From positions 27,277-91,276 of the forward strand of contig JAIPGO010000003.1 of NCBI GenBank assembly GCA_021736135.1: a DNA stretch of 64,000 bases, in the 5' to 3' direction. Of the stretch, positions 1 through 64,000 are shown one piece after another. Origin of the DNA: Candidatus Cloacimonadota bacterium (GTDB taxonomy: Bacteria > Cloacimonadota > Cloacimonadia > Cloacimonadales > TCS61). Below the pieces are notes generated by a model. That model saw only the letters and a program-made list of their open reading frames with translations, had not been told where the DNA came from and ran no database searches. Position 1 is the first letter of the stretch; each line of letters starts with the position of its first letter. The position numbers and the translations under genes were made by a program.

Positions 1-757
1 TTATATTACAGAAATATGATGTCTGCGGATTGGTACTGTGGTTATATGTTTTTCGATGATATACCCAGGGATTTTGACGGTAACCATCCTTATATTTTAA
101 TTCATTACGCGTATAATGCACCTCTTCGTAGATTTTGCCTTCCAAAGCTAATATCCAGTTTCTTTGGCTTTGCATTCCACGTCTATAAGTTGGCAGGCTT
201 TCATATTCCGGTTCCGGCATTAACAGGATTTCTGTAAAATGCGCTGACAGCCAGTCTTCATATTTGGCGTCCAAGTCTTCTTCATTGGTTATTATAAATC
301 TCCTTTGGCAATAGATTTGCTCATTATAATATACTTCTAAAAGCTTATCACCCTCGGAATGAAAGCTTAAAATCAGTTCAGTTCTTTTACTTAAAGTGTA
401 AACTGTTCCCATCTCATTACCCTGCCAGAGAAATTCATATTCGCCACGATCACGTACGTAAAATACCGTTTCAGCCAGAAATTTCTGCTTACCTTCATTG
501 AGAATATACGGCGTATAATAATTCAGCTTTCGGATGATGCTTTTATAATCCTGATTCCGGGGATTACTGACTGTTATGGCAAATTTCCTGATCCATTCAT
601 TACGAATAGTTAACGTAGTACGTTTATATGGTGAAACAGGAGCATAAGGATATTTTTCAATAACTCCATTTCTTTTAGTGCGGTAAACTTCCCCGTTGAA
701 TTCGCCATGTATAGCAAAATTCTTCTCCAGAAAGTCGGTTACATTCAAAGTTTTCAT
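1..757 (-). CDS. Hypothetical protein, C-terminus cut by window edge
   Basis: This reading frame is missing from the ORF track because its stop lies outside the window. Read on the minus strand it starts with MKTLNVTDFLEKNF and stays open for 252 codons to base 2. A good ribosome binding site (CCGGAGG, 7 bases upstream) precedes the ATG at 757. The product has no signal peptide and no membrane helix. It is rich in aromatic and charged residues (for example YTPYILNEGKQKF and RDRGEYEFLWQG), which suggests a soluble beta-rich protein. I do not recognise a family. The plus-strand 73-aa ORF inside it is a shadow. Confidence 0.8.
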   Translation of the reverse strand, partial: MKTLNVTDFLEKNFAIHGEFNGEVYRTKRNGVIEKYPYAPVSPYKRTTLTIRNEWIRKFAITVSNPRNQDYKSIIRKLNYYTPYILNEGKQKFLAETVFYVRDRGEYEFLWQGNEMGTVYTLSKRTELILSFHSEGDKLLEVYYNEQIYCQRRFIITNEEDLDAKYEDWLSAHFTEILLMPEPEYESLPTYRRGMQSQRNWILALEGKIYEEVHYTRNELKYKDGYRQNPWVYHRKTYNHSTNPQTSYFCNI

Positions 758-1048
758 AAAAAACCTCCGGTTTTTTTGCGAGACCCGAGATCCGAAACTC
801 GAGACTCGAATTTCGGAAATCGTCTTTCATCTCTCTGATCACTTATATATCAATTTTACATTTTACTTTTTACATTGGGAAACGTCAACCTTCTCAAGTG
901 CTTTTTAAGTGGATTTTACACATAGTCGTTTTGATGTTTTTCCAGATTATGATATTGAGCTTGTTTACAGATTATATTGAAATTTCATGTGGGTTTGATA
1001 GTTAGTCGTTAATCGTAAAGCGTTAGTGGTAAAATGCGCAATACTGAA

Positions 1049-1186
1049 CTATAAGGTGGCACTAAGGAGGGTATAAGGTTAGTATAAGGTGCCACAACAA
1101 GGAACAATCTAACATAATATCGTTAGATTGATCTAAGTTGTCCCACCTTATACCAACCTTATAGACTCCTTATACCAACCTTAGAG
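1049..1186. repeat. 138-bp imperfect inverted repeat
   Basis: Two 65-base arms (1049-1113 and 1122-1186) flank an 8-base loop (ATAATATC). By my count about 51 of 65 positions pair. The arms are built from repeats of TATAAGGTT and the inner ends are perfect (CAATCTAAC / GTTAGATTG). No ORF lies inside. The size and form resemble a MITE or other foldback element, but no target-site duplication was established. Confidence 0.75.
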
Positions 1187-1721
1187 CTGTTATGAAAAGA
1201 AGAAAGAGAAGATTATTAAACCGCTGATACCGCTGATAGTGCGGATAAGTCAATGAATAATTGTATTCTTATCTAAATTATTTTACTTTCCGAATCACAA
1301 ATTCAATATTCGAGAATATTTTATACTGATTAGGCTTTAAATATCTCCTGAGAATGTTACATTTTACATTCAATTTTACATTTGTGATGTTTCACCTCAC
1401 CTCAGCATTTTCCTCGAGAATGCAATCATTGCTGTAATTCTATTATGTATAAATAAATCATATCTATATTGCTTGTAATTCAGGCAAGAAAAATTTAACC
1501 GTCGGTTGTAAATCGATGAGAAAATTGTTTGAGCCGAACTGGGGTTTTACATTCCAGGATGTCCGTTCTCGGATTTCGGAACTCGATTCACGACTCACTT
1601 CTCCCAACAGCCTCTGGCTGCTCCCATTCTCAATTATCAATTATCAATTAAACCGAACGTTCTTGCATTTTCCACCTCAATTTAATTCTCGTAACTTATT
1701 TTTCCTTTTATTTACCCCGAA

Positions 1722-1774
1722 TTAGTAGTTAGTAGTTAGTAGTTAGTAGTTAGTAGTTAGTAGTTAGTGGTTAG
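1722..1774. repeat. 7-bp tandem array (TAGTAGT)
   Basis: About seven copies of a 7-bp unit (TTAGTAG, drifting to TTAGTGG at the end). The array at 1891-1944 is its approximate reverse complement. Confidence 0.85.
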
Positions 1775-1890
1775 TCGGGAAACTTAATAATTTATTCGTC
1801 AGCAGATGAATCCAATTTTCAATTATATTCCCTCTTATCAGTTTAATCCTCTTAATCCGCAGTTGATAATCTTCACTCTTTTACATTTTA

Positions 1891-1944
1891 CCACTAACCA
1901 CTAACTAAACACTAACCACTAACCACTAACCACTAACTACTAAC
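1891..1944. repeat. 7-bp tandem array (CCACTAA)
   Basis: Seven to eight copies of CCACTAA/CTACTAA, inverted relative to the array at 1722-1774, so the pair could form a long hairpin. It ends 27 bases beyond the stop codon of the DUF697-like gene. Confidence 0.85.
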
Positions 1945-1971
1945 GGCTTAAAATTCCCTACGATGCCATTA

Positions 1972-2970
1972 TCATTTGAATTTCTTCTTCAGAGTGGCTT
2001 TAATGAATAACTTTTTAAATATTGCTGATTCCTCAATTGCCAGAGTCCTTATCTGAGCAACTGCTTTTTTGGAAGCGCTTTTCACGGTTCTTGCCTTATC
2101 ATACTTTTCTGAATATTTGCAGTAATCCAGGGCAATATACCCGACACGTAAAGTCAGTAATCCGTTGAGCGTGCCTTCAAATAAGCTGTCCGCTATCAGA
2201 GAAGTAACCGATGAGGCAATATCAACACCCGGTATTTTGGCAAAAATACTCTGCTCAAACGATTTTGCCGAGACTTTTTTCACTAATTCATCAATGGGAA
2301 TATCCGAGATTCCGATCGCCATCAGTCCACTGGCAAAAACATTAAGATAAATTTCTGCCATTTCTTTCCAGTGCGGTTTCTGATTATATAAATGAGCAAT
2401 ATCCCAGATCATTTCGATCTGGATTTTGAGTAATAATATCGCATCCAGTCCCGAGTTTTGCGAAATTGCGGTAAAAATGAATACATCATTGGCATATTTC
2501 CGGATTCGCTTATTTGCCTCTTTATCGATCACATCTTCAATTCTTCTTAATATTTCCTGTATCTCTGCTGCTTCTTCGGCAAGCAGCAGTTCTTCTTTCA
2601 AATCCGGTTCAATAGCGAAATTCTTAACGTATCTTTTAAAATTACTAAGCAGTCTCTTCTTATAGTTACTATAGAATTTTATTTCAGCTTTACTGAATTC
2701 CTCAAAACCTTCCTCAGTATCTGAGGATAATTCGCCGGTTCTCTTTTTGGGACGTTTTAAAGGTTTCGGTAATAATAATAACTGCAATACAGGATAGATA
2801 ATGAACACCAATATTATCAGGAATAACAGCCAGGCAATGATACCGCCACCTTTAACCAGGTTATCTGCCATCTCAGCAAACTGGTTCACCTGATTGATAA
2901 GCACTAATATAAAGAATATTGATAAACTCACTATTATCGGAATAACGATCCTTTTTAATCTCTTAAACAT
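1972..2970 (-). CDS. DUF697/YcjF-like inner-membrane protein
   Basis: 332 aa. Two hydrophobic N-terminal helices (about residues 9-28 and 43-65) are followed by a charged linker and a helical soluble part. The C-terminal half has the signature of the YcjF/DUF697 family: LDAILLLKIQIEMIWDIAHL followed later by LTLRVGYIALDYCK, which parallels the LDALLVLWRN...LTARLG.KAMELC pattern of E. coli YcjF. YcjF-type proteins usually sit beside a YcjX-type P-loop protein; none is present here. The start is preceded by GGGGGATCATA. Function is unknown; membrane-stress association is inferred from family context only. Confidence 0.7.
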   Translation of the reverse strand: MFKRLKRIVIPIIVSLSIFFILVLINQVNQFAEMADNLVKGGGIIAWLLFLIILVFIIYPVLQLLLLPKPLKRPKKRTGELSSDTEEGFEEFSKAEIKFYSNYKKRLLSNFKRYVKNFAIEPDLKEELLLAEEAAEIQEILRRIEDVIDKEANKRIRKYANDVFIFTAISQNSGLDAILLLKIQIEMIWDIAHLYNQKPHWKEMAEIYLNVFASGLMAIGISDIPIDELVKKVSAKSFEQSIFAKIPGVDIASSVTSLIADSLFEGTLNGLLTLRVGYIALDYCKYSEKYDKARTVKSASKKAVAQIRTLAIEESAIFKKLFIKATLKKKFK

Positions 2971-3190
2971 TATGATCCCCCATATTTCACAAAAGGAATA
3001 AATAAACTTTTATCAATAACAATAAGTGCTTATTTTTAATAAGTGTCAATTGTTTTCCAGCCTGAGTTCAGGTTCTCCCCTTGTCTTAGCGGAATAATGC
3101 CATAAAGTGCACAAATCTCACCGGTGCATTCCACGGTGAAAGGTCATTGGTATCAGCTTCATTTCTTCCTTTCGCGTTTTTCGCGCCTTC

Positions 3191-3958
3191 TGCGGTTGAT
3201 AATCTTCTTTTCAATCGCATTAAGGGGTCTTAATGCACTCCAAAATAAACTTGAAGGTGAGAAGATGCGAAAATGTGAAGATGAGACTAATTTAAGATTA
3301 AAGAGATATTTAATCCGTTTTATACGTTTAATCCGCGGTTGATAGTCTTCTTTTCAATCGCATTAAGGGGTCTTAATGCACTCCAAAATAAACTTGAAGG
3401 TGAGAAGATGCGAAAATGTGAAGATGAGACTAATTTAAGATTAAAGAGATAGTTAATCCGTTTTATCCGTTTAATCCGCGGTTGATAGTCTTCTTTTAAA
3501 TCGCATTAAGGAGTCTTAATGCACTCCAAAATAAACTTGAAGGTGAGAAGATGCGAAAATGTGAAGATGAGACTAATTTAAGATTAAAGAAATATTTAAT
3601 CCGTTTAATCCGTTTAATCCGTTTAATCCGCGGTTGATAGTCTTCTTTTTAATCGCATTAAGGGGTCTTAATGCACTCCAAAATAAACTTGAAGGTGAGA
3701 AGATGGGAAAATGTGAAGATGAGACTAATTTAAGATAAAGAAATATTTAATCCGTTTTATCCGTTTAATCCGCGGTTGATAATCTTCTTTTAAATCGCAT
3801 TAAGGGGTCTTAATGCACTCCAAAATAAACTTGAAGGTGAGAGGATGCGAAAATGTGAAGATGAGACTAATTTAAGATAAAAAAATATTTAATCCGTTTT
3901 ATCTGTTTAATCCGCGGTTGATAGCTTCTTTTCTTTGGTTTCGGTTTATCCGGGTCAA
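3191..3958. repeat. Five tandem ~143-bp repeats plus a partial sixth
   Basis: Repeat starts (CGCGGTTGATA) fall at about 3191, 3334, 3477, 3629, 3771 and 3913, giving periods of 142-152 bp. Each full unit carries a hairpin, GCATTAAGGGGTCTTAATGC (8-bp perfect stem, GGGT loop), then CACTCCAAAATAAACTTGAAGGTGAGAAGATG-type sequence, then AATCCGTTTTATCCGTTTAATC. The copies are highly similar and differ by single bases and one extra CCGTTTAAT step. They are continuous repeats without unique spacers, so this is not a CRISPR array. A diverged single copy lies near 28369. The flanking part of the 2971-3960 gap (2971-3190) shows nothing else clear. Confidence 0.9.
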
Positions 3959-3960
3959 GC

Positions 3961-4662
3961 TTATTTGACTTCAATTCTCAAATCAATATCAAGCTTGAAC
4001 AGTGAAAAGTCTGACAGCTCAAAGATCACAAGTTTATCCACTAAAAGCGGTTCCCAAAAAATATTATTCATTATTTCCTGAGTCATTATTGACCCGATGA
4101 TCTTTACGATCTGAGGCATTACAGGAATGCTTTCAGCAAAATCTTTCTCCCCTTTATAAAGGGTCTGCAGACTTCTGCCCTTATTTATAGTTGTAACTTG
4201 TCCAAAATCGTTTCGAACTCCGCCATGCACTAGAAAAACATCTCGTTCAACCATTTTTTCCAGGGCAAATCTGGAATGATAATTATCCAGGCAGTCGGCA
4301 ATACCGGCAAACCTGTGTTCATCCTTTAATACTGAAAGCGCTTTCTGATCAGTTATATCTATCTGAAATGTAACCAGTTCGGTGAGTGTATGAATTTCTG
4401 ATAATCGCTCTGCTGCTGCTATCACTTTGTATTTGCCAATGTCAAGTGCAGTAAACAGCGATTGCCGGTTTAAATCCGGCAAATCAACTTTATTATTATC
4501 AACCAGGATCAGTTTACCGATCCCTGATCTGTATAAAATATCGCAAACAACTGAGCCTAATCCGCCCACTCCCGCAACCAGGATAGTAGAATTTCTGAGC
4601 AATCTCAGCTTTTCCTCTCCTAAGAAAAGAGCATGCCGGGAAAAAATATCGTTACTACTCAT
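3961..4662 (-). CDS. ThiF/MoeB/HesA-family E1-like adenylyltransferase
   Basis: 233 aa. Shows the nucleotide-binding glycine motif GVGGLGS (about residues 31-37) followed by VDNNKVDLPDLNRQ, the standard ATP/Mg-binding signature of MoeB/ThiF/HesA proteins, and ADCLDNYHSRF further on. The paired CxxC zinc motifs of full-length MoeB are absent, so this is a short HesA-like form. The start codon overlaps the stop of the MoaD-like gene by one base (TAATG), implying translational coupling. Known family role: adenylating the C-terminal Gly-Gly of a small sulfur carrier. Next to AOR, the likely role is molybdopterin/tungstopterin synthesis; ThiF-like activity is the alternative. Confidence 0.88.
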   Translation of the reverse strand: MSSNDIFSRHALFLGEEKLRLLRNSTILVAGVGGLGSVVCDILYRSGIGKLILVDNNKVDLPDLNRQSLFTALDIGKYKVIAAAERLSEIHTLTELVTFQIDITDQKALSVLKDEHRFAGIADCLDNYHSRFALEKMVERDVFLVHGGVRNDFGQVTTINKGRSLQTLYKGEKDFAESIPVMPQIVKIIGSIMTQEIMNNIFWEPLLVDKLVIFELSDFSLFKLDIDLRIEVK

Positions 4663-4949
4663 TATCCCCCACCACCCGGTGGAAAAAGCGAGATTTCGTC
4701 ACCACGTTTGACCAGAGAATCCAGTTTATGAAGATGGTGAATATTCCTGCCATTGATCAGAATTACAGTGCCCGTTATTAAACTGCCACCCTGCACTAAT
4801 TTATGCAGAAACGGGGTATTGACTTTCTTTTGAACTTCTGCCAGAACCTGGGAAATAGTCACGTTATCCAGAGCAAGCTCTACCTGCTCAACTTTGACCA
4901 GTAATCTCAGTAAACTATAAAATTTTATCGTTATCATAAGCTCCGTCAC
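4662..4949 (-). CDS. MoaD/ThiS-family sulfur carrier protein
   Basis: 95 aa (91 if the Met at position 5 is used). Beta-grasp pattern: ITIKFYSLLR at the start, then a helix (TISQVLAEVQKKV), VILINGRNI, DEISLFPPGGGG at the end. The protein ends in Gly-Gly, the residue pair that is adenylated and thiocarboxylated in this family, and the FPP-x-GG ending is MoaD-like. It lies between aor and the E1-like gene on the same strand, so it is probably the small subunit or carrier that makes the dithiolene of the AOR cofactor. No MoaE was seen nearby. Confidence 0.88.
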   Translation of the reverse strand: MTELMITIKFYSLLRLLVKVEQVELALDNVTISQVLAEVQKKVNTPFLHKLVQGGSLITGTVILINGRNIHHLHKLDSLVKRGDEISLFPPGGGG

Positions 4950-4957
4950 TAAAAACA

Positions 4958-4990
4958 GGGGACCCGGAAGTCTAAATTTCCGCGTCCCCC
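4958..4990 (-). promoter_or_regulatory. Intercistronic hairpin between aor and moaD-like gene
   Basis: GGGGACCCGGAA and TTCCGCGTCCCC form a 12-position stem with one mismatch around an 8-9 base loop. It lies in the 55-base gap between the AOR stop and the MoaD-like start. There is no U tract in the transcribed direction, so it looks like an mRNA processing or stability element, or a partial attenuator lowering expression of the carrier and E1 genes relative to aor. Confidence 0.6.
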
Positions 4991-5004
4991 TTATTACTAA
5001 AGGA

Positions 5005-6819
5005 TTAAAGTAATCCCAGATCCCGTAAAGTTTCTTCTTTTATGTAGCCTTTCTCATCCCAGCCGCGCAACTGGTAATATTCCGGCAATAGTTTATGCAG
5101 TTGAGAATAACATCCTTTCTGCGGTCCATCCGGCAAGGGTTCAGTCAGCAGTCGCTTTGGCAGGGTATCCTGGTCCGGCATAATGCCTGCTGCCAGGTTA
5201 AATTTACGTTCCAGGTTCCAGATGCGGTCTCCGGTTTTCAGGATTTCGGCAGTAGTAAATTCTGTATCCAGGACTGCATTGATCAGGTCCCGGTATTCGT
5301 CACCACCTAAGGCAAAAGAGCTGAAAAGGCATAGTCCTGCCGAATCGATCACGGCAGTGAGATCCTGAAAGATCTTAACCCAGCCTGCTTTGCCTTCCAG
5401 AGCCTGCGGATCAAGCTTTTCCGGCACACCCAGTATTTCCGGAGAAATCATATAGCCTCGCACATGGCAGCCTCCACGGTTTGAGGTGGCATATTCCAGA
5501 CCATGTCCCTGCACTCCCCGGGGATCATAAGCCGGCAGTTCCTGCTTTTTCACCACCATTGCCAGTTCCGGATGACCATAAGCTTTTCCTAAACGATAAG
5601 CTCCATCAGCCATTTTAGCTGCCAGCTTTGTTTCACGGTAAGCCATCCCCTTGAGGTAATATACTATGGCTTCCGAATTTCCAAATCTGGGTTCCACCAT
5701 GTTTTCCAGGTCTTCTTTGGGAATGAATCCTTTCTCATAAAGTTCCATAGCTGCTGCTATTGTTGAACCCGCGGAAATGGTATCAAGTCCCAGTTCATTA
5801 CACATAAAATTGGCTTCTGTTATGGCTATCAGGTCATTTACACCGCAGGCAGCGCCCAGGCTCCAGCCACTTTCATATTCAGGACCTTCACCTGCACGGC
5901 CACTCGGCAGCACAACCTCTCTTCCGCAGGCAATCACGCAGGCATAACAGGCAGTATTATTTTTTAGATATTTTTTATTAACCAGGGCTTCTCCACAAAC
6001 TTCGGCAACTCCGTCGAAAATGGCTGACTGGAAGTTTCTGGTGGGATATAATCCACTCGAATTAATGATATTATCCAGAACCTTTGTACCCAAAGCCGGT
6101 AAGCCTTCTCCGGTAACGGGATGAGCTTTCAACATATCATTTTGCTTTCTTACAGTTTGAGTGAATTTTTCTGCCTGGTTTACATCAACATTATTGCTGC
6201 CTTTTACGATGATCGCTTTCAGATTTTTGGAACCCATTACGGCACCTACACCGCTTCTGCCTGCTGCTCTATTTTTATCATTCATGATGGAAGCAATTCT
6301 GGACAGATTTTCTCCAGCCGGTCCGATACAGGCAACTTTAGCTCCCTTTACCCCAAAAGCGTCCACCAGCCAGTCGGTGGTTTTGTGGGTATTTAACCCC
6401 CAGATTTCTTTGGCATCATTGATCTTAATATCATCATCATTAATGGAAATGTAAACCGGCTTAGGGCTCTTGCCTTCCACGATGATCATCATAAATCCGG
6501 TGTTCCGGAACTCCGCACCAAAATACCCTCCTGAATTACTGGAAGCAATGGTTCCTGTGAGAGGACTTTTGGTCACTACCATATAACGACCGCCGGTAGG
6601 GGCAATGGTTCCGGTCAATAAACCATTCGCAAAGATCAGCTTATTTGCTTCTGATAAAGCATCAATCTTGGGGTCAATCTCATCTGCCAGATATTTGCTT
6701 CCCAATCCTCTGCCGCCCAGGAACTTCTTAAATAGTTCTTTCTCAATTTTTTCGATCTTGATTGTTTTGCTGGTCAGGTTAATCCTTAATAGCCTGGCAT
6801 CTGTAACTAAATAACTCAT
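5005..6819 (-). CDS. aor: Aldehyde:ferredoxin oxidoreductase (tungsten/molybdopterin enzyme)
   Basis: 604 aa from the ATG at 6819, which has an excellent AAGGAGGAAAT site; the ORF-track start 18 codons earlier lacks one. AOR-family signatures: GGRGLG (residues 35-40), PTGGRYMVVTKSPLTG, SNSGGYFGAEFR, the iron-sulfur motif CYACVIAC (CxxCxxxC near residue 290), DPRGVQGHGLEYATSNRGGC, and the distal cluster cysteine in DSAGLC (about residue 496). Length matches the family. Known role: ferredoxin-dependent oxidation of aldehydes to acids with a bis-pterin tungsten (or molybdenum) centre and one 4Fe-4S cluster in the cytoplasm. The following moaD-like and E1-like genes support an operon coupling enzyme to cofactor supply. 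Substrate cannot be told from sequence. Confidence 0.95.
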   Translation of the reverse strand: MSYLVTDARLLRINLTSKTIKIEKIEKELFKKFLGGRGLGSKYLADEIDPKIDALSEANKLIFANGLLTGTIAPTGGRYMVVTKSPLTGTIASSNSGGYFGAEFRNTGFMMIIVEGKSPKPVYISINDDDIKINDAKEIWGLNTHKTTDWLVDAFGVKGAKVACIGPAGENLSRIASIMNDKNRAAGRSGVGAVMGSKNLKAIIVKGSNNVDVNQAEKFTQTVRKQNDMLKAHPVTGEGLPALGTKVLDNIINSSGLYPTRNFQSAIFDGVAEVCGEALVNKKYLKNNTACYACVIACGREVVLPSGRAGEGPEYESGWSLGAACGVNDLIAITEANFMCNELGLDTISAGSTIAAAMELYEKGFIPKEDLENMVEPRFGNSEAIVYYLKGMAYRETKLAAKMADGAYRLGKAYGHPELAMVVKKQELPAYDPRGVQGHGLEYATSNRGGCHVRGYMISPEILGVPEKLDPQALEGKAGWVKIFQDLTAVIDSAGLCLFSSFALGGDEYRDLINAVLDTEFTTAEILKTGDRIWNLERKFNLAAGIMPDQDTLPKRLLTEPLPDGPQKGCYSQLHKLLPEYYQLRGWDEKGYIKEETLRDLGLL

Positions 6820-7062
6820 ATTTCCTCCTTTTTGTGCTCCTTTCCAAACACGGGAGGAAATGCAGTTTCCCACATCACCCAGCGGTTAATACCCATAGTA
6901 TACCCTTAGGAATATTAACTCGGAGCGGGTTATTTATTATCTGGTAAAAAAAAATGAATAGACTTCATTAATTGTCAAGAAAATCTACAAAATTACTCTT
7001 TCTCTCTCATCTCTTTTCGCGGCGTAATGCAATGAAGACGGATTAATCCTTCAGCGTGAATC

Positions 7063-7109
7063 GTTAAGAGTTAATCGTTAAGAGTTAAGAGTTAAGAGTT
7101 AAGAGTTAA
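7063..7109. repeat. 7-bp tandem array (GTTAAGA)
   Basis: Six or so copies of GTTAAGA with an interrupting GTTAATC, abutting the palindrome at 7110. Confidence 0.85.
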
Positions 7110-7157
7110 TCAGGGCAGGGATGCCCTGTGAACGTTTTCAGGGCATCCCTGCCCTGA
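7110..7157. repeat. Perfect 19-bp-stem hairpin
   Basis: Arms TCAGGGCAGGGATGCCCTG (7110-7128) and its exact reverse complement (7139-7157) flank the loop TGAACGTTTT. It sits about 107 bases beyond the RND-gene stop and could terminate that transcript, though no strong U tract follows on the minus strand. A diverged copy with the same loop start (TGAACG) lies at 28890-28937, so it is a dispersed repeat rather than a dedicated terminator. Confidence 0.9.
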
Positions 7158-7263
7158 TTTCGGACCAGGAAACTTCTGCATTTTCACACTTTCACATCTT
7201 CGCTTTAGCGCAGCCATCTTTCATCTTTAATTTTTCATCTTTAATCTATTCGCCCCTCAATTA

Positions 7264-10200
7264 TCAATTCTTTTTAACTTTCTCAAAGATGCTGTAAATA
7301 ACTGGCACGAGTACCAGCGTAATGAAGGTTGAGCTTAAAAGACCGCCAATCACAACTCTCGCCATAGGAGCCTGGGTTTCACCGCCTTCACCAAATCCGA
7401 AGGATAAGGGTAAAAGCCCTAATGAGGTTGTAAAAGTAGTCATCAGGATCGGTCTTAACCTTCTGGTGCCGGCAGCAATGATCGCTTCAGTGAGTTTTAA
7501 TCCTTTTGTTCTGCGCAGACGGTTCGTGTAATCCACCAGCAGAATAGCATTATTCACCACTATTCCCGCCAGCATGATGCAGCCGATGAGTGCCTGAATA
7601 CTGAAAACCGTTTTCGTGAGCAGCATGGTGATCACAATTCCCACCAGCGCCATGGGAATGGAAAATAGAATAACAAAAGGATCACGGAAAGACTCAAATT
7701 GTCCTGCCATGACCAGATATACTAAAAGCACTGCTAAAATGAAGCCAAAGATCAATTCCCGGAAAGATTTTTGCTGTTCCTCATAATCGCCGCCCATCAT
7801 GATGGAAAAATCTTTCGGTACGGGCACTTCCGGCAGTTTATCCCTGATATCGGAAATTACGGAACCCATATCTCTATCTGTGAAATTAGCGGTAACATAG
7901 ATAACTCTTTCCTGGTCTTTGCGTTCCAACTGTTTGGGTCCTTCCTGCGCACCGGCAGTAACCACGTTTCTGAGAATGACCGGTTCATTACGGTTATTTA
8001 ATACCATCAGGTCGAGTATTTTATCCAGACTGTTACGGTCTTCTTCCGGAAGACGGATCAATATTCTATATTGTTTACCGCCTTCCCGATAATAGGAAAC
8101 CTGCGAACCACTGACAGCAGTCTGCAGAATATCACCAATATCCGAAATGGAAAGTCCCAGGTCGGCAGCTTTTTGTCTATCTACCCGAATCACCTGTTCG
8201 GGCATACCTTCTTCGCGGCTGATCCGGGTATCCGTGATGCCATCCACGGATTTAACGATTTTCTCCACTTCTATAGCGAGTTTATTGGCTATTTCCAGAT
8301 CGTGCCCACGCACTTCCAGGCTGATATTATCATCCGAGCTGCCCATTCTCATGATCCATAAGCCACCAGCGGGCCGGGTAGTAATTTTCACGCCCGGTAT
8401 ATTTTGCAGGGCTTTTCTCAGGTCATCGGCAATTTCCCGGCTGCTTCTGTTCCTTTTACTTTTACCGGTTAAAATTACTTGAATTGAAGAACTGTTGCCA
8501 CCGGAACCGCGCCAGCCGGAACCACCAATGCGTGACAGCAGGGATTCCATTTCCGGAACGGTATTTTTAATTATCTCTTCCACTTCTGCCGTCAGTGTAT
8601 CCATCACGGCAAGTTTTGTTCCCAAAGCCATTTCCAGGCTTACGCGCACTTCACCTTCATCCGTCTCCGGCATTAATTCCACCCCGATAAACCTCACTAA
8701 AATGACTGCCAGCGCAAAAAGTGTTATTACGCTCAGAATAACTGACCTGCGATGCACCAGTGCCCATTTGAGTATATTGCCATACCGGGTTTCAATTTTA
8801 ATGAAGATGTTCTCGCTGCGGCGGAATATCTTATCCTGCCAGCCATTACTGCGTGCGGCGTTCGTTTTCAAAAACTGCGATGCCAGCATCGGCACCAGGG
8901 TGAGTGATACGATCAAAGAACACAGCAGCGAAAAACTGACCACAATTGCCATCTGCTGGAACATGATCCCGGACATCCCGCGCACGAATACCACGGGCAG
9001 AAATACCACGATGGTCGTCAGCACGCTTGCCACTATCGCTGTCCAGACTTCATCCGTACCCAGCAGCGCGCTTTCTTTGCTCGAATAGCCCTGTTCCGTG
9101 TGCCGGAATATATTTTCCAGTACGACGATGGAACTATCCATCAGCATACCGATTCCCAGAGCCAGTCCCCCAAAGGTCATAATGTTCAGCGTTAAGCCGT
9201 TAAAATATAACAGCCCGAAAGTTGCGATTATAGAGACAGGAATTGCGGTAGTGATTATGGCAGTACTCGTAACGTTCCGTAGAAAGAGAAATAGTATAAT
9301 AATTGCCAGCAATCCGCCGATCAGAATAGTATAGCTCATATTATTGATGGAATTCTTGATATATTTGGAAGAATCGATCAGAGGTACGATCTGAATACCG
9401 GGATAGTCACGCCGGATTTTAGTCAGTTCCCCATTAATGGTATCTGCTATTTTCACGGTATTAGCACCGGATTGTTTACTGATCGAAAGCCGCAGTCCCG
9501 GTTCCAGGTTTATGCGGTTAATGGATGTAATCTCTTGGTGACTATCTTCCACTTCGGCAATATCGGAAACCAGTATGGGCTGGTCATTCCTGGTAGCAAT
9601 CACCGTGTTTTTTATTTCCAGCAGCGAGGAAAATTCCCCTTGCGTTCGCAGCAGTATATCATGCTCATTCTGGGGATACACGCCTGCCGGAATATTTCTA
9701 TTCTCAGACCGCAAAGCAGAGAGTACGTTGTCAATAGAAAGCGCATAAGCCTCCAGCTTACGCGCAGAGGGATATATGTGAATTTCCCGGCTTAAACCAC
9801 CCTGCACATCTACCGAGGCCACTCCCGGAATGCGTTCCAGCCTGTATTTCAACTGGTCTTCCACTAACTGCCTCAGATCGATGGGACGCATATTGCTGGA
9901 TATTCCCAGCACCAGAACCGGAAATGCTGAAAGATCAAATTTTCTGATGGAAGGTCTGTCCACATCATCGGGTAACCTGGATAAAATACGGTCAATGCGG
10001 TCTCGCAGATCGTTAGCCGCCACGTCAAGATCAGTTCCCCATTTAAAGGAAAGCCGCACGCTGCTTCTGCCTTCCGAGGAAGTGGACGTGATCTCTTCCA
10101 CTCCCTGCACGGCAGCAATTGCCTCTTCGATGGGACGTGTTATCTGGTCTTCTATTTCCCGCGGGCCCACATTGGAATAGTTGGTGGAAATCGATAATCT

Positions 10201-10329
10201 GGGATTGGTTATTTCCGGCATCAGGTCGATCGGTAAACGGCTGAATGCCACCAGTCCCAGAATCACTACGATAAAGAAAATTATGAAAGTCAAGACAGGT
10301 CTTGCTACAGGTCCTCTGGCTATGCTCAT
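7264..10329 (-). CDS. RND-family efflux permease (AcrB/HAE1-like)
   Basis: 1021 aa, the usual length for RND pumps. N-terminus MSIARGPVARPVLTFIIFFI is the first membrane helix, followed by the porter domain (GPREIEDQITRPIEEAI, then FKWGTDLDVAANDLRDRI), the helix cluster with PVSIIATFGLLY and GIGMLMDSSIVVLENI in TM4, and the duplicated C-terminal half (FILAVLLVYLVMAGQFESF, GIVVNNAILLVDYTN). TM4 has Asp-Ser where AcrB has the paired Asp-Asp of the proton relay; a single Asp is common in HAE-type pumps. The fusion-protein gene lies 17 bases upstream on the same strand. No TolC-type gene is in the window. Substrate is not predictable. Confidence 0.95.
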   Translation of the reverse strand: MSIARGPVARPVLTFIIFFIVVILGLVAFSRLPIDLMPEITNPRLSISTNYSNVGPREIEDQITRPIEEAIAAVQGVEEITSTSSEGRSSVRLSFKWGTDLDVAANDLRDRIDRILSRLPDDVDRPSIRKFDLSAFPVLVLGISSNMRPIDLRQLVEDQLKYRLERIPGVASVDVQGGLSREIHIYPSARKLEAYALSIDNVLSALRSENRNIPAGVYPQNEHDILLRTQGEFSSLLEIKNTVIATRNDQPILVSDIAEVEDSHQEITSINRINLEPGLRLSISKQSGANTVKIADTINGELTKIRRDYPGIQIVPLIDSSKYIKNSINNMSYTILIGGLLAIIILFLFLRNVTSTAIITTAIPVSIIATFGLLYFNGLTLNIMTFGGLALGIGMLMDSSIVVLENIFRHTEQGYSSKESALLGTDEVWTAIVASVLTTIVVFLPVVFVRGMSGIMFQQMAIVVSFSLLCSLIVSLTLVPMLASQFLKTNAARSNGWQDKIFRRSENIFIKIETRYGNILKWALVHRRSVILSVITLFALAVILVRFIGVELMPETDEGEVRVSLEMALGTKLAVMDTLTAEVEEIIKNTVPEMESLLSRIGGSGWRGSGGNSSSIQVILTGKSKRNRSSREIADDLRKALQNIPGVKITTRPAGGLWIMRMGSSDDNISLEVRGHDLEIANKLAIEVEKIVKSVDGITDTRISREEGMPEQVIRVDRQKAADLGLSISDIGDILQTAVSGSQVSYYREGGKQYRILIRLPEEDRNSLDKILDLMVLNNRNEPVILRNVVTAGAQEGPKQLERKDQERVIYVTANFTDRDMGSVISDIRDKLPEVPVPKDFSIMMGGDYEEQQKSFRELIFGFILAVLLVYLVMAGQFESFRDPFVILFSIPMALVGIVITMLLTKTVFSIQALIGCIMLAGIVVNNAILLVDYTNRLRRTKGLKLTEAIIAAGTRRLRPILMTTFTTSLGLLPLSFGFGEGGETQAPMARVVIGGLLSSTFITLVLVPVIYSIFEKVKKN

Positions 10330-10346
10330 GTTCTTTCCTTACTCAG

Positions 10347-11450
10347 TTATTGGGAAATGGGATTTACTTTGCTGCCGTCTTTAACCTGATATTGCCCCAG
10401 CGTGATAACCGGTTTATTTATTTCAGGCTTCAGGATCTCTGTTCTGCTTTCATCGGATATTCCGGTTTCCACTGCCAGGTAACGGGCAATATTATCATCA
10501 ACAATAAAAATCCCCCTGTTCCCGTTTTCCGAAAGTACAGCTTTGTTAGGTAAAGTCTGAGCATTAATACTTTCAGAAAGAATAAGCTTTATCTTACAGA
10601 ACATCCCCGGCTTGAGTTTATAATTTGTGTTTTCAACATTTATCTCCATTTCTGCCATGCGGGATTCTTCATTTAATACCGGGGCTAACAATGACACCTC
10701 ACCTGTAAATATCTCACCGGCATAAGCATCCGTTAAAATTGAAGCCTGCTGACCGGTTTTAATGCGCCCATAAACCTGTTCCACCAGGTTAGATTTGATC
10801 AGCACTTTATCAATACCAACGATGGAGAAAACCGGAGTGTTAACCGAGAGCAGACTGCCTTCATCTAAAAAACGTTCCGCAATGAATCCTGCCCGTGAAG
10901 CTCTTAATTTCGTATATTCCAGCTTAAGTTCCGCCAGCTTCAGCGCTGCATCTGCCAGTTTCACCTTAGCCTGTGCCGAATTAAATCCTGCCTGTACCTG
11001 TTCAAACTCGCTCAAAGTTAAGTATTCTTTGTCAAATAGTGACTGTGATCTGTTCAATTCCTGTTCTATCACATACAGCTGGCTTTCCGCGTCTGCCAGA
11101 TTTGCCTGCGCCTGCAGCAGGGCTATCTGATATTCAGCATCATCCAGAATCCCGATTATCTCATCTGCCTCCACTAGATCACCCACCTGCATAGTTAGTT
11201 TCATCAGCCTGCCGGCTACTTTAGCGGCGATCATATATTTATATTCAGGACGCACCGTACCGGAAAACTCCCTGATCTCCCGAATTGTCTCTCGTTTCAC
11301 ATTCTCCGTCTCAACCGCCAGCACTCCACCAGATCCACCTCGACCGGAACTCTTATCCTTACTGATCAGCTCATAGATCCGCCAGCCCAGCAGACAGATA
11401 AATATAACAACAATCACCCAGATCATCACTTTCTTAATTCTATTCTTCAT
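10347..11450 (-). CDS. RND membrane-fusion (periplasmic adaptor) protein
   Basis: 367 aa. A single N-terminal membrane anchor (VMIWVIVVIFICLLGWRIY) without a lipobox is followed by a short Gly/Ser-rich linker, the lipoyl/barrel-sandwich half-motif (AAKVAGRLMKLTMQVGDLVE), a coiled-coil hairpin rich in Ala/Leu/Gln (LLQAQANLADAESQLYVIEQ), the second half-motif (LRASRAGFIAERFLDEGSLL) and the beta-barrel region (PGMFCKIKLIL). First gene of the two-gene efflux operon, 17 bases before the permease gene. Role: bridges the inner-membrane pump and an outer-membrane channel encoded elsewhere. Confidence 0.93.
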   Translation of the reverse strand: MKNRIKKVMIWVIVVIFICLLGWRIYELISKDKSSGRGGSGGVLAVETENVKRETIREIREFSGTVRPEYKYMIAAKVAGRLMKLTMQVGDLVEADEIIGILDDAEYQIALLQAQANLADAESQLYVIEQELNRSQSLFDKEYLTLSEFEQVQAGFNSAQAKVKLADAALKLAELKLEYTKLRASRAGFIAERFLDEGSLLSVNTPVFSIVGIDKVLIKSNLVEQVYGRIKTGQQASILTDAYAGEIFTGEVSLLAPVLNEESRMAEMEINVENTNYKLKPGMFCKIKLILSESINAQTLPNKAVLSENGNRGIFIVDDNIARYLAVETGISDESRTEILKPEINKPVITLGQYQVKDGSKVNPISQ

Positions 11451-11834
11451 TTAATAACCCTTATATTTTTTTTCAAATTCCCTAAAACCAATCCAGCAAG
11501 TCAAGAAATGAAAATTATTATCTCACATTTTGGTGATTGGGTGAAAATTTTCTGTACTGTGATCAAGATAATAATTCCCAGTTGAGAACAAGAGTTTTGA
11601 ACGGTACTCCGGGCAAGACTTTTGGGCGACAAATACTCCCCAGGCATCGGTTATATGATTACCTTACATCATGTTAGTCGCTCAAAAGTCTTGTCCTGAT
11701 TACAGTCCAAAACTCTTGGCTTAAATTGGATGTCGGCTTCTTAAATGGATAATTATTAATTAACAACCTTCAATGTTGGTTTATAAATTACAAGACAATT
11801 ACTTTTATTTCAGCTCTTAACAAGTTACGGTTTT
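11451..11834. other. Intergenic region with large hairpin
   Basis: The upstream region of the efflux operon and the 3' flank of the QueG-like gene. The only clear structure is the imperfect palindrome at 11589-11718; the rest is AT-rich and unremarkable. Confidence 0.6.
11589..11718. repeat. 130-bp imperfect inverted repeat
   Basis: Arms 11589-11630 and 11677-11718 pair at about 36 of 42 positions by my count: CAAGAGTTTTG at the outer end, CAAGACTTTT and GCGAC at the inner end, with a 46-base loop. No ORF. Foldback or MITE-like; distinct in sequence from the other two long hairpins (1049 and 60786). Confidence 0.75.
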
Positions 11835-12527
11835 TTACCCTTCCATATAGGCCTGCGTCCAGGGACATAATGCCATGCATCTTAAGCAGGTTATGCATTT
11901 ATGAACATTTACCAGGTCATCTCTATGAGTATCAAAATACCAGGAATTGCCCTTAATTGCCGCAACGGGGCAAATATCTTTGCAGATCTCGCAATCTCCA
12001 CATTGCGATTCTTGAGGTGAAAATAATACGGTTTTCAAGGGTGCATTTGTCAACACCGTGCACATGCAAAAAGCGCTTCCAAATTCAGGATTTACCAGCA
12101 GATTATGTTTCCCTATCCATCCCAGTCCTGCCAGCCCGGCTATGGTTTTGTGAGGTAAAGGCGTAAGAAAGTTTTTCTGATCATAATAACCGGTCGCATT
12201 AATATTATTCTCCGATTGTGAATATGTAGAATATCCTTTTCTAATAAGATAACCGGCAAGATGATCAGCCAGCCGGTCTGCTTCTGCTTCTATGGTGCCA
12301 AATTCATCTTCGTCAAATCGATTGTTTTGAACCATCTGCTTTACGAAATCAGGATTATCGGTAACTTTCCTGATAAATTCCGGTGTTAATATGATCCCCA
12401 GCAATACTGCCGCGGGAAATCCTTTATTTTCAATCTCAGAAAGCTGTGATATATTCACAAAATATACAAAATCCGCCCCCAGCCTTTTCAATTCACTACT
12501 CAGTTCATCTTCCAGAAAAACTATCAT
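11835..12527 (-). CDS. Short QueG-like double 4Fe-4S protein
   Basis: 230 aa. Has the epoxyqueuosine-reductase-type motif GLGWIGKHNLLVNPEFGSAF followed by two ferredoxin-like clusters, CGDCEICKDICPVAAI and CITCLRCMALCPWTQ. It is well short of QueG (about 310-380 aa): part of the N-terminal cobalamin-binding portion and the C-terminal HEAT-like tail are missing, and it ends five residues after the last cluster. So it is a QueG-like 4Fe-4S double-cluster protein whose tRNA-modifying role is uncertain. A ribosome binding site (GAAAGG) precedes the ATG. It appears monocistronic. Confidence 0.85.
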   Translation of the reverse strand: MIVFLEDELSSELKRLGADFVYFVNISQLSEIENKGFPAAVLLGIILTPEFIRKVTDNPDFVKQMVQNNRFDEDEFGTIEAEADRLADHLAGYLIRKGYSTYSQSENNINATGYYDQKNFLTPLPHKTIAGLAGLGWIGKHNLLVNPEFGSAFCMCTVLTNAPLKTVLFSPQESQCGDCEICKDICPVAAIKGNSWYFDTHRDDLVNVHKCITCLRCMALCPWTQAYMEG

Positions 12528-13085
12528 CCTTTCTCCATTTTAAAATCTTTGGGTTCCTGAAATACAATATCGGAATTGTTTAACGAATTATACTAAAAAG
12601 AGTCAAGTAGAAGGTAGATATTAGAGGTGGTCATAAAGTGAGAATTTTCGTTTATTACTTTTACTCTGTTATCACAGTATATTCTGGGGTGAAAAAACTC
12701 CTTCTTATTTGATCCTTATAATCCGTCCAATCCGCGGTTCAATAATGCGCTGATATTTATATCACACCCAAAGATGAACGTTGAATTGATAATAAATAAT
12801 TAAAACAATAGTTCTAATTAGTGATGATAAATGGCAATATTTAATTGTCGCCTTTTGAAACCCATAGCATTCCCATAGCATCCTCGCCTTATGGTCAGAA
12901 AATATATATAAATAGTTATGAAAATGGTAGATAAGTAGTAATTATAGGAATAATATGGAGAAATTCACGGAAAAAGGACTCCGCAAAATGAATTGATAGA
13001 AAAGAGAATGAACGTATGAATTAGTGAGTTGTGAATAGTTTTAAGTTATGATCCGGGTGGTTAGGGGGAATCCGTGGTGATAATT
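12528..13085. other. 558-bp gap, no gene seen
   Basis: AT-rich, with one degenerate copy of the recurring AATCCGCGGTT phrase near 12730 and no ORF with a ribosome binding site. The minus-strand promoter of the QueG-like gene should lie near its lower end, but no clear -35/-10 pair was picked out. Confidence 0.6.
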
Positions 13086-14189
13086 TCACTTTATCCCCAG
13101 CAGCGATAAAACATATTTCCCGATGGCAAGAGAGGCCGTAAGCCCTGGTGATTCAATACCCATAAGATTGATGAATCTGGGTAAGCCTTTTTCTGATTCT
13201 TCCTTTATATAAAAATCGCGGAAGCCTTCTCCCTCACCCTGAAGTTTGGGACGGATGCCGGTATCGTCAGGATGCAGTTTTCCCGGTTGAAAGCGCAGGT
13301 ATTGACTCACTGAGTCGATAAATTTCTGTTTATCCCGCTCATCCATGCCGTATTCCAGTTTGTTTACATAATAGGCGCTGGGACCAAAGCGAACTTCGCC
13401 GGCAAGATTAAGAGTGAGATGAATGCCCAGATACATCCCCGTTGGATCTGGCAGCGGATAGATAAGTTTATCAAAACCGAATGTTTCTGTGGTTTTGAAA
13501 TATTCTGCTTTGCACCAGTGAATGTTTAATCCAGCAGCAGTTGTATTAATTCCGGCAAAACGGGCAATTTCTTCACATTGCAGACCGGCACAGTTTATCA
13601 GATATTCCGTTAAGAACTTTTCGCCGTCATTGAACGTCACAATGAAGCCTGATGCGGTTTTTTCGATAGCCATAACTTCCATATCGAAAAGGATGAAGCC
13701 GCCTTCTGCTTCAAAATCTATCTTCATCTGCTGCATAAATCGGTGAGAATCAAGGATGCCCGTACAGGGCACCAGCAGAGCTTTTTCGGCAATCACTTCC
13801 GGCGCCAGTTCCCGGCAGGCTTGTTTATCAATAATTTCCAGACCGGTAACTCCATTTTTTATGCCATTATCCCGTAAGGCTAGCAGAGCTGGTATTTCAG
13901 CATCCTCAGTGGCGATGACCAGCTTGCCGCAGCGTCTGTGTGGTATATTTTTATCCTGGAGATATTCATACATTAATTCTCTGCCTTGAATACATAGCTC
14001 AGTTTTCAGGCTGTTCTGCGGATAATAAATGCCAGAATGGATAACTTCGCTGTTACGGCTGCTGGTATGCCTGCCATAGCTGTCTTCTTTTTCCACGATG
14101 AGCACGTCTTCAAAGCGCCTGCTGAGTTCAAGCCCGACAGCCAGACCTACGCATCCGGCACCAATAATTAGTATTTTAACTTCTTCCAT
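13086..14189 (-). CDS. L-2-hydroxyglutarate oxidase-like FAD oxidoreductase
   Basis: 367 aa. N-terminal dinucleotide motif IGAGCVGLAVGLELSRR and VEKED, then the LhgO/YgaF hallmark HTSSRNSEVIHSGIYYPQNS. Further family features: LVPCTGILDSHRFM, LINCAGLQCEEIAR, GMYLGIHLTLNLAGEVRFGP and IRPKLQGEGEGFRDF, and a C-terminal GIESPGLTASLAIG. Known relatives oxidise L-2-hydroxyglutarate to 2-oxoglutarate with FAD and are often membrane-associated. Last gene of the deoC operon, one base after the dehydrogenase stop. Pairing with a 2-hydroxyacid dehydrogenase suggests turnover of 2-hydroxy acids; the exact substrate is inferred. Confidence 0.9.
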   Translation of the reverse strand: MEEVKILIIGAGCVGLAVGLELSRRFEDVLIVEKEDSYGRHTSSRNSEVIHSGIYYPQNSLKTELCIQGRELMYEYLQDKNIPHRRCGKLVIATEDAEIPALLALRDNGIKNGVTGLEIIDKQACRELAPEVIAEKALLVPCTGILDSHRFMQQMKIDFEAEGGFILFDMEVMAIEKTASGFIVTFNDGEKFLTEYLINCAGLQCEEIARFAGINTTAAGLNIHWCKAEYFKTTETFGFDKLIYPLPDPTGMYLGIHLTLNLAGEVRFGPSAYYVNKLEYGMDERDKQKFIDSVSQYLRFQPGKLHPDDTGIRPKLQGEGEGFRDFYIKEESEKGLPRFINLMGIESPGLTASLAIGKYVLSLLGIK

Positions 14190-14190
14190 A

Positions 14191-15165
14191 TCAGTTTTTT
14201 AAAACCTCCGGATTAACAATCGCCGGCGGCATGGTATGCTCAATACAGGCACGGGCACAATCGAGTGCCAGTTGCGCCATGCGGGTCCGGGTTTCCAGGC
14301 TGGCGCTGCCGATGTGCGGCACAATGACGATATTTTCCAGGTCTCTCATTTCTTGCGGGATCTCCGGTTCACTATAGAAAACATCCAGACCGGCAGCAGC
14401 GATCTGATACTCCTTAAGGGCTTTAATGAGAGCAGATTCATCTATGACCTGTCCCCTGGCAGTGTTGATGAGCACTGCAGTTTTCTTCATCATTGCCAGT
14501 TCTTCTTTTCCGATCAGATGATGTGTTTGTTCATTATAAGGCACATGCAGCGAGATGAAATCACTTTTTTGGAGGAGTTCGGCAAGTTCTACTTTTTGCG
14601 CCTGTAAATCATTTTCGAGGTATTCATTTCTGTTGTGGCTGGTATAGAGGATATGCATAGAAAAGCCGCAACTTCTTCTGGCAACAGCTTCACCAATTCT
14701 GCCGGCACCGATGATACCAAGGGTTTTACCATAAATATCTTCACCCAGTAAAAGGCAGGGCGCCCAGCCCGTGAATTTACCGGCTCGGGTAAAACGGTCA
14801 CTTTCCACGATGCGCCGGGCAGCGGACATTAATAACGCCCAGGCAAGGTCAGCAGTTGTTTCCGTTAAAACACCGGGAGTATTGCAGACGGGAATGCCCA
14901 GTTCAGTGGCAGCGGCAACATCGATATTATTATAACCGACGGCATAATTGCAGACGCCTTTCAGGCGTGGATTTGAAGCAAGGATTTCACGATCGATGCT
15001 ATCGGCAAGCATTGTGATCATCACATCGCACTTTTGGGCACCTGCCAGCAATTCAGCATGGTCAAGATTTCTGTTCTGAGGATTGCAGCAGATTTCAAAA
15101 TAATCTGCTAATTTCTCCATCATAGCTTCCGGCAGACGCCGGCTGATAAAGATAATGGGTTTCAT
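14191..15165 (-). CDS. D-isomer-specific 2-hydroxyacid dehydrogenase
   Basis: 324 aa. NAD(P)-binding motif GKTLGIIGAGRIGEAVARR, catalytic-region signatures LINTARGQVIDESAL (Arg), YSEPEIP (Glu) and VPHIGSASLETR (His), plus NYAVGYNNID and the TETTADLAWALL segment. This is the glyoxylate/hydroxypyruvate reductase-type branch of the family. It follows the ThyX-like gene by 7 bases and precedes the LhgO-like gene by 1 base, so all are co-transcribed. Known chemistry: reversible reduction of a 2-keto acid to a D-2-hydroxy acid. SerA (3-phosphoglycerate dehydrogenase) is less likely because no ACT domain is present. Confidence 0.93.
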   Translation of the reverse strand: MKPIIFISRRLPEAMMEKLADYFEICCNPQNRNLDHAELLAGAQKCDVMITMLADSIDREILASNPRLKGVCNYAVGYNNIDVAAATELGIPVCNTPGVLTETTADLAWALLMSAARRIVESDRFTRAGKFTGWAPCLLLGEDIYGKTLGIIGAGRIGEAVARRSCGFSMHILYTSHNRNEYLENDLQAQKVELAELLQKSDFISLHVPYNEQTHHLIGKEELAMMKKTAVLINTARGQVIDESALIKALKEYQIAAAGLDVFYSEPEIPQEMRDLENIVIVPHIGSASLETRTRMAQLALDCARACIEHTMPPAIVNPEVLKN

Positions 15166-15172
15166 ATTAACC

Positions 15173-16567
15173 TCAACAACGGTTTTTTTTTATTAATTCG
15201 TCTTTTCCCATGAGCATTTCTGCCGCGAGAGGGAGTTTATCCTTTAAAATACTATCTATTTCAAGCGAAATTTCTCTGATTTCCCACTGGGCATGCTCAT
15301 CTGAGCGTAATCTGGAAAAATGATACAGTTCCCGCAGATTCGCCTTGAAGATAACTCTCAGTTTATGGGCATTGGTAAGTATATAGCTACCCAGTCCCTT
15401 TTTATGTTCTTCCAGCTTGAAATATACATGTTCCACATCCTCCATCAGTTCAGCAATCTGTGGAAAAACATTAATTTCCAGCAATAGCGGCGGAATCACA
15501 TAGCCATAGAGTGGATGGTACGGTGAGCGTAATTGCGTAGCCATACGATGCCTTTTGAGTTGACCGAAACAGGAAGAGGAAATGGTTAAGGCAAATTCGG
15601 CTTCTACCAGTTCAAAAGCACGTGGCAGCCTTTGCCATGGCTTAAGATCAGAAAATAATTGCGCATAAAGAGCTGCTTTCTCAGAAGCTGGCATTGCCAG
15701 CAACCACTGGAGAGCTGAAGAGAAATCAGTTCCGCTGTTTTCAAAAAGCAATCCGGCAAGAATGCGTTCTTCTGCCTGCGAGGTAATACTCAAAAGATGT
15801 ACGCTCTTATCTGGGGCAGATGTTTTTGGTTCAAAATGGTCTATCTGCAAACGGGCAGCCAGATCTTCACAACTGGTATAGCGCACCAGTGAAGGCGCAA
15901 TTTTCTTTGCTTCGGTTTCCAGAAGCAGCTTCAATTCCTTAGCTTCCTGTAAGGGATTGCCATCCAGCCGCTGCAACAGACGTTCCAGGGAACGGGCATT
16001 TATGGTCATGCCAAACTGGGTATCCGTAGCTAATGCCAGCACATAACGGGCATCTTCCTTTGCCTTTCCGTTCAATTCGCGGGTACTGCCCGGAAAATCA
16101 TGTTCACTCAGGTATTTTTTGCTTCTATGATATAACTCGTCATACATAAGATTCTGTCTGGCAATCATTTCTTTAAACTCAGATTCCAGAGCAGTGCCTA
16201 TAATTTCGGCAGGAATGTGATAATCGCCGGTAAGCGTAACATAGCGCTGTGATTTTTCAGTAAAAGAAGCCAGTCGAGTACGTTGTACTGTTTCCACCAG
16301 CAGCCGGGAAATACCGATGATATCAAAATTAAAAACGGCATGTTCGGCAACAGAAGCATGTCCCATCTCAAAAACAATAGAATTATTTGATTTACGGGCT
16401 TTATTCACATCTGCCAGTGCTTCTTTACGTAATAGATCCACGCTTTTAGGACTGCGTGAAATCCGGGCATAAGCAGCAGATATGGTTTCCGGCGTTGATA
16501 ATTCGTGCTGACTGGATAGATTTAGAAGAGAACTGTCAATATTATATCCTGCTATAACAACTTTCAT
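15173..16567 (-). CDS. Tandem-domain ThyX-like (FAD-dependent thymidylate synthase family) protein
   Basis: 464 aa, about twice the length of classical ThyX. The N-terminal half has FEMGHASVAEHAVFNFDIIG and the ThyX motif region RTRLASFTEKSQRY, matching RHRxxSxNxxSxR except that His is Thr and Asn is Thr. The C-terminal half carries a second related segment, FGQLKRHRMATQLRSPYHPLYGYVIP, with an intact RHR but a degenerate remainder. This is an internally duplicated family member. Known ThyX makes dTMP from dUMP with FAD and methylene-THF; the altered motif leaves activity open. It follows deoC by 3 bases, a nucleotide-metabolism context that supports a thymidylate role. No thyA was seen. Confidence 0.85.
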   Translation of the reverse strand: MKVVIAGYNIDSSLLNLSSQHELSTPETISAAYARISRSPKSVDLLRKEALADVNKARKSNNSIVFEMGHASVAEHAVFNFDIIGISRLLVETVQRTRLASFTEKSQRYVTLTGDYHIPAEIIGTALESEFKEMIARQNLMYDELYHRSKKYLSEHDFPGSTRELNGKAKEDARYVLALATDTQFGMTINARSLERLLQRLDGNPLQEAKELKLLLETEAKKIAPSLVRYTSCEDLAARLQIDHFEPKTSAPDKSVHLLSITSQAEERILAGLLFENSGTDFSSALQWLLAMPASEKAALYAQLFSDLKPWQRLPRAFELVEAEFALTISSSCFGQLKRHRMATQLRSPYHPLYGYVIPPLLLEINVFPQIAELMEDVEHVYFKLEEHKKGLGSYILTNAHKLRVIFKANLRELYHFSRLRSDEHAQWEIREISLEIDSILKDKLPLAAEMLMGKDELIKKNRC

Positions 16568-16570
16568 TAT

Positions 16571-17377
16571 TTAATATTCGCTTCCCAGGATTGTTAGTTG
16601 TGGATCCACTATCTTAATTCCGCTGGAAGTGCCCAGACGGTTAGCACCAGCAGCCAGCATAGCTCTGGCAGTATCTTCGGAACGTATGCCGCCGGAAGCT
16701 TTCACGCCCATTTTGGGTCCAACAACCTCTCGCATCAGTTGCACATCGGCAACCGTAGCACCTCCGGTACTGAATCCGGTTGAAGTTTTCACGAAATCGG
16801 CACCGGCTTTTTTACTGAGAAGACAGGCAATAACCTTTTCTACATCAGAAAGAAGGCAAGTTTCGATTATTACTTTCAGCAGCACATTATTCTTTTTTGC
16901 CCAATCACTTACAACAGCTATATCCTGATAGACCAGATCATAATTACCTGATTTAAGCTGTCCAATATTAATGACCATATCAATTTCAGCGGCTCCCTGT
17001 TTAATTGCCATTTTTGCCTGTATTAATTTTTCAACAGAGGTACTGGCACCTAAAGGGAAACTAATAACAGTGCAGATGGCAGCTTTGTGAACATGATGTG
17101 TTGCCAGTTCCACCCAGCAGGGATTGAGACAGACACTGGCAAAATGGAAACGGTCGGCTTCTTCACAGATTTTAATTACATCCTTTTCCGTAGCATCAGG
17201 TTTTAAAAGGGTGTGGTCAATATATTCATTTAAGTTGCCGGTTTGGGAAGTAAGCTGATCTTTATCCCCGCTGCGGTCAATAACCGAATTAATGCTGATC
17301 TCATGCCCGCCCCCGGAACGTGAAGGGAGAGGATCTACTAATTTAAAAAGCTCTATAGCGATCATCTTGATATCCAT
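16571..17377 (-). CDS. deoC: Deoxyribose-phosphate aldolase
   Basis: 268 aa from the ATG at 17377, which has CTGGAGG five bases upstream; the ORF-track start eight codons earlier has no such site. DeoC signatures: [58 protein letters not shown], the Schiff-base lysine in [14 protein letters not shown] (near residue 195) and [10 protein letters not shown] 45-residue N-terminal extension precedes the barrel. Cleaves 2-deoxyribose-5-phosphate to glyceraldehyde-3-phosphate and acetaldehyde. First gene of the four-gene operon with the ThyX-like protein, dehydrogenase and LhgO-like oxidase. Acetaldehyde is also a substrate type for the AOR elsewhere in the window. Confidence 0.96.
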
Positions 17378-17540
17378 AGTAACCTCCAGAAGTACACTCA
17401 TAAATTCACCAGTTTTTTGTAAAGATTTTCATAGAAGATGGTAACAGTGAATAGTGAGAATTGAGAAGTGAGAAGATAAATATGACTACACGCGCATTAG
17501 CCGTCCTTCCGTCTATCACTCTATCCGTCTTTTCCTCAGC

Positions 17541-19034
17541 TTACAGCCTTTTCGATTTTCTCACCATACGTAAGATTGCTTCTGCCATCTGAGGTGTCAA
17601 TACACCCGGCATATAGCGCCAACGCCAATTTTCACCTACTGTTCCGGGAATATTGAAACGCGCCCTGTTATCAAGCCCAATATAATCCTGCAGAGGTGCA
17701 ATTGCTAAAACTGCTACCGAATCCAGCGCTGCTTCAATTAGCTTCCAGCCAACTTCCCAGTCGGTAAATTTTAAGAAACTCAGATAGTTGCGGACATTGT
17801 TTTTGATATGATCAGGGAGATTATGATACCAGCCGACGGAGGTCTCATTATCGTGGGTACCTGTATATACCACGCAGTTTGTGGTGAAATTATGAGGTAA
17901 ATAGGGATTATCATCATCGTCATAAAAGGCAAACTGCAATATTTTCATACCCGGAAAATTGAAGTCATCACGCAGTCTTTCAACAGCAGGTGTAATTGCA
18001 CCCAGGTCTTCGGCAATCAAAGGTAAATTCCCCAGTTCCTTCTCTACTGTGGCAAATAGCTTATGCCCCGGACCAGGTTTCCAGACCCCGTTTTCAGCTG
18101 TCGGAGAACCAAATGGGACACTCCAATAGTGTTCAAAACCAAGAAAATGATCGATTCTGATTATATCCACCATTTCCAGCATATAAGCAAAACGTGCTAC
18201 CCACCAGGAATACTCGTCAGATTCCAGTTTTTCCCAGTTATAGAGCGGATTTCCCCATAACTGTCCTGTAGGGCTGAAATCATCAGGCGGGCATCCCGAT
18301 ACTGCGCTGGGATTGTGTTCTTTATCAAACTGGTAATATTGAGGAAAAGCCCAGACATCTGCAGAATCCAATGCCGGATATATGGGAATATCTCCAATGA
18401 TTTTAATGCCTTTCTCATTTGTATATTCCTTCAATTTCTGCCACTGCTGACAGAAAATAAACTGGAGAAATTGTTGATATCGAATCTCATCCGTGAGTTC
18501 GCTCTTCTTTTCAGCTAGAGCTTTTTTATCCCGTAACTTCAATTCAGGCTGCCACTGCAGCCAGGATTTTCCATTATCAGCACCTTTCAACGCCATAAAA
18601 AGAGCATAATCTTCCAGCCAGAAGGCATTATTGACCAGAAATACCTTGAATCTCTGCGGAATCTTCTTTTTAAACTTATCATAAGCCAGACGGAACATCT
18701 TATCCTTAAAACGGCAAACTTTTTCATATTCCACATACTGGGCATTAAACTCAGGTGCGGGTTCCAGATCGCTTTTATTCAGCAGATGATTCTGCACCAG
18801 CGAGTCAAGATCTATCAGTAGCGGATTCCCGGCAAATGATGAATATACCTGGTAAGGTGAATCGCCATAACCCGTTGGACCCAGTGGGCATATCTGCCAT
18901 AACTTCTGTCCGCTTTTTGCCAGGAAATTAACGAATTCTTCTGCTTCCGCACCCATGCTTCCGATCCCGAATCGATTTGGTAAAGATGTGATATGTAACA
19001 GAATGCCGCTGCTTCTTTGAAATTTTTCTGCCAT
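17541..19034 (-). CDS. malQ: 4-alpha-glucanotransferase (GH77 amylomaltase)
   Basis: 497 aa, the length of the compact bacterial amylomaltases. Start region RSSGILLHITSLPNRFGIGSMG and WQICPLGPTGYGDSPYQ are family hallmarks. Catalytic features: nucleophile Asp in VDIIRIDHFLGF (about residue 293), acid/base Glu in LIAEDLG (about 340) and the third Asp in YTGTHDNETSVGW (about 393). Ends with VGENWRWRYMPGVLTPQMAE. Transfers alpha-1,4-glucan segments between maltooligosaccharides and releases glucose. It stands alone on the minus strand, diverging from the PfkB-like kinase gene at 19205; both may serve sugar metabolism. Confidence 0.96.
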   Translation of the reverse strand: MAEKFQRSSGILLHITSLPNRFGIGSMGAEAEEFVNFLAKSGQKLWQICPLGPTGYGDSPYQVYSSFAGNPLLIDLDSLVQNHLLNKSDLEPAPEFNAQYVEYEKVCRFKDKMFRLAYDKFKKKIPQRFKVFLVNNAFWLEDYALFMALKGADNGKSWLQWQPELKLRDKKALAEKKSELTDEIRYQQFLQFIFCQQWQKLKEYTNEKGIKIIGDIPIYPALDSADVWAFPQYYQFDKEHNPSAVSGCPPDDFSPTGQLWGNPLYNWEKLESDEYSWWVARFAYMLEMVDIIRIDHFLGFEHYWSVPFGSPTAENGVWKPGPGHKLFATVEKELGNLPLIAEDLGAITPAVERLRDDFNFPGMKILQFAFYDDDDNPYLPHNFTTNCVVYTGTHDNETSVGWYHNLPDHIKNNVRNYLSFLKFTDWEVGWKLIEAALDSVAVLAIAPLQDYIGLDNRARFNIPGTVGENWRWRYMPGVLTPQMAEAILRMVRKSKRL

Positions 19035-19204
19035 AATTACTCCTGATTACACCCTTATGATTTAAACTATGTCTCCGGAAATTACTTCCTTTTAACTATC
19101 ACATAAATTCATAGGCAAAGTTCAGTTTGTCTTTTTTTTGTAAATAAAATTCTCTTTTTATTGACTGAAAATGCTGCTGCTGCATAGAAAACATTGAGGT
19201 GATT

Positions 19205-20293
19205 ATGAAAGAAAAATTGCAGAAAATAATTAATATACTTGCCGCTGACACTGCTCCAAAGCAGTTGCTTATCGGGTTTGACGGGTTCATCGATGAGATT
19301 ATGCACGTAGTTAATACCAGGCTGAACTCTTCTGATTATAAAAAGATCAATACCATAACAGAATTTGCTGAACGCATCCAGAGTGCTGCCGGTCTTTCGG
19401 CTAATATCGAGCTCATGCCCCAGAATATTAAAATTGGGGGGAATGGCGTGATCATGGCAAATTCTCTGGCAATGTATGGCATGAATATCGATTATATCGG
19501 GGCTTTGGGCTATCCTGATATAAATCCTCTGTTTTCTGATTTTACTCGTCTCTGCCACCGCATAGTATCTGTTGCCAATCCGGGACATACTCAGGCTCTG
19601 GAATTTGCAGACGGGAAACTAATGCTGGGCAAAATAGCCACCGTAAACAACGTCACCTGGGACAACCTGATAAACGTTCTGGGAAAGCAGGAACTGGAGA
19701 AAATGATCTGTTCTGCTCAATTAATTGCTTTTACTAACTGGACAATGCTGGCTGGCATGGATGATATAATTCGGGGATTTACGAATATCCTGAAAGAAAA
19801 TGCTCATTATCCCTTGACCTTTTTTGATCTGGCTGATCCGGCTAAACGTTATAAAGAAGACGTTTTTATAGCCCTGGAACTGATTAAAGAACTGAACACT
19901 CACACCCGCGTTATTCTTGGTCTCAATGAAAAGGAATCACAAATGATTGCAAACTGGCTGGGAATTCCCGAGTGCATTACCCTTGAAAGAGCAGCAGCTC
20001 TGCAGCAATTTCTGGATATTGACACCATCCTAATCCACCCCTTGCGGGGAGCTGCAGCCGCAAACAGGAAGGAGATGATCTGGGTTGATGGTCATTATAC
20101 TCCCACTCCCGTTTTAACTACAGGTGCCGGAGATAATTTTAATGCCGGATTCTGCCTGGGTAAACTTCTGGGGATGACTCTGGAAGAAGCACTGCTCACC
20201 GGTGTTTATACTTCAGGTTACTATGTAAGAAAGGCACAATCCCCCACCCGCAGCCAGATGCTGGACTGGTTGAAAGACAAATGCGGTGAATAG
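19205..20293 (+). CDS. PfkB-family carbohydrate kinase
   Basis: 362 aa from the ATG at 19205. The ORF-track GTG at 19199 overlaps the ribosome binding site GAGG (19196-19199), so the later start is preferred. PfkB features: QLLIGFDGFIDEI near the N-terminus, KIGGNGVIMANSLAMYGMNIDYIGALG (substrate-binding Gly-rich motif), FFDLADPAKR, and the ATP/catalytic motif LTTGAGDNFNAGF near the C-terminus with the base Asp in GAGD. Transfers phosphate from ATP to a sugar or nucleoside; the specific sugar is not predictable. A 215-base gap of AT-rich and low-complexity sequence separates it from the next gene. Confidence 0.93.
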   Translation: MKEKLQKIINILAADTAPKQLLIGFDGFIDEIMHVVNTRLNSSDYKKINTITEFAERIQSAAGLSANIELMPQNIKIGGNGVIMANSLAMYGMNIDYIGALGYPDINPLFSDFTRLCHRIVSVANPGHTQALEFADGKLMLGKIATVNNVTWDNLINVLGKQELEKMICSAQLIAFTNWTMLAGMDDIIRGFTNILKENAHYPLTFFDLADPAKRYKEDVFIALELIKELNTHTRVILGLNEKESQMIANWLGIPECITLERAAALQQFLDIDTILIHPLRGAAAANRKEMIWVDGHYTPTPVLTTGAGDNFNAGFCLGKLLGMTLEEALLTGVYTSGYYVRKAQSPTRSQMLDWLKDKCGE

Positions 20294-20509
20294 TGAACAG
20301 GACAGAAGAGGAGAAGAGGAGAAGGGGAGAAGGGGTGAGCTGCCGGTGTCAGCCGCGAATCGGTCAGCCTCTCTATCTTTCAGTTTTCGGTTCAATTCTC
20401 GATTAACGTTTAATGCTAACGAATAACTGTTTAAAAAAAATATCTTGCCTGAAAATGAATATTAAATCATATTTAACCTGAATAATATTTAAGAATTAAG
20501 GAGCGTTAT

Positions 20510-22165
20510 ATGATTCATGATAATTATATCCGGTATTTTTCTCAGTCAATAAATGATAACTGGGATCTGGAAGCTCTCAGCGATTACCAGGGTAAAACGG
20601 TAACTTACGGTCAAGTGGGTATTCAGATTGAAGCACTCCATAAAATTTTCCTCAGTGCCGGTGTTAAAGAACAGGATAAAATTGCCCTCATCGGCAATAA
20701 TTCTGTCAACTGGGCAGTAACTTACCTGGCAGCGATTAGTTACGGTGCGGTGATCGTGCCCATTCTTAACGATTTTCAGGCAGAGGATATTCACCATATC
20801 ATTAATCATTCCGATGCCGTTCTATTCTTCTTAAGCCAGTACCATTACGACCTGGTTGATGAAGACCAGATGCCGCAGCTTATGGCGCTGATAAACCTGG
20901 AAAACTTCCAGATATTATTTGAACGCCGGAAACAGGCAAAAGACTCCCTCAATAGACTTTCTGAAACCCTTATCGCGTCAGGCAGCCGGCTTCCGGAAAA
21001 AAGAAAGATCTCATTAAATTTTATAGAAAACGATAAACTGGCTGCCATAGTATATACATCCGGCACAACCGGGCTTTCCAAAGGTGTGATGCTGTCGCAT
21101 AACTGTATGCTGGCAAACCTGCTCTATGCACGTGAAAATATGCCACTGGTGGTTTCCAATAAGATACTTTCTTTTTTACCTCTGGCACATGCCTACGGCT
21201 GCGCTTTTGAATTTCTCTTTCCTTTCACCGTAGGCTGTCATATTACTTTCCTGGGTAAAATACCTTCACCCAAAGTTATAGTGAAAGCTTTCTCAGAGAT
21301 CAGGCCGGAACTTATTCTCTCCGTACCCCTGATCATTGAAAAGATCTACCGTAAACAGTTAAAACCGCAGATCAGTAAAGAGCCACTGAAAACAATGCTC
21401 AAACTGCCTGTTCTCAATACCATGATAGCAAATAAGATAAATGACAAGCTTTCCACAGCCTTCGGTAATAATTTCAAGGAACTCGTTCTCGGCGGCGCTG
21501 CCTTCGCTCCCGAAGTAGAAGCCTTTCTGCGTAAGATCAAATTCCATTATACAGTCGGTTATGGTATGACCGAATGTGGACCGCTTATCAGTTATGCCGG
21601 CTGGCGCGATTTTAAGCAGGCTTCTGTAGGTCGCGTTGTCAACTGGCTGGAAGTAAAGATCGATTCTCCACAACCGGATAAAGTGATCGGTGAAATTATG
21701 GTGCGCGGGGAAAGCATTATGGATGGTTATTACAAAAACGAACAGGCAACCGCAGAAACCATAGAAAAAGACGGCTGGATGCATACCGGTGACCTCGGAA
21801 TTATAGATAGTGACGGTTTCATCTTCATTAAAGGGCGCAAGAAAAATATGATCCTCGGTCCATCCGGTATCAATATCTATCCCGAAGAAATAGAAGCCAG
21901 ACTCAATAATCTGCCTTATATCCTGGAATCACTGGTTATTGAGCAGGATAATAAAATAGTCGCTCTCGTTTATCCTGACTTTGAAAAAACAGATGCCAGG
22001 GATATCTCAGATCCCCAGATACTGACTCTGATGCAGGAGAATCTCATAGAAATCAACAAGAAACTGCCAGCCTACAGCCGGATTTCTCAGATCAAAATGA
22101 TACCCGAAGAATTCGTTAAAACACCTACTAATAAAATTAAACGCTATCTTTATACAAGCATATAG
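20510..22165 (+). CDS. AMP-forming acyl-CoA synthetase (long-chain type)
   Basis: 551 aa; ATG preceded by AAGGAGCGTTAT. ANL-superfamily motifs in order: YTSGTTGLSKGVMLSHN (AMP-binding P-loop, about residue 184), GYGMTECGPLISYAG (A5), GWMHTGDLGIIDSDGFIFIKGR (A7-A8) with KNMILGPSGINIYPEEIEA, and a C-terminal TPTNKIKRYLY whose Lys occupies the catalytic adenylation position. Resembles FadD-like ligases most. Activates a carboxylic acid as acyl-AMP then acyl-CoA. The bcp gene follows 17 bases later, so the two are likely co-transcribed. Confidence 0.92.
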   Translation: MIHDNYIRYFSQSINDNWDLEALSDYQGKTVTYGQVGIQIEALHKIFLSAGVKEQDKIALIGNNSVNWAVTYLAAISYGAVIVPILNDFQAEDIHHIINHSDAVLFFLSQYHYDLVDEDQMPQLMALINLENFQILFERRKQAKDSLNRLSETLIASGSRLPEKRKISLNFIENDKLAAIVYTSGTTGLSKGVMLSHNCMLANLLYARENMPLVVSNKILSFLPLAHAYGCAFEFLFPFTVGCHITFLGKIPSPKVIVKAFSEIRPELILSVPLIIEKIYRKQLKPQISKEPLKTMLKLPVLNTMIANKINDKLSTAFGNNFKELVLGGAAFAPEVEAFLRKIKFHYTVGYGMTECGPLISYAGWRDFKQASVGRVVNWLEVKIDSPQPDKVIGEIMVRGESIMDGYYKNEQATAETIEKDGWMHTGDLGIIDSDGFIFIKGRKKNMILGPSGINIYPEEIEARLNNLPYILESLVIEQDNKIVALVYPDFEKTDARDISDPQILTLMQENLIEINKKLPAYSRISQIKMIPEEFVKTPTNKIKRYLYTSI

Positions 22166-22182
22166 ACAGAAAAGGAGAAAAA

Positions 22183-22665
22183 ATGACCCAATTAACAGCA
22201 GGAGCCAAGGCTCCCGATTTCAACCTGCTTAATCAGGATAATCAAAACGTGAAGTTATCTGATTTTAAAGGTTACTGGTTGATCCTGTATTTTTATCCCC
22301 GCGATAATACCCCCGGCTGCTCCCTCGAAGCCCGGGATTTCACCTGCCTGCAGCAGGATTTTGAAAAACTTGGCATTAAGATCATCGGTATCAGTAAAGA
22401 TTCCGTCAGCAGCCACCAACGTTTCATCGAAAAACAGGCTCTCAATCTTACGCTGCTCAGCGATCAAGACTTAAAAGTTATGCAGGCCTACGGAGTCTGG
22501 CGCGAAAAAACTCTTTATGGCAAAACAGCCCTCGGGGTAGTGCGCTCCACATTTCTCATCGATCCTCAGGGTACCATCCACGAAGCCTGGTATAACGTAA
22601 AAGCCAAAGACCACGCCCAGAAAATGCTCGAATACTGCAAGGAGTTGAGAACCCCTTTGGAGTAA
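22183..22665 (+). CDS. bcp: Thioredoxin-dependent peroxiredoxin, BCP/PrxQ type
   Basis: 160 aa. The peroxidatic motif is YPRDNTPGCSLEARDF. The usual resolving Cys five residues on (CxxxxC) is replaced by Arg, but another Cys lies nine residues after the peroxidatic one (CSLEARDFTC). GISKDSVSSHQRFIEKQALN and LLSDQDLKVMQAYGVW are typical of PrxQ. Reduces peroxides in the cytoplasm using thioredoxin. Strong ribosome binding site AAAAGGAGAAAA. Second gene after the acyl-CoA synthetase. Confidence 0.94.
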   Translation: MTQLTAGAKAPDFNLLNQDNQNVKLSDFKGYWLILYFYPRDNTPGCSLEARDFTCLQQDFEKLGIKIIGISKDSVSSHQRFIEKQALNLTLLSDQDLKVMQAYGVWREKTLYGKTALGVVRSTFLIDPQGTIHEAWYNVKAKDHAQKMLEYCKELRTPLE

Positions 22666-23246
22666 ATTGAGCATGTCAATTTATAGAAAACGCAGTTTTC
22701 TTTTTACAGGTTCGAAATAACAAAGCGACTGACAAACCGACGAATAGACTACGCGACTTCTTGACTCCTTGATGACTCGACTGAACGAAGAAATAAATTT
22801 AAACCGCGGATTAAGAGGATTAAACGGATAAAGAGAAGACTATCAGCCACGAAAAACACAAAAAAAAGTTGTATTTCGAGGACACAGAGCAAGTGGATGT
22901 TCACCAGAGCGCAGCTTGGGGAATGAACACGACCTTTTAAAAAATTACAATATGCATAGAACCATGGATTAAGAAGATCAAGACAAACCTTCAAAATGTT
23001 TGCTCCCCGTTCGTCTTCAAGCCCTATGGATGTCGAATTTTCACTCTAGCGAAGATCTGCAATCTCCATTTTTATTCTTCTTTTGCGTAATTCATCTTCC
23101 ACCACACCGGGAAATATTATTTTTCATAGATAATCTCTTTCAGCCTGCATATCAGCAAAGGTACTGCTGATGAAGATGGAAGAAGGTGCGCAAGATAATG
23201 GAGTCAATAGATTTATTGTCTTGTTTTTTGTTTGAGTTTATAATTA
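22666..23246. other. Gap with repeats between bcp and the STAND gene
   Basis: No gene; the 81-aa minus ORF at 22749 is derived from repeat sequence. It contains the left copy of the ~118-bp inverted repeat (22866-22984), the recurring AACCGCGGATTAAGAGGATT phrase at about 22801 and a run of short GACTCxxTGACTC-like phrases (22707-22790). Confidence 0.65.
22866..22984 (-). repeat. Left copy of ~118-bp dispersed repeat (inverted to 28188-28305)
   Basis: Core reads GTTCACCAGAGCGCAGCTTG then GGGAATGAACACGACC. Its reverse complement matches 28188-28305 with only scattered substitutions across the full length. The two copies point in opposite directions around the DUF4062-STAND-TPR gene. A shorter, more diverged core is at 59943-59981. 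Confidence 0.85.
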
Positions 23247-26200
23247 CTATTTATTAAATAGCTCGGGTGCTATTTTTTTCAGTTGATCAATAATTTCGTC
23301 TTGGCTCCAACCCATTGCTTCAAGTAAGTTTTTATAATTGTTAATACCTTTCTGTAAGTGCGGATGTTGATTACTGGTGGAGCGAGTAAAATTGATGAAT
23401 ATTTCAACCACCCTCCTGCTGAGCGGTTCAGCTTCGCCAAGGCGGTTAGTGGCTTGAAGCAATAGTGCAAGATTGTTGAGACTAGTGGCAACGTTAGGGT
23501 GGTCTTTCCCAAAGCTCTGTTCATCTATTTGAAGGGCTCTTTCATAAAGTAGCTCAGCTTCGCCAAGACGGCTGGTAGCTTGAAGCACTCTAGCAAGGCT
23601 TCTGATATCTCTGGCAACTTTCGGATGGTCTTTACCAAAGCTCTGTTCATCAATTTGTATGGCTCTCTTCATCAGTGGCTCAGCTTCGCCAAAGCGGTTA
23701 GTAGAACGAAGCAATCCAGCAAGGCTTCTAATATCTCTGGCAACATCCGGATGGTCATTCCCTAAGCTCTGTTCATCAATTTGAAGTGCTCTTCTCAGCA
23801 ATGGTTCAGCTTCTCCATAGCGGTTTGTAGCTAGAAACAATCTAGCAAGGTTGTTAAGGCTTGTTGCCATATTAGGATGATTTTTACCAAGACTTTTTTC
23901 AAATATATTAATAACTCTTTTCATCAGCGGTTCAGCTTCACCAAGGCGGTTGGTTTCTTGAAGCAGTTGAGCAAGGTTGTTGAGACGAATGGCTACTTTC
24001 GGGTGGTCTTTCCCCAAGCTCTGTTCATCTATTTGCAGTGCTCTCTCCAACAGTGTCTCTGCTTCTCCATAGCGGTTTGAGGCTTGAAACAATCCAGCAA
24101 GGTTGCTGAGACTTGTTGCCACATTAGGATGATTTTTACCAAGACTTTTTTCAAATATATTAATAACTCTTTTCATCAGTGGCTCAGCTTCGTCAAGGCG
24201 GTTGGTGGCTTGAAGCAGTTGAGCAAGGTTGTTGAGACGAACGGCAACGTTTGGGTGATCTTTCCCAAAGCTCTGTTCATCTATTTGTAGTGCTTTCATC
24301 ATCAGGGGCTCAGCTTCGCCATAGCGGTTGGTAGCTAGAAGTAATTGCGCAAGGTTGCTGAGACCCAATGCCACTTTAGGATGATTTTTGCCAAGGCTTT
24401 TTTCATATATTTTAATAACTCTTTTCATCAGGGGCTCAGCTTCGCCAAGGCGGTTGGTAGCTTGAAGCAATAGAGCAAGGTTGTTGAGACTAATGGCTAC
24501 TTTCGGGTGGTCTTTCCCCAAGCTCTGTTCATCTATTTGAAGAGCTCTTTTCATCAATGGCTCAGCTTCACCATAGCGGTTGGTGTCTTGAAGTAATAGA
24601 GCAAGGTTGTTGAGACTTGTTGCCACATTAGGATGATTTTTACCAAGACTTTTTTCAAATATATTAATAACTCTTTTCATCAGAGGCTCAGCTTCGTCAA
24701 GGCGGTTGGTGGCTTTAAGCAGTTGAGCAAGGTTGTTGAGACGAATGGCAACATTCGGGTGATCTTTCCCAAAGCTCTGTTCATCTATTTGAAGTGCTCT
24801 TTTCATCAGTGGCTCTGCTTCGCCATAGCGGTTGGTTTCTTGAAGTAATAGCGCAAGGTTGTTGAGACTAGTGGCTACTTTAGGGTGGTCTTTCCCAAAG
24901 CTCTGTTCATCTATTTGAAGAGCTCTTTTCATCAGTGGCTCAGCTTCGCCATAGCGGTTGGTGTCTTGAAGTAATAGAGCAAGGTTGTTGAGACTAGTGG
25001 CTACTTTAGGGTGCTCTTTCCCAAAGCTCTGTTCATCTATTTGAAGTGCTCTTTTCATCAGTGGCTCTGCTTCGCAATAGCGGTTGGTGGCTTGAAGCAA
25101 TAGAGCAAGGTTGTTGATATCTCTGGCAACGTTCGGGTGGTCTTTCCCAAAGCTCTGCTCATCTATTTGAAGTGCTCTTTTCAGCAGTGGCTCAGCTTCG
25201 CAATAGCGGTTGGTGGCTTTAAACAATAGAGCAAGGCTGCCGAGATCTCTGGCAACGTTCGGGTGCTTTTTCCCAAAGCTCTGTTCATCTATTTGAAGTG
25301 CTCTTTTCAGCAGTGGCTCAGCTTCGCCATAGCGGTTGGTGGCTTTAAGCAATCCAGCAAGGTTGATGAGACGAATAGCAACGAACGGATGGTCTTTCCC
25401 AAAGTTCTGTTCATCAATTTGAAGTGCTCTTCTAATCAATGGCTCAGCTTCATCAAGGCGGTTGGTGTCTTGAAGCAGTTGAGCAAGGTTATTGAGATCT
25501 CTGGCAACGTTCGGATGCTCCTTCCCAAGGTTCTGTTCATCTATTTGAAGTGCTCTCTTTATCAGCGGCTCAGCTTCGCCAAAACGGTTTGTGGCTTGAA
25601 ACAATACCGAAAGGTTATTGAGACGAATGGCAACTTCCGGATCGTTTTTCCTAAAGTTGTGTTCACCTATTTGAAATGCTCTTTTCAACAGCGGTTCTGC
25701 TTCTGTATAAAGCGATGCATTGAAAAGAAAAAAACCAAGTTGATTAGCAACAAAGGAAGTACGTTGTTTACTAGTTCCTTTCTGTGCAGCCCAAGAGTTA
25801 AAAGAGTCTAAATAATGTTTTCCCATGCTTCTTTCTTCGTTCAGGTAAACCCAGTAGCCTCGAAGTTCATCCTCATCCCTCTCACGTAGCTCAATAAAAC
25901 TATCAATGTTAAGCAAACATTTGCGGAGGCGTTCAGACAATTCAGTCTGCCATAATAACCAGGGCAGTTCGTCGCAATTACGTCTATTCGGAGATTGAGC
26001 TTCAAAATAATTGGCAAGTGCTATTCTAAAATCATTTTTTGTATCAATATCGGGTAAAAAGGCTGTTTCTACAGCCGCACGCAGGAAGTCATGGGAAAAA
26101 TTAAGTATTCCACCCCGGTCCACTAAGCCTTCTTCCAGCGCAGCACGCAAAGGTGCCCATGTTGCCAAAGGTAATTTGTGCAGGTTATCGGGCTTTAATA

Positions 26201-27794
26201 ATTCCATAAGTTCAACCTCTGTGAGTCCACGGCGTGCTGACCATATCAAATCCAGTGCATCTTTTACCAATCCTTTGCGGTCATGCTCATAGTCGCGCTG
26301 GTACCGGGCAAGTACTTTGCCTAATAAGGACGGAATGTCGCTGGCAGAAAGGTAATCATCCAAACGCTCATCTAACTTGTCATACGTTCCTGTTACTCGC
26401 AGTTCATCCAATAATATTTTCAAATAGAGCGGATTGGCAGCAGCAGATGCAGCAGATAGTCGCTCAAGGCGGGGCACATCAAGTTTCTTGCTAAACCTGC
26501 CCAGGTAATCAACTATCATTTTACTGCGTTCATCATAAGTGAGTGGCTTTATACTAAGTGTTTGCCATTTCCATTTTTCCAATACCTCCTGCGTTTCACC
26601 GGACAGAGTTGAGGTGATTAGTTTTAATGCCCCGGTAAAAGGATGCTCCGGCAGCCAGCCTAATAACCTGCCATGATCTTTATCTTCCAACTGATTAAGT
26701 GCATCAAGCACTACAACAAATCTTACTCCTTCCCGCTCTGCTTTTATTCGTGCTTTTGAGAGCCAAAGGGGAAAATCTCTCAGGATGTCATCATTAGAGC
26801 CAGGTAACTCTTCAGGATCATTAGTCCAGCGTTTAATTTCAGCCATCAGGCGTGTCATTAGTTTCCAGTGTATGGCACTGTCAGTAGTTCCACCAATATA
26901 GTGTTGAAAAATAAAATCATCTGGATGGTCATTTATCCAATGTGTTACCCAGTTAGCCAGCAAAGCAGATTTACCACTTCCTGAATCACCTGATAATACA
27001 AAAGGAGTTCCTTCTCCGGTAATATAGCTGTCGAGTGTGTTAAAGTAATTTGACCTGCTAATATAAGTGCGTCTACGAGTTTCGGCAAATACTTCGTGGT
27101 CGAGGGTTTCTTTGTCTAATGGATCGGGTATATTTTCTTTCGGGAACTGCACAGCAATAGCCGCTTTAAGCTGTTCCAGAACAAGAACTGCCAGCGCTTC
27201 GGGATCGGGATAATCTTCAAGCGGGATATTCTTATCTTCACAGGTTTTGCGAATGTGATTCTTTAACTCGTTTTGTTTTGCTGCTGCGGTTTCGTTCTCA
27301 GGCAGGAAATCAGCTCCCTGGTTTAGGGCATATTCCGGGTCGCGAAAATAGAAAAAAGCACGCCCAGCCATTTCAGGGTTCCGGAGTACACCATGCAGGA
27401 TTTCCAATTCGGTAACGCTCCTTCCGTGAAGCTCTTTAATCCAGGATTGCTCTTCCTCCAGGTCAGCAGTATAAGCATCATCATCGGGTATCCATCCATA
27501 ACGCTCGCCTAATAATCCGATAAAGAAGGGACGGCAAGCCCGAATCTCATCAAGGCAAAGCTTAAGTGTCTCTTTGCGGGTACTTTGTTCTTCTGCTATA
27601 CCCCAGCGCAAGTCAACTTCCACCAGTTCTACGTGTAGTTCCCGGCAGAACCGGCGAAGCTGGGGCCAGGTGTGTGTCATCAAAGCATCGCGCTCCCCCA
27701 TCATATCACGGAAAGTGGAAGATACAAAGACACGGATGGAACGGTTCTGCTGATATCTAATATCTTCGTTTTGCTGGTTCTTCGTATTAATCAT
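23247..27794 (-). CDS. DUF4062 - STAND NTPase - TPR protein, candidate defence or signalling ATPase
   Basis: 1515 aa, the largest gene here. Domains: DUF4062 at about residues 18-105 (RSIRVFVSSTFRDMMGERDA, VDLRWGIAEEQ, RPFFIGLLGERYGW); a P-loop NTPase with Walker A GDSGSGKSALL near residue 268 and Walker B FVVVLDALNQLED near 358; a helical middle part; then 18 full kinesin-light-chain-type TPRs of 42 residues (about 697-1453) plus a degenerate nineteenth and a short tail. Consensus: EAEPLxKRALQIDEQSFGKDHP then VAxxLNNLAxLLQATNRYG. Ribosome binding site AGGAGAATAAA precedes the ATG. The DUF4062-NTPase-TPR layout matches STAND proteins predicted in bacterial conflict systems and the nephrocystin-3-like group: TPR as sensor, DUF4062 as effector or adaptor. 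No other defence gene is adjacent, so function is inference. Confidence 0.9.
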   Translation of the reverse strand: MINTKNQQNEDIRYQQNRSIRVFVSSTFRDMMGERDALMTHTWPQLRRFCRELHVELVEVDLRWGIAEEQSTRKETLKLCLDEIRACRPFFIGLLGERYGWIPDDDAYTADLEEEQSWIKELHGRSVTELEILHGVLRNPEMAGRAFFYFRDPEYALNQGADFLPENETAAAKQNELKNHIRKTCEDKNIPLEDYPDPEALAVLVLEQLKAAIAVQFPKENIPDPLDKETLDHEVFAETRRRTYISRSNYFNTLDSYITGEGTPFVLSGDSGSGKSALLANWVTHWINDHPDDFIFQHYIGGTTDSAIHWKLMTRLMAEIKRWTNDPEELPGSNDDILRDFPLWLSKARIKAEREGVRFVVVLDALNQLEDKDHGRLLGWLPEHPFTGALKLITSTLSGETQEVLEKWKWQTLSIKPLTYDERSKMIVDYLGRFSKKLDVPRLERLSAASAAANPLYLKILLDELRVTGTYDKLDERLDDYLSASDIPSLLGKVLARYQRDYEHDRKGLVKDALDLIWSARRGLTEVELMELLKPDNLHKLPLATWAPLRAALEEGLVDRGGILNFSHDFLRAAVETAFLPDIDTKNDFRIALANYFEAQSPNRRNCDELPWLLWQTELSERLRKCLLNIDSFIELRERDEDELRGYWVYLNEERSMGKHYLDSFNSWAAQKGTSKQRTSFVANQLGFFLFNASLYTEAEPLLKRAFQIGEHNFRKNDPEVAIRLNNLSVLFQATNRFGEAEPLIKRALQIDEQNLGKEHPNVARDLNNLAQLLQDTNRLDEAEPLIRRALQIDEQNFGKDHPFVAIRLINLAGLLKATNRYGEAEPLLKRALQIDEQSFGKKHPNVARDLGSLALLFKATNRYCEAEPLLKRALQIDEQSFGKDHPNVARDINNLALLLQATNRYCEAEPLMKRALQIDEQSFGKEHPKVATSLNNLALLLQDTNRYGEAEPLMKRALQIDEQSFGKDHPKVATSLNNLALLLQETNRYGEAEPLMKRALQIDEQSFGKDHPNVAIRLNNLAQLLKATNRLDEAEPLMKRVINIFEKSLGKNHPNVATSLNNLALLLQDTNRYGEAEPLMKRALQIDEQSLGKDHPKVAISLNNLALLLQATNRLGEAEPLMKRVIKIYEKSLGKNHPKVALGLSNLAQLLLATNRYGEAEPLMMKALQIDEQSFGKDHPNVAVRLNNLAQLLQATNRLDEAEPLMKRVINIFEKSLGKNHPNVATSLSNLAGLFQASNRYGEAETLLERALQIDEQSLGKDHPKVAIRLNNLAQLLQETNRLGEAEPLMKRVINIFEKSLGKNHPNMATSLNNLARLFLATNRYGEAEPLLRRALQIDEQSLGNDHPDVARDIRSLAGLLRSTNRFGEAEPLMKRAIQIDEQSFGKDHPKVARDIRSLARVLQATSRLGEAELLYERALQIDEQSFGKDHPNVATSLNNLALLLQATNRLGEAEPLSRRVVEIFINFTRSTSNQHPHLQKGINNYKNLLEAMGWSQDEIIDQLKKIAPELFNK
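23430..25705 (-). repeat. 126-bp coding tandem repeats (18 TPR units) with 252-bp higher-order period
   Basis: Each unit encodes 42 residues. Units 8-15 alternate between two types: RALQIDEQSFGKDHP and RVINIFEKSLGKNHP. They therefore form four copies of an 84-residue (252-bp) pair, pointing to duplication of a two-unit block. DNA similarity is high enough that many antisense ORFs on the plus strand are themselves repetitive. Confidence 0.9.
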
Positions 27795-28187
27795 TTTATT
27801 CTCCTGTTAACACATTTATAAGATTCCAAACTCTGCTCTGAAATCTGCAATACTCCCGTCTTTGATTGTCTCTGCATTTCTAACTCCCATATACTTCTTA
27901 TTGAATTAGATTTCAATTCTACAGCATAATAAACCAAACATTGATTTTCTTTTCTGATTGTCAAATTAATAAAACATCAGGCACGTCCCACTTAATCCTT
28001 AATCCATAATTCTTAATCTCCCCCCTTCTCTCCCTCATTCCCTCTATCACTCCTCCCGTATCATCTTCCCTCTTAATCATCATTAATTATTAATCAGTTA
28101 CCCCCCTCATCCCGTCTATCATTCTTTCTATTTTTCTTTTTCGCGCTTCAATCGCGGTTTTCGCGGTTGAAATATCTTCTCTTTATC

Positions 28188-28305
28188 CGTTCAATCCTCT
28201 TAATCCGCGGTTCTATGGATATTGTATTTTTTATAAGGTCGTGTTCATTCCCCAAGCTACGCTCTGGTGAACGTCCACTTACTTTGTGTCCTCAAAAAAC
28301 AACTT
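28188..28305 (+). repeat. Right copy of ~118-bp dispersed repeat
   Basis: Reads GTGTTCATTCCCCAAGCTAC then GCTCTGGTGAACGTCC; the reverse complement of 22866-22984. It is followed by CGCGGCTTTCGCGGTTGAAA-type repeat sequence. Confidence 0.85.
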
Positions 28306-28368
28306 ATATTTTTCCCCGCGTCATTTCGCGGCTTTCGCGGTTGAAAGGCTTCACTTTTTTAAATCGTA

Positions 28369-28452
28369 TTATAGAGTCTTAATGTAATCCAAATAGTAAT
28401 TTAGTGGTAATAAGGAGATAATGTGAAGATGTGAAGATGTGAAGATGTGAAA
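28369..28452 (+). repeat. Diverged copy of the 143-bp repeat with 8-bp array
   Basis: The segment GTATTATAGAGTCTTAATGTA then ATCCAAATAGTAA parallels the GCATTAAGGGGTCTTAATGC / CTCCAAAATAA part of the 3.2-3.9 kb repeats. It runs into four copies of GTGAAGAT, equivalent to the GAAAATGTGAAGATGAGAC portion of those units. Confidence 0.6.
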
Positions 28453-28889
28453 ATGCGAAATTGAGACTTCACATCTTTCAGCGTGAGTCGTGAGATGAAT
28501 GTCAGAGTCGAGTAGGGATTTAGCGTTCCGGGATGTCTCGGATCTCGATTGACGACTCACTTCTTCCGGCAACCCTGGTTACCCTATCATCCATCATCCA
28601 TCGTCCATTGAATAGAACGTTCCTCATCTTTTCTCTCAATTTAATTCTCGTAACGTATTCTAATCTTTTCCCACATCTGTTTTCCGTCAAAATCTATTTA
28701 TCTCTATAATATATAGATAAATAACATTCTTTCTAGTCTCTCGGTACACTCCGATTGGTATCCATATGACTTGACTGAATCCCAAGAGTTTTAATTATCA
28801 CTTACACAAATACATTATTACACTTGTTCTATATTTTTCCAGTCATTAGTTATCCATTAATCGTGATTCGTAAATCGTGAGTCGTTTAA

Positions 28890-28937
28890 TCAGACCAGGG
28901 ATGGTCTGTGAACGAATCCAGAGCATTCCTGCCCTGA
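28890..28937. repeat. Diverged copy of the 7110-7157 hairpin
   Basis: Same length and layout as the perfect hairpin at 7110, including TGAACG in the loop, but the arms (TCAGACCAGGGATGGTCTG and CAGAGCATTCCTGCCCTGA) have drifted apart. Confidence 0.75.
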
Positions 28938-29128
28938 TTTCTCATATCACCAGTCACAAGTCACCACTACTTCTCAATTTCTCCCCTTCCCCCCCCTCGC
29001 TAAGTCGCTCCCTCGCTTTTCCCTCTGTGACCTCTGTGGTGAAAAAATCTTCTCTTATTACTGCTCACTACTCACAGATAAATGATAATTAGTGCCAAGC
29101 CGGGACTCAACGTTCTCAGTTCCCGTCT

Positions 29129-29165
29129 CTCAGTCGTTCAGTCATTCAGTCGCTTAGTCGTTCTG
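29129..29165. repeat. 8-bp array overlapping the umuC 3' end
   Basis: Units CAGTCGTT, CAGTCATT, CAGTCGCT, TAGTCGTT. On the minus strand these encode the last residues (RTTKRLND) and the TGA stop of umuC. Confidence 0.75.
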
Positions 29166-30442
29166 TCACTGTTCACTCTTAACAACTGCCACCAGTTTGA
29201 GGTGTAGCTGGGTGACAGCAATTGCCGTTTCATCTGCCAGCCTTTATTTATCCCCGCTGCCGCATACGCCAGCGTTCCAGGACCCCAGACTTTGTTTACT
29301 TTGTCCAGGCAGTCCATCACTATTTTGCGCTCATCATCAATATATACCCGATCAAAAAAATCCAGTGGAGCCTGCCCCTCGGCAATAATATTGCTCAGCA
29401 TTACTCCCACTTTTTTGAATTTATATCCCGGTCGATAGATTGAGCGTAACAGATCAGAAGCGGTCTTGATGAAATCCGGCACATAAGCGGAAGGCGTAGC
29501 CAGCTTAAAACCGGCATAATTGGCATACTGCGGTTCATCCCGAAAGCGGTTTGTGGTAAGATACACCATGATCGAGCTGGCAAGGCTGTGCTGCTGCCGC
29601 AGTTTAAGAGTTGCCACCTGGCAGTAATCAGCCACTGCTTCCAGCAATTCGTTCAATTCACTCACCGGATGCCCGAAAGAACGCGAGGAAATTATCTGCT
29701 TCTTCGGTACCATGTCCAGTTCCATATCAAGGCACGAAATGCCGTTCAATTCTTTCACCGTCCGCAGCCCCACAATCGTCATCTGCTGCTGCACCCACTT
29801 GTAATCCGCTTTGCTCAAATCCCAGGCTGTCTTGATGCCATAACTGTTCAACTTCTGCGCATAGCGGTAACCTACGCCCCAGATATCCTCCACTTGTATC
29901 CACTGCAGGATGGCTTCCAGCTTCGGATGATCCGTGATGTCAAATACCCCCTGGTAACCGGGAAACTTCTTCGCTACCCGGTTCGCTATCTTCGCCAGCG
30001 TCTTTGTAGGTCCCAGCCCCACTGATACTGGCAATCCCACCCATTTCATTATCATCCCGCGCATTTTCCGCCCGTATTCCTGCCAGTCTGATATTTTCAG
30101 ACTGTCCAGACGCAGAAATGCCTCATCGATTGAATATATCTCCAGCTCCGGGGTAAATTCACTTAAAATCTGCATTACCCGCGCCGATAAATCGCCATAT
30201 AAACCATAATTAGATGAAAATAGCTGAATGTCATGCTTTTTTACCAGATCGTTGATCTTAAACGCCGGCACACCCCGCTTGATGCCCAGAGCTTTCATCT
30301 CCGGCGATAATGCCACCAGACAGCCGTCATTATTGGAAAGCACCCCCACCGGCTTATTCCAGAGCTGCGGACGAAATACGCGCTCACAGGAGACATAAAA
30401 CTGATTACAGTCAACCAGGGCATAACGTTCCTTTCCGGGCAT
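29138..30442 (-). CDS. umuC: Y-family DNA polymerase, UmuC-like
   Basis: 434 aa. Starts MPGKERYALVDCNQFYVSCE; the first catalytic Asp lies in VDCNQFY and the acidic pair in the palm motif YSIDEAFLRL. LPVSVGLGPTKTLAKIANRVAKK and VEDIWGVGYRYAQKL (helix-hairpin-helix) follow, and the C-terminal little-finger region is present. Length matches UmuC (about 420). Catalytic subunit of an error-prone translesion polymerase. No umuD-type LexA-like protease gene is adjacent, so its partner would be elsewhere. A strong promoter with an overlapping palindrome lies just upstream. The last nine or so residues are encoded by an intergenic-type 8-bp array. Confidence 0.95.
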   Translation of the reverse strand: MPGKERYALVDCNQFYVSCERVFRPQLWNKPVGVLSNNDGCLVALSPEMKALGIKRGVPAFKINDLVKKHDIQLFSSNYGLYGDLSARVMQILSEFTPELEIYSIDEAFLRLDSLKISDWQEYGRKMRGMIMKWVGLPVSVGLGPTKTLAKIANRVAKKFPGYQGVFDITDHPKLEAILQWIQVEDIWGVGYRYAQKLNSYGIKTAWDLSKADYKWVQQQMTIVGLRTVKELNGISCLDMELDMVPKKQIISSRSFGHPVSELNELLEAVADYCQVATLKLRQQHSLASSIMVYLTTNRFRDEPQYANYAGFKLATPSAYVPDFIKTASDLLRSIYRPGYKFKKVGVMLSNIIAEGQAPLDFFDRVYIDDERKIVMDCLDKVNKVWGPGTLAYAAAGINKGWQMKRQLLSPSYTSNWWQLLRVNSDRTTKRLND

Positions 30443-30459
30443 CTGACCTACCTTATGAT

Positions 30460-30477
30460 ATTAACTTTTTAGTTAAT
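30460..30477 (-). promoter_or_regulatory. Palindromic operator candidate of umuC
   Basis: ATTAACTTTTTAGTTAAT: 7-bp perfect arms, 4-base centre, 17 bases before the ATG and overlapping the -10 box. Position and form suit a LexA-type SOS operator of non-E. coli sequence; the regulator is inferred. Confidence 0.6.
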
Positions 30478-30503
30478 CTATTTATTATCGGATTAACTGT
30501 CAA
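30475..30503 (-). promoter_or_regulatory. Sigma-70 promoter of umuC
   Basis: On the minus strand: TTGACA (reverse complement of 30498-30503), 17-base spacer, TAGATT (30475-30480). A consensus -35 with ideal spacing. The transcript would begin inside or next to the palindrome at 30460-30477. Confidence 0.7.
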
Positions 30504-30668
30504 GATAATTATTATTCTCGTGAATTGGAAACCGTGATTTATGAATCAAAACTCAGGAAAAAAAAAAATAAAAAAAATTATGACTCCGAGAACGGCATTG
30601 GGAAAGGGTTCAAGTCCACTAAAGAATACATATTTCATTAAAAATAGTTACTGTTAGCAAAAAAAGCT

Positions 30669-30732
30669 TGACGATATTTAATTTAGTTCTCATGTGAGCT
30701 CATTAGATGAAAGAAAAACATGAGGCGAGAAT
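30669..30732 (+). promoter_or_regulatory. dcw operon leader with repeated CATG/TGAG boxes
   Basis: TTGACG at 30669 could be a -35, but no good -10 is visible at normal spacing. Downstream lie TCTCATGTGAGCTCATTAG (with the palindrome TGAGCTCA) and CATGAGGCGAG. In other bacteria MraZ represses the dcw promoter through short direct repeats in this location, so these boxes are candidates for that site. Confidence 0.3.
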
Positions 30733-31176
30733 ATGGCATTCCTGGAGCAAGTGTTATTAGGTACTCAGAAAATGCGATTAAATCGTGAAAGTCTGACAAT
30801 CCCGAAGGACTTTGCTGATATTATCAGGTCATGTTCCACTCCCGAATGCTACATAACAGTTGCGCAGAAGCGTTTAATGTTATTCCCTTTAGGTTCCTGG
30901 CAGGAATACAGGCGTAAGCTGAGTGAGTTAGATGATCCTGAAGCCAGAACACTACTGCATTATCAATTGAAGTATGGTTCCAAGGTAACGGAACTTGATG
31001 CATCCGGCAGGATCAAGCTACCTCATTTGCTTTATGAATTTTTGAAAGAACCCGACGAAGTATATATTGCCGGGATGGGTGACTATCTGGAAATATATGC
31101 GAAGAGTGAGCATAAATCAGGGCTTAATGACGAAGAGTTAAACAAAATGAAACCACCGGAGCATTTTATCTTATGA
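30733..31176 (+). CDS. mraZ: Transcriptional regulator MraZ
   Basis: 147 aa, normal length. Two AbrB-like half-domains: the first in RLNRESLTIPKDFADII, the second with the hallmark VTELDASGRIKLPHLLYEFL. Preceded by GAGGCGAGAAT. First gene of the dcw operon; known relatives form rings and bind the operon leader to adjust its transcription. The rsmH start overlaps its stop by 4 bases (ATGA). Confidence 0.95.
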   Translation: MAFLEQVLLGTQKMRLNRESLTIPKDFADIIRSCSTPECYITVAQKRLMLFPLGSWQEYRRKLSELDDPEARTLLHYQLKYGSKVTELDASGRIKLPHLLYEFLKEPDEVYIAGMGDYLEIYAKSEHKSGLNDEELNKMKPPEHFIL

Positions 31177-32102
31177 GCGATTACCACATCCCCGTATTAT
31201 TAGAAGAGTCCATAACCGGTCTATCATTAGAACCTGGCAAAGTAATTGTTGATGGTACTCTTGGTGGTGGAGGTCATAGTCATGAAATACTCAGGAGCTG
31301 TAAGGGCATCAGATTATACAGCTTTGACCAGGATATAGATGCCATCAGGCAGGCATCATACCTTTTGGATGAATTTCCCGGGCAGATCACAATAATTCAT
31401 GATAATTTCGTAAATATACGCACCAGACTGGCACTGGAGAGAGTAAAGAAGGTTGATGGAATTTTACTGGATCTGGGAATTTCGAGTTATCAAATTGACC
31501 AGGCAGAGAAAGGATTTTCCTATATGCAGGATGGAAATCTTGATATGCGAATGGATCAAAGCCGGCAGATAACAGCAGCTATTATCGTTAATACTTACAG
31601 TGAAGCAGAATTGATAAGGATTTTTCGAGAATACGGCGAAGAAAAGGAAAGTTTCCGAATTGCCAGAGCTATATGCCGGGAACGAGAAAGCAAAAACCTG
31701 GAAACAACTCTGGAACTGGCAGCCATAATAGATAAGGCAGCACGTTCTCATCGTAAAATAAAAGCGCGCAGCAGAATATTTCAGGCCCTGCGAATTGAAG
31801 TAAATTCTGAACTGGAATATCTTAAAAGGGCACTTAAGGATGCAGTAAACCTGCTCAATCCTCAGGGACGTCTTGTTGTTCTATCGTATAATTCGCTTGA
31901 AGACCGGATTGTGAAGAATGTGTTTAATTATGAGGCGCTGTCTTGCGTATGCCCGGTTAATTTTCCTAAGTGTATATGTAATAAGGTAGTTAGATTGAAA
32001 GTATTGAATTCCATCACAGCGGGTGAAGCTGATGAGGAAAATGTGAGATCACGTTCAGTAAGAATGAGAATTGCTGAGCGCACAGCGTTACAAGGGGGAT
32101 AA
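31173..32102 (+). CDS. rsmH: 16S rRNA (cytosine1402-N4)-methyltransferase
   Basis: 309 aa. Signature YHIPVLLEESITGL at the start, the SAM-binding motif VDGTLGGGGHSHEIL, DGILLDLGISSYQIDQAEKGFSY and LDMRMDQ, then FQALRIEVNSELEYL and LSYNSLEDRIVKN. Near-canonical length. Methylates C1402 in the ribosomal P site. Translationally coupled to mraZ and upstream of ftsL as in most dcw clusters. Confidence 0.96.
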   Translation: MSDYHIPVLLEESITGLSLEPGKVIVDGTLGGGGHSHEILRSCKGIRLYSFDQDIDAIRQASYLLDEFPGQITIIHDNFVNIRTRLALERVKKVDGILLDLGISSYQIDQAEKGFSYMQDGNLDMRMDQSRQITAAIIVNTYSEAELIRIFREYGEEKESFRIARAICRERESKNLETTLELAAIIDKAARSHRKIKARSRIFQALRIEVNSELEYLKRALKDAVNLLNPQGRLVVLSYNSLEDRIVKNVFNYEALSCVCPVNFPKCICNKVVRLKVLNSITAGEADEENVRSRSVRMRIAERTALQGG

Positions 32103-32103
32103 A

Positions 32104-32460
32104 TTGAACAAGAAATTGACAATTATTTTTATTTTTCTACTTTCAGCCTATATTATTACACATTTTCTGATAATGGATAACGTACTAAAGAAGAATCGGG
32201 AAACGGATAAGCTTAATGAAGAATACCAGGGTATGTTGGAGGATCATTATCTTCTCAGATGCGAAAATTCATATTTTAAAAGCCGGGAGTTCATCAGTCA
32301 GCTGGCTGAAAACGAATTAGGATTATATTTACCCGATGATTTCGCAGATTATGCCTTTTATGAAGTAACTGAAGACCAGAAGGAAATAACACTGATTCAG
32401 TTTCTGATGCCAACGGCAGAAGCTTTTTCGTTCCAAATTCCTAATAGATTACAGGATTAG
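32104..32460 (+). CDS. ftsL: FtsL-like division protein
   Basis: 118 aa from a TTG at 32104, chosen because AAGGGGGATAAA precedes it; the ORF-track start 33 bases earlier is also TTG, has no site and would overlap rsmH more. Short cytoplasmic tail, one membrane helix (LTIIFIFLLSAYIITHFLI) and a periplasmic helical segment (KKNRETDKLNEEYQGMLED) of leucine-zipper type. Sequence alone is weak; size, topology and position between rsmH and ftsI identify it as FtsL, which acts with FtsQ and FtsB in the divisome. Confidence 0.75.
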   Translation: MNKKLTIIFIFLLSAYIITHFLIMDNVLKKNRETDKLNEEYQGMLEDHYLLRCENSYFKSREFISQLAENELGLYLPDDFADYAFYEVTEDQKEITLIQFLMPTAEAFSFQIPNRLQD

Positions 32461-32465
32461 GCTTT

Positions 32466-34691
32466 ATGTCTGCCAGGTTAAAGTTTTTTCGCTATTTGAT
32501 ATTCGTGCCCATTATCTATATCATAATCATCCTTTTCATCATAGCAGTGTTTGATCCTTATGATTATAACAGGTTAATTCTAAAAAGACAGAAACGTGCT
32601 AAGGAAGTAGAATATTACCGTCGCGGTGATATTTATGACCGTAATGGACATTTACTGGTAACAACTCAGTATCATTACCAGCTTGATCTTGATAAAAACC
32701 TGATCAGTACAGAGGCAAAAAAGGATGAACCGGAAAAGATCTATGCATTGATAAGTAACATAGTCAGCAAAAAAAATGGGGCAAATAAAAACTCAATTTT
32801 AGATAGAATTAAGGATGACCGCTTTTCAAGTATATTCTTAGCTGACAAACTATTATTCATTGATATTAAAGATATTAAAGATGAAATCTGTAAAGCAGTT
32901 CAAGCCGATACGACAATACACATAAAAAAGGATAAGATCATAAATGCGCTGCATGTGACCAGAACTTCCGCAGAACGCATTTACCCTTTTGGGGATCTGG
33001 CACCACGACTGTTGGGCTTAGCATATTCTCCGGAAGCAGATCAGCGTGTTCCTGATGAAAAAAACCAGCAATCTTCCAGGTTTCTGCATCTTTCAGGAGC
33101 CTGTGGTATGGAAGCCACCTTTGATGAATTACTCAAAGGTGAAGATGGTTGGACGGAAATGCTTTATGATGCGACTGGTAAAGAAATATTTAAACCTTCC
33201 CTGAAAACAAGAACTGCTGTCAATGGACAGGACGTATATCTAACCATCAATATCCGTTATCAGGAAATTCTGGAACAGCAATTGCACGAAGGACTTGAAA
33301 AATATGGGGCACAAAGTGCAATGGGCGTAATAATGAATGTTCATACAGGAGAGATCCTTGCCCTTAGTGGAGAAATGGAAACAGACAAGGATATGAGTAT
33401 TGACCAGTTAAGATCATTTACGAATCTGCCTGTCTCATACAGTATCGAGCCGGGATCTACCATGAAACCGGTAACGGCGTTGCTGGCTCTTGAAAAGGGT
33501 TTATATGGCAAAGATGAACTCATTGATTGCCATACCCTGGAATTGAAATATTCAGATGGCAGGCGTAAGATCACAGATCATAAGGAATTCACAGAAATGA
33601 ACCTGGAGGGGATCATTGTAGAATCCAGTAATCCCGGAATTAGTCGTGTAGCCTTGGAGATAGGCAGGGAAGATCTATATAATAGATTAATACAGATGGG
33701 ATTAGGGCGAGAGACCTTATCCGGTATCTATGGAGAAAGTAAAGGGATATTCCGTCCGGTAAATAAATGGTCTGAATACAGTTTATGCTCCATCGCCTTT
33801 GGTCAGGAAATCTCGCTTAATATGCTGCATTTAGCAGTAATTTATGCAGCTATAGCTAATGCTGGAAATATCATTAAACCTCAGATATTACTTGAGAGTA
33901 AAGATAGTATAGGTAATTCATATAATAAAATAACTCCTCAGGTATTTCGGACAATATCTTCTCCGAATGCACTTTCTGAAATGCAGCATTTCTTAAAAGA
34001 AGTAGTATTGGTGGGAACCGGAACAGAAGCACGTCTTGATTACATTAAAATTGCCGGTAAAACAGGGACAGCGGAAGTTATCTCACGTGATGAATCGGGA
34101 AAAAAGATAACCAAGCACAATTCTCTATTTGCCGGTTATTTTCCGGCTGATGATCCGCAACTGGTTATGGTTGTCTCATTTGAGCGCTGCAAGCAGGATA
34201 TTCATCTTTATCATTATGCCTCTCAGTCAGCGGTGCCTACATTTCGTGATATTGTCCGTCAGATATTGATCATACCGGAATGCGATATAGTCACAAAAGT
34301 AATGGAAAACTCATCTGATCTGGCAATTTTACCTAATCTTGTAGGACTTAGCAAAGCGGAAGCAGAAAATAAACTGACAGGGCTGAATATAGAATACACT
34401 TTTGTGAATAAGAAGAAAAGTGGAATAATATCTGATCAGTTTCCCCCCGCTAATATTCGATTTAAGCGAGATCAGCCGGTAATCCTTGCTTTGGCCGAAA
34501 CAGAATCTGCTGTTATCGTAGAAGGAAAAATGCCGGATTTCAGGGGTTTAACATTGAAAAGAGCAAGCGAACTGGCACAAATCCATCAAATTAGTATAAC
34601 GCCTCTGGGAAGCGGTATTATTTATGAACAATCAATTGCACCTGCTACAGCCATAAATTCAGAGGATATATGCCGTCTTTATTTGAAGTAA
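32466..34691 (+). CDS. ftsI: Division transpeptidase (class B PBP) with two PASTA domains
   Basis: 741 aa. One N-terminal helix (LIFVPIIYIIIILFIIAVF), then the class B dimerisation region (YYRRGDIYDRNGHLLVTTQ). Catalytic motifs: SxxK in EPGSTMKPVTALLALEKG (about residue 330), SxN in VESSNPGISRVALEIG, and KTG in AGKTGTAEVISRD. The C-terminus has two PASTA repeats (LPNLVGLSKAEAENKLTGL and MPDFRGLTLKRASELAQ). Cross-links septal peptidoglycan in the periplasm with FtsW. PASTA repeats are SpoVD-like and unusual for proteobacterial FtsI. Its 3' end overlaps the murE-murF gene by 22 bases. Confidence 0.94.
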   Translation: MSARLKFFRYLIFVPIIYIIIILFIIAVFDPYDYNRLILKRQKRAKEVEYYRRGDIYDRNGHLLVTTQYHYQLDLDKNLISTEAKKDEPEKIYALISNIVSKKNGANKNSILDRIKDDRFSSIFLADKLLFIDIKDIKDEICKAVQADTTIHIKKDKIINALHVTRTSAERIYPFGDLAPRLLGLAYSPEADQRVPDEKNQQSSRFLHLSGACGMEATFDELLKGEDGWTEMLYDATGKEIFKPSLKTRTAVNGQDVYLTINIRYQEILEQQLHEGLEKYGAQSAMGVIMNVHTGEILALSGEMETDKDMSIDQLRSFTNLPVSYSIEPGSTMKPVTALLALEKGLYGKDELIDCHTLELKYSDGRRKITDHKEFTEMNLEGIIVESSNPGISRVALEIGREDLYNRLIQMGLGRETLSGIYGESKGIFRPVNKWSEYSLCSIAFGQEISLNMLHLAVIYAAIANAGNIIKPQILLESKDSIGNSYNKITPQVFRTISSPNALSEMQHFLKEVVLVGTGTEARLDYIKIAGKTGTAEVISRDESGKKITKHNSLFAGYFPADDPQLVMVVSFERCKQDIHLYHYASQSAVPTFRDIVRQILIIPECDIVTKVMENSSDLAILPNLVGLSKAEAENKLTGLNIEYTFVNKKKSGIISDQFPPANIRFKRDQPVILALAETESAVIVEGKMPDFRGLTLKRASELAQIHQISITPLGSGIIYEQSIAPATAINSEDICRLYLK

Positions 34692-37450
34692 GCAGAATTA
34701 TTGAAATTCTGCAATCACACAACCTTTATCTGGAATGCAGGAATATTGAGGCAGACAGAAAAATTACAGGCTTGCAGACAGATTCCCGATTGTTGAGTAA
34801 AGGTGAAGCTTTCTTCTGCCTGAGAGGACTGGAAACAGATGGTCATAATTATTATAAGCAGGCAGCAGCAAATGGTTGTGAACTTTATATCTGCGAGCAT
34901 TTGTTAGATATTGAGGAAGCTCAGATCATCGTTACAGATTCCAGAGCAGCCACTTCACTGATAGCCAGAGAGTATTTCCAGATTGACGACCGTCAGTTAA
35001 AACTGGTAGGATTTACTGGAACGAACGGCAAGACGACTTCCGCATATCTTGCCTGGCAACTTGCCTCTAAATGTGGAATAAAAAGCGGCTATATAGGAAC
35101 CATTGGCTGCTTTATAGCAGATCAATATATTGAAACCAGATTAACTACACCCGATATTATTGAATTAATGAGTGTTCTGGCGAAAATGCAAGCTGAGAAA
35201 GTGGAGGTTGTCTTTTTAGAAGCATCTTCTCATGCGCTTTCATTACAGCGGTTACGGGCACTTAATTTCACAACTGCCATATTTTTGAATCTGAGTCAGG
35301 ATCATCTGGACTTTCATCAGAACCTTGAAGAATATGCAGCGAGTAAATTCAAGCTTTTCCGTCAATTACATGAAGACGGCAAGGCAATAGTCAATATGGA
35401 AGATGATTGGGGCAGGAAGTATTGGGAACAAATCAAGGGAGCTAAATACGGCATAGCAGAAACTGGTTCTGATATTACCTATAAAATTAATAAGATAGAT
35501 ATAATCTCATCACAATTTAATTTAAGTATAATTGGCGAGAAGACTAAGATAGAAAGCCCCCTGACAGGGGAGTTTAACGTTCAGAATCTGATATGTGCTT
35601 TAGCAGCAGTGAAACTTACATTTCCTCATCTTACTTTAGAATCTCTGGGAGCTGCAGCAAAGAAGATTTCGGCAGCACCAGGAAGACTGGAAAAAGTTAT
35701 AAATAATCAGGCTCTTAACATATATATTGATTATGCCCATACTCCTGATGCCATTGAGAAGGTTACTGCGGCATTGAAGCCCTTTGTTAATGGAAGATTA
35801 ATAACCATAATCGGTGCAGGAGGAAACCGTGATAAGATTAAACGACCAGCTATGCTCAAGGCAGCTCTGCGGTATTCTGATCTGGTAATCGTTACAACCG
35901 ATAATCCCCGATATGAAGATCCAATAAGTATCATAAGAGACATAGCAGCAGGAACATCTCCCGAGGAACCTGTGTGGATCAGGGAAAGTAGAGAGAAAGC
36001 GCTTGCAGACGGACTGAGTGTCACCCATAAAAGAGATGTATTACTCATAACCGGCAAAGGACATGAAACTTATCAGGATATTAAGGGCTGCAAGATGCCC
36101 TTTGATGAAAGAGAAAAGATTGCCGAATTGCTGACACACCCGGAAGCAGATACTTATGATATTGACTTTGACCGCATTATGGTAGAATTTACCTGTACAA
36201 GTAAAATATCAGATAAACCGAATCTCACCTTAAAAAAAATTGTCACTGATACCAGGAAACTGGTTCCGCAAAGTCTTTTTATTCCCTTAAAAGGTGAGAA
36301 TTTTGACGGGCATGAATTTATCGGCAAGGTGCTTTGCGACACTTCATGTATTTCTTTATGTCAAGCAAATTATAATATTACAAATGATAATTTTATAGTT
36401 GTTGATAATACTCTGGAAGCATTAGGAAAACTGGCTCGATGTTACCGGCAGTTACTGGGAACAACTGTTTTTGGAATAACTGGTTCCACAGGAAAAACCA
36501 GCGTTAAAGAATACCTGGCCCAGATATTATCCCATTGTGGAAAGACGGGGAAAACCAATGCTAATGAGAATAATTTCATCGGAGTTGCCCAAACAATATT
36601 AAACCTGCATTATAATGATCGATATGCCGTTATTGAATTGGGAACAAATCATTTTGGGGAAATAGACTGGTTAACCCGTATTACCTTACCGGATATAGCT
36701 GTTATAACAAATATAGGTGCTTCACATCTGGAATTTCTCCGGGATACTGAGGGTGTTTTTCAAGAGAAAAAAGCAATTTTTGCATACGGGGCACGCATTT
36801 GCCTATATCCCGGTGATGATGGGCATTTCAGAGATTATTCCGGCAGCAGTTTTGGATTCCATACAAACTGTAAATACCGGATTAGTAAATTATCAAAAAC
36901 AAATAATGGTTATAGTTTTCTTATAAATGAAGTTCAATATGAATTGCCTTTAACAGCCGAATTTCAGGTAATTAATGCGGTGATTGCCATCAGCGCAGCT
37001 TTGGAAACCGGGATATCCAGCGCAACAATTAAAAAAGCGTTGCAAGAAATGCCTGTTCTTCCTCTGCGCCTGCAGCTTATGCCCCATAAATCAGGAATGA
37101 TGATCATAGATTGTTATAACGCTAATCCTCAATCAATGCAGGCAGCCATTGGTTTCTGGGAAAAGCTGGAACCCGCGAAACCTCATGTAGCCATCCTGGG
37201 TTCTATGCTTGAACTGGGCAAACAAACAATTGATTTTCACAGAAAAATCGGCAGTATACTCAAAGCGGCTCAGTTCTCCCTACTGATATCGGTTGGAGAA
37301 GAAGCGAGGGAATATGAAGCTTCTCAGCACTATACAACTATTGAGCAACTCATCAATTCAGGTATAATCGAAACTTTGCCAGATGATGCAGTTATCCTCA
37401 TTAAGGGTTCACATGCAATTCACTTAGAAAAGATATTAGAAAGGATCTAA
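34670..37450 (+). CDS. murE-murF: MurE-MurF fusion: UDP-MurNAc-tripeptide synthetase / D-Ala-D-Ala adding enzyme
   Basis: 926 aa in one uninterrupted frame. The MurE half (about 1-490) has TGLQTDSRLLSKGEAFFCLRG, the ATP loop GFTGTNGKTTSAYLA (near 114), LEASSHALSLQRL, YAHTPDAIEKV and TTDNPRYEDP (near 410). DNPR is the motif associated with meso-diaminopimelate specificity. The MurF half (about 500-926) has VTDTRKLVPQSLFIPLKGENFDG, ATP loop GITGSTGKTSVKEYLA (near 601), NANENNFIGVAQTIL, VIELGTNHFGEIDWL and DCYNANPQSM. The enzyme would add DAP and then D-Ala-D-Ala to the UDP-MurNAc peptide. MurE-MurF fusions are known in some bacteria (Bordetella). Order and neighbours are canonical. Confidence 0.96.
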   Translation: MPSLFEVSRIIEILQSHNLYLECRNIEADRKITGLQTDSRLLSKGEAFFCLRGLETDGHNYYKQAAANGCELYICEHLLDIEEAQIIVTDSRAATSLIAREYFQIDDRQLKLVGFTGTNGKTTSAYLAWQLASKCGIKSGYIGTIGCFIADQYIETRLTTPDIIELMSVLAKMQAEKVEVVFLEASSHALSLQRLRALNFTTAIFLNLSQDHLDFHQNLEEYAASKFKLFRQLHEDGKAIVNMEDDWGRKYWEQIKGAKYGIAETGSDITYKINKIDIISSQFNLSIIGEKTKIESPLTGEFNVQNLICALAAVKLTFPHLTLESLGAAAKKISAAPGRLEKVINNQALNIYIDYAHTPDAIEKVTAALKPFVNGRLITIIGAGGNRDKIKRPAMLKAALRYSDLVIVTTDNPRYEDPISIIRDIAAGTSPEEPVWIRESREKALADGLSVTHKRDVLLITGKGHETYQDIKGCKMPFDEREKIAELLTHPEADTYDIDFDRIMVEFTCTSKISDKPNLTLKKIVTDTRKLVPQSLFIPLKGENFDGHEFIGKVLCDTSCISLCQANYNITNDNFIVVDNTLEALGKLARCYRQLLGTTVFGITGSTGKTSVKEYLAQILSHCGKTGKTNANENNFIGVAQTILNLHYNDRYAVIELGTNHFGEIDWLTRITLPDIAVITNIGASHLEFLRDTEGVFQEKKAIFAYGARICLYPGDDGHFRDYSGSSFGFHTNCKYRISKLSKTNNGYSFLINEVQYELPLTAEFQVINAVIAISAALETGISSATIKKALQEMPVLPLRLQLMPHKSGMMIIDCYNANPQSMQAAIGFWEKLEPAKPHVAILGSMLELGKQTIDFHRKIGSILKAAQFSLLISVGEEAREYEASQHYTTIEQLINSGIIETLPDDAVILIKGSHAIHLEKILERI

Positions 37451-37453
37451 ACT

Positions 37454-38569
37454 ATGTTTTATCACTTACTATTACCATTGACTGATCAGCAATTCCTGGG
37501 ATTCTATCCCTTTAATGTATTTCAATACATTACTTTCCGCGTAGTGATCGCCTTCATTTTTGCACTTCTTTATACAATCATCGCCGGTCCACATATAATT
37601 AATAAGCTCAAGAAACATCATCTATTGCAAGAAATAAGCACCTGTCTTCCACATACTCATAATGAAAAAAGAGGAACTCCCTCAATGGGTGGGATCATAC
37701 CTCTAAGCGGCGTGTTGATCACTTCGCTTCTCTGGAATAATCTAACGAGCAGCTCGATTCTGATCATGTATTTAACTACTATATGGTTAGGCAGCATGGG
37801 ATTTTTTGATGATTATCACAAAAACGTACTGAGATCGGGGAAAAAACTCAGAAGCCATTACAAGTTACTGGGTCAGATCATTCTGGCTTTATTAATCGGC
37901 ATCGTTTTGTTCAGTTATAGAGCGGAAGCGATATCATTTTCGAGAATCAGTTTACCTTTTTTTAAGGATATCACGTTAAATCTAGGAGTATTCTTTATCC
38001 CCTTCGTTATATTTTTGATCGTGAGCAGCAGTAATGCCTGCAACATAACAGATGGACTGGATGGACTGGCAACCGGTACAGTTATAATATCGCTGATCGG
38101 GCTTGGAATAATGAGCTATATCAAAGGAAATATGCTTCATGCGGAACACCTGAGAATGGACTACCTGGCAGATGCCGGAGAACTGACAATATACATTTCC
38201 GCTTTGATAGGTGCTCTTCTGGGATTTCTGTGGTTTAATGCCAAACCAGCAGAAGTATTTTTAGGAGATACCGGCTCTCTGGCATTAGGCGGTCAACTGG
38301 CTGTTATCTCTATTTTACTGCGCGAAGAGATATTTTTAATGATCATTGGAGGAGTATTCATCATTGAAATAGCTTCCAGTATTCTTCAGATAAGTTATTT
38401 CAAATATACAAAAGGCAGGCTGGGGACAGGTAAAAGGCTGTTCCGCTGTGCACCGCTGCATCATCACTATGAATTAAAAGGGCTTAGTGAAGAAAAAATA
38501 GTCGCCAGATTCTGGATCGTAGCCCTGCTTTTTCTGGCTGTGGGTCTGGCTACAATTAAACTTCGATAG
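37454..38569 (+). CDS. mraY: Phospho-MurNAc-pentapeptide translocase
   Basis: 371 aa polytopic membrane protein, about ten helices. Family motifs: HTHNEKRGTPSMGGIIPLSG, GFFDDYHKNVLRSGK (active-site Asp pair), SNACNITDGLDGLATG, FLGDTGSLALGGQ and CAPLHHHYELKG. Transfers phospho-MurNAc-pentapeptide to undecaprenyl phosphate to make lipid I at the inner membrane. Three bases after the fusion gene. Confidence 0.97.
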   Translation: MFYHLLLPLTDQQFLGFYPFNVFQYITFRVVIAFIFALLYTIIAGPHIINKLKKHHLLQEISTCLPHTHNEKRGTPSMGGIIPLSGVLITSLLWNNLTSSSILIMYLTTIWLGSMGFFDDYHKNVLRSGKKLRSHYKLLGQIILALLIGIVLFSYRAEAISFSRISLPFFKDITLNLGVFFIPFVIFLIVSSSNACNITDGLDGLATGTVIISLIGLGIMSYIKGNMLHAEHLRMDYLADAGELTIYISALIGALLGFLWFNAKPAEVFLGDTGSLALGGQLAVISILLREEIFLMIIGGVFIIEIASSILQISYFKYTKGRLGTGKRLFRCAPLHHHYELKGLSEEKIVARFWIVALLFLAVGLATIKLR

Positions 38570-38579
38570 GTAATATAAT

Positions 38580-39914
38580 ATGAATGTGAAAGGTAAAAGT
38601 TTTGCCATAATCGGAATGGCAGCGAGTGGTATCTCGGCTGCCAGAAAACTGCAGCAACTTGGTGCGAAGGTTTTTATAAGTGAATATAAACCAATTACAG
38701 CTATACCTGACGGCAAAGTTTTAGGCGGGGAATTTGAGTGTGAGTTTGACGGTCATACTGCTCGCATTTTTGAATATGATACTCTGGTAATAAGCCCCGG
38801 GGTGCCATTATCAACACCCATCATCAAACAGGCACAGGCATTGCAGAAAGAAATCATCAGCGAAATTGAACTGGGATACAGACTGAAAGCCTCAGACAGC
38901 AGAATTATCTGCTGCACGGGCAGTAATGGAAAAAGCACTACTGTGAGTCTTATCCACCACATTTTAATTAATTGCGGTTATAATGCCATTCTAGCGGGTA
39001 ATATCGGCATTCCGGTTACCTCCTGTTCCATTGATAAACCTGGAATTGACTTTATTATCCTCGAATTAAGCAGTTTTCAACTGGAACTGATAGATAGTTT
39101 CAAAGCCGACGTAGCAATATTGCTGAATATCACTCCGGACCATCTTGATCGTTATAAAAATTTCGAGCATTATGCCCTGACCAAAATGAATATTTTCAAG
39201 AATCAGGACACATCCTGCCTGGCAGTAGTGAATGCAGATGATCCGGTAGTGGCTAAACTCACCCAAAATCTGACAGCAAAAACCAGACGATTTTCACTAT
39301 CCAGCAAAGCAGACTGCCATTTCCCGGGAAATGAGATAATATGTTCCGATACAGCTTATAACAGCCGGCTTTTCACTCTTAAAGGACCTCATAATTTAAT
39401 GAATATAATGGCAGTTCTTCTGGCAATTGAACCCTATGTCACAGGCAAAGAAGCTCTTGTTAAAGAAGGATTAAATACTTTTCAATCTCTGCCCCACCGT
39501 ATGGAATTCGTAGCCGAAATTAATGGTGTGACATTTATTAATGATTCCAAGGCGACTAATACTGATTCAGTGAAATATGCCCTGCAATCATATCAGGAAA
39601 ACGTCCATCTTATCTTAGGAGGTTCAGATAAAGGTGAAGATTTCTCCATATTATTACCTTATCTAAAAAAAGGGAATATTAAGGTCTATCTGATCGGAGC
39701 TACCAGAGAAAGAATGAAAAATGCCTTTGCAGACCAGATAGTTTATCTTGAATTCGAGACCCTGGCTGAAGCGGTTTTAACCGCGTATAATAATGCTGTT
39801 AAAGGTGATATTATCTTACTCTCTCCCGCCTGTGCCAGCTATGATTCATTCATCAATTTCGTCCACAGGGGAAATACATTCAAGGAAATTGTAAGGAGTA
39901 TTGCACATGAATAA
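38580..39914 (+). CDS. murD: UDP-MurNAc-L-alanine:D-glutamate ligase
   Basis: 444 aa. N-terminal Rossmann start FAIIGMAASGISAARKLQQLG, ATP loop ICCTGSNGKSTTVSLI, ELSSFQLELIDSFK and LNITPDHLDRY (central domain), LPHRMEFVAEINGVTFINDSKATN, and LGGSDKGEDF and SPACASYDSF at the C-terminus. Adds D-glutamate to UDP-MurNAc-L-Ala in the cytoplasm. The ftsW start lies inside its last codons. Confidence 0.96.
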   Translation: MNVKGKSFAIIGMAASGISAARKLQQLGAKVFISEYKPITAIPDGKVLGGEFECEFDGHTARIFEYDTLVISPGVPLSTPIIKQAQALQKEIISEIELGYRLKASDSRIICCTGSNGKSTTVSLIHHILINCGYNAILAGNIGIPVTSCSIDKPGIDFIILELSSFQLELIDSFKADVAILLNITPDHLDRYKNFEHYALTKMNIFKNQDTSCLAVVNADDPVVAKLTQNLTAKTRRFSLSSKADCHFPGNEIICSDTAYNSRLFTLKGPHNLMNIMAVLLAIEPYVTGKEALVKEGLNTFQSLPHRMEFVAEINGVTFINDSKATNTDSVKYALQSYQENVHLILGGSDKGEDFSILLPYLKKGNIKVYLIGATRERMKNAFADQIVYLEFETLAEAVLTAYNNAVKGDIILLSPACASYDSFINFVHRGNTFKEIVRSIAHE

Positions 39915-41076
39915 AATAATCAGTAAACTTGAAAATATCGATACACCGCTGGTTTTCTGTTATTTATTACTAATCATGATCGGTCTGTTTATCCAGATGG
40001 ACATTACTTCTGCCAATGGACATATGAATTACTTCCTGAAGCAGCTCATCTTCACAATATTCTCAATAACAGCCTGCTTACTTACATATTTATTCCTGAA
40101 AGTGGAATGGCTTCAAAAACGATTCTGGTATATATATGGTATAACACTCATCCTCCTTATCCTGGTTTTAGTAGTTGGTGTTGTGGTCAATGGGGCAAAA
40201 AGAGTGTTCTATATACCCCTGGGATTCACCAGTATCAGCGTTCAACCGAGCCTTTTAGCCCGTTTAACTTTGATCATATTTTTTGCCAGGGTGCTCAGCA
40301 GTCGGGAGCAGTTTCTACAGAATTCCAGTCTTTTTCCCTTCTTTAAAAATTTTATGCCGCTCTTCATCTTTTCAATTCCGGTATATGTATTGATTCTGTT
40401 TGAGCGTCACTTTTCAGCGATTATCATATCCGCTGTGACTCTGCTTTCGGTACTGTTTCTGGCAAACATCAAACTGGCAACTATCATAATCCTGATTTTC
40501 TGTCTTTTTTTTGCCGGGATTCTCGCCATTTATATGCCGGGAGGAGAATATCGCTTACAAAGGATAAAGGTTTTTCTGGAAAACTCTCTCATTGTAAAAT
40601 TCCTCCAGGGTGAAAAGATAACTGTAGTTACAGATTATAATACCGAACACAGTCTCATCTGCCTAACCAGCGGTAAAATATTCGGAACTACTCCTGAAAA
40701 CGGGTTTGGTAAATATTATTATCTGCCGGAACCAAGAACAGACTATGTTTTTTCCATAATTGGTGAAGAATTCGGGTTATTTGGTTCCTTGATACTGATC
40801 TTTGTATTTATGGGTCTGGTTATCAGAGGTTTAAATATATCTTCTCGACAGGAGATCCTGTTCCTTAAACTACTCGGTTATGGCATAAGTCTCAACCTGT
40901 TCTATAATATGGTGGTAAATATTGGCGTTGCGACGGCAGCGATACCACCTACGGGCGTTACTTTACCTTTTATCAGTCATGGAGGTTCTTCCATGCTGGT
41001 TAACTCCATATCCATAGGAATATTATTATTACTGTCCCGAAAAGCCGGAGTTGTAAATGAAATGCCTGGCAGTTAG
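39907..41076 (+). CDS. ftsW: SEDS-family glycosyltransferase FtsW
   Basis: 389 aa from the ATG at 39907, which has AAGGAG eight bases upstream; the ORF-track TTG at 39901 is only two bases from that site. About ten membrane helices with the conserved SEDS segment GVTLPFISHGGSSMLVNSI near the C-terminus and YVFSIIGEEFGLFG before it. Polymerises lipid II with the cognate PBP upstream. Overlaps murD by 8 bases and murG by 20 bases, so translation is coupled. FtsW rather than RodA on context. Confidence 0.93.
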   Translation: MNKIISKLENIDTPLVFCYLLLIMIGLFIQMDITSANGHMNYFLKQLIFTIFSITACLLTYLFLKVEWLQKRFWYIYGITLILLILVLVVGVVVNGAKRVFYIPLGFTSISVQPSLLARLTLIIFFARVLSSREQFLQNSSLFPFFKNFMPLFIFSIPVYVLILFERHFSAIIISAVTLLSVLFLANIKLATIIILIFCLFFAGILAIYMPGGEYRLQRIKVFLENSLIVKFLQGEKITVVTDYNTEHSLICLTSGKIFGTTPENGFGKYYYLPEPRTDYVFSIIGEEFGLFGSLILIFVFMGLVIRGLNISSRQEILFLKLLGYGISLNLFYNMVVNIGVATAAIPPTGVTLPFISHGGSSMLVNSISIGILLLLSRKAGVVNEMPGS

Positions 41077-42118
41077 CAGCGGCGGAACAGCAGGGCACAT
41101 AAATCCTGCTCTCAGCATTGCCCGTAAACTTGCGGAAAAGAACTGGCAGATCCATTACCTGGGTAACAGGAACAGCCTGGAAGAACAACTGCTGGCTAAA
41201 ACTGATTTTACCTTTCATGAATTGAATGTTCAAAAGCTCTATCGCCGCTTCACATTTGCCCATGCGGCTTTCCCTTTCAAACTTATAAAAAGCATAAATC
41301 TCTCCAAAAAAATTTATAAACTGATAAAACCGGATGTATTTCTGGGTTGTGGAGGCTTTGTTTCTGGTCCTCCCGGTTATGCTGCCCACCTGATGCATAT
41401 TCCAATTATTCTTCAGGAACAGAACAGTTATCCGGGCTTGACCACCCGTCTGTTAGCTAAATATTCCAATAAAATATTCCTGGGAAATAAAAAAGCCGAA
41501 CAGTATTTAAAGGAAGCTGTCACAGAATACTCCGGGAATCCCATCAATTCTTTTCCTGCTCTAAATTTACCGCATTATGGTGATCATAACTCAAAGCAGA
41601 AAACAGTGTTTCTCCTGGGAGGCAGCCAAGGCTCACAGGCTTTAAATAAAGTGATGCTGTCAATTTGCCGGGAGCTGCTTGCTAACGGCATCAATCTCAT
41701 CTGGCAAACCGGAAAAAATAATTATGTGGAAATATTAAATAAAACCGGCAGGAAGGAAGGACTTATTCTCTTTGATTTCAGTACTCAGATTAATGAGTTT
41801 TATTCAAAAGCGGATATTATCATAGCCCGTGCAGGTGCACTCACCCTGGCAGAACTGGAAACTCTCCGCAAACCTGCCATACTTATTCCTCTGCCTTCAT
41901 CTGCGGAAAATCACCAGTTATATAATGCTCAGGAGCAGGCAGAAAAAGGCATAGCAGAAGTTCTTGAACAAAAGGATTTGACACCTGAGAGCCTTCTAAA
42001 ACAAGTAAATGCTATGCTCAATAATCTTGAAGCCTACAGAAGCAGATTTAAAAATACTCTGCATTCGGCTGCTGCTGAGCATATAGCAGCTTTTATTGAC
42101 GCAAATTACGGGAGTTAA
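41057..42118 (+). CDS. murG: Lipid I beta-N-acetylglucosaminyltransferase
   Basis: 353 aa. GT-B fold with the N-terminal glycine loop SSGGTAGHINPALSIA, GCGGFVSGPPGYAAHLM, QEQNSYPGLTTRLLA, the second loop LLGGSQGSQALN and the donor-site segment IIARAGALTLAELETLRKPA followed by LPSSAENHQ. Adds GlcNAc to lipid I to give lipid II at the cytoplasmic face of the membrane. Two bases separate it from murC. Confidence 0.97.
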   Translation: MKCLAVSSGGTAGHINPALSIARKLAEKNWQIHYLGNRNSLEEQLLAKTDFTFHELNVQKLYRRFTFAHAAFPFKLIKSINLSKKIYKLIKPDVFLGCGGFVSGPPGYAAHLMHIPIILQEQNSYPGLTTRLLAKYSNKIFLGNKKAEQYLKEAVTEYSGNPINSFPALNLPHYGDHNSKQKTVFLLGGSQGSQALNKVMLSICRELLANGINLIWQTGKNNYVEILNKTGRKEGLILFDFSTQINEFYSKADIIIARAGALTLAELETLRKPAILIPLPSSAENHQLYNAQEQAEKGIAEVLEQKDLTPESLLKQVNAMLNNLEAYRSRFKNTLHSAAAEHIAAFIDANYGS

Positions 42119-42120
42119 AT

Positions 42121-43506
42121 ATGTTAGGAAAGATGAAAAGAATACATTTTGTCGGTATTGGCGGTATTGGTATGAGCGGTATTGCCGAATTGCTCCGGAA
42201 CCAGGGATTTACTATATCAGGTTCTGACATGAAAACCTCCTCAATTACTGATCATTTACGTGAAATTGGCATACATATCTGCATTGGGCATGATGCAAAT
42301 CTTATTGCAGATGCCGACTTGATTGTGAAATCATCTGCCGTCAGGGATGATAATCCAGAAATCATAGCCGGAAAAGCAAATAAAATCCCGGTGATCAGAC
42401 GCGCGGAAATGCTGGCGGAAATTATGAGAATGTCTTTCAGCATCTGCATTGCAGGGACTCACGGGAAAACAAGTACCACCAGTATGACGGCAACAGTGCT
42501 GGAAGCTGCTGCCCTTGATCCAACAGTTATTGTGGGAGGTATAGTAAAGAACTACGGCTCAAATAACCTTCTCGGTTCCGGCAAATATATAGTAGCGGAA
42601 GCAGATGAGTTTGACCGTTCCTTCCTCACTCTATATCCCTGCCTGGCTGGTATAACTAATATTGATGCTGATCATCTGGATTGTTATAATGACCTGGAAA
42701 GTATAAAATCAGCCTTTATTGAATTCGCCAACAAAGTACCTTTTTTTGGCTCTGTCATCTGCTGCCTGGATGATAATGGGGTGCAATCAATTATTCCTCA
42801 TATTCACAAGAAAATAATAACTTATGGTTTTTCCACACAGGCTGCCGTTAGAGCTATCGATATTCAGATGAAGGATTTTCATACTTCATACACTGCCTTG
42901 CTGCTCGGAGAGGAACTCGGTAAAATATCTTTGAACGTATCCGGCAGACACAATGTTCTTAATTCACTTCTGGCAGTGGCTGTAGGACTGGAACTGGAAG
43001 TACCTTTCTCCAGAATTCAGAAAGGACTTTCAGAATATAATGGCGTATTCCGCCGTTTTGAATATAAAGGCAGTTTTAATGACATAATACTTTATGATGA
43101 TTACTGTCATCATCCTACAGAGATAATTGCCACTCTGGATGCTGTTCGCGAAAATACTGACAGGCGGATCATTGCCGTTTTTCAACCTCACCTCTTCAGT
43201 CGTACCCGAGATTTCTATCCAGAATTCGGCAGATCTTTTTTTCAATCCGATACTTTGATTGTTACTCCGATCTTTCCGGCCAGAGAAGACCCGATTCCCG
43301 GGATCACAGGAAAACTTATTGCTGATGCCGCCATTCAAAGCGGTCACCTGCACGTGCATTATATCACCAGTAATGATGAAATAATTCCAACTTTAATCAG
43401 CCATTGCCAGCCTGGGGACATCGTAATTACCATGGGTGCCGGTAATATCTATAAATATGGGGAAGAATTACTTGAAATCGCCGCTCAAAACAATTCCCGG
43501 CTTTAA
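42121..43506 (+). CDS. murC: UDP-MurNAc:L-alanine ligase
   Basis: 461 aa (a start at Met5, MKRIHFVGIGG, is possible). FVGIGGIGMSGIAELL, the ATP loop CIAGTHGKTSTTSMTATVLE (near 110), VAEADEFDRSFL, NIDADHLDCYND, FRRFEYKG, LYDDYCHHPTEI and AVFQPHLFSRT are all MurC hallmarks. Commits UDP-MurNAc to peptide addition. Its 3' end overlaps the murB reading frame. Confidence 0.97.
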   Translation: MLGKMKRIHFVGIGGIGMSGIAELLRNQGFTISGSDMKTSSITDHLREIGIHICIGHDANLIADADLIVKSSAVRDDNPEIIAGKANKIPVIRRAEMLAEIMRMSFSICIAGTHGKTSTTSMTATVLEAAALDPTVIVGGIVKNYGSNNLLGSGKYIVAEADEFDRSFLTLYPCLAGITNIDADHLDCYNDLESIKSAFIEFANKVPFFGSVICCLDDNGVQSIIPHIHKKIITYGFSTQAAVRAIDIQMKDFHTSYTALLLGEELGKISLNVSGRHNVLNSLLAVAVGLELEVPFSRIQKGLSEYNGVFRRFEYKGSFNDIILYDDYCHHPTEIIATLDAVRENTDRRIIAVFQPHLFSRTRDFYPEFGRSFFQSDTLIVTPIFPAREDPIPGITGKLIADAAIQSGHLHVHYITSNDEIIPTLISHCQPGDIVITMGAGNIYKYGEELLEIAAQNNSRL

Positions 43507-44338
43507 TGCTAAGCTCTCGAACTGGTCTCATATTAAAATCGGCAGCGATGACGGTTTTGTATATCTACCGGTTGATTACCATCAACTTCAGATTTGCCTG
43601 AGAAACCTGCCGGATATTGGATTACGTCCTCTACCTCTTGGTGCCGGCTCTAATATTCTCTTTGGTAATACTTCTGCTTATGCTCTGATCAGCGACAAAC
43701 ATCTCCCCCATTTCTGGCGAATTGAGCATAACAGAGTGGTTGTTTCAGCAAATTATAATATAACTCAATTAATCATGGTTCTGGCAAAGAACAATCTGGG
43801 TGGTCTGGAATTCCTGGCTGGTATTCCCGCACATTTAGGTGGTCTCACGCATATGAATGCCGGAGCTTATGGACATTCAATAGCACATTTCGTCCACCAG
43901 GTAAGACTGATTACATTGCAGGGGGAGGATATAACGCTCAACAGTGAGGAGATAATATTTAATTACCGTTATTCATCCCTGGAAGGTTTTATCACTGAAA
44001 TCACGCTCAATTTGCCTTCCATTCCTGAAACTGAGATCAGGAAAACTGCCAAATCATATATTATGTCGCGTCAGGCGAAACAGCCTCTGCATTATCCTAA
44101 CCTGGGATCTGTTTTTAAAAATCCCCCTCATTATTTTGCTGGCCAACTGCTGGAAAAAGCTGGCTTCAAAGGAAAAAGAAAAGGCGGAGTAGCCTTTTCG
44201 GATATTCACGCGAACTTTCTCGTCAATATCGACCATGGAAGCTTCCAGGATGCCTATGAATTGATCCGGGAAGCCCGTGCAGAAATACTGGAAACCTTTG
44301 ATATAGCTTTGGAAACGGAAATCAAGGTAATTAACTGA
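43472..44338 (+). CDS. murB: UDP-N-acetylenolpyruvoylglucosamine reductase
   Basis: 288 aa if translation starts at the TTG at 43472, which has GGGGAAG six bases upstream. Alternatives are ATG 43457 (no site) and the ORF-track GTG 43436 (71-base overlap with murC). FAD-binding features: LPLGAGSNILFG, GLEFLAGIPAHLGGLTHMNAGAYG and the Arg/Tyr region FNYRYSSLEG. The catalytic Ser is in NLGSVFKNPPH and the catalytic Glu in ALETEIKVI. Reduces enolpyruvyl-UDP-GlcNAc to UDP-MurNAc. Ends one base into ftsQ (TGATG). Confidence 0.93.
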   Translation: MKSPLKTIPGFNAKLSNWSHIKIGSDDGFVYLPVDYHQLQICLRNLPDIGLRPLPLGAGSNILFGNTSAYALISDKHLPHFWRIEHNRVVVSANYNITQLIMVLAKNNLGGLEFLAGIPAHLGGLTHMNAGAYGHSIAHFVHQVRLITLQGEDITLNSEEIIFNYRYSSLEGFITEITLNLPSIPETEIRKTAKSYIMSRQAKQPLHYPNLGSVFKNPPHYFAGQLLEKAGFKGKRKGGVAFSDIHANFLVNIDHGSFQDAYELIREARAEILETFDIALETEIKVIN

Positions 44339-45090
44339 TGAGAAAGCGAAGAGGTAATTCACGTTTTTTTATTATCTTTATCTCGGTTCTATCCGGTGTT
44401 TTCCTCCTCTATCAGTTATTGATCTATCTTAACAGCAATCTTAATATACTCCCCGTAAAAGAAATAACCGTTTCCGGTAATAGTACCATACTCACGGCAT
44501 CTTTGCTGGCTGCTGCTGATTCACTCCATTATAAGAATCTTTACAGCTTACCTAAAGTGGAAATTCTTCGCTGTTTTCAAAGTTTCCCCAGAATTGCCCG
44601 CATAGTTATTTCCCGGAAATTCCCGGATGAACTCCATTTGAAAATAACTGAAAGAATTCCTGTCTTTAATGTGAAAACGGTTGATGGATATATTTTCCCA
44701 GTTGATGAAAATGCGCTGGCAATCTCGCCACCGGAAGACGGTAGAAAAGAAGACATGCCCTTTATCAGTTTGAAACTTCCTGCTGACAGTATTTATATCG
44801 GGAATGTTATATCTGACGAATTCTTAGGCACAATGCTCCAGAAAAGAAAAGATATAATTCAACTTGAGCCGGATTTCTTTGATTATTTTTCAGAAATTTA
44901 CCTTGAAAACGATAAACCTGTCTTTATTGAGACAGACCAGGGTTACCGGGTTGTTTTTGCTTTCACGGAACTTGACCTGGCTGCACAAGAATATATGAAA
45001 TTAAAAGATACTTTTTCCTTTGACAGCAACACTCTAATTGACATGCAGCAGGATGGCTTATATCGTATTACCAAGATGGAGAAGAAATGA
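44338..45090 (+). CDS. ftsQ: Division protein FtsQ/DivIB
   Basis: 250 aa. Short basic cytoplasmic tail (MRKRRGNSR), one membrane helix (FFIIFISVLSGVFLLYQLLIYL), then a POTRA-type domain beginning LPVKEITVSGNSTILTASLL with SFPRIARIVISRKFPDELHLKITERIP, followed by the beta domain (FPVDENALAIS). This is the FtsQ layout. Acts in the periplasm with FtsL and FtsB. Overlaps murB by 1 base and ftsA by 4 bases. Confidence 0.9.
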   Translation: MRKRRGNSRFFIIFISVLSGVFLLYQLLIYLNSNLNILPVKEITVSGNSTILTASLLAAADSLHYKNLYSLPKVEILRCFQSFPRIARIVISRKFPDELHLKITERIPVFNVKTVDGYIFPVDENALAISPPEDGRKEDMPFISLKLPADSIYIGNVISDEFLGTMLQKRKDIIQLEPDFFDYFSEIYLENDKPVFIETDQGYRVVFAFTELDLAAQEYMKLKDTFSFDSNTLIDMQQDGLYRITKMEKK

Positions 45091-46373
45091 AGAATAAAAA
45101 CAAAGAAATTATTACTGTCATCGACATTGGTACTTCTAAAATTTGTACTCTAATCGCAGAACTAAAAAGAGACGAAAATAATAAATTTTATTTCGAGATT
45201 AAAGGAATCGGCAACAGTGAATCGGACGGTATGGATAAAGGTGTCGTCTGCGAAATTGATAAAGCTACCAGTGCCATCAGGAATTCCATCCTGGAAGCTG
45301 AAGAAATGGCACAGATAACTGCCAGCAATATCTATATCGGTATAGCCGGTGCCCATATCAGAAGCTGCAATATTAACAGCTCTATCAGTCTCTCTGTTAA
45401 TGGTCAACCTCGCGAAATAACTGAAGCTGACATTAAACATGTTATTGACGAAGCAAAACGTGCCGTAGGCTATCAGGCAGAATTTGCCAACCTGAAGATT
45501 ATTCATACTATTCCCCATTATTTTAACCGGGATGAAGATAAGGGTATTCAAAATCCTCTCAAATTGGAAGCACACAGACTGGAAGCCAGAGTACATATCG
45601 TCCTGGCAAACCCTATTAATATCAATAATATTATCCGCTGTGTTGAAATCTCAGGATATAAAGTCGATTTTGACCATATTGTCCTGGAACCCATAGCTTC
45701 TGGCTATGCTATTCTGAATCAGGATCAACGCGCTCTTGGCTCCATGGTTATCGATATCGGAGGAGGTACTACCGATATTGCCATATTTTATATGAACAGC
45801 ATCAGGTTTACTGCCGTATTTCCATACGGAGGTTTTGAATTAACCCGTAGACTCTCCGAAATTCTCTGCACTTCCTATCGTACTGCTGAGAATATTAAAT
45901 TGACCCATGGTCAGGCAACTCCTGACAATATAGATGAAGATACTGAAATAGATGTACCTGATATCACAGGTAAAGGCATTAATCATTACAATAAGCGGAC
46001 TCTGGCTTCAGATATTCAGGAAGAAATGACTAGTCTGTTTCGCTATATCTTCAGTAATATTTCTCAGAAAATTATTATGGATTCACTCAAGGCAGGCATT
46101 TATATCACCGGTGGTGCCTCCCAGTTGAAAAATCTCGATTCCCTGATCTCAAAGATCAGCCGTATGCAGGCAACAATCTGCACTCCTGATCTCTCCCATT
46201 TCAAAGGACAGGTTTCCACTCTGGAAAAACCCGAATTTTCCACAGCAACGGGAATTTTTCTTTACTTACTGGAGACTAGAATTAAAAAAGGAATTCAAGA
46301 AGAATCCCATATAAATTATGAGGATGGCTTCTGGAAAAAAATTGGCAGATTTATTAAAAGCTGGTTTGTTTAA
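45087..46373 (+). CDS. ftsA: Division protein FtsA
   Basis: 428 aa. Actin-like: VIDIGTSKICTLIAE (phosphate-1), GVVCEIDKATSAIRNSILEAE with the 1C-domain region, SMVIDIGGGTTDIAIF (phosphate-2) and GIYITGGASQLKNLDSLI (adenosine). The end, FWKKIGRFIKSWF, is the amphipathic membrane-targeting helix. Tethers FtsZ filaments to the membrane. Starts inside the ftsQ stop (ATGA); ftsZ follows after 20 bases. Confidence 0.96.
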   Translation: MKNKNKEIITVIDIGTSKICTLIAELKRDENNKFYFEIKGIGNSESDGMDKGVVCEIDKATSAIRNSILEAEEMAQITASNIYIGIAGAHIRSCNINSSISLSVNGQPREITEADIKHVIDEAKRAVGYQAEFANLKIIHTIPHYFNRDEDKGIQNPLKLEAHRLEARVHIVLANPININNIIRCVEISGYKVDFDHIVLEPIASGYAILNQDQRALGSMVIDIGGGTTDIAIFYMNSIRFTAVFPYGGFELTRRLSEILCTSYRTAENIKLTHGQATPDNIDEDTEIDVPDITGKGINHYNKRTLASDIQEEMTSLFRYIFSNISQKIIMDSLKAGIYITGGASQLKNLDSLISKISRMQATICTPDLSHFKGQVSTLEKPEFSTATGIFLYLLETRIKKGIQEESHINYEDGFWKKIGRFIKSWFV

Positions 46374-46393
46374 AAAAAATTCTGGAGGATTGA

Positions 46394-47617
46394 ATGTATA
46401 TAGAACCCGCTTTGAAGGAAAATTTTTCTAACTCAAAAATTAAGATCAAAATGATCGGAGTCGGTGGTGCTGGCGGTAATACTATTAACACTATGGTAGA
46501 AAAGAAACTGCAGGGCGTGGAATTTATTGCCTGTAATACAGACTGGGGTGATCTGCAGACATCGAAAGCAGATTTTCATATCAGACTTGGTGAAAAAACT
46601 ACCCGTGGTCATGGCGCTGGAGCGAATAAAGACCTGGGGCGTCTCGCTGCCGAAGAATCTTCTGAAGAAATCAGGGAACATTTTCAGGATGCTGATCTCG
46701 TACTACTCGTCGCTGGTCTCGGAAAAGGAACTGGTACCGGTGCATCTCCAGCAATTGTTGACACGATTAAGAGCATCAGGAAAGATGATGATGATAGTGA
46801 AAAACTCGTTGTAGCAATCGTCTTTTTCCCGTTCCAGTATGAAGGTGAAAAACGTAAGGCAAACGCGGAAGACGGCTTGCGAGAACTCATCAAGAAGGTG
46901 GATACTCTCATAGTAGTTCCCAATGAAAAGATCAGAGAAGAATATAAGAACCTTACTATCGTCGAAGCCTTCAAAAAAGCAGATGATATTATCTATAACA
47001 CTGCCCGGGCCATTACTGACCTCCTGGTAAAGAAAGGCTATCTGGAAATTGATTTCCGCGATATTCTCACAACTCTTGGCAATAAGGGATATGCCTATAT
47101 CACCTGTGGTGAAGCAGAAGGAGAAAATCGCGCTCAGGAAGCTGCCGAAAGAGCTATGAATAATCCTCTCCTTTCAGATATCGACCTTAAAAACTCCAAA
47201 GGACTTCTAATCAATTTCACCTCTGACCCGGAACTGGGACTGGAAGAATTCTATAATGCCATAAGCAAGATCACTTCTACTGCCGGTACTCAAGGGGACG
47301 TGATTCACGGGTATGTTATTGATAATGAAATGTCTAATAAAGTAAGAATTACCATAATTGCTACAGGATTGAATCTGACCAGCGAATCCTATTATGACGC
47401 TCCCAAGGAATATGTTAATAGCCGTAACCGGACTAACTTCAATTCAGATAGTAATCCCTGGGATCCAATTAATAAGGAAGCTGAAATCAATATTGATATA
47501 GCTCAACAGCCGGTTCACAACCGTCCCGCTTCCCCTATCGAAATAGAGAAAAAAGAAGAATCTAATAGGGTGGATAACGACATTCCAGCCTTTTATAAAA
47601 AATTTAATAACAATTAG
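46394..47617 (+). CDS. ftsZ: Division GTPase FtsZ, divergent signature loop
   Basis: 407 aa. GVGGAGGNTINTMVEK, FIACNTDWGDLQTSKADFHI and GAGANKDLGRLAAEES are typical of the N-terminal GTPase domain. The tubulin signature reads VAGLGKGTGTGASPAIV (residues 107-115), where almost all FtsZ have GMGGGTGTGAAPV: a Lys replaces a glycine. FFPFQYEGEKRKANAEDG replaces the common TKPFxFEG. The tail is variable and ends DIPAFYKKFNNN, matching the conserved FtsA/ZipA-binding peptide (DIPAFLRKQ). Preceded by TCTGGAGGATTGA. Forms the cytokinetic ring. Confidence 0.95.
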   Translation: MYIEPALKENFSNSKIKIKMIGVGGAGGNTINTMVEKKLQGVEFIACNTDWGDLQTSKADFHIRLGEKTTRGHGAGANKDLGRLAAEESSEEIREHFQDADLVLLVAGLGKGTGTGASPAIVDTIKSIRKDDDDSEKLVVAIVFFPFQYEGEKRKANAEDGLRELIKKVDTLIVVPNEKIREEYKNLTIVEAFKKADDIIYNTARAITDLLVKKGYLEIDFRDILTTLGNKGYAYITCGEAEGENRAQEAAERAMNNPLLSDIDLKNSKGLLINFTSDPELGLEEFYNAISKITSTAGTQGDVIHGYVIDNEMSNKVRITIIATGLNLTSESYYDAPKEYVNSRNRTNFNSDSNPWDPINKEAEINIDIAQQPVHNRPASPIEIEKKEESNRVDNDIPAFYKKFNNN

Positions 47618-47626
47618 GAGATAATT

Positions 47627-48421
47627 ATGAACAAAATTTCACTGTTGCTCGTTTGTGTACTGTTTGCTTTTTTTATAAATCTTTCAGGAGATAATATGTA
47701 TAGTGATTTTACGAAAACCTCGTCTGGTCTGCTTTACAAGATAACTCAGTCCGGAGATGGTGACCTGCCGCATAATGGCGATACTGTTGTGCTGCATTAT
47801 ACCGGAACTTTTGAGAATGGTGAAGTTTTTGACAGCTCTCTCGAGCGAGGAGAACCTTTCAGTTTTGAATTAGGTGCCGGAAGAGTCATTAAAGGCTGGG
47901 ATGAAGGCGTTGCACTTCTGCACAAAGGAGATAAAGCAACTTTCGTTATTCCGCCCGAAATCGGTTACGGTTCTATGCAACGCGGTTCCATTCCCGCAAA
48001 TTCCACTCTTCTGTTTGATGTGGAACTTCTCGATATTAAACCGGCTCCCAGGATAGAAGCCTATGATGTAACCGGGCTGGAGCTGTATACTACTGACTCA
48101 GGTCTGCAATATTATATTGTTGATCCCGGAACCGGTGATTCACCGGATCAAGGTTCTAATGTTACCGTTCACTATTCCGGCTATCTGCAGTCAGATAATA
48201 CTCTCTTTGATTCCAGCATCAAACGTGATCAGCCTTTCCGTTTCCAGCTTGGTGCCGGAAGAGTTATCAAGGGCTGGGATGAAGGCGTTAGCCTGATGAA
48301 AATTGGAGCTAAATACCGCTTTATAATCTCGCCTGAGCTTGGATATGGCGCCAGAGCTATGGGTCCCATTCCTGCTGGCAGTACGCTGATCTTTGATGTT
48401 GAATTACTAGATTTCAATTAA
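47627..48421 (+). CDS. Double-FKBP peptidyl-prolyl isomerase, exported
   Basis: 264 aa. N-terminal signal-like helix (KISLLLVCVLFAFFINLSG), then two FKBP domains (about 32-145 and 155-264). Each has VxLHYTG/VTVHYSG, FDSSxxRxxPFxFxLGAGRVIKGWDEGV and the flap IPPEIGYG/ISPELGYGARAMGPIPAGSTLIFDVELL. The signal-like start has AGGAGATAATT upstream; an internal ATG at 47696 has an equally good GGAGATAAT and would give a version without the signal. Nine bases after ftsZ, so part of the dcw transcript. Role: proline isomerase or chaperone in the envelope. Confidence 0.94.
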   Translation: MNKISLLLVCVLFAFFINLSGDNMYSDFTKTSSGLLYKITQSGDGDLPHNGDTVVLHYTGTFENGEVFDSSLERGEPFSFELGAGRVIKGWDEGVALLHKGDKATFVIPPEIGYGSMQRGSIPANSTLLFDVELLDIKPAPRIEAYDVTGLELYTTDSGLQYYIVDPGTGDSPDQGSNVTVHYSGYLQSDNTLFDSSIKRDQPFRFQLGAGRVIKGWDEGVSLMKIGAKYRFIISPELGYGARAMGPIPAGSTLIFDVELLDFN

Positions 48422-48462
48422 TTGATTATACTCATTTATCTAAATAATTACCGGGAGTAGAT

Positions 48463-49572
48463 ATGGCAAAAGTTGTTGTTAATAATGTGAATAAAATCTA
48501 TGATAATGGTTTTCAGGCGGTTACTGAGGTTAATTTCACTGCTGAAGATAAAGAATTCGTGATCCTCGTGGGTCCTTCTGGTTGCGGTAAATCAACTACC
48601 TTGCGCATGATTGCGGGACTGGAAGAAATTACGTCCGGTGAGATATCTATTGGGGATCGCATTGTAAATGATATTCCTCCCAAAGACCGTGATATTGCTA
48701 TGGTTTTTCAAAATTATGCCCTCTACCCACATATGACCGTTTATGAGAATATGTCTTTTGCCCTTAAATTAAGAAAAGTACCTCGCAGCCAGATTGTGCC
48801 GATTGTTAAGGATGCCGCCAGGCTTCTGGAAATTGAAGATCTGCTTGATCGTAAACCACGACAGCTTTCCGGAGGGCAGCGTCAACGCGTTGCTCTGGGA
48901 AGAGCAATCGTCCGACAGCCAAAAGTGTTCCTCTTCGATGAACCTCTTTCTAATCTTGATGCTAAATTGCGCGTCCAGATGAGAGCTGAGATCACTCGAC
49001 TGCACCGAAAACTTGATACCACGATGATCTACGTTACTCACGACCAGGTGGAAGCTATGACGATGGCAGATAAGATCGTGATCATGAAAGACGGCTTCAT
49101 CCAGCAGATTGATTCTCCCCTTAACGTCTATAACAATCCTGTTAACCTCTTCGTCGCCGGATTCATCGGCAGCCCTGCCATTAACCAGTTTTCAGGTACA
49201 ATTATCCCGGAAAACGGTAAACTCTGCTTTGCTGAAGGTTCGTTCAAAGTTGACATCCCGCCTGAATTCAACGCCGCCCTGGATAAACATCAGAATAAAG
49301 CCGTTATTATGGGCTTGCGTCCCGAAGATATCTACGATGCCAAGTTTGATACTATGGCGGAAAAACCAGTCAAAATTTCTGCCATGTGTGACCTGGTTGA
49401 ACCTATGGGTAACGAATACGTAGTATATTTCAGTATCGGCAAGTCAAAGATCATTGCCCGGCTCGATCCTAAAAAGCTTCCAAAAATTGACGAAAATATG
49501 ACCGTCAGCCTCGATATGTTCAAAGCTCATTTCTTTGAAGCTGAGTCCAAAAATTGTCTAACTTATAAATAA
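48463..49572 (+). CDS. ABC transporter ATPase, MalK/UgpC (CUT1) type, orphan
   Basis: 369 aa. Walker [19 protein letters not shown]-loop [18 protein letters not shown], signature [16 protein letters not shown], Walker [17 protein letters not shown], switch His in [16 protein letters not shown], and a C-terminal TOBE/OB extension ([22 protein letters not shown]) as in MsmK/UgpC/MalK. Energises sugar or glycerol-phosphate importers, but no permease or binding protein is encoded nearby, so it may serve distant transporters. A terminator follows 20 bases after its stop, marking the end of the dcw transcription unit. Confidence 0.95.
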
Positions 49573-49585
49573 ATAAATGAAGAAT

Positions 49586-49618
49586 AAAAAAAGCCCCGCG
49601 TCAGCAGGGCTTTTTTTT
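49586..49618 (+). terminator. Intrinsic terminator after the dcw operon
   Basis: GCCCCGC-GTCA-GCAGGGC hairpin (49593-49610, one mismatch) preceded by A7 and followed by T8. Works for the plus strand; the A run makes it bidirectional-capable, also serving the convergent gene at 49721. Confidence 0.92.
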
Positions 49619-49666
49619 ATATATCTTTATCTCATTTTATGTAGTAGGATTCACTCTAAACTATTT

Positions 49667-49690
49667 ACGAGTTACGAGTTACGAGTTACG
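49667..49690. repeat. 7-bp array (ACGAGTT)
   Basis: Three copies of ACGAGTT followed by the degenerate phrase GGGTCTCGAGTTTCG, which also appears near 53.1-53.3 kb. Confidence 0.75.
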
Positions 49691-49720
49691 GATTTCGGGT
49701 CTCGAGTTTCGACTCACTAT

Positions 49721-50773
49721 TCACTTTAAAAGCTCCGCATAATGCTTACGAGCAAATTCCTTAGTCATATAATTATTCTTCAGCGCCCAGGCTAACACAT
49801 TCTCTGCTTTTTCACGTGGATCATAGAGTACACCTACCGCATAAGAATTTCGTTCATCACTGTCCACCTGTCGCACTCTCAACATTTCATCTTCGAATAT
49901 CATCAGCATTTTTGATTCTTCATTTCCTGCTGTATATGTGTATTTTTGATTTGATGCCTTAGATTTTGAAGTCGTGTCTATCAACATATCCAGAAAAGAT
50001 TGTGCTTCCACCAGCCTGATAACGAAGAGATCATCTCCCTTTCGAATCTTCTTCTTCTCGATTGCTGATTTCTTCCATTCAATTTTTACTACTTCCTGGA
50101 TCTCCCCCGAATCAAACAAATGATTCTTAAGATCTTCACGGATATGCTTGAGGAAGGTGTCTTCAGAAATATCTATCCGCTTGCAGTTAAAAATATCAAG
50201 GATCTCTCGCTGTTCATTGAAATATTTCTCAATTTTATGAGTGGCATTTGTGTAACCCAAAGATTCCAGTATTCCTGGTAAATGCTTCATCATCTTATCG
50301 GAGCAGCTGTAAAGATAATTATTGATGTTCTTCTTGTCCGGCTCAATTATCAAAGTTAACAGCCAGGCTAATTCTACTGCTGAATATCCTGCCATTATAC
50401 TGATCTCGCCTATCATCTCCTCTTCCCGATGATTCGGCTTCTGATGACGGTATTTTCGCAGCATATCGCAGATAAACTGCTCGATATAAGGACTGCTCCG
50501 CAACCAGAGTATGATGCGCTCCATTTCACCTTCTTCCGGCTTTTCGGCAAATTCCTTATATTCATATATCTTTTCATAAGATTGATTAGCTGAAGATACA
50601 AACATTCCCAGATAATTGATATCCTCGGTTGTTATCTTAAAATCTATGTTGGTATAGAGGGCTAATCCCTTGATATACATCTCCTGTTCTTCCAGGCTCA
50701 TCTTCCCTAAGGGATGATTATCTATGCGCTCAAAACCTGTACTGACCCGTTTTATGGTCTCCAGAAAATCCAT
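49721..50773 (-). CDS. Hypothetical helical protein
   Basis: 350 aa, soluble, mostly helical, no signal or membrane segment. The N-terminal part (MSLEEQEMYIKGLALYTNID then ITTEDINYLGMF) loosely resembles small helical TerB-like domains, but the match is weak. The C-terminal third looks beta-rich (DDLFVIRLVEAQSFLDMLID, SKMLMIFEDEMLRVRQVDSD). No catalytic motif recognised. Preceded by GGAGGCATTAA, a good ribosome binding site. Monocistronic, convergent with the dcw operon. A 7-bp array (ACGAGTT, 49667-49690) lies 30 bases past its stop. Confidence 0.85.
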   Translation of the reverse strand: MDFLETIKRVSTGFERIDNHPLGKMSLEEQEMYIKGLALYTNIDFKITTEDINYLGMFVSSANQSYEKIYEYKEFAEKPEEGEMERIILWLRSSPYIEQFICDMLRKYRHQKPNHREEEMIGEISIMAGYSAVELAWLLTLIIEPDKKNINNYLYSCSDKMMKHLPGILESLGYTNATHKIEKYFNEQREILDIFNCKRIDISEDTFLKHIREDLKNHLFDSGEIQEVVKIEWKKSAIEKKKIRKGDDLFVIRLVEAQSFLDMLIDTTSKSKASNQKYTYTAGNEESKMLMIFEDEMLRVRQVDSDERNSYAVGVLYDPREKAENVLAWALKNNYMTKEFARKHYAELLK

Positions 50774-50881
50774 TTAATGCCTCCTGAGCATACATTCCTG
50801 TAAAATTACTGGATAATTATTTTTCAATACCTGAAATTTTGTCAACTAAGTTAGTATTATTATAATTATTCGAGTTATAAT

Positions 50882-50911
50882 TAAGGGGATTCTGTGCACA
50901 GAATCCCCTTA
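50882..50911. terminator. Palindromic terminator after the M42 peptidase gene
   Basis: AAGGGGATTCTG-TGCA-CAGAATCCCCTT: perfect 12-bp stem (13 with the outer T-A), 6 bases beyond the M42 stop codon on the minus strand. AT-rich flanks give short U tracts in both directions. Confidence 0.85.
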
Positions 50912-50917
50912 TAATTC

Positions 50918-51982
50918 TTATACTTTCGGAATAAAGTCCGTAGTATTATCTATCTGCCGGGCAAATTCTGCCAGCAGTTTCGCTGCTGCTGCCAAATCTT
51001 CCAAATGGATTACTTCATTCTGGGTATGCATATAACGGTTGGGAATACTGATCAGACCCGTTGCCACTCCTGCCCTGTTTACCTGTAAAGCATTCGCATC
51101 TGTTCCGGTTCCCCGTGGTGCTGCCTCGATCTGGTATTTAACTTTCGCCTTATCACCTGCTTTCTTTAAAAGCTCAAAAACTTTTGGATTAATGTTACAG
51201 CCTACTGCGATCACGGGACCAAAACCTAAGCGGATATCTCCCAGAACATTCTTATTCATTCCCGGAAAATCGGTCGCATGCGTTACGTCAATGGCAATAC
51301 CCACATGCGGGTCTATCCCGAATGCGGATGTCTTTGCCCCGCGCAGTCCCACTTCTTCCTGTACTGCCGCTACGGAATATAGATTGCAGGCAATTTCTTC
51401 CTTTGCCAGTTCTTTCATTACGGCTGCCACAACATACACACCTGCTTTATTATCAGTCGCCTTGGAAGTGATAACTCCCCCTTCCAGTTCTTCCAATCCC
51501 GGACTGAAAGTAATGGCATCTCCAATACCCACGCGCTTTTCTGCCGCTTCCCGGTTGCTGGCGCCGATGTCTATCCATAAGTCTTCCAGTTTCGGTGCCA
51601 CTTTGCGTTCTTCCGGCTGCAGAAGGTGGATGGCTTTTCTGCCAATCACTCCTCTCACCAGCTGACCATTATGGTAGATGTTTACACGTGTACCTGGCAA
51701 TAATGCCACATCAACTCCACCTATGGGAACGAATCGAACAAACCCGTTATCATCGATATAATTCACCATCAAGCCTATCTCATCGGCATGTCCCACCAGC
51801 ATTAATCTCAAATCACTTGTCCCCTTCTTCAACGCTATCACGTTGCCATGAACGTCCGTCTTTACTTCATCCGCATATTTGCCGATAAAATTACGATATA
51901 CTTCCTGTGCCGGCTGTTCAAATCCTGATGGACTCGGAGCTTCCACCAGATCAATAAAAAACTGTTTCATCTTCTTTTCCAT
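50918..51982 (-). CDS. M42-family metallo-aminopeptidase
   Basis: 354 aa from the ATG at 51982, which has GGTTGGAGATTTA upstream; the ORF-track start 17 codons earlier would overlap the cupin gene. Di-metal ligands of the M42 (FrvX/tetrahedral aminopeptidase) family are visible: His in LVGHADEIGLMV, Asp in SKATDNKAGVYV, Glu-Glu in VQEEVGLRGA, Asp in AIDVTHATDFPG and a late His in RYMHTQNEVI. Cytoplasmic exopeptidase, usually a large dodecamer. Lies 22 bases after the cupin gene, so co-transcription with cupin and nfu is likely. Confidence 0.94.
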   Translation of the reverse strand: MEKKMKQFFIDLVEAPSPSGFEQPAQEVYRNFIGKYADEVKTDVHGNVIALKKGTSDLRLMLVGHADEIGLMVNYIDDNGFVRFVPIGGVDVALLPGTRVNIYHNGQLVRGVIGRKAIHLLQPEERKVAPKLEDLWIDIGASNREAAEKRVGIGDAITFSPGLEELEGGVITSKATDNKAGVYVVAAVMKELAKEEIACNLYSVAAVQEEVGLRGAKTSAFGIDPHVGIAIDVTHATDFPGMNKNVLGDIRLGFGPVIAVGCNINPKVFELLKKAGDKAKVKYQIEAAPRGTGTDANALQVNRAGVATGLISIPNRYMHTQNEVIHLEDLAAAAKLLAEFARQIDNTTDFIPKV

Positions 51983-52004
51983 TAAATCTCCAACCTTATT
52001 TATA

Positions 52005-52403
52005 TTAACAATTATTTGCTTTCCCACTCGCAAAGGGATTGATCGTCTTTTTCTTCGGAGCAGCTTCAGGATGCGGGATCATGCATAAAAACTTCAATAC
52101 TCCCGTTCCTGTATTCTTATAACTATGCTTAAACATCGGAGGTACATAGAGAATGTCTCCCTGTTTGAATGGTTTATCACCATCTTCCGTTACCAGAACG
52201 CCTTCGCCTTCCACTATGAAATTCTCATGTTCCCAACTGTGTGCGTGATACGGTGTAAATCCATCCTTATCAACTTCAAACATACGGGTGGCAAAATTAG
52301 GTGCACCGTCCTTTTCTGAGATCAGCCAGCGGATATGAGCGCCTTTTGCGCCATCCATCTCTACCGGCTCCAGTTCCACTTCGCTATAGTGTTTCAGTTT
52401 CAT
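52005..52403 (-). CDS. Small cupin-domain protein
   Basis: 132 aa single-domain cupin. Metal-binding motif 1 is PYHAHSWEHENFIVEGEG (His, His, Glu pattern) and motif 2 is LYVPPMFKHSYKNTG. The tail KKKTINPFASGKANNC is a short extension. Such proteins are metal-dependent isomerases, dioxygenases or small-molecule binders; the substrate cannot be told. Middle gene of nfu-cupin-M42; 14 bases after nfu. Confidence 0.9.
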   Translation of the reverse strand: MKLKHYSEVELEPVEMDGAKGAHIRWLISEKDGAPNFATRMFEVDKDGFTPYHAHSWEHENFIVEGEGVLVTEDGDKPFKQGDILYVPPMFKHSYKNTGTGVLKFLCMIPHPEAAPKKKTINPFASGKANNC

Positions 52404-52417
52404 CGCACCTGCTCCTG

Positions 52418-52645
52418 TTATACTGAAATTACTTCTTTAACTTCCGGAATTTCGTCTTTCAATACGCGCTCGATCCCTGCTTTTAAGGTTAATGTCGCCA
52501 TCGGACAACTACCACAAGCGCCCTGTAATCTCACTTCCACCACATTGTCATCACGTACGTTGATCAATTCGCAGTCTCCCCCATCTGCCTGCAGGGACGG
52601 ACGAACCTTATCCAACACTTTCTGGACTTTTGCTTTATCAAGCAT
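52418..52645 (-). CDS. NifU-like C-terminal (Nfu) iron-sulfur scaffold
   Basis: 75 aa, just the Nfu domain. [21 protein letters not shown] and the cluster-binding CxxC in [20 protein letters not shown] are diagnostic. Holds or delivers 4Fe-4S clusters; relevant to AOR and other iron-sulfur enzymes. ATG preceded by AAGGAGGCACTT. First gene of the three-gene minus-strand set. Confidence 0.95.
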
Positions 52646-53953
52646 AAGTGCCTCCTTTTTTATTCTTTTTTAAAAATATAATCAATTTTCAGCATTTTGC
52701 TAATTACAAGCAAAATTCAGTCCATGTTTAAGGCAAGCAATTTCCTTTCCAATCTTCTCAATATATCTCTCTATTTTTGCGATTACTTGAAAGTAGCGTC
52801 AAACATACTCCTCACATCTGCGCTGTTAATGTGAATCGTGAGTCATGAGAAGGGGGACGGGGGAGCCTGCTTTGCCGGATTAAAGATGAAAGATGCGAAA
52901 ACCGAGATCCGATACTCGAGACTCGGAACCCGAAACTTGACTACTGGACTGCAGGACTGCCCTGGGGCTTCGCGGTACGTAGCAGTGAGCAGTGAACGGT
53001 GAGAAGAAAAATATCCTTTTAGCAACAAACAAAACTATCAAAATGAACTGAAGATATGACTACTAGACTACTGGAAAACTGGACTACATGATAACATGAC
53101 TACTCGAGTCTCGAGTTCCGTTTTCTCTTTATTTCACCGTTACCGATCACTGTTCACTGATTCGTCCCGCGAAGCCCCAGTGCGATCGTGAAGTCGTGCA
53201 GTCGAGTTTTAATGTTTTCAAGTAGTCCAGTAATCGAGTTCCGGATTCCGGGTTCCGTGTTCCGGGTTCCGGATCTCGAGTTTCGCATCTTTCATCCGGC
53301 AAAGCCGGCACCTGTCTTCCTTCTCACGTCTCACTCTGAACGCAGTGAAGCCCATTTTCACAATTTCTCGGTTTCGCAATTTCTCATCTTCTCTCTGTGT
53401 TCTCTGTGCCTATATGGTGAAATAATCTTCTTTTTCTTTTCGCGTTTGTTAGGTTTGTACCTGGAAAATATTCTCTCCCATTCAAAATTCAAAACTCAAC
53501 ATTATGACTTCTGTATCCGCTCCAGGTCGGCATCTGACGCCCTTCTGGCGGTCTTCTCTCATTGCAAAGACGCACATCATAGCAGCAAAATGTCATCAAG
53601 TGCAACCTTGCATTGAGTGTATATCCCCTGAAAGTCTCCTGAAAGATAAGAGAAGAGGTGAAGAGATTGAGGATTTAGAATTAAGGATTAAGAATTTTAA
53701 CCGCTAATAGCCTTCTCAAGCTTCCGGCTCATCAAGAATTGCGAAATGACGCGAAAAAAGAATTTTATCAGCTACGCATTAAATCTTTCATTTTGTCATC
53801 TTTCATCTTTAATCAACTCACCCCTTCTCATTTTCTCATCTTCACATTTTGTCACGACTCATGACTCATGACTCACGATTCTTTAATTCTTGACTTTAAA
53901 CCCCACTCTTTAACCTTGACCTTAATTGATAAAAAATACAAGGAGACTTAAAA
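52646..53953. other. 1.3-kb low-complexity intergenic region
   Basis: No credible gene; the 142-aa and 112-aa plus ORFs are composed of repeated phrases and lack codon structure. It is a patchwork of recurring short phrases: GACTACTGGACTGCAGG-like runs (52940-53090), TTCCGGGTTCCG steps (53235-53275), CTCGAGTTTCG and CATCTTTCATC. Two GCGAAGCCCCAG-type segments occur in opposite orientation (CCTGGGGCTTCGCG near 52962, CGCGAAGCCCCAG near 53168). The cDPGS-family gene promoter should be at its right end. Confidence 0.65.
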
Positions 53954-55273
53954 ATGAAGAAAAAAGTCATTATTATGGGCGCAGCAGGAAGAGATTTCCA
54001 TAACTTCAATCTCTATTACAGAGACAACGAAAGTTACAATGTTGTCGCTTTTACAGCCACCCAGATACCAGGAATTGATGATAAAAAATATCCCGCAGCT
54101 CTCGCCGGAAAACTTTACCCCGAGGGAATTCCCATCAAACCGGAAGAAGAACTGCTTGATCTTATCAAAAAACACGATATTGACCAGGTTGTTTTCGCTT
54201 ACAGTGATGTAACCTACCAGCGCGTGATGCACAATGCATCCAAGGTTAATGCTGCCGGTGCAGATTTTATCCTGATGGGTATGAAAACTTCCACAGTTAA
54301 AACCACAAAGCCTCTCATCACAGTCTGTGCCACCCGTACCGGTTGCGGTAAAAGCCAGACTACCCGTGAAGTTGTGCGCGTCCTCAAGGAAATGGGCAAA
54401 ACCGTTGTTTCTATCCGCCACCCTATGCCTTATGGCGACCTTGTTGCTCAGAAAGTACAGCGCTATGCCGAACTTGCTGACCTCAAAAAGCATAAATGCA
54501 CCATCGAAGAAATGGAAGAATATGAACCGCATATCGCTATGGGTTCCATCATCTATGCCGGAGTGGACTACGAGGCAATCGTCCGTGAAGCTGAAAAAGA
54601 AGCCGATATCATCATCTGGGACGGCGGAAATAACGATACTCCCTTCTATACTTCTGAAAAGGAACTCAAAATACTCGTTGCTGATCCCCACCGTGCCGGA
54701 CACGAAATGGAATATTATCCAGGTGAAACTAATCTGCACATTGCAGACATCGTAGTTATCAATAAAATTGACTCTGCTGACCCCGAAGGAATCCAGATAG
54801 TACGTGACAACATTCGGGAACAGAATCCCAATGCCATAGTTGTTGACGCTGCCAGTCCGCTGACAGTTGATCATCCGGAACTCATCAGAGGCAAAAACGT
54901 CCTCGTTGTGGAAGACGGACCAACTCTCACCCATGGTGAAATGACTTATGGTGCCGGAATCGTTGCTGCTGAAAAATTCGGCGCAGAAGACCTCGTTGAC
55001 CCGCGCCCCTGGGCTGTTGGAGAAATCGCCGCCACTTTTGAAAAATATCCCGATATCGGTGTTCTTCTCCCCGCAATGGGTTATGGTGACCAGCAGATCA
55101 AAGACCTGGAAACCACAATCAATAACACAGTTTGCGACCTCGTGGTCATCGGCACACCCATTGACCTCAGACGTATCATTAACATCAAGCATCCCGCAGT
55201 ACAGGTAGGCTACGAACTCCAGGAAATCGGCAAACCAACCCTCAAAGGCTTGATCACCGAATTTCTCAAATAA
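53954..55273 (+). CDS. Cyclic 2,3-diphosphoglycerate synthetase-family P-loop protein
   Basis: 439 aa. Begins with a Rossmann-like stretch KKVIIMGAAGRDFHNFNLYY and VVAFTATQIPGID, and then a P-loop NTPase part: VCATRTGCGKSQTTREVVRV (near residue 126), IIIWDGGNNDTPF and VVINKIDSADPEGI (NKxD-like GTPase motif). Matches bacterial proteins annotated as cyclic 2,3-diphosphoglycerate synthetase; the real bacterial substrate is unsure. ATG preceded by AAGGAGACTTAAAA. Stands alone and ends with a terminator. A 447-aa mirror ORF on the minus strand covers it and is judged a shadow. Confidence 0.9.
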   Translation: MKKKVIIMGAAGRDFHNFNLYYRDNESYNVVAFTATQIPGIDDKKYPAALAGKLYPEGIPIKPEEELLDLIKKHDIDQVVFAYSDVTYQRVMHNASKVNAAGADFILMGMKTSTVKTTKPLITVCATRTGCGKSQTTREVVRVLKEMGKTVVSIRHPMPYGDLVAQKVQRYAELADLKKHKCTIEEMEEYEPHIAMGSIIYAGVDYEAIVREAEKEADIIIWDGGNNDTPFYTSEKELKILVADPHRAGHEMEYYPGETNLHIADIVVINKIDSADPEGIQIVRDNIREQNPNAIVVDAASPLTVDHPELIRGKNVLVVEDGPTLTHGEMTYGAGIVAAEKFGAEDLVDPRPWAVGEIAATFEKYPDIGVLLPAMGYGDQQIKDLETTINNTVCDLVVIGTPIDLRRIINIKHPAVQVGYELQEIGKPTLKGLITEFLK

Positions 55274-55298
55274 TAAAAACGAAGTTAACAATAAAAAT

Positions 55299-55330
55299 TA
55301 AGCCCGGAAGCAAATCCGGGCTTATTCTTA
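55299..55330 (+). terminator. Intrinsic terminator after the cDPGS-family gene
   Basis: TAAGCCCGGA-AGCAAA-TCCGGGCTTA: perfect 10-bp stem, followed by TTCTTAT, 25 bases past the stop codon. Confidence 0.9.
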
Positions 55331-55450
55331 TATTGAGACCACTCTAAGAAGTCATTTCAACCACGGAAGGCGCGGAAAGAAGAGAATTCATTTTCACGCT
55401 GAACGAAGATTAATTTTCGATTTTCAATTGAATGAAATCTTTTCCTCCTC

Positions 55451-55542
55451 TCTTAGTCTCTTAGTCTCTTAGTCTCTTAGTCTCTTAGTCTCTTAGTCTC
55501 TTAGTCTCTCAGTCTCTCAGTCTCTCAGTCTCTCAGTCTCTC
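55451..55542. repeat. 8-bp tandem array overlapping a gene end
   Basis: About seven copies of TTAGTCTC then four of TCAGTCTC. The minus-strand gene at 55525 ends inside it: its last codons (AGA CTG AGA GAC) and TGA stop are repeat sequence. Confidence 0.9.
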
Positions 55543-57126
55543 CCTCACCTGGTCATAGTATCTTTCTCGCTGTTTATGAGGATCAATTCCTTCTTCAATC
55601 TGCCGGTTTCTATATTCATCGGTATATTTTATCCTGGTTCTGATATCATTTACTATGTTAAAAAACAGGTCTGAAGAATTGAACTGTATCTCTATCATCT
55701 CTTCATAGGAGCTAAGCTGCGAGTGCTCGATTAGAGTGACATTCCTCAGTTCATAATTATCCATCTCTAAATCAGGAAATCTCTGCAAGGCTACCGGACC
55801 TGGTTCTGGCAGCGCATATTGAGTTATATCTGAGGGACTGTAACAATCCCAATAATTAGAATTTTCATAATCATACCAATCTGATTTGATAACGTCACAA
55901 CTTCCGGTAGTTTCTATGGCAAAATCATCTATTGTGCTGCTTGTTATAGTGAAATCTGCATCAATACGGCTAAACGTTACCGGGATATCACCATAAGTTT
56001 CCTGTACCCATTTTTCCGAGAACCAGTCATGATAACTCCAAATTTCAGTGTGGTAGTCAGAAAATTCATCCGGCAGATAATATACTGTCACAGAATCGAT
56101 ACCGGTAGTTGAACTATAATCAAGGTTGAGCCAATAATCTTCTGTGTAGTGATTGCCTGGATCAGAAAAGCCAAACAAAGATAAACGGCATTCATGCAGC
56201 ACTTCACCTAACTCGATCTTAGCTGGTGTCATCATTTCTAAACTGGTTAAATCCACGTCATAATGATCCTCTGTTATATCATTTACCCATAGATAGCTGG
56301 CACCTGATTCGCCTGATAAATAAGAGATAAAACATCTGGCTGGAAGAGCTCTAAAACTGAGCGTGTATGATTCTATCAAACCTGTGCCTCCCAATCCACA
56401 ATAACCTGTCCATTTATTTGATATGAGAAAACCATTATGTTCAGGTTCATTAGAAAAGGAAAATTCAACCTGATATTGATTTCCAAAACTATATCTTTTT
56501 TCACTATTAAACGTCCAGTAAGAGCCACGCGGAATATCAAAATAGGTTATCGCCTCAGGCATTGAATAACCATAATACAGGACTGTTACGGAAATCCTGT
56601 CCGGCAGAGCTCCCATACTGGGCGTTTGGGCTAATTCAAATTTCTCATCACCATGAAATAATGCTTCTTTCAATAGATTACCTTCCATATCAGAAACATA
56701 TATAACTCCCAGATTAGAATATGTCTCCACCCAGTTGTCAGTGAATCTTGCCGAAAACAGGAAATTTTTTACTGTCACTCTTATTTCATCTGATTTTGCC
56801 ACATTACCGGAAATATCATACGCTTTACAATAAATTTTGTGGGTTCCATTTAATACAATTTCCGTATTCCAATCAATCACATAAGGTCTATCTGTAATTG
56901 TTGCCAGCGAATCTCCATCCAGATAAAATTCCACTTGGGTGACGTTAACAGAATCCAGCACCGCGGCTGTGATCCTCACCATATGATCTACTATTGCCTC
57001 ACTGGCAGGACTTGTGATTGTTATTTCGGTAAAACTCTCTTCCTGTTCGTTATCACAGGCAAATAAAACAAGGAGCATTAAACATATTAATGCTATGATG
57101 ACTTTAGTGGTTCTTACTCTTTTCAT
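55525..57126 (-). CDS. Lipoprotein with bacterial Ig-like domain
   Basis: 533 aa. Signal peptide with lipobox LLVLFAC (Cys near residue 24), followed by an acidic linker. Residues about 32-120 form an Ig-like domain of the Big type: ITITSPASEAIVDHMVRITA, VTQVEFYLDGDSLATITDRP, YCKAYDISGNVAKSDEIRVTV. The rest (about 125-500) is beta-rich and aromatic, without a recognised family. Envelope-anchored surface or periplasmic protein. Ribosome binding site AGGAGGATGT. The C-terminal RERLRD and stop are encoded by an 8-bp intergenic-type array, so the original end may have been altered. Confidence 0.88.
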   Translation of the reverse strand: MKRVRTTKVIIALICLMLLVLFACDNEQEESFTEITITSPASEAIVDHMVRITAAVLDSVNVTQVEFYLDGDSLATITDRPYVIDWNTEIVLNGTHKIYCKAYDISGNVAKSDEIRVTVKNFLFSARFTDNWVETYSNLGVIYVSDMEGNLLKEALFHGDEKFELAQTPSMGALPDRISVTVLYYGYSMPEAITYFDIPRGSYWTFNSEKRYSFGNQYQVEFSFSNEPEHNGFLISNKWTGYCGLGGTGLIESYTLSFRALPARCFISYLSGESGASYLWVNDITEDHYDVDLTSLEMMTPAKIELGEVLHECRLSLFGFSDPGNHYTEDYWLNLDYSSTTGIDSVTVYYLPDEFSDYHTEIWSYHDWFSEKWVQETYGDIPVTFSRIDADFTITSSTIDDFAIETTGSCDVIKSDWYDYENSNYWDCYSPSDITQYALPEPGPVALQRFPDLEMDNYELRNVTLIEHSQLSSYEEMIEIQFNSSDLFFNIVNDIRTRIKYTDEYRNRQIEEGIDPHKQRERYYDQVRERLRD

Positions 57127-57738
57127 ACATCCTCCTGTTAAGTAATAAAAGATAAAAAATCAGCGGCATTACAATGTTCTTATTTCTTCTCCCATAGTAA
57201 TCTAATATCTTTATGTATAATTATCATTGTTGATACAATTTCTTTTATTCAAATTAATAACATAATTGTCAACATTTTTCTTCCTTAACTCCAATGATCA
57301 TATAACAGTATGAATCTATCGATTACTTTTATCTGCCATGATATTTTTTATTAATAATTATCGCAGGATCCAACCCTCTCACCCGCCAGCTTGCTCCGAT
57401 GTAGATTAATCTTTCCAGATTAATATTATTAATTGTCAAACTGGAAAGTTTGACTTACACTTTAAATAAATCCATGTAAATAAGATAAATCCTCTTCACT
57501 CAACGCCTGCCTTGCTCCGATGTAGATTAATCTTTCCAGATTAATATTATTAAATGTCAAACTGGAAAGTTTGACCTACACTTTAAATAAATCCTTGTAA
57601 ATTAGATAAACCCAGTCACTCAACGCCTGCCTTGCTCCGATGTAGATTAATCTTTCCAGATTAATATTATTAAATGTCAAACTGGAAAGTTTGACCTACA
57701 CTTTAAATAAATCCATACTATTCCAATAAGTTTTTTCT
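57127..57738. other. Intergenic region with three 120-bp repeats
   Basis: The left 250 bases are AT-rich and should hold the promoter of the lipoprotein gene; no clear boxes were picked out. The right part is the repeat block at 57391-57718. Confidence 0.65.
57391..57718. repeat. Three direct 120-bp repeats with internal hairpin
   Basis: Units start TTGCTCCGATGTAG at 57391, 57512 and 57632 (periods 121 and 120). Each holds an imperfect hairpin: GTAGATTAATCTTTCCAG pairs with CTGGAAAGTTTGACCTAC at 15 of 18 positions around an AT-rich loop. An alternative smaller hairpin, GTCAAAC-TGGAAA-GTTTGAC, overlaps it. Copies 2 and 3 are nearly identical; copy 1 is slightly diverged. Confidence 0.9.
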
Positions 57739-59112
57739 TTAAAAACCGGTATTAAAAGTAGCTGCTTTTACTTTTTGAAGATAGAAAACAGCCTGGTTGT
57801 TTTGAGTTTTCAGAGGGATAGATGAGGATGACAAGCCCTCTGCGTAACTTGCGACAAGATTGGCTGTAATGTTATCGAGGATGTTTACTTCGCCGTTTTG
57901 CAGAGTGATGCAGAAGCGACCGTTTTCATCCGGCTGAATACTGGTAGTAAAATAATTAAAACAGGCTGAATCAGAAGCTGTGATTTCGTAATAATGTACA
58001 CTTTCACGGATAGTCATAATGGGAGATTGATGAAGCAAAACAAACTTTTCGGCTGGAAGGGCAGTTTCGATGGCACTGAAAGAAGCGCTTTGCAGAAATG
58101 CCGTCCAGGCAGGCTGAGGAGGTAAATCGCCGGCATAAATAGTGCCGAATATCCCGGTATCATTACTGTAAAAACGGTATAATGTCAGATATTCTTCAGC
58201 ATTCATTGCAGAAAGCAGGAATGTGTTATATAAACCGGCAACGGGATAGGTGATGCTGGCATCCTGGGCATGGAAGAAGTTTACATCCTGTAGATCAGTT
58301 GGCTCTATAAAGCCTTCTTTGCCTAAGAACGCAGCAATATCTAAAAGCACATTTGCCGATTTACCACCGCGACCGCCAGTGGCAACGGCAAAGCCTTCCT
58401 GCAAAAAGGGATGCGTATATAAGAGAATATCCTGCAAAGCATAATTGATCATAATGTGACTTATTTCGTGAAAATGACAGGGAAACGAGGAAATTACGGC
58501 ATCTTCAGCTAAAATCCCCATTCCCCGGCATTGGTAACCGGTAATGCGGGCAATTTCATCCGGAGACTCGCAGCGGTAATAGCGTATTTTCTGGTTTTGC
58601 AATAAGGTAAGCCGCTGAGGTGAGATTTTCAGTAATTCCGCCAGATGAGCACAATAGGCATCGAGAATAACGAGTTGCTCCGGTTGATATTTACTGTTAT
58701 CCTGCACCCGGTATTCGATGAATTTTCCCTGATATTGTGTCCAGTCCTGAGTCTGTAATTGATAGGGACTGATCAGCATACCGTCCTGGAGTGCAAAATG
58801 CACAGGACGTTTGATTCCAGGATGCTGCAGAGTGATGAGAGTAGCTTTCCCGGTTTCAGTTTCAGATATAGATAGTGCTGTCCTTGCCCGGGAAATCACA
58901 TTTCTTTCAGCTTGAGTAAAACCATACCCTATAAGGGATTTATCAGGAAATGCCACATAACAAGTTTCCAGGCGGTTACAATAATTCCGGTAAGCGGGAT
59001 CAATGATGGAAGCTAAGCTGTCAGGTTTATCAACAGCCCATTCAATAACCTGATTAGAGTTTACATCTGCCAGACAGCAAAGAAGCACAATTAATATTAT
59101 GATTTTATTCAT
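57739..59112 (-). CDS. Secreted putative zinc metallopeptidase (HExxH)
   Basis: 457 aa from the ATG at 59112; the ORF-track start is a TTG five codons earlier. The ATG places a clean signal peptide (MNKIIILIVLLCCLADVNS) at the N-terminus. The centre has CHFHEISHIMINYAL (HExxH, near residue 213) and, 20 residues on, HPFLQEGFAVATGG. The Glu there fits the third zinc ligand of gluzincin-type peptidases (HExxH-x20-E). The C-terminal 130 residues are beta-rich. No named peptidase family recognised. Follows the small lipoprotein gene by 25 bases, so they are probably an operon. Confidence 0.8.
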   Translation of the reverse strand: MNKIIILIVLLCCLADVNSNQVIEWAVDKPDSLASIIDPAYRNYCNRLETCYVAFPDKSLIGYGFTQAERNVISRARTALSISETETGKATLITLQHPGIKRPVHFALQDGMLISPYQLQTQDWTQYQGKFIEYRVQDNSKYQPEQLVILDAYCAHLAELLKISPQRLTLLQNQKIRYYRCESPDEIARITGYQCRGMGILAEDAVISSFPCHFHEISHIMINYALQDILLYTHPFLQEGFAVATGGRGGKSANVLLDIAAFLGKEGFIEPTDLQDVNFFHAQDASITYPVAGLYNTFLLSAMNAEEYLTLYRFYSNDTGIFGTIYAGDLPPQPAWTAFLQSASFSAIETALPAEKFVLLHQSPIMTIRESVHYYEITASDSACFNYFTTSIQPDENGRFCITLQNGEVNILDNITANLVASYAEGLSSSSIPLKTQNNQAVFYLQKVKAATFNTGF

Positions 59113-59137
59113 AAATTTAAGGGACAAGTGGAACTAA

Positions 59138-59722
59138 CTAATCAGTGCTGAATTCATTCTCAGATTTGTGCCAATTGTTGCGCAGCATAAGTTTTGCAAC
59201 TGCCAATCCACCCTGTCGATCGTGTGGTTCAACTTCCTGGAATTCAGCCCAATGGGAGTTTGTAAGTCCTCCATTAGCTAAATTACCATCTTTATCACAC
59301 AGAAAATAATGAACCCCACCCACTTTGTTTTCCGCTGAACTACAGAGAATTTCCACCATAAGGGCATAGTCAGTCTGGATATTTTCTTCTTTCATCTGCT
59401 CAGAAAAATTAATTGCACTTTGCTGAGCCATCTTTGCCTGATTACGTCCCCATTTCACAGGTATATCAATAACTCCGGTTCCCAGCACAGGTGCAGCCAG
59501 ATCTTCCTTTTTCAGGAAATCAATTAATTCGGCAGCAAGCTCATCATCAGATACGCGTTCTGGTCCTAAAACTACGCTTACAGGATATACAGTTACAGAG
59601 AAAGCTTCCTCCCGGGAGTCAAATTTCTGTTGTGCTTCTTTTGAAAGATATGACCAGCATCCGGATAGGAATAACAACGCAAAACACAATGAAAGAAATA
59701 CTGCTTTTCTTAAAATATTCAT
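59138..59722 (-). CDS. Small lipoprotein, GNA1162/DUF799-like
   Basis: 194 aa. Signal with lipobox LLFLSGC (Cys at 22). The mature part includes SVTVYPVSVVLGPERVSDDE, IQTDYALMVEILCSSAENKV, VHYFLCDKDGNLANGGLTNS and GGLAVAKLMLRNNW. The overall pattern is reminiscent of small lipoproteins linked to secreted-protein or assembly systems; the family match is tentative. ATG preceded by GGGAGGGTTTT. Upstream partner of the HExxH protein gene. Confidence 0.7.
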   Translation of the reverse strand: MNILRKAVFLSLCFALLFLSGCWSYLSKEAQQKFDSREEAFSVTVYPVSVVLGPERVSDDELAAELIDFLKKEDLAAPVLGTGVIDIPVKWGRNQAKMAQQSAINFSEQMKEENIQTDYALMVEILCSSAENKVGGVHYFLCDKDGNLANGGLTNSHWAEFQEVEPHDRQGGLAVAKLMLRNNWHKSENEFSTD

Positions 59723-60083
59723 AAAACCCTCCCTGGATAATCTAAAACAAACCCAATAAGATGTTTTCTTATATTTTTTGTCAAACTATATATATGACCT
59801 GGCATACACCTCAAATGTTAATATCTTGATTGTTGTCGAGTTTCATTTCCCAGGATGTTATATATTTGTATAGCGTAAAGTTGGCGCGGGACTTTGAGAG
59901 TGCCTGATTAGATGGTGCAAGCCCACAGATAGATGTCGGGATCATTCCTCAGGCTACGCTTTGGCGAACGTCCCCTTATCATTCCAGGTAGAAATGGATT
60001 GTGTTTGACAATATTTCAGAAAAGTGTGAAATACACTTGGAGCTATGAAACATTGCTTCACTATAATTTTTGAGGATATTTTG
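59723..60083. other. Intergenic region with third copy of dispersed repeat core
   Basis: Divergent promoters for the lipoprotein (minus) and DUF488 (plus) genes should be here. 59943-59981 (CATTCCTCAGGCTACGCT then TTGGCGAACGTCC) is a diverged copy of the core of the repeats flanking the STAND gene. Nothing else clear. Confidence 0.6.
59943..59981 (+). repeat. Core copy of the dispersed ~118-bp repeat
   Basis: Matches 28246-28284 at roughly four of five positions (CATTCCyCArGCTACGCTyT, then GGyGAACGTCC). Same orientation as the 28-kb copy. Confidence 0.7.
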
Positions 60084-60728
60084 ATGCAGAATAAAATGAT
60101 TTATACGATAGGGCACTCTAATCATCCGGTTGAGTTATTTATAAACATGTTGAAAGATAGGGGCATTAACCTTATAATCGATATCAGGAGCATGCCTTAT
60201 AGCCGATATGCCGGGGATTATAACAAGACTCCTTTAAAAGCAATTCTGGAACTTGATGATATTGATTATATATTTATGGGAGACCTGTTGGGAGGAAGAT
60301 ATACTGACCCTTCATTGCTGTTTTATGACGGGAAAGTTGACTTTGGCAAAGTATCCCAAACAGACAGTTTTAAAAAAGGTATAAACAGGATAATAGATTT
60401 TGTGCAAAAAAGACATACTGTTGCGTTAATGTGTTCGGAAAAGAATCCGCTGGAATGTCACCGTTTTGCGATGATAGCGCCGACATTAATGGAAAAAGGA
60501 TATGAAGTTCTCCACATTTTGCCTGAAATGCTCATTGGGCATAAAACGCTGGAGGATAAACTATTCGAATATTACCGGACCATCGGTAATATATCATTGG
60601 ATATAGAAAAGATTTCAGGAATTGATGAAGTACAAAGTAATTTCCTCAATCTGGAAACGAAAGCTGATATGTATCTGGCATTAAACAAATTAATAGGTTA
60701 CGACACTTTAGCCAAAGAGAGAAAGTGA
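60084..60728 (+). CDS. DUF488 family protein
   Basis: 214 aa from the ATG at 60084, chosen because GAGG lies eight bases upstream; the ORF-track start 13 codons earlier adds a non-conserved tail. Hallmarks: MIYTIGHSNHPVELFINMLK, LIIDIRSMPYSRY and MCSEKNPLECHRFAMI, the family CxExxPxxCHR motif. The biochemical role of DUF488 is unknown; the Cys/His motif suggests metal binding or a thiol-based activity. Monocistronic. Confidence 0.92.
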   Translation: MQNKMIYTIGHSNHPVELFINMLKDRGINLIIDIRSMPYSRYAGDYNKTPLKAILELDDIDYIFMGDLLGGRYTDPSLLFYDGKVDFGKVSQTDSFKKGINRIIDFVQKRHTVALMCSEKNPLECHRFAMIAPTLMEKGYEVLHILPEMLIGHKTLEDKLFEYYRTIGNISLDIEKISGIDEVQSNFLNLETKADMYLALNKLIGYDTLAKERK

Positions 60729-60785
60729 TTTTAATGGTCATTTAACATTAATATTCTTATATTTTTGGGCTAAATATTAAGCAAA

Positions 60786-60882
60786 ACCTTGCGTATGATC
60801 GCAGACCTTCGCAATGGTTGACTATGTGAATTCCGAGTTTTCTGAGACGACCATTGCGGAGGTCTGCGACCATTCGCAAGGT
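60786..60882. repeat. 97-bp imperfect inverted repeat, 34-bp arms
   Basis: ACCTTGCGTATGATCGCAGA at the left end; arms 60786-60819 and 60849-60882 pair at 30 of 34 positions, with a 29-base loop. Foldback or MITE-like, with no ORF inside. Confidence 0.85.
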
Positions 60883-61079
60883 CTCACCCGCAAATCAGTT
60901 TCATTTCTTCTTTTCGCGTTTTACGCACCTTTCGCGGTTGATAATCTATTCTTTTTGGTTTCGGTTTATCTGAGTCAGGTCATAGCAGCATTTCAGCAAA
61001 ATGGTTTCTATAATTTTTCAGGTGTGCACTTCACTTGCGAAATATACTAACGAGTTATGTCTGGTGAGATACGTTTTAT

Positions 61080-61107
61080 TTGCAGAAGATGGTATTAACG
61101 TTATAAT
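61080..61107 (+). promoter_or_regulatory. Sigma-70 promoter of the DOMON cluster
   Basis: TTGCAG (61080-61085), 16-base spacer, TATAAT (61102-61107), 36 bases before the first ATG. ATTAACGTTATAATG... and TATTAACT flank the -10. Confidence 0.65.
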
Positions 61108-61143
61108 GTCTATTAACTAAATAAACGGTGAAGGGGATTTTGC

Positions 61144-61377
61144 ATGAAAAAACAAAAGGTTCTCAAGGTTCTGAATGTTTTTCTAATTTTAGCTTTTTTG
61201 ACAACGGTGTCAGCTTTGATCTTTTACAAATTTATTCCTTCCGGAATACAGGGCAGTGAGTTTTTGTATGAGATGCACGAATTAGCCGGAATGATTTTCG
61301 CTATCCTGGGCATAACGCATTTCATCCTGAATTTCAACTGGGTACGATCAATGTATTTTAAAAAGAAGAAAAAGTAG
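61144..61377 (+). CDS. Small two-helix membrane protein, DUF4405-like
   Basis: 77 aa. Two membrane helices (VLNVFLILAFLTTVSALIFY and LAGMIFAILGITHFILNF) with His residues in MHELAG and ITHF placed like the haem ligands of small b-type cytochrome domains, ending in a basic KKKKK tail. This matches the short DUF4405-type pattern. First gene of the four-gene cluster; possible haem-containing inner-membrane electron carrier (inference). Confidence 0.7.
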   Translation: MKKQKVLKVLNVFLILAFLTTVSALIFYKFIPSGIQGSEFLYEMHELAGMIFAILGITHFILNFNWVRSMYFKKKKK

Positions 61378-61409
61378 AAACTAAAATTTTCAAGATAAAA
61401 GGAGAAATT

Positions 61410-61745
61410 ATGAAGTACTTATTAATTCTCGTATTACTCGCTGGAAGCTCTTTGTTATTAGCGCATCCGGCTTCGGAAGTTACTCTGGCATTCGACCAGG
61501 AAACATCAATCCTGACGGTGAATTTCGCACACAATGTTAACGACGTAGATAAACACTTTATCTTCGAAATCCTGGTTTATCTGAATGGTGAACAGATCAT
61601 TGAGCAATTACTCCAGAAGCAGGATAATACAGAAACAGGCACAGTGATCTATAAAATAGTGGAAGCAAAAAAGGGTGATAAGATCAAAGTTCGTACAAAC
61701 TGCAATAAAACAGGAAAGAAAGCTGCTGAAATTGTGATCGAATAA
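61410..61745 (+). CDS. Small exported Ig-like protein
   Basis: 111 aa. Signal peptide MKYLLILVLLAGSSLLLAHP. The mature part is a compact beta protein: SEVTLAFDQETSILTVNFAH, DKHFIFEILVYLNGEQI, KKGDKIKVRTNCNKTGKKAAEI. The spacing of H...KHF.xEI.VYLNG is reminiscent of superoxide-reductase-like Ig folds, but no complete metal site is visible. Ribosome binding site AAGGAGAAATT. Ten bases before the barrel gene. Confidence 0.75.
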   Translation: MKYLLILVLLAGSSLLLAHPASEVTLAFDQETSILTVNFAHNVNDVDKHFIFEILVYLNGEQIIEQLLQKQDNTETGTVIYKIVEAKKGDKIKVRTNCNKTGKKAAEIVIE

Positions 61746-61755
61746 AGGAGAGAAG

Positions 61756-62517
61756 ATGCGATTTAAATTGATCATTGTTCTCTTATTTATCACATCCACT
61801 CTCATTGCTTATGATTTTAGTATGATCAATCTGATCAATCCCTCCGGCTTGAAAGCTAAGCAGGGTGAATTGATGATCCGGCATCGGTTTTATGGTGATA
61901 TCACTGATGAGCCGCTCAATAATTTCCTGGGAATGGATGCAGGGGCTAATATAAACCTGAGTGCCCGTTACCAGTTTTACCGTAAAGCAGAAGTGCTGCT
62001 ATCTTATTCCAGACGCCAAAGCGAAAAAACCTGCGGACTGGCATATCGTCTTGATATTGATGATGTTCCGGTTTATGGGCAGCTGGGAGTGAATTATTTT
62101 TCTTATGAAGAGCTTAGCCAGTCTGAAACGACCAGACACAATTTCTTTTACTATCTTTCGCTGCAGAATGAGGAACTCTTCGACCGGATCGTAGCAACGC
62201 TTAATGCTGCTTATGACGGTTATAACGAAAGATTTGTGCCCGGATTCGGGTTCAGTGTAAAGCTCATTGATAGCGTGAGTCTGCTGGGAGAATACTATCC
62301 CGTATTAGACCGCAATTCTGCCGGCAAGGAACTGACTCAATATATCGGAGAAGAAGATGCATTTGCCATTGGCTTGAAATTTGACACTTACGGTCATCAA
62401 TTCACTTTTCTGCTCTCCAATACTGATGATGTAGGGCTCAGGAGAGTAAGTCTGGGTGCTGATAAAGATTCATATTTAAAACTGGGTTTCAATATTCAGC
62501 GACGTATGGAATATTAG
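61756..62517 (+). CDS. DUF5777-like outer-membrane beta-barrel protein
   Basis: 253 aa. Signal peptide (MRFKLIIVLLFITSTLIAYD), then strands typical of this family: KAKQGELMIRHRFYGDITDE, DAGANINLSARYQFYRKAEV, VLLSYSRRQSEKTCGLAYRL and a late GHQFTFLLSNTDD, a conserved feature of DUF5777. Ends with aromatic residues (RRMEY). Probably an outer-membrane barrel working with the surrounding periplasmic proteins. AAAGGAGAGAAG precedes the ATG. Confidence 0.85.
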   Translation: MRFKLIIVLLFITSTLIAYDFSMINLINPSGLKAKQGELMIRHRFYGDITDEPLNNFLGMDAGANINLSARYQFYRKAEVLLSYSRRQSEKTCGLAYRLDIDDVPVYGQLGVNYFSYEELSQSETTRHNFFYYLSLQNEELFDRIVATLNAAYDGYNERFVPGFGFSVKLIDSVSLLGEYYPVLDRNSAGKELTQYIGEEDAFAIGLKFDTYGHQFTFLLSNTDDVGLRRVSLGADKDSYLKLGFNIQRRMEY

Positions 62518-62526
62518 GAGGATTAA

Positions 62527-64000
62527 ATGAAAACCAGCTTAAATATATTTTCTCTTCTGATGGCAGTGCTGCTCTTTTTTGGCTGCAATACGGTTAGAGA
62601 CGAGATCATGGGGCATGATGATATAATTCCGCCTGATTCTATGGGATATGTAAGTGTTACCGGAGCAGGAGTTACCTTAAAATATAAAGTAGAAGATACG
62701 GATCTGCACTGCATTTTAAGTGCAAATACTTCCGGCTGGATCAGTGTGGGCTTCAATCCGACTTCCATGATGCGGGATGCCGATTTTATTATCGGATATG
62801 TGAGCAGTGGAATCGGCTATATGCGTGATGACTGGGGAATTTCCAATACAACCCACGTCTCAGATATAAGCCTGGGTGGTTCAGATAATATTACTTTGAT
62901 ATCGGCTTCCGAAGCCGGCGGAGTTTCCGAACTGGAATTCAAGATCCCTCTAAATTCCGGAGACCAGTATGATCAGGTGATGCAGATCGATCAAACATAT
63001 CCAATAATTTTAGCACGCGGCAACGGTGACAGCTTTGATTCGATGCATGCAGCTACCGGCTATGCCAGTATCACACTTTCAGAAACCGGAGGCGGCGGAA
63101 CCGGTCACACGTCTGCTCTGCCGGATACATCTCTATATCTATCGCTGGAAGCAAGCGGTATGAAGTTTTACTGGCTGGTTGATCCCGATACCATACATTG
63201 CGTGGTTACAGCTCCCACGTCAGGCTGGATAGGCATCGGTTTCGATCCGGAAAACGTGATGCAGGGTGCTAATTTCATCATTGCATACGTTGAAAGTGAC
63301 TCAGTAGGATATTTCCGTGATGACTGGGGAACTTCTCCTTCCATGCATGTTTCGGATGTGAGTAACGGAGGAACGGAAGATCTGTATCATCTGGGCGGGC
63401 TGGAAGCGAACGGGGAATCCATAATTTACTTTTCCATACCTTTAAATAGCGGAGATGCTTTTGATAAAACTCTGCTCTGGGATGAAAGCTATCCCATTAT
63501 ACTCGCTTATGGAGCAGATGACAGTTTTTCTTCTATGCATACTGCTGCCGATTTCTCATCATTTACGGTTGATAACACGACCGGCGGTGGTGGCGGCGGT
63601 GGCGGAAATACCAATGCATTTCCTGATACAACACAATATATTTCTCTGCAGGCAAATGACATGAGGTTCTACTGGCTGGTTGATCTTGATACCATTCACG
63701 TGGTGGTTTCAGCACCCACATCAGGCTGGGTAGGGATCGGCTTTGATCCGGAGAACGTCATGGAAGGTGCCAATTTCATCATCGGATACGTGGAAAGCGA
63801 TTCCATCGGCTATCTGCGGGACGACTGGGGTAACACACCCTCAGTTCATACTGCTGATGTAAATAATGGCGGTACTGAGGATATTTATTTCACAGGAGGT
63901 CTGGAAACAGGAGGTGAAACCTTCATCTACTTTTCCATGCCTTTAAATAGTGGAGATGCTTACGATAAAACGCTGCTCTGGGATGAAAGCTATCCCATAA
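62527..64000 (+). CDS. Multi-DOMON lipoprotein, C-terminus beyond window
   Basis: Absent from the ORF track because it runs off the edge; open for 491 codons. ATG has AGGAGGATTAA upstream and is 9 bases after the barrel gene. Signal with lipobox LLFFGC (Cys near 20). Three DOMON domains follow. Each has the pattern SGWIxxGFxPxxMMxGADFI, then GYxRDDWG, then HxxDxxxGG, then YPIILAxG, separated by Gly-rich linkers (GGGGGGGGN before the third). DOMON domains bind haem or sugar; Met and His positions (DxxxMHxA) are conserved across repeats. Candidate extracytoplasmic haem/electron-transfer protein. Confidence 0.88.
   Translation, partial: MKTSLNIFSLLMAVLLFFGCNTVRDEIMGHDDIIPPDSMGYVSVTGAGVTLKYKVEDTDLHCILSANTSGWISVGFNPTSMMRDADFIIGYVSSGIGYMRDDWGISNTTHVSDISLGGSDNITLISASEAGGVSELEFKIPLNSGDQYDQVMQIDQTYPIILARGNGDSFDSMHAATGYASITLSETGGGGTGHTSALPDTSLYLSLEASGMKFYWLVDPDTIHCVVTAPTSGWIGIGFDPENVMQGANFIIAYVESDSVGYFRDDWGTSPSMHVSDVSNGGTEDLYHLGGLEANGESIIYFSIPLNSGDAFDKTLLWDESYPIILAYGADDSFSSMHTAADFSSFTVDNTTGGGGGGGGNTNAFPDTTQYISLQANDMRFYWLVDLDTIHVVVSAPTSGWVGIGFDPENVMEGANFIIGYVESDSIGYLRDDWGNTPSVHTADVNNGGTEDIYFTGGLETGGETFIYFSMPLNSGDAYDKTLLWDESYPI

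Follow-up and report, generated by a model that had tools for sequence, protein, structure and literature searches.

Outer-membrane conduits of the MtrCAB type are built on a barrel of 26 to 28 strands that sheathes a multihaem cytochrome c. Proteins that hold haem b non-covalently are known from several settings: in vitro binding has been shown for one DUF4405 protein and for the dimeric FezC (PMC11334425), and a Met/His pair coordinates haem b in the DOMON domain of cellobiose dehydrogenase and is predicted to do the same in plant HYP1, sugar binding being also possible for DOMON domains (PMC10784544). Plant and animal CYBDOM ferric reductases combine a cytochrome b561 with DOMON (PMC10784544). 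Superoxide reductases (SORs) carry an iron site of four His and one Cys, with the signature HX5H and CX2H (PMC3116461). Here we analysed 64,000 nucleotides of Candidatus Cloacimonadota bacterium (assembly GCA_021736135.1, contig JAIPGO010000003.1, positions 27,277 to 91,276 of the forward strand; hereafter the window), which end in four genes that recall each of these systems and differ from all of them.

The four open reading frames lie on the plus strand with intergenic gaps of 32, 10 and 9 nt (Table 1), and the positions and tight spacing given in the first-pass annotation were correct. Position 64000 is the end of the contig (C66) and cuts gene 4. Another contig of the same genome (G000:C85) opens with the same 129 bases that close the window, an exact overlap of which the window and C85 each have a single copy. 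Joining gene 4 to G000:C85:130-1217 produced an uninterrupted protein of 853 aa with five DOMON domains, the fourth and fifth of which are on C85, and this joined protein aligned end-to-end with a single-contig ortholog at 78% identity over 841 aa. Because the next gene on C85 is convergent, the operon stops at gene 4. A c-type cytochrome gene, which had been expected as a possibility past position 64000, was not found in the completed operon. The 'clear promoter' previously assigned to the cluster fared less well. It corresponds to one candidate in Table 1, the region contained 6 sigma-70-like matches against 3.1 (sd 1.7) in shuffled sequences, which is not clearly above expectation, the stretch around the candidate was not conserved in the upstream DNA of orthologs, and a search for an upstream regulatory site shared across orthologs found none. 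Between the DUF488 gene and the operon, the window contains a 38-nt inverted repeat with 87% complementarity and a 21-nt loop (60786-60882), of which no second copy was found within the window. Further upstream, on the minus strand (57739-59127), is a 462-aa exported protein without a Pfam match that contains a HEISH (HExxH) motif and is possibly an unknown metallopeptidase.

Table 1. Features of the four-gene cluster, in coordinates of the window.
Feature	Position	Strand	Evidence
Candidate sigma-70-type promoter, TTTGCA-17-TATAAT	61079..61107	+	10/12 consensus matches
Gene 1, 77-aa two-helix DUF4405-like mini-cytochrome b candidate	61144..61377	+	Pfam; invariant H45/H59
Gene 2 (SORL), exported superoxide-reductase-fold protein	61410..61745	+	Alignment, AlphaFold, Foldseek, profile match
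Gene 2 signal peptide, predicted cleavage A18/H19	61410..61463	+	A18-H19 invariant, leader otherwise variable
Gene 3, DUF5777 outer-membrane beta-barrel, 253 aa, 12 strands	61756..62517	+	Pfam, AlphaFold, Foldseek
Gene 4, DOMON lipoprotein (Cys20), cut by contig end	62527..64000 (open)	+	Pfam, overlap, ortholog
Gene 4, DOMON domain 1 (aa 44-180)	62656..63066	+	Profile envelope; Met and His conserved
Gene 4, DOMON domain 2 (aa 207-344)	63145..63558	+	Profile envelope; Met and His conserved
Gene 4, DOMON domain 3 (aa 374-511), split at contig end	63646..64000	+	Profile envelope, joined ORF

Gene 1 just missed the cut-off of the Pfam family DUF4405 (PF14358; 24.9 bits, E 3e-5, cut-off 26.7 bits). 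Two of its histidines, H45 and H59, are invariant in 9 orthologs and are candidate transmembrane ligands of haem b, which bears out the earlier description of a two-helix membrane protein with candidate haem histidines. The two invariant transmembrane histidines are a trait shared with the DUF4405 and FezC cytochromes, and the small size of the protein suggests a homodimer as in FezC (PMC11334425). In contrast to those systems, no adjoining ApbE, flavinylated partner or ferrosome genes were seen next to gene 1, and its partner is an SOR-like protein.

That partner, the product of gene 2, is the most novel part of the cluster, apparently an exported relative of SORs with an altered candidate metal site, and it is this likeness that the first-pass annotation overlooked. 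The protein had been described as small, exported and Ig-like. The predicted export stands, and Ig-like is more aptly given as a superoxide-reductase/SoxZ fold, on the Foldseek matches. No Pfam family scored above its cut-off, the score against the superoxide reductase family (PF01880) being 15.2 bits compared with a cut-off of 22.2; matches to 4HBT, poxvirus G3 and other Pfam families were weak and inconsistent and were dismissed. The AlphaFold model (pLDDT 92) retrieved SoxZ and several SORs as best matches of equal rank, with E values of 7.9e-4 to 1.1e-3 for the SORs and a TM score, by target, of 0.71 to 4d7p. General Ig and FN3 folds trailed these matches by little, and the fold match by itself is therefore no proof of kinship with SORs. 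Searches of PDB sequences with the gene 2, DOMON and barrel profiles returned no significant relative, so that gene 2 was placed by fold comparison and not by PDB sequence search. A profile-profile comparison with 22 SORs, mostly taken from Cloacimonadota genomes, gave P 1.4e-4 with H49 and C98 in register with the SOR ligands, and its score exceeded that of 400/400 column shuffles.

In a 28-sequence alignment, A18, H19, A21, H41, V43, H49, Q71, C98, K100 and G102 of gene 2 were invariant. The A18-H19 pair is kept in 28/28 homologs whereas the remainder of the leader varies, and because this pair sits where the signal peptide is expected to end, the mature protein very probably starts with His19, as judged from the predicted cleavage. 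The resemblance to SOR/desulfoferrodoxin (PF01880) thus consists of a shared fold and of His-His-Cys positions in register. The differences are export, the His at the predicted mature N-terminus, and the spacing and number of the putative ligands: gene 2 has H41-x7-H49 in place of H-x5-H and C98-x2-T101 in place of CX2H, and the position of the fourth SOR histidine is occupied in the 28 sequences by T, S, G, V, I, M, A, R or F, but never by His. By the published signature gene 2 is therefore not a superoxide reductase. Neither is it a mere replacement of one, because most genomes that carry gene 2 have an ordinary SOR as well. Two diverged gene 2 paralogs occur elsewhere in the same genome (G000:C44:28704-29027 and G000:C88:73479-73820).

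The product of gene 3 matched DUF5777 (PF19089) with 63.3 bits against a cut-off of 23.1, and its AlphaFold model (pLDDT 86) has 12 strands, in agreement with the outer-membrane barrel proposed before. The nearest Foldseek matches were KdgM, FapF and a designed 12-strand barrel. We found no match to a TonB-dependent receptor, DUF5777 being the only family given by Pfam, and no paper on DUF5777 was found in the literature. In contrast to TonB-dependent haem uptake, the small barrel is thus not a plugged receptor. The part of gene 4 within the window scored 174 bits with Pfam DOMON (PF03351; cut-off 32.7) over three stretches, so the lipoprotein with at least three DOMON domains of the first-pass annotation became one with five once the contigs were joined. 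A Met and a His, approximately 92 residues apart, are invariant in every DOMON domain that covers the position (40/40); they were equated with the known ligands through position and spacing, not structure, and so provide candidate axial ligands in all domains with coverage, the feature on which the earlier haem assignment had been made to depend. A third histidine, H70 in domain 1, is invariant as well. The number of tandem DOMON copies ranges from 1 to 5. In two further loci (L127:2385-2954 and L128:3062-3631), a lone DOMON is fused to another N-terminal domain and has no linked barrel. The combination of a membrane b cytochrome with a Met/His DOMON recalls the CYBDOM ferric reductases (PMC10784544), except that here the two are separate proteins predicted to lie in different membranes, there are five DOMON domains, and a barrel and SORL are added.

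The named relatives are all Cloacimonadota, including Ca. Stygibacter and Ca. Tenebribacter. Among 125 Cloacimonadota genomes of the class, the barrel was found in 17, DOMON in 19, gene 2 in 43 and gene 1 in 40. Every barrel genome also has DOMON (17/17, p 4e-19) and SORL (17/17, p 1e-9), and 33/40 genomes with gene 1 have SORL (p 9e-15; Fisher tests that ignore shared ancestry, in all three cases). In family f10, 22/25 SORL genomes also have gene 1 (p 2e-5, ancestry ignored), with the genes mostly unlinked. The four families, whose joint occurrence had been put forward as a check, are thus found together across the phylum, and because the genes are often unlinked, hitchhiking is a poor explanation for it. 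The gene order is gene 1, gene 2, barrel and multi-DOMON in f1; in f2 and f10 it is gene 2, barrel and DOMON, in some cases followed by a DOMON gene with a type 9 secretion tail; other genomes have the gene 1-gene 2 pair alone. SORL is often present without barrel and DOMON and may have a role of its own. In Ca. Stygibacter and Ca. Tenebribacter (L054:5182-5364 and L056:10412-10612), the first part of the barrel gene runs straight into the last part of the DOMON gene, which looks like a deletion of both gene bodies or a collapse in the assembly; genes 1 and 2 are intact there. At L056, a gene of the ChaN haem-binding family (8801-9691) lies 26 bp upstream of gene 1 and is itself downstream of genes for Rnf, rubrerythrin, superoxide reductase and ferritin.

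Members of these families were also found in other phyla. In a second phylum, 5/17 genomes encode gene 2 homologs. At two of these loci (L064 and L143), SORL adjoins a flavocytochrome that resembles ferric reductases, has NAD and FAD domains and shows a bis-haem His pattern, and the L064 locus is divergent from genes for a FUR/PerR-family protein, a peroxiredoxin (AhpC), rubrerythrin, superoxide reductase and ferritin. At two others (L141 and L142), gene 2 adjoins a DOMON lipoprotein in which the Met is kept and the C-terminal His is missing. DUF5777 barrels occur with two DOMON genes, Met/His kept, in two lineages outside Cloacimonadota (L213 and L214). At L207-L212, they are accompanied by a small cytochrome c-like lipoprotein, by YceI or by a fused cytochrome c domain, which is N-terminal to the barrel at L208 and L212; several of these cytochrome c matches were below the Pfam cut-offs, and a CxxCH or CX4CH motif was used as well. 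These clusters share with ours a barrel of the same family beside a small haem-binding lipoprotein and differ in that the haem partner in Cloacimonadota is the putatively b-type DOMON and the periplasmic partner SORL, not YceI. Of the independent indications that barrel and haem lipoprotein belong to a single unit, the DUF5777 pairings outside the phylum are the strongest.

The first-pass annotation could not see that the source of haem is a problem: the haem synthesis and cytochrome c maturation genes that we searched for were missing. Ferrochelatase, AhbD, cytochrome bd and CcmC/CcsA were absent from this genome and from all DOMON-carrying Cloacimonadota searched, while the same searches were positive in many named control genomes. 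The AhbD search matches nearly all genomes at the level of radical-SAM proteins and was counted only near its 500-bit cut-off. With genome completeness of up to 99%, an assembly gap is an unlikely cause of an absence that extends over 19 DOMON-carrying genomes. From their gene content, Cloacimonadota with the cluster thus appear unable to make haem. As the searches turned up none of the known routes to haem b or c, the haem would have to be scavenged from the surroundings, unless the domains bind something other than haem. The exceptions in the phylum, among the genomes searched, are a ferrochelatase in G103 only and a CcmC/CcsA-like gene in G033 only, either of which could be a recent gain or contamination.

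We hold with moderate confidence that the cluster is a conserved extracytoplasmic redox module whose likeliest job is the reduction of oxidants or metals. This is the best reading because gene 2 is recurrently partnered by membrane b-type cytochromes and haem lipoproteins, and the barrel by haem lipoproteins. Electrons would reach the periplasm through gene 1, as a minimal b-type cytochrome of the inner membrane that probably dimerises as FezC does, and would be accepted there by gene 2, as a secreted metalloprotein of the SOR fold whose site would consist of the N-terminal His, a Cys and two more His. Genes 3 and 4 would form an outer-membrane unit of the 12-stranded barrel and a lipoprotein with up to five Met/His haem-b DOMON domains. 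The b-type haem would be scavenged from the surroundings by cells that lack the haem-making genes searched for; being non-covalent, it needs no maturation system and could be inserted outside the cell. Electrons may be disposed of onto oxidants or metals in the envelope, e.g., superoxide, peroxide or Fe(III). A bolder version of this reading, namely a trans-envelope relay made solely of non-covalent haem b and an SOR-derived metalloprotein, in bacteria that make no haem and take it up outside, with gene 2 representing a new class of metal site, is in our view doubtful.

The main rival is haem or iron acquisition, in which the multi-DOMON lipoprotein captures haem at the surface, the barrel admits it or a breakdown product, and gene 2 is the periplasmic protein to which it binds. 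The apparent haem auxotrophy of these genomes, the haem-site pattern repeated in 1 to 5 tandem DOMON copies and the ChaN-family gene directly upstream at L056 would all suit such a function, but the barrel has only 12 strands and resembles no TonB-dependent receptor, the operon has no inner-membrane transporter (gene 1 is cytochrome-like, not a permease) and the partners found elsewhere are redox proteins, which makes acquisition unlikely. Slightly less credit goes to the proposal of the first-pass annotation, a porin-cytochrome-type conduit for extracellular electron transfer in which DOMON haem b replaces the multihaem cytochrome c. The barrel with a surface haem protein does resemble the layout of MtrCAB, gene order and predicted compartments (inner-membrane cytochrome, periplasmic protein, barrel and surface haem lipoprotein) fit, some DOMON partners have a type 9 secretion tail, and DUF5777 barrels are paired with or fused to c-type cytochrome domains elsewhere. 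However, the operon encodes no multihaem cytochrome c, a periplasmic multihaem carrier is missing, the DOMON-carrying genomes lack the maturation genes searched for (CcmC/CcsA), and a survey credits Cloacimonadota with putative conductive pili, not multihaem cytochromes (PMC7382037). As modelled, the 12-stranded barrel is unlike an MtrB-type sheath and too narrow to enclose a cytochrome, and no c-type cytochrome is encoded in the operon; the suggested path, on which electrons would travel unbroken from the inner membrane to the surface, is not supported.

Handling of copper or another metal, with gene 2 as a His-brace-like periplasmic metal chaperone acting through its N-terminal His, is improbable: the invariant A/H at the predicted cleavage site together with H41, H49 and C98 would be compatible with it, but genes for a copper pump, CopC, CueO or the like were not recognised in any neighbourhood read, and the gene partners are cytochromes. 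That the DOMON domains bind a sugar or another ligand and the cluster is a nutrient-binding surface complex seems very improbable, for although DOMON domains can bind sugars (PMC10784544), the cells appear to produce no haem and the barrel resembles the oligogalacturonate porin KdgM, the Met/His of the haem-b pattern is invariant in all domains with coverage and neither a glycosidase nor a sugar transporter was recognised next to the operons read.

The suggestion of an undescribed redox or haem module was thus a fair one, as the literature that we found describes no such system, including that on DOMON with superoxide reductase or extracellular electron transfer. The redox module is a concrete candidate for envelope redox chemistry in a little-studied phylum known mostly from metagenomes, and it introduces a relative of superoxide reductase that crosses phyla, is predicted to be exported and has an altered candidate metal site. 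It also points to DUF5777 barrels as the outer-membrane counterpart of small haem proteins, which may be b-type DOMON proteins or c-type cytochromes interchangeably, and it raises the question of why haem-binding patterns are so strictly kept in cells that are apparently unable to make haem.
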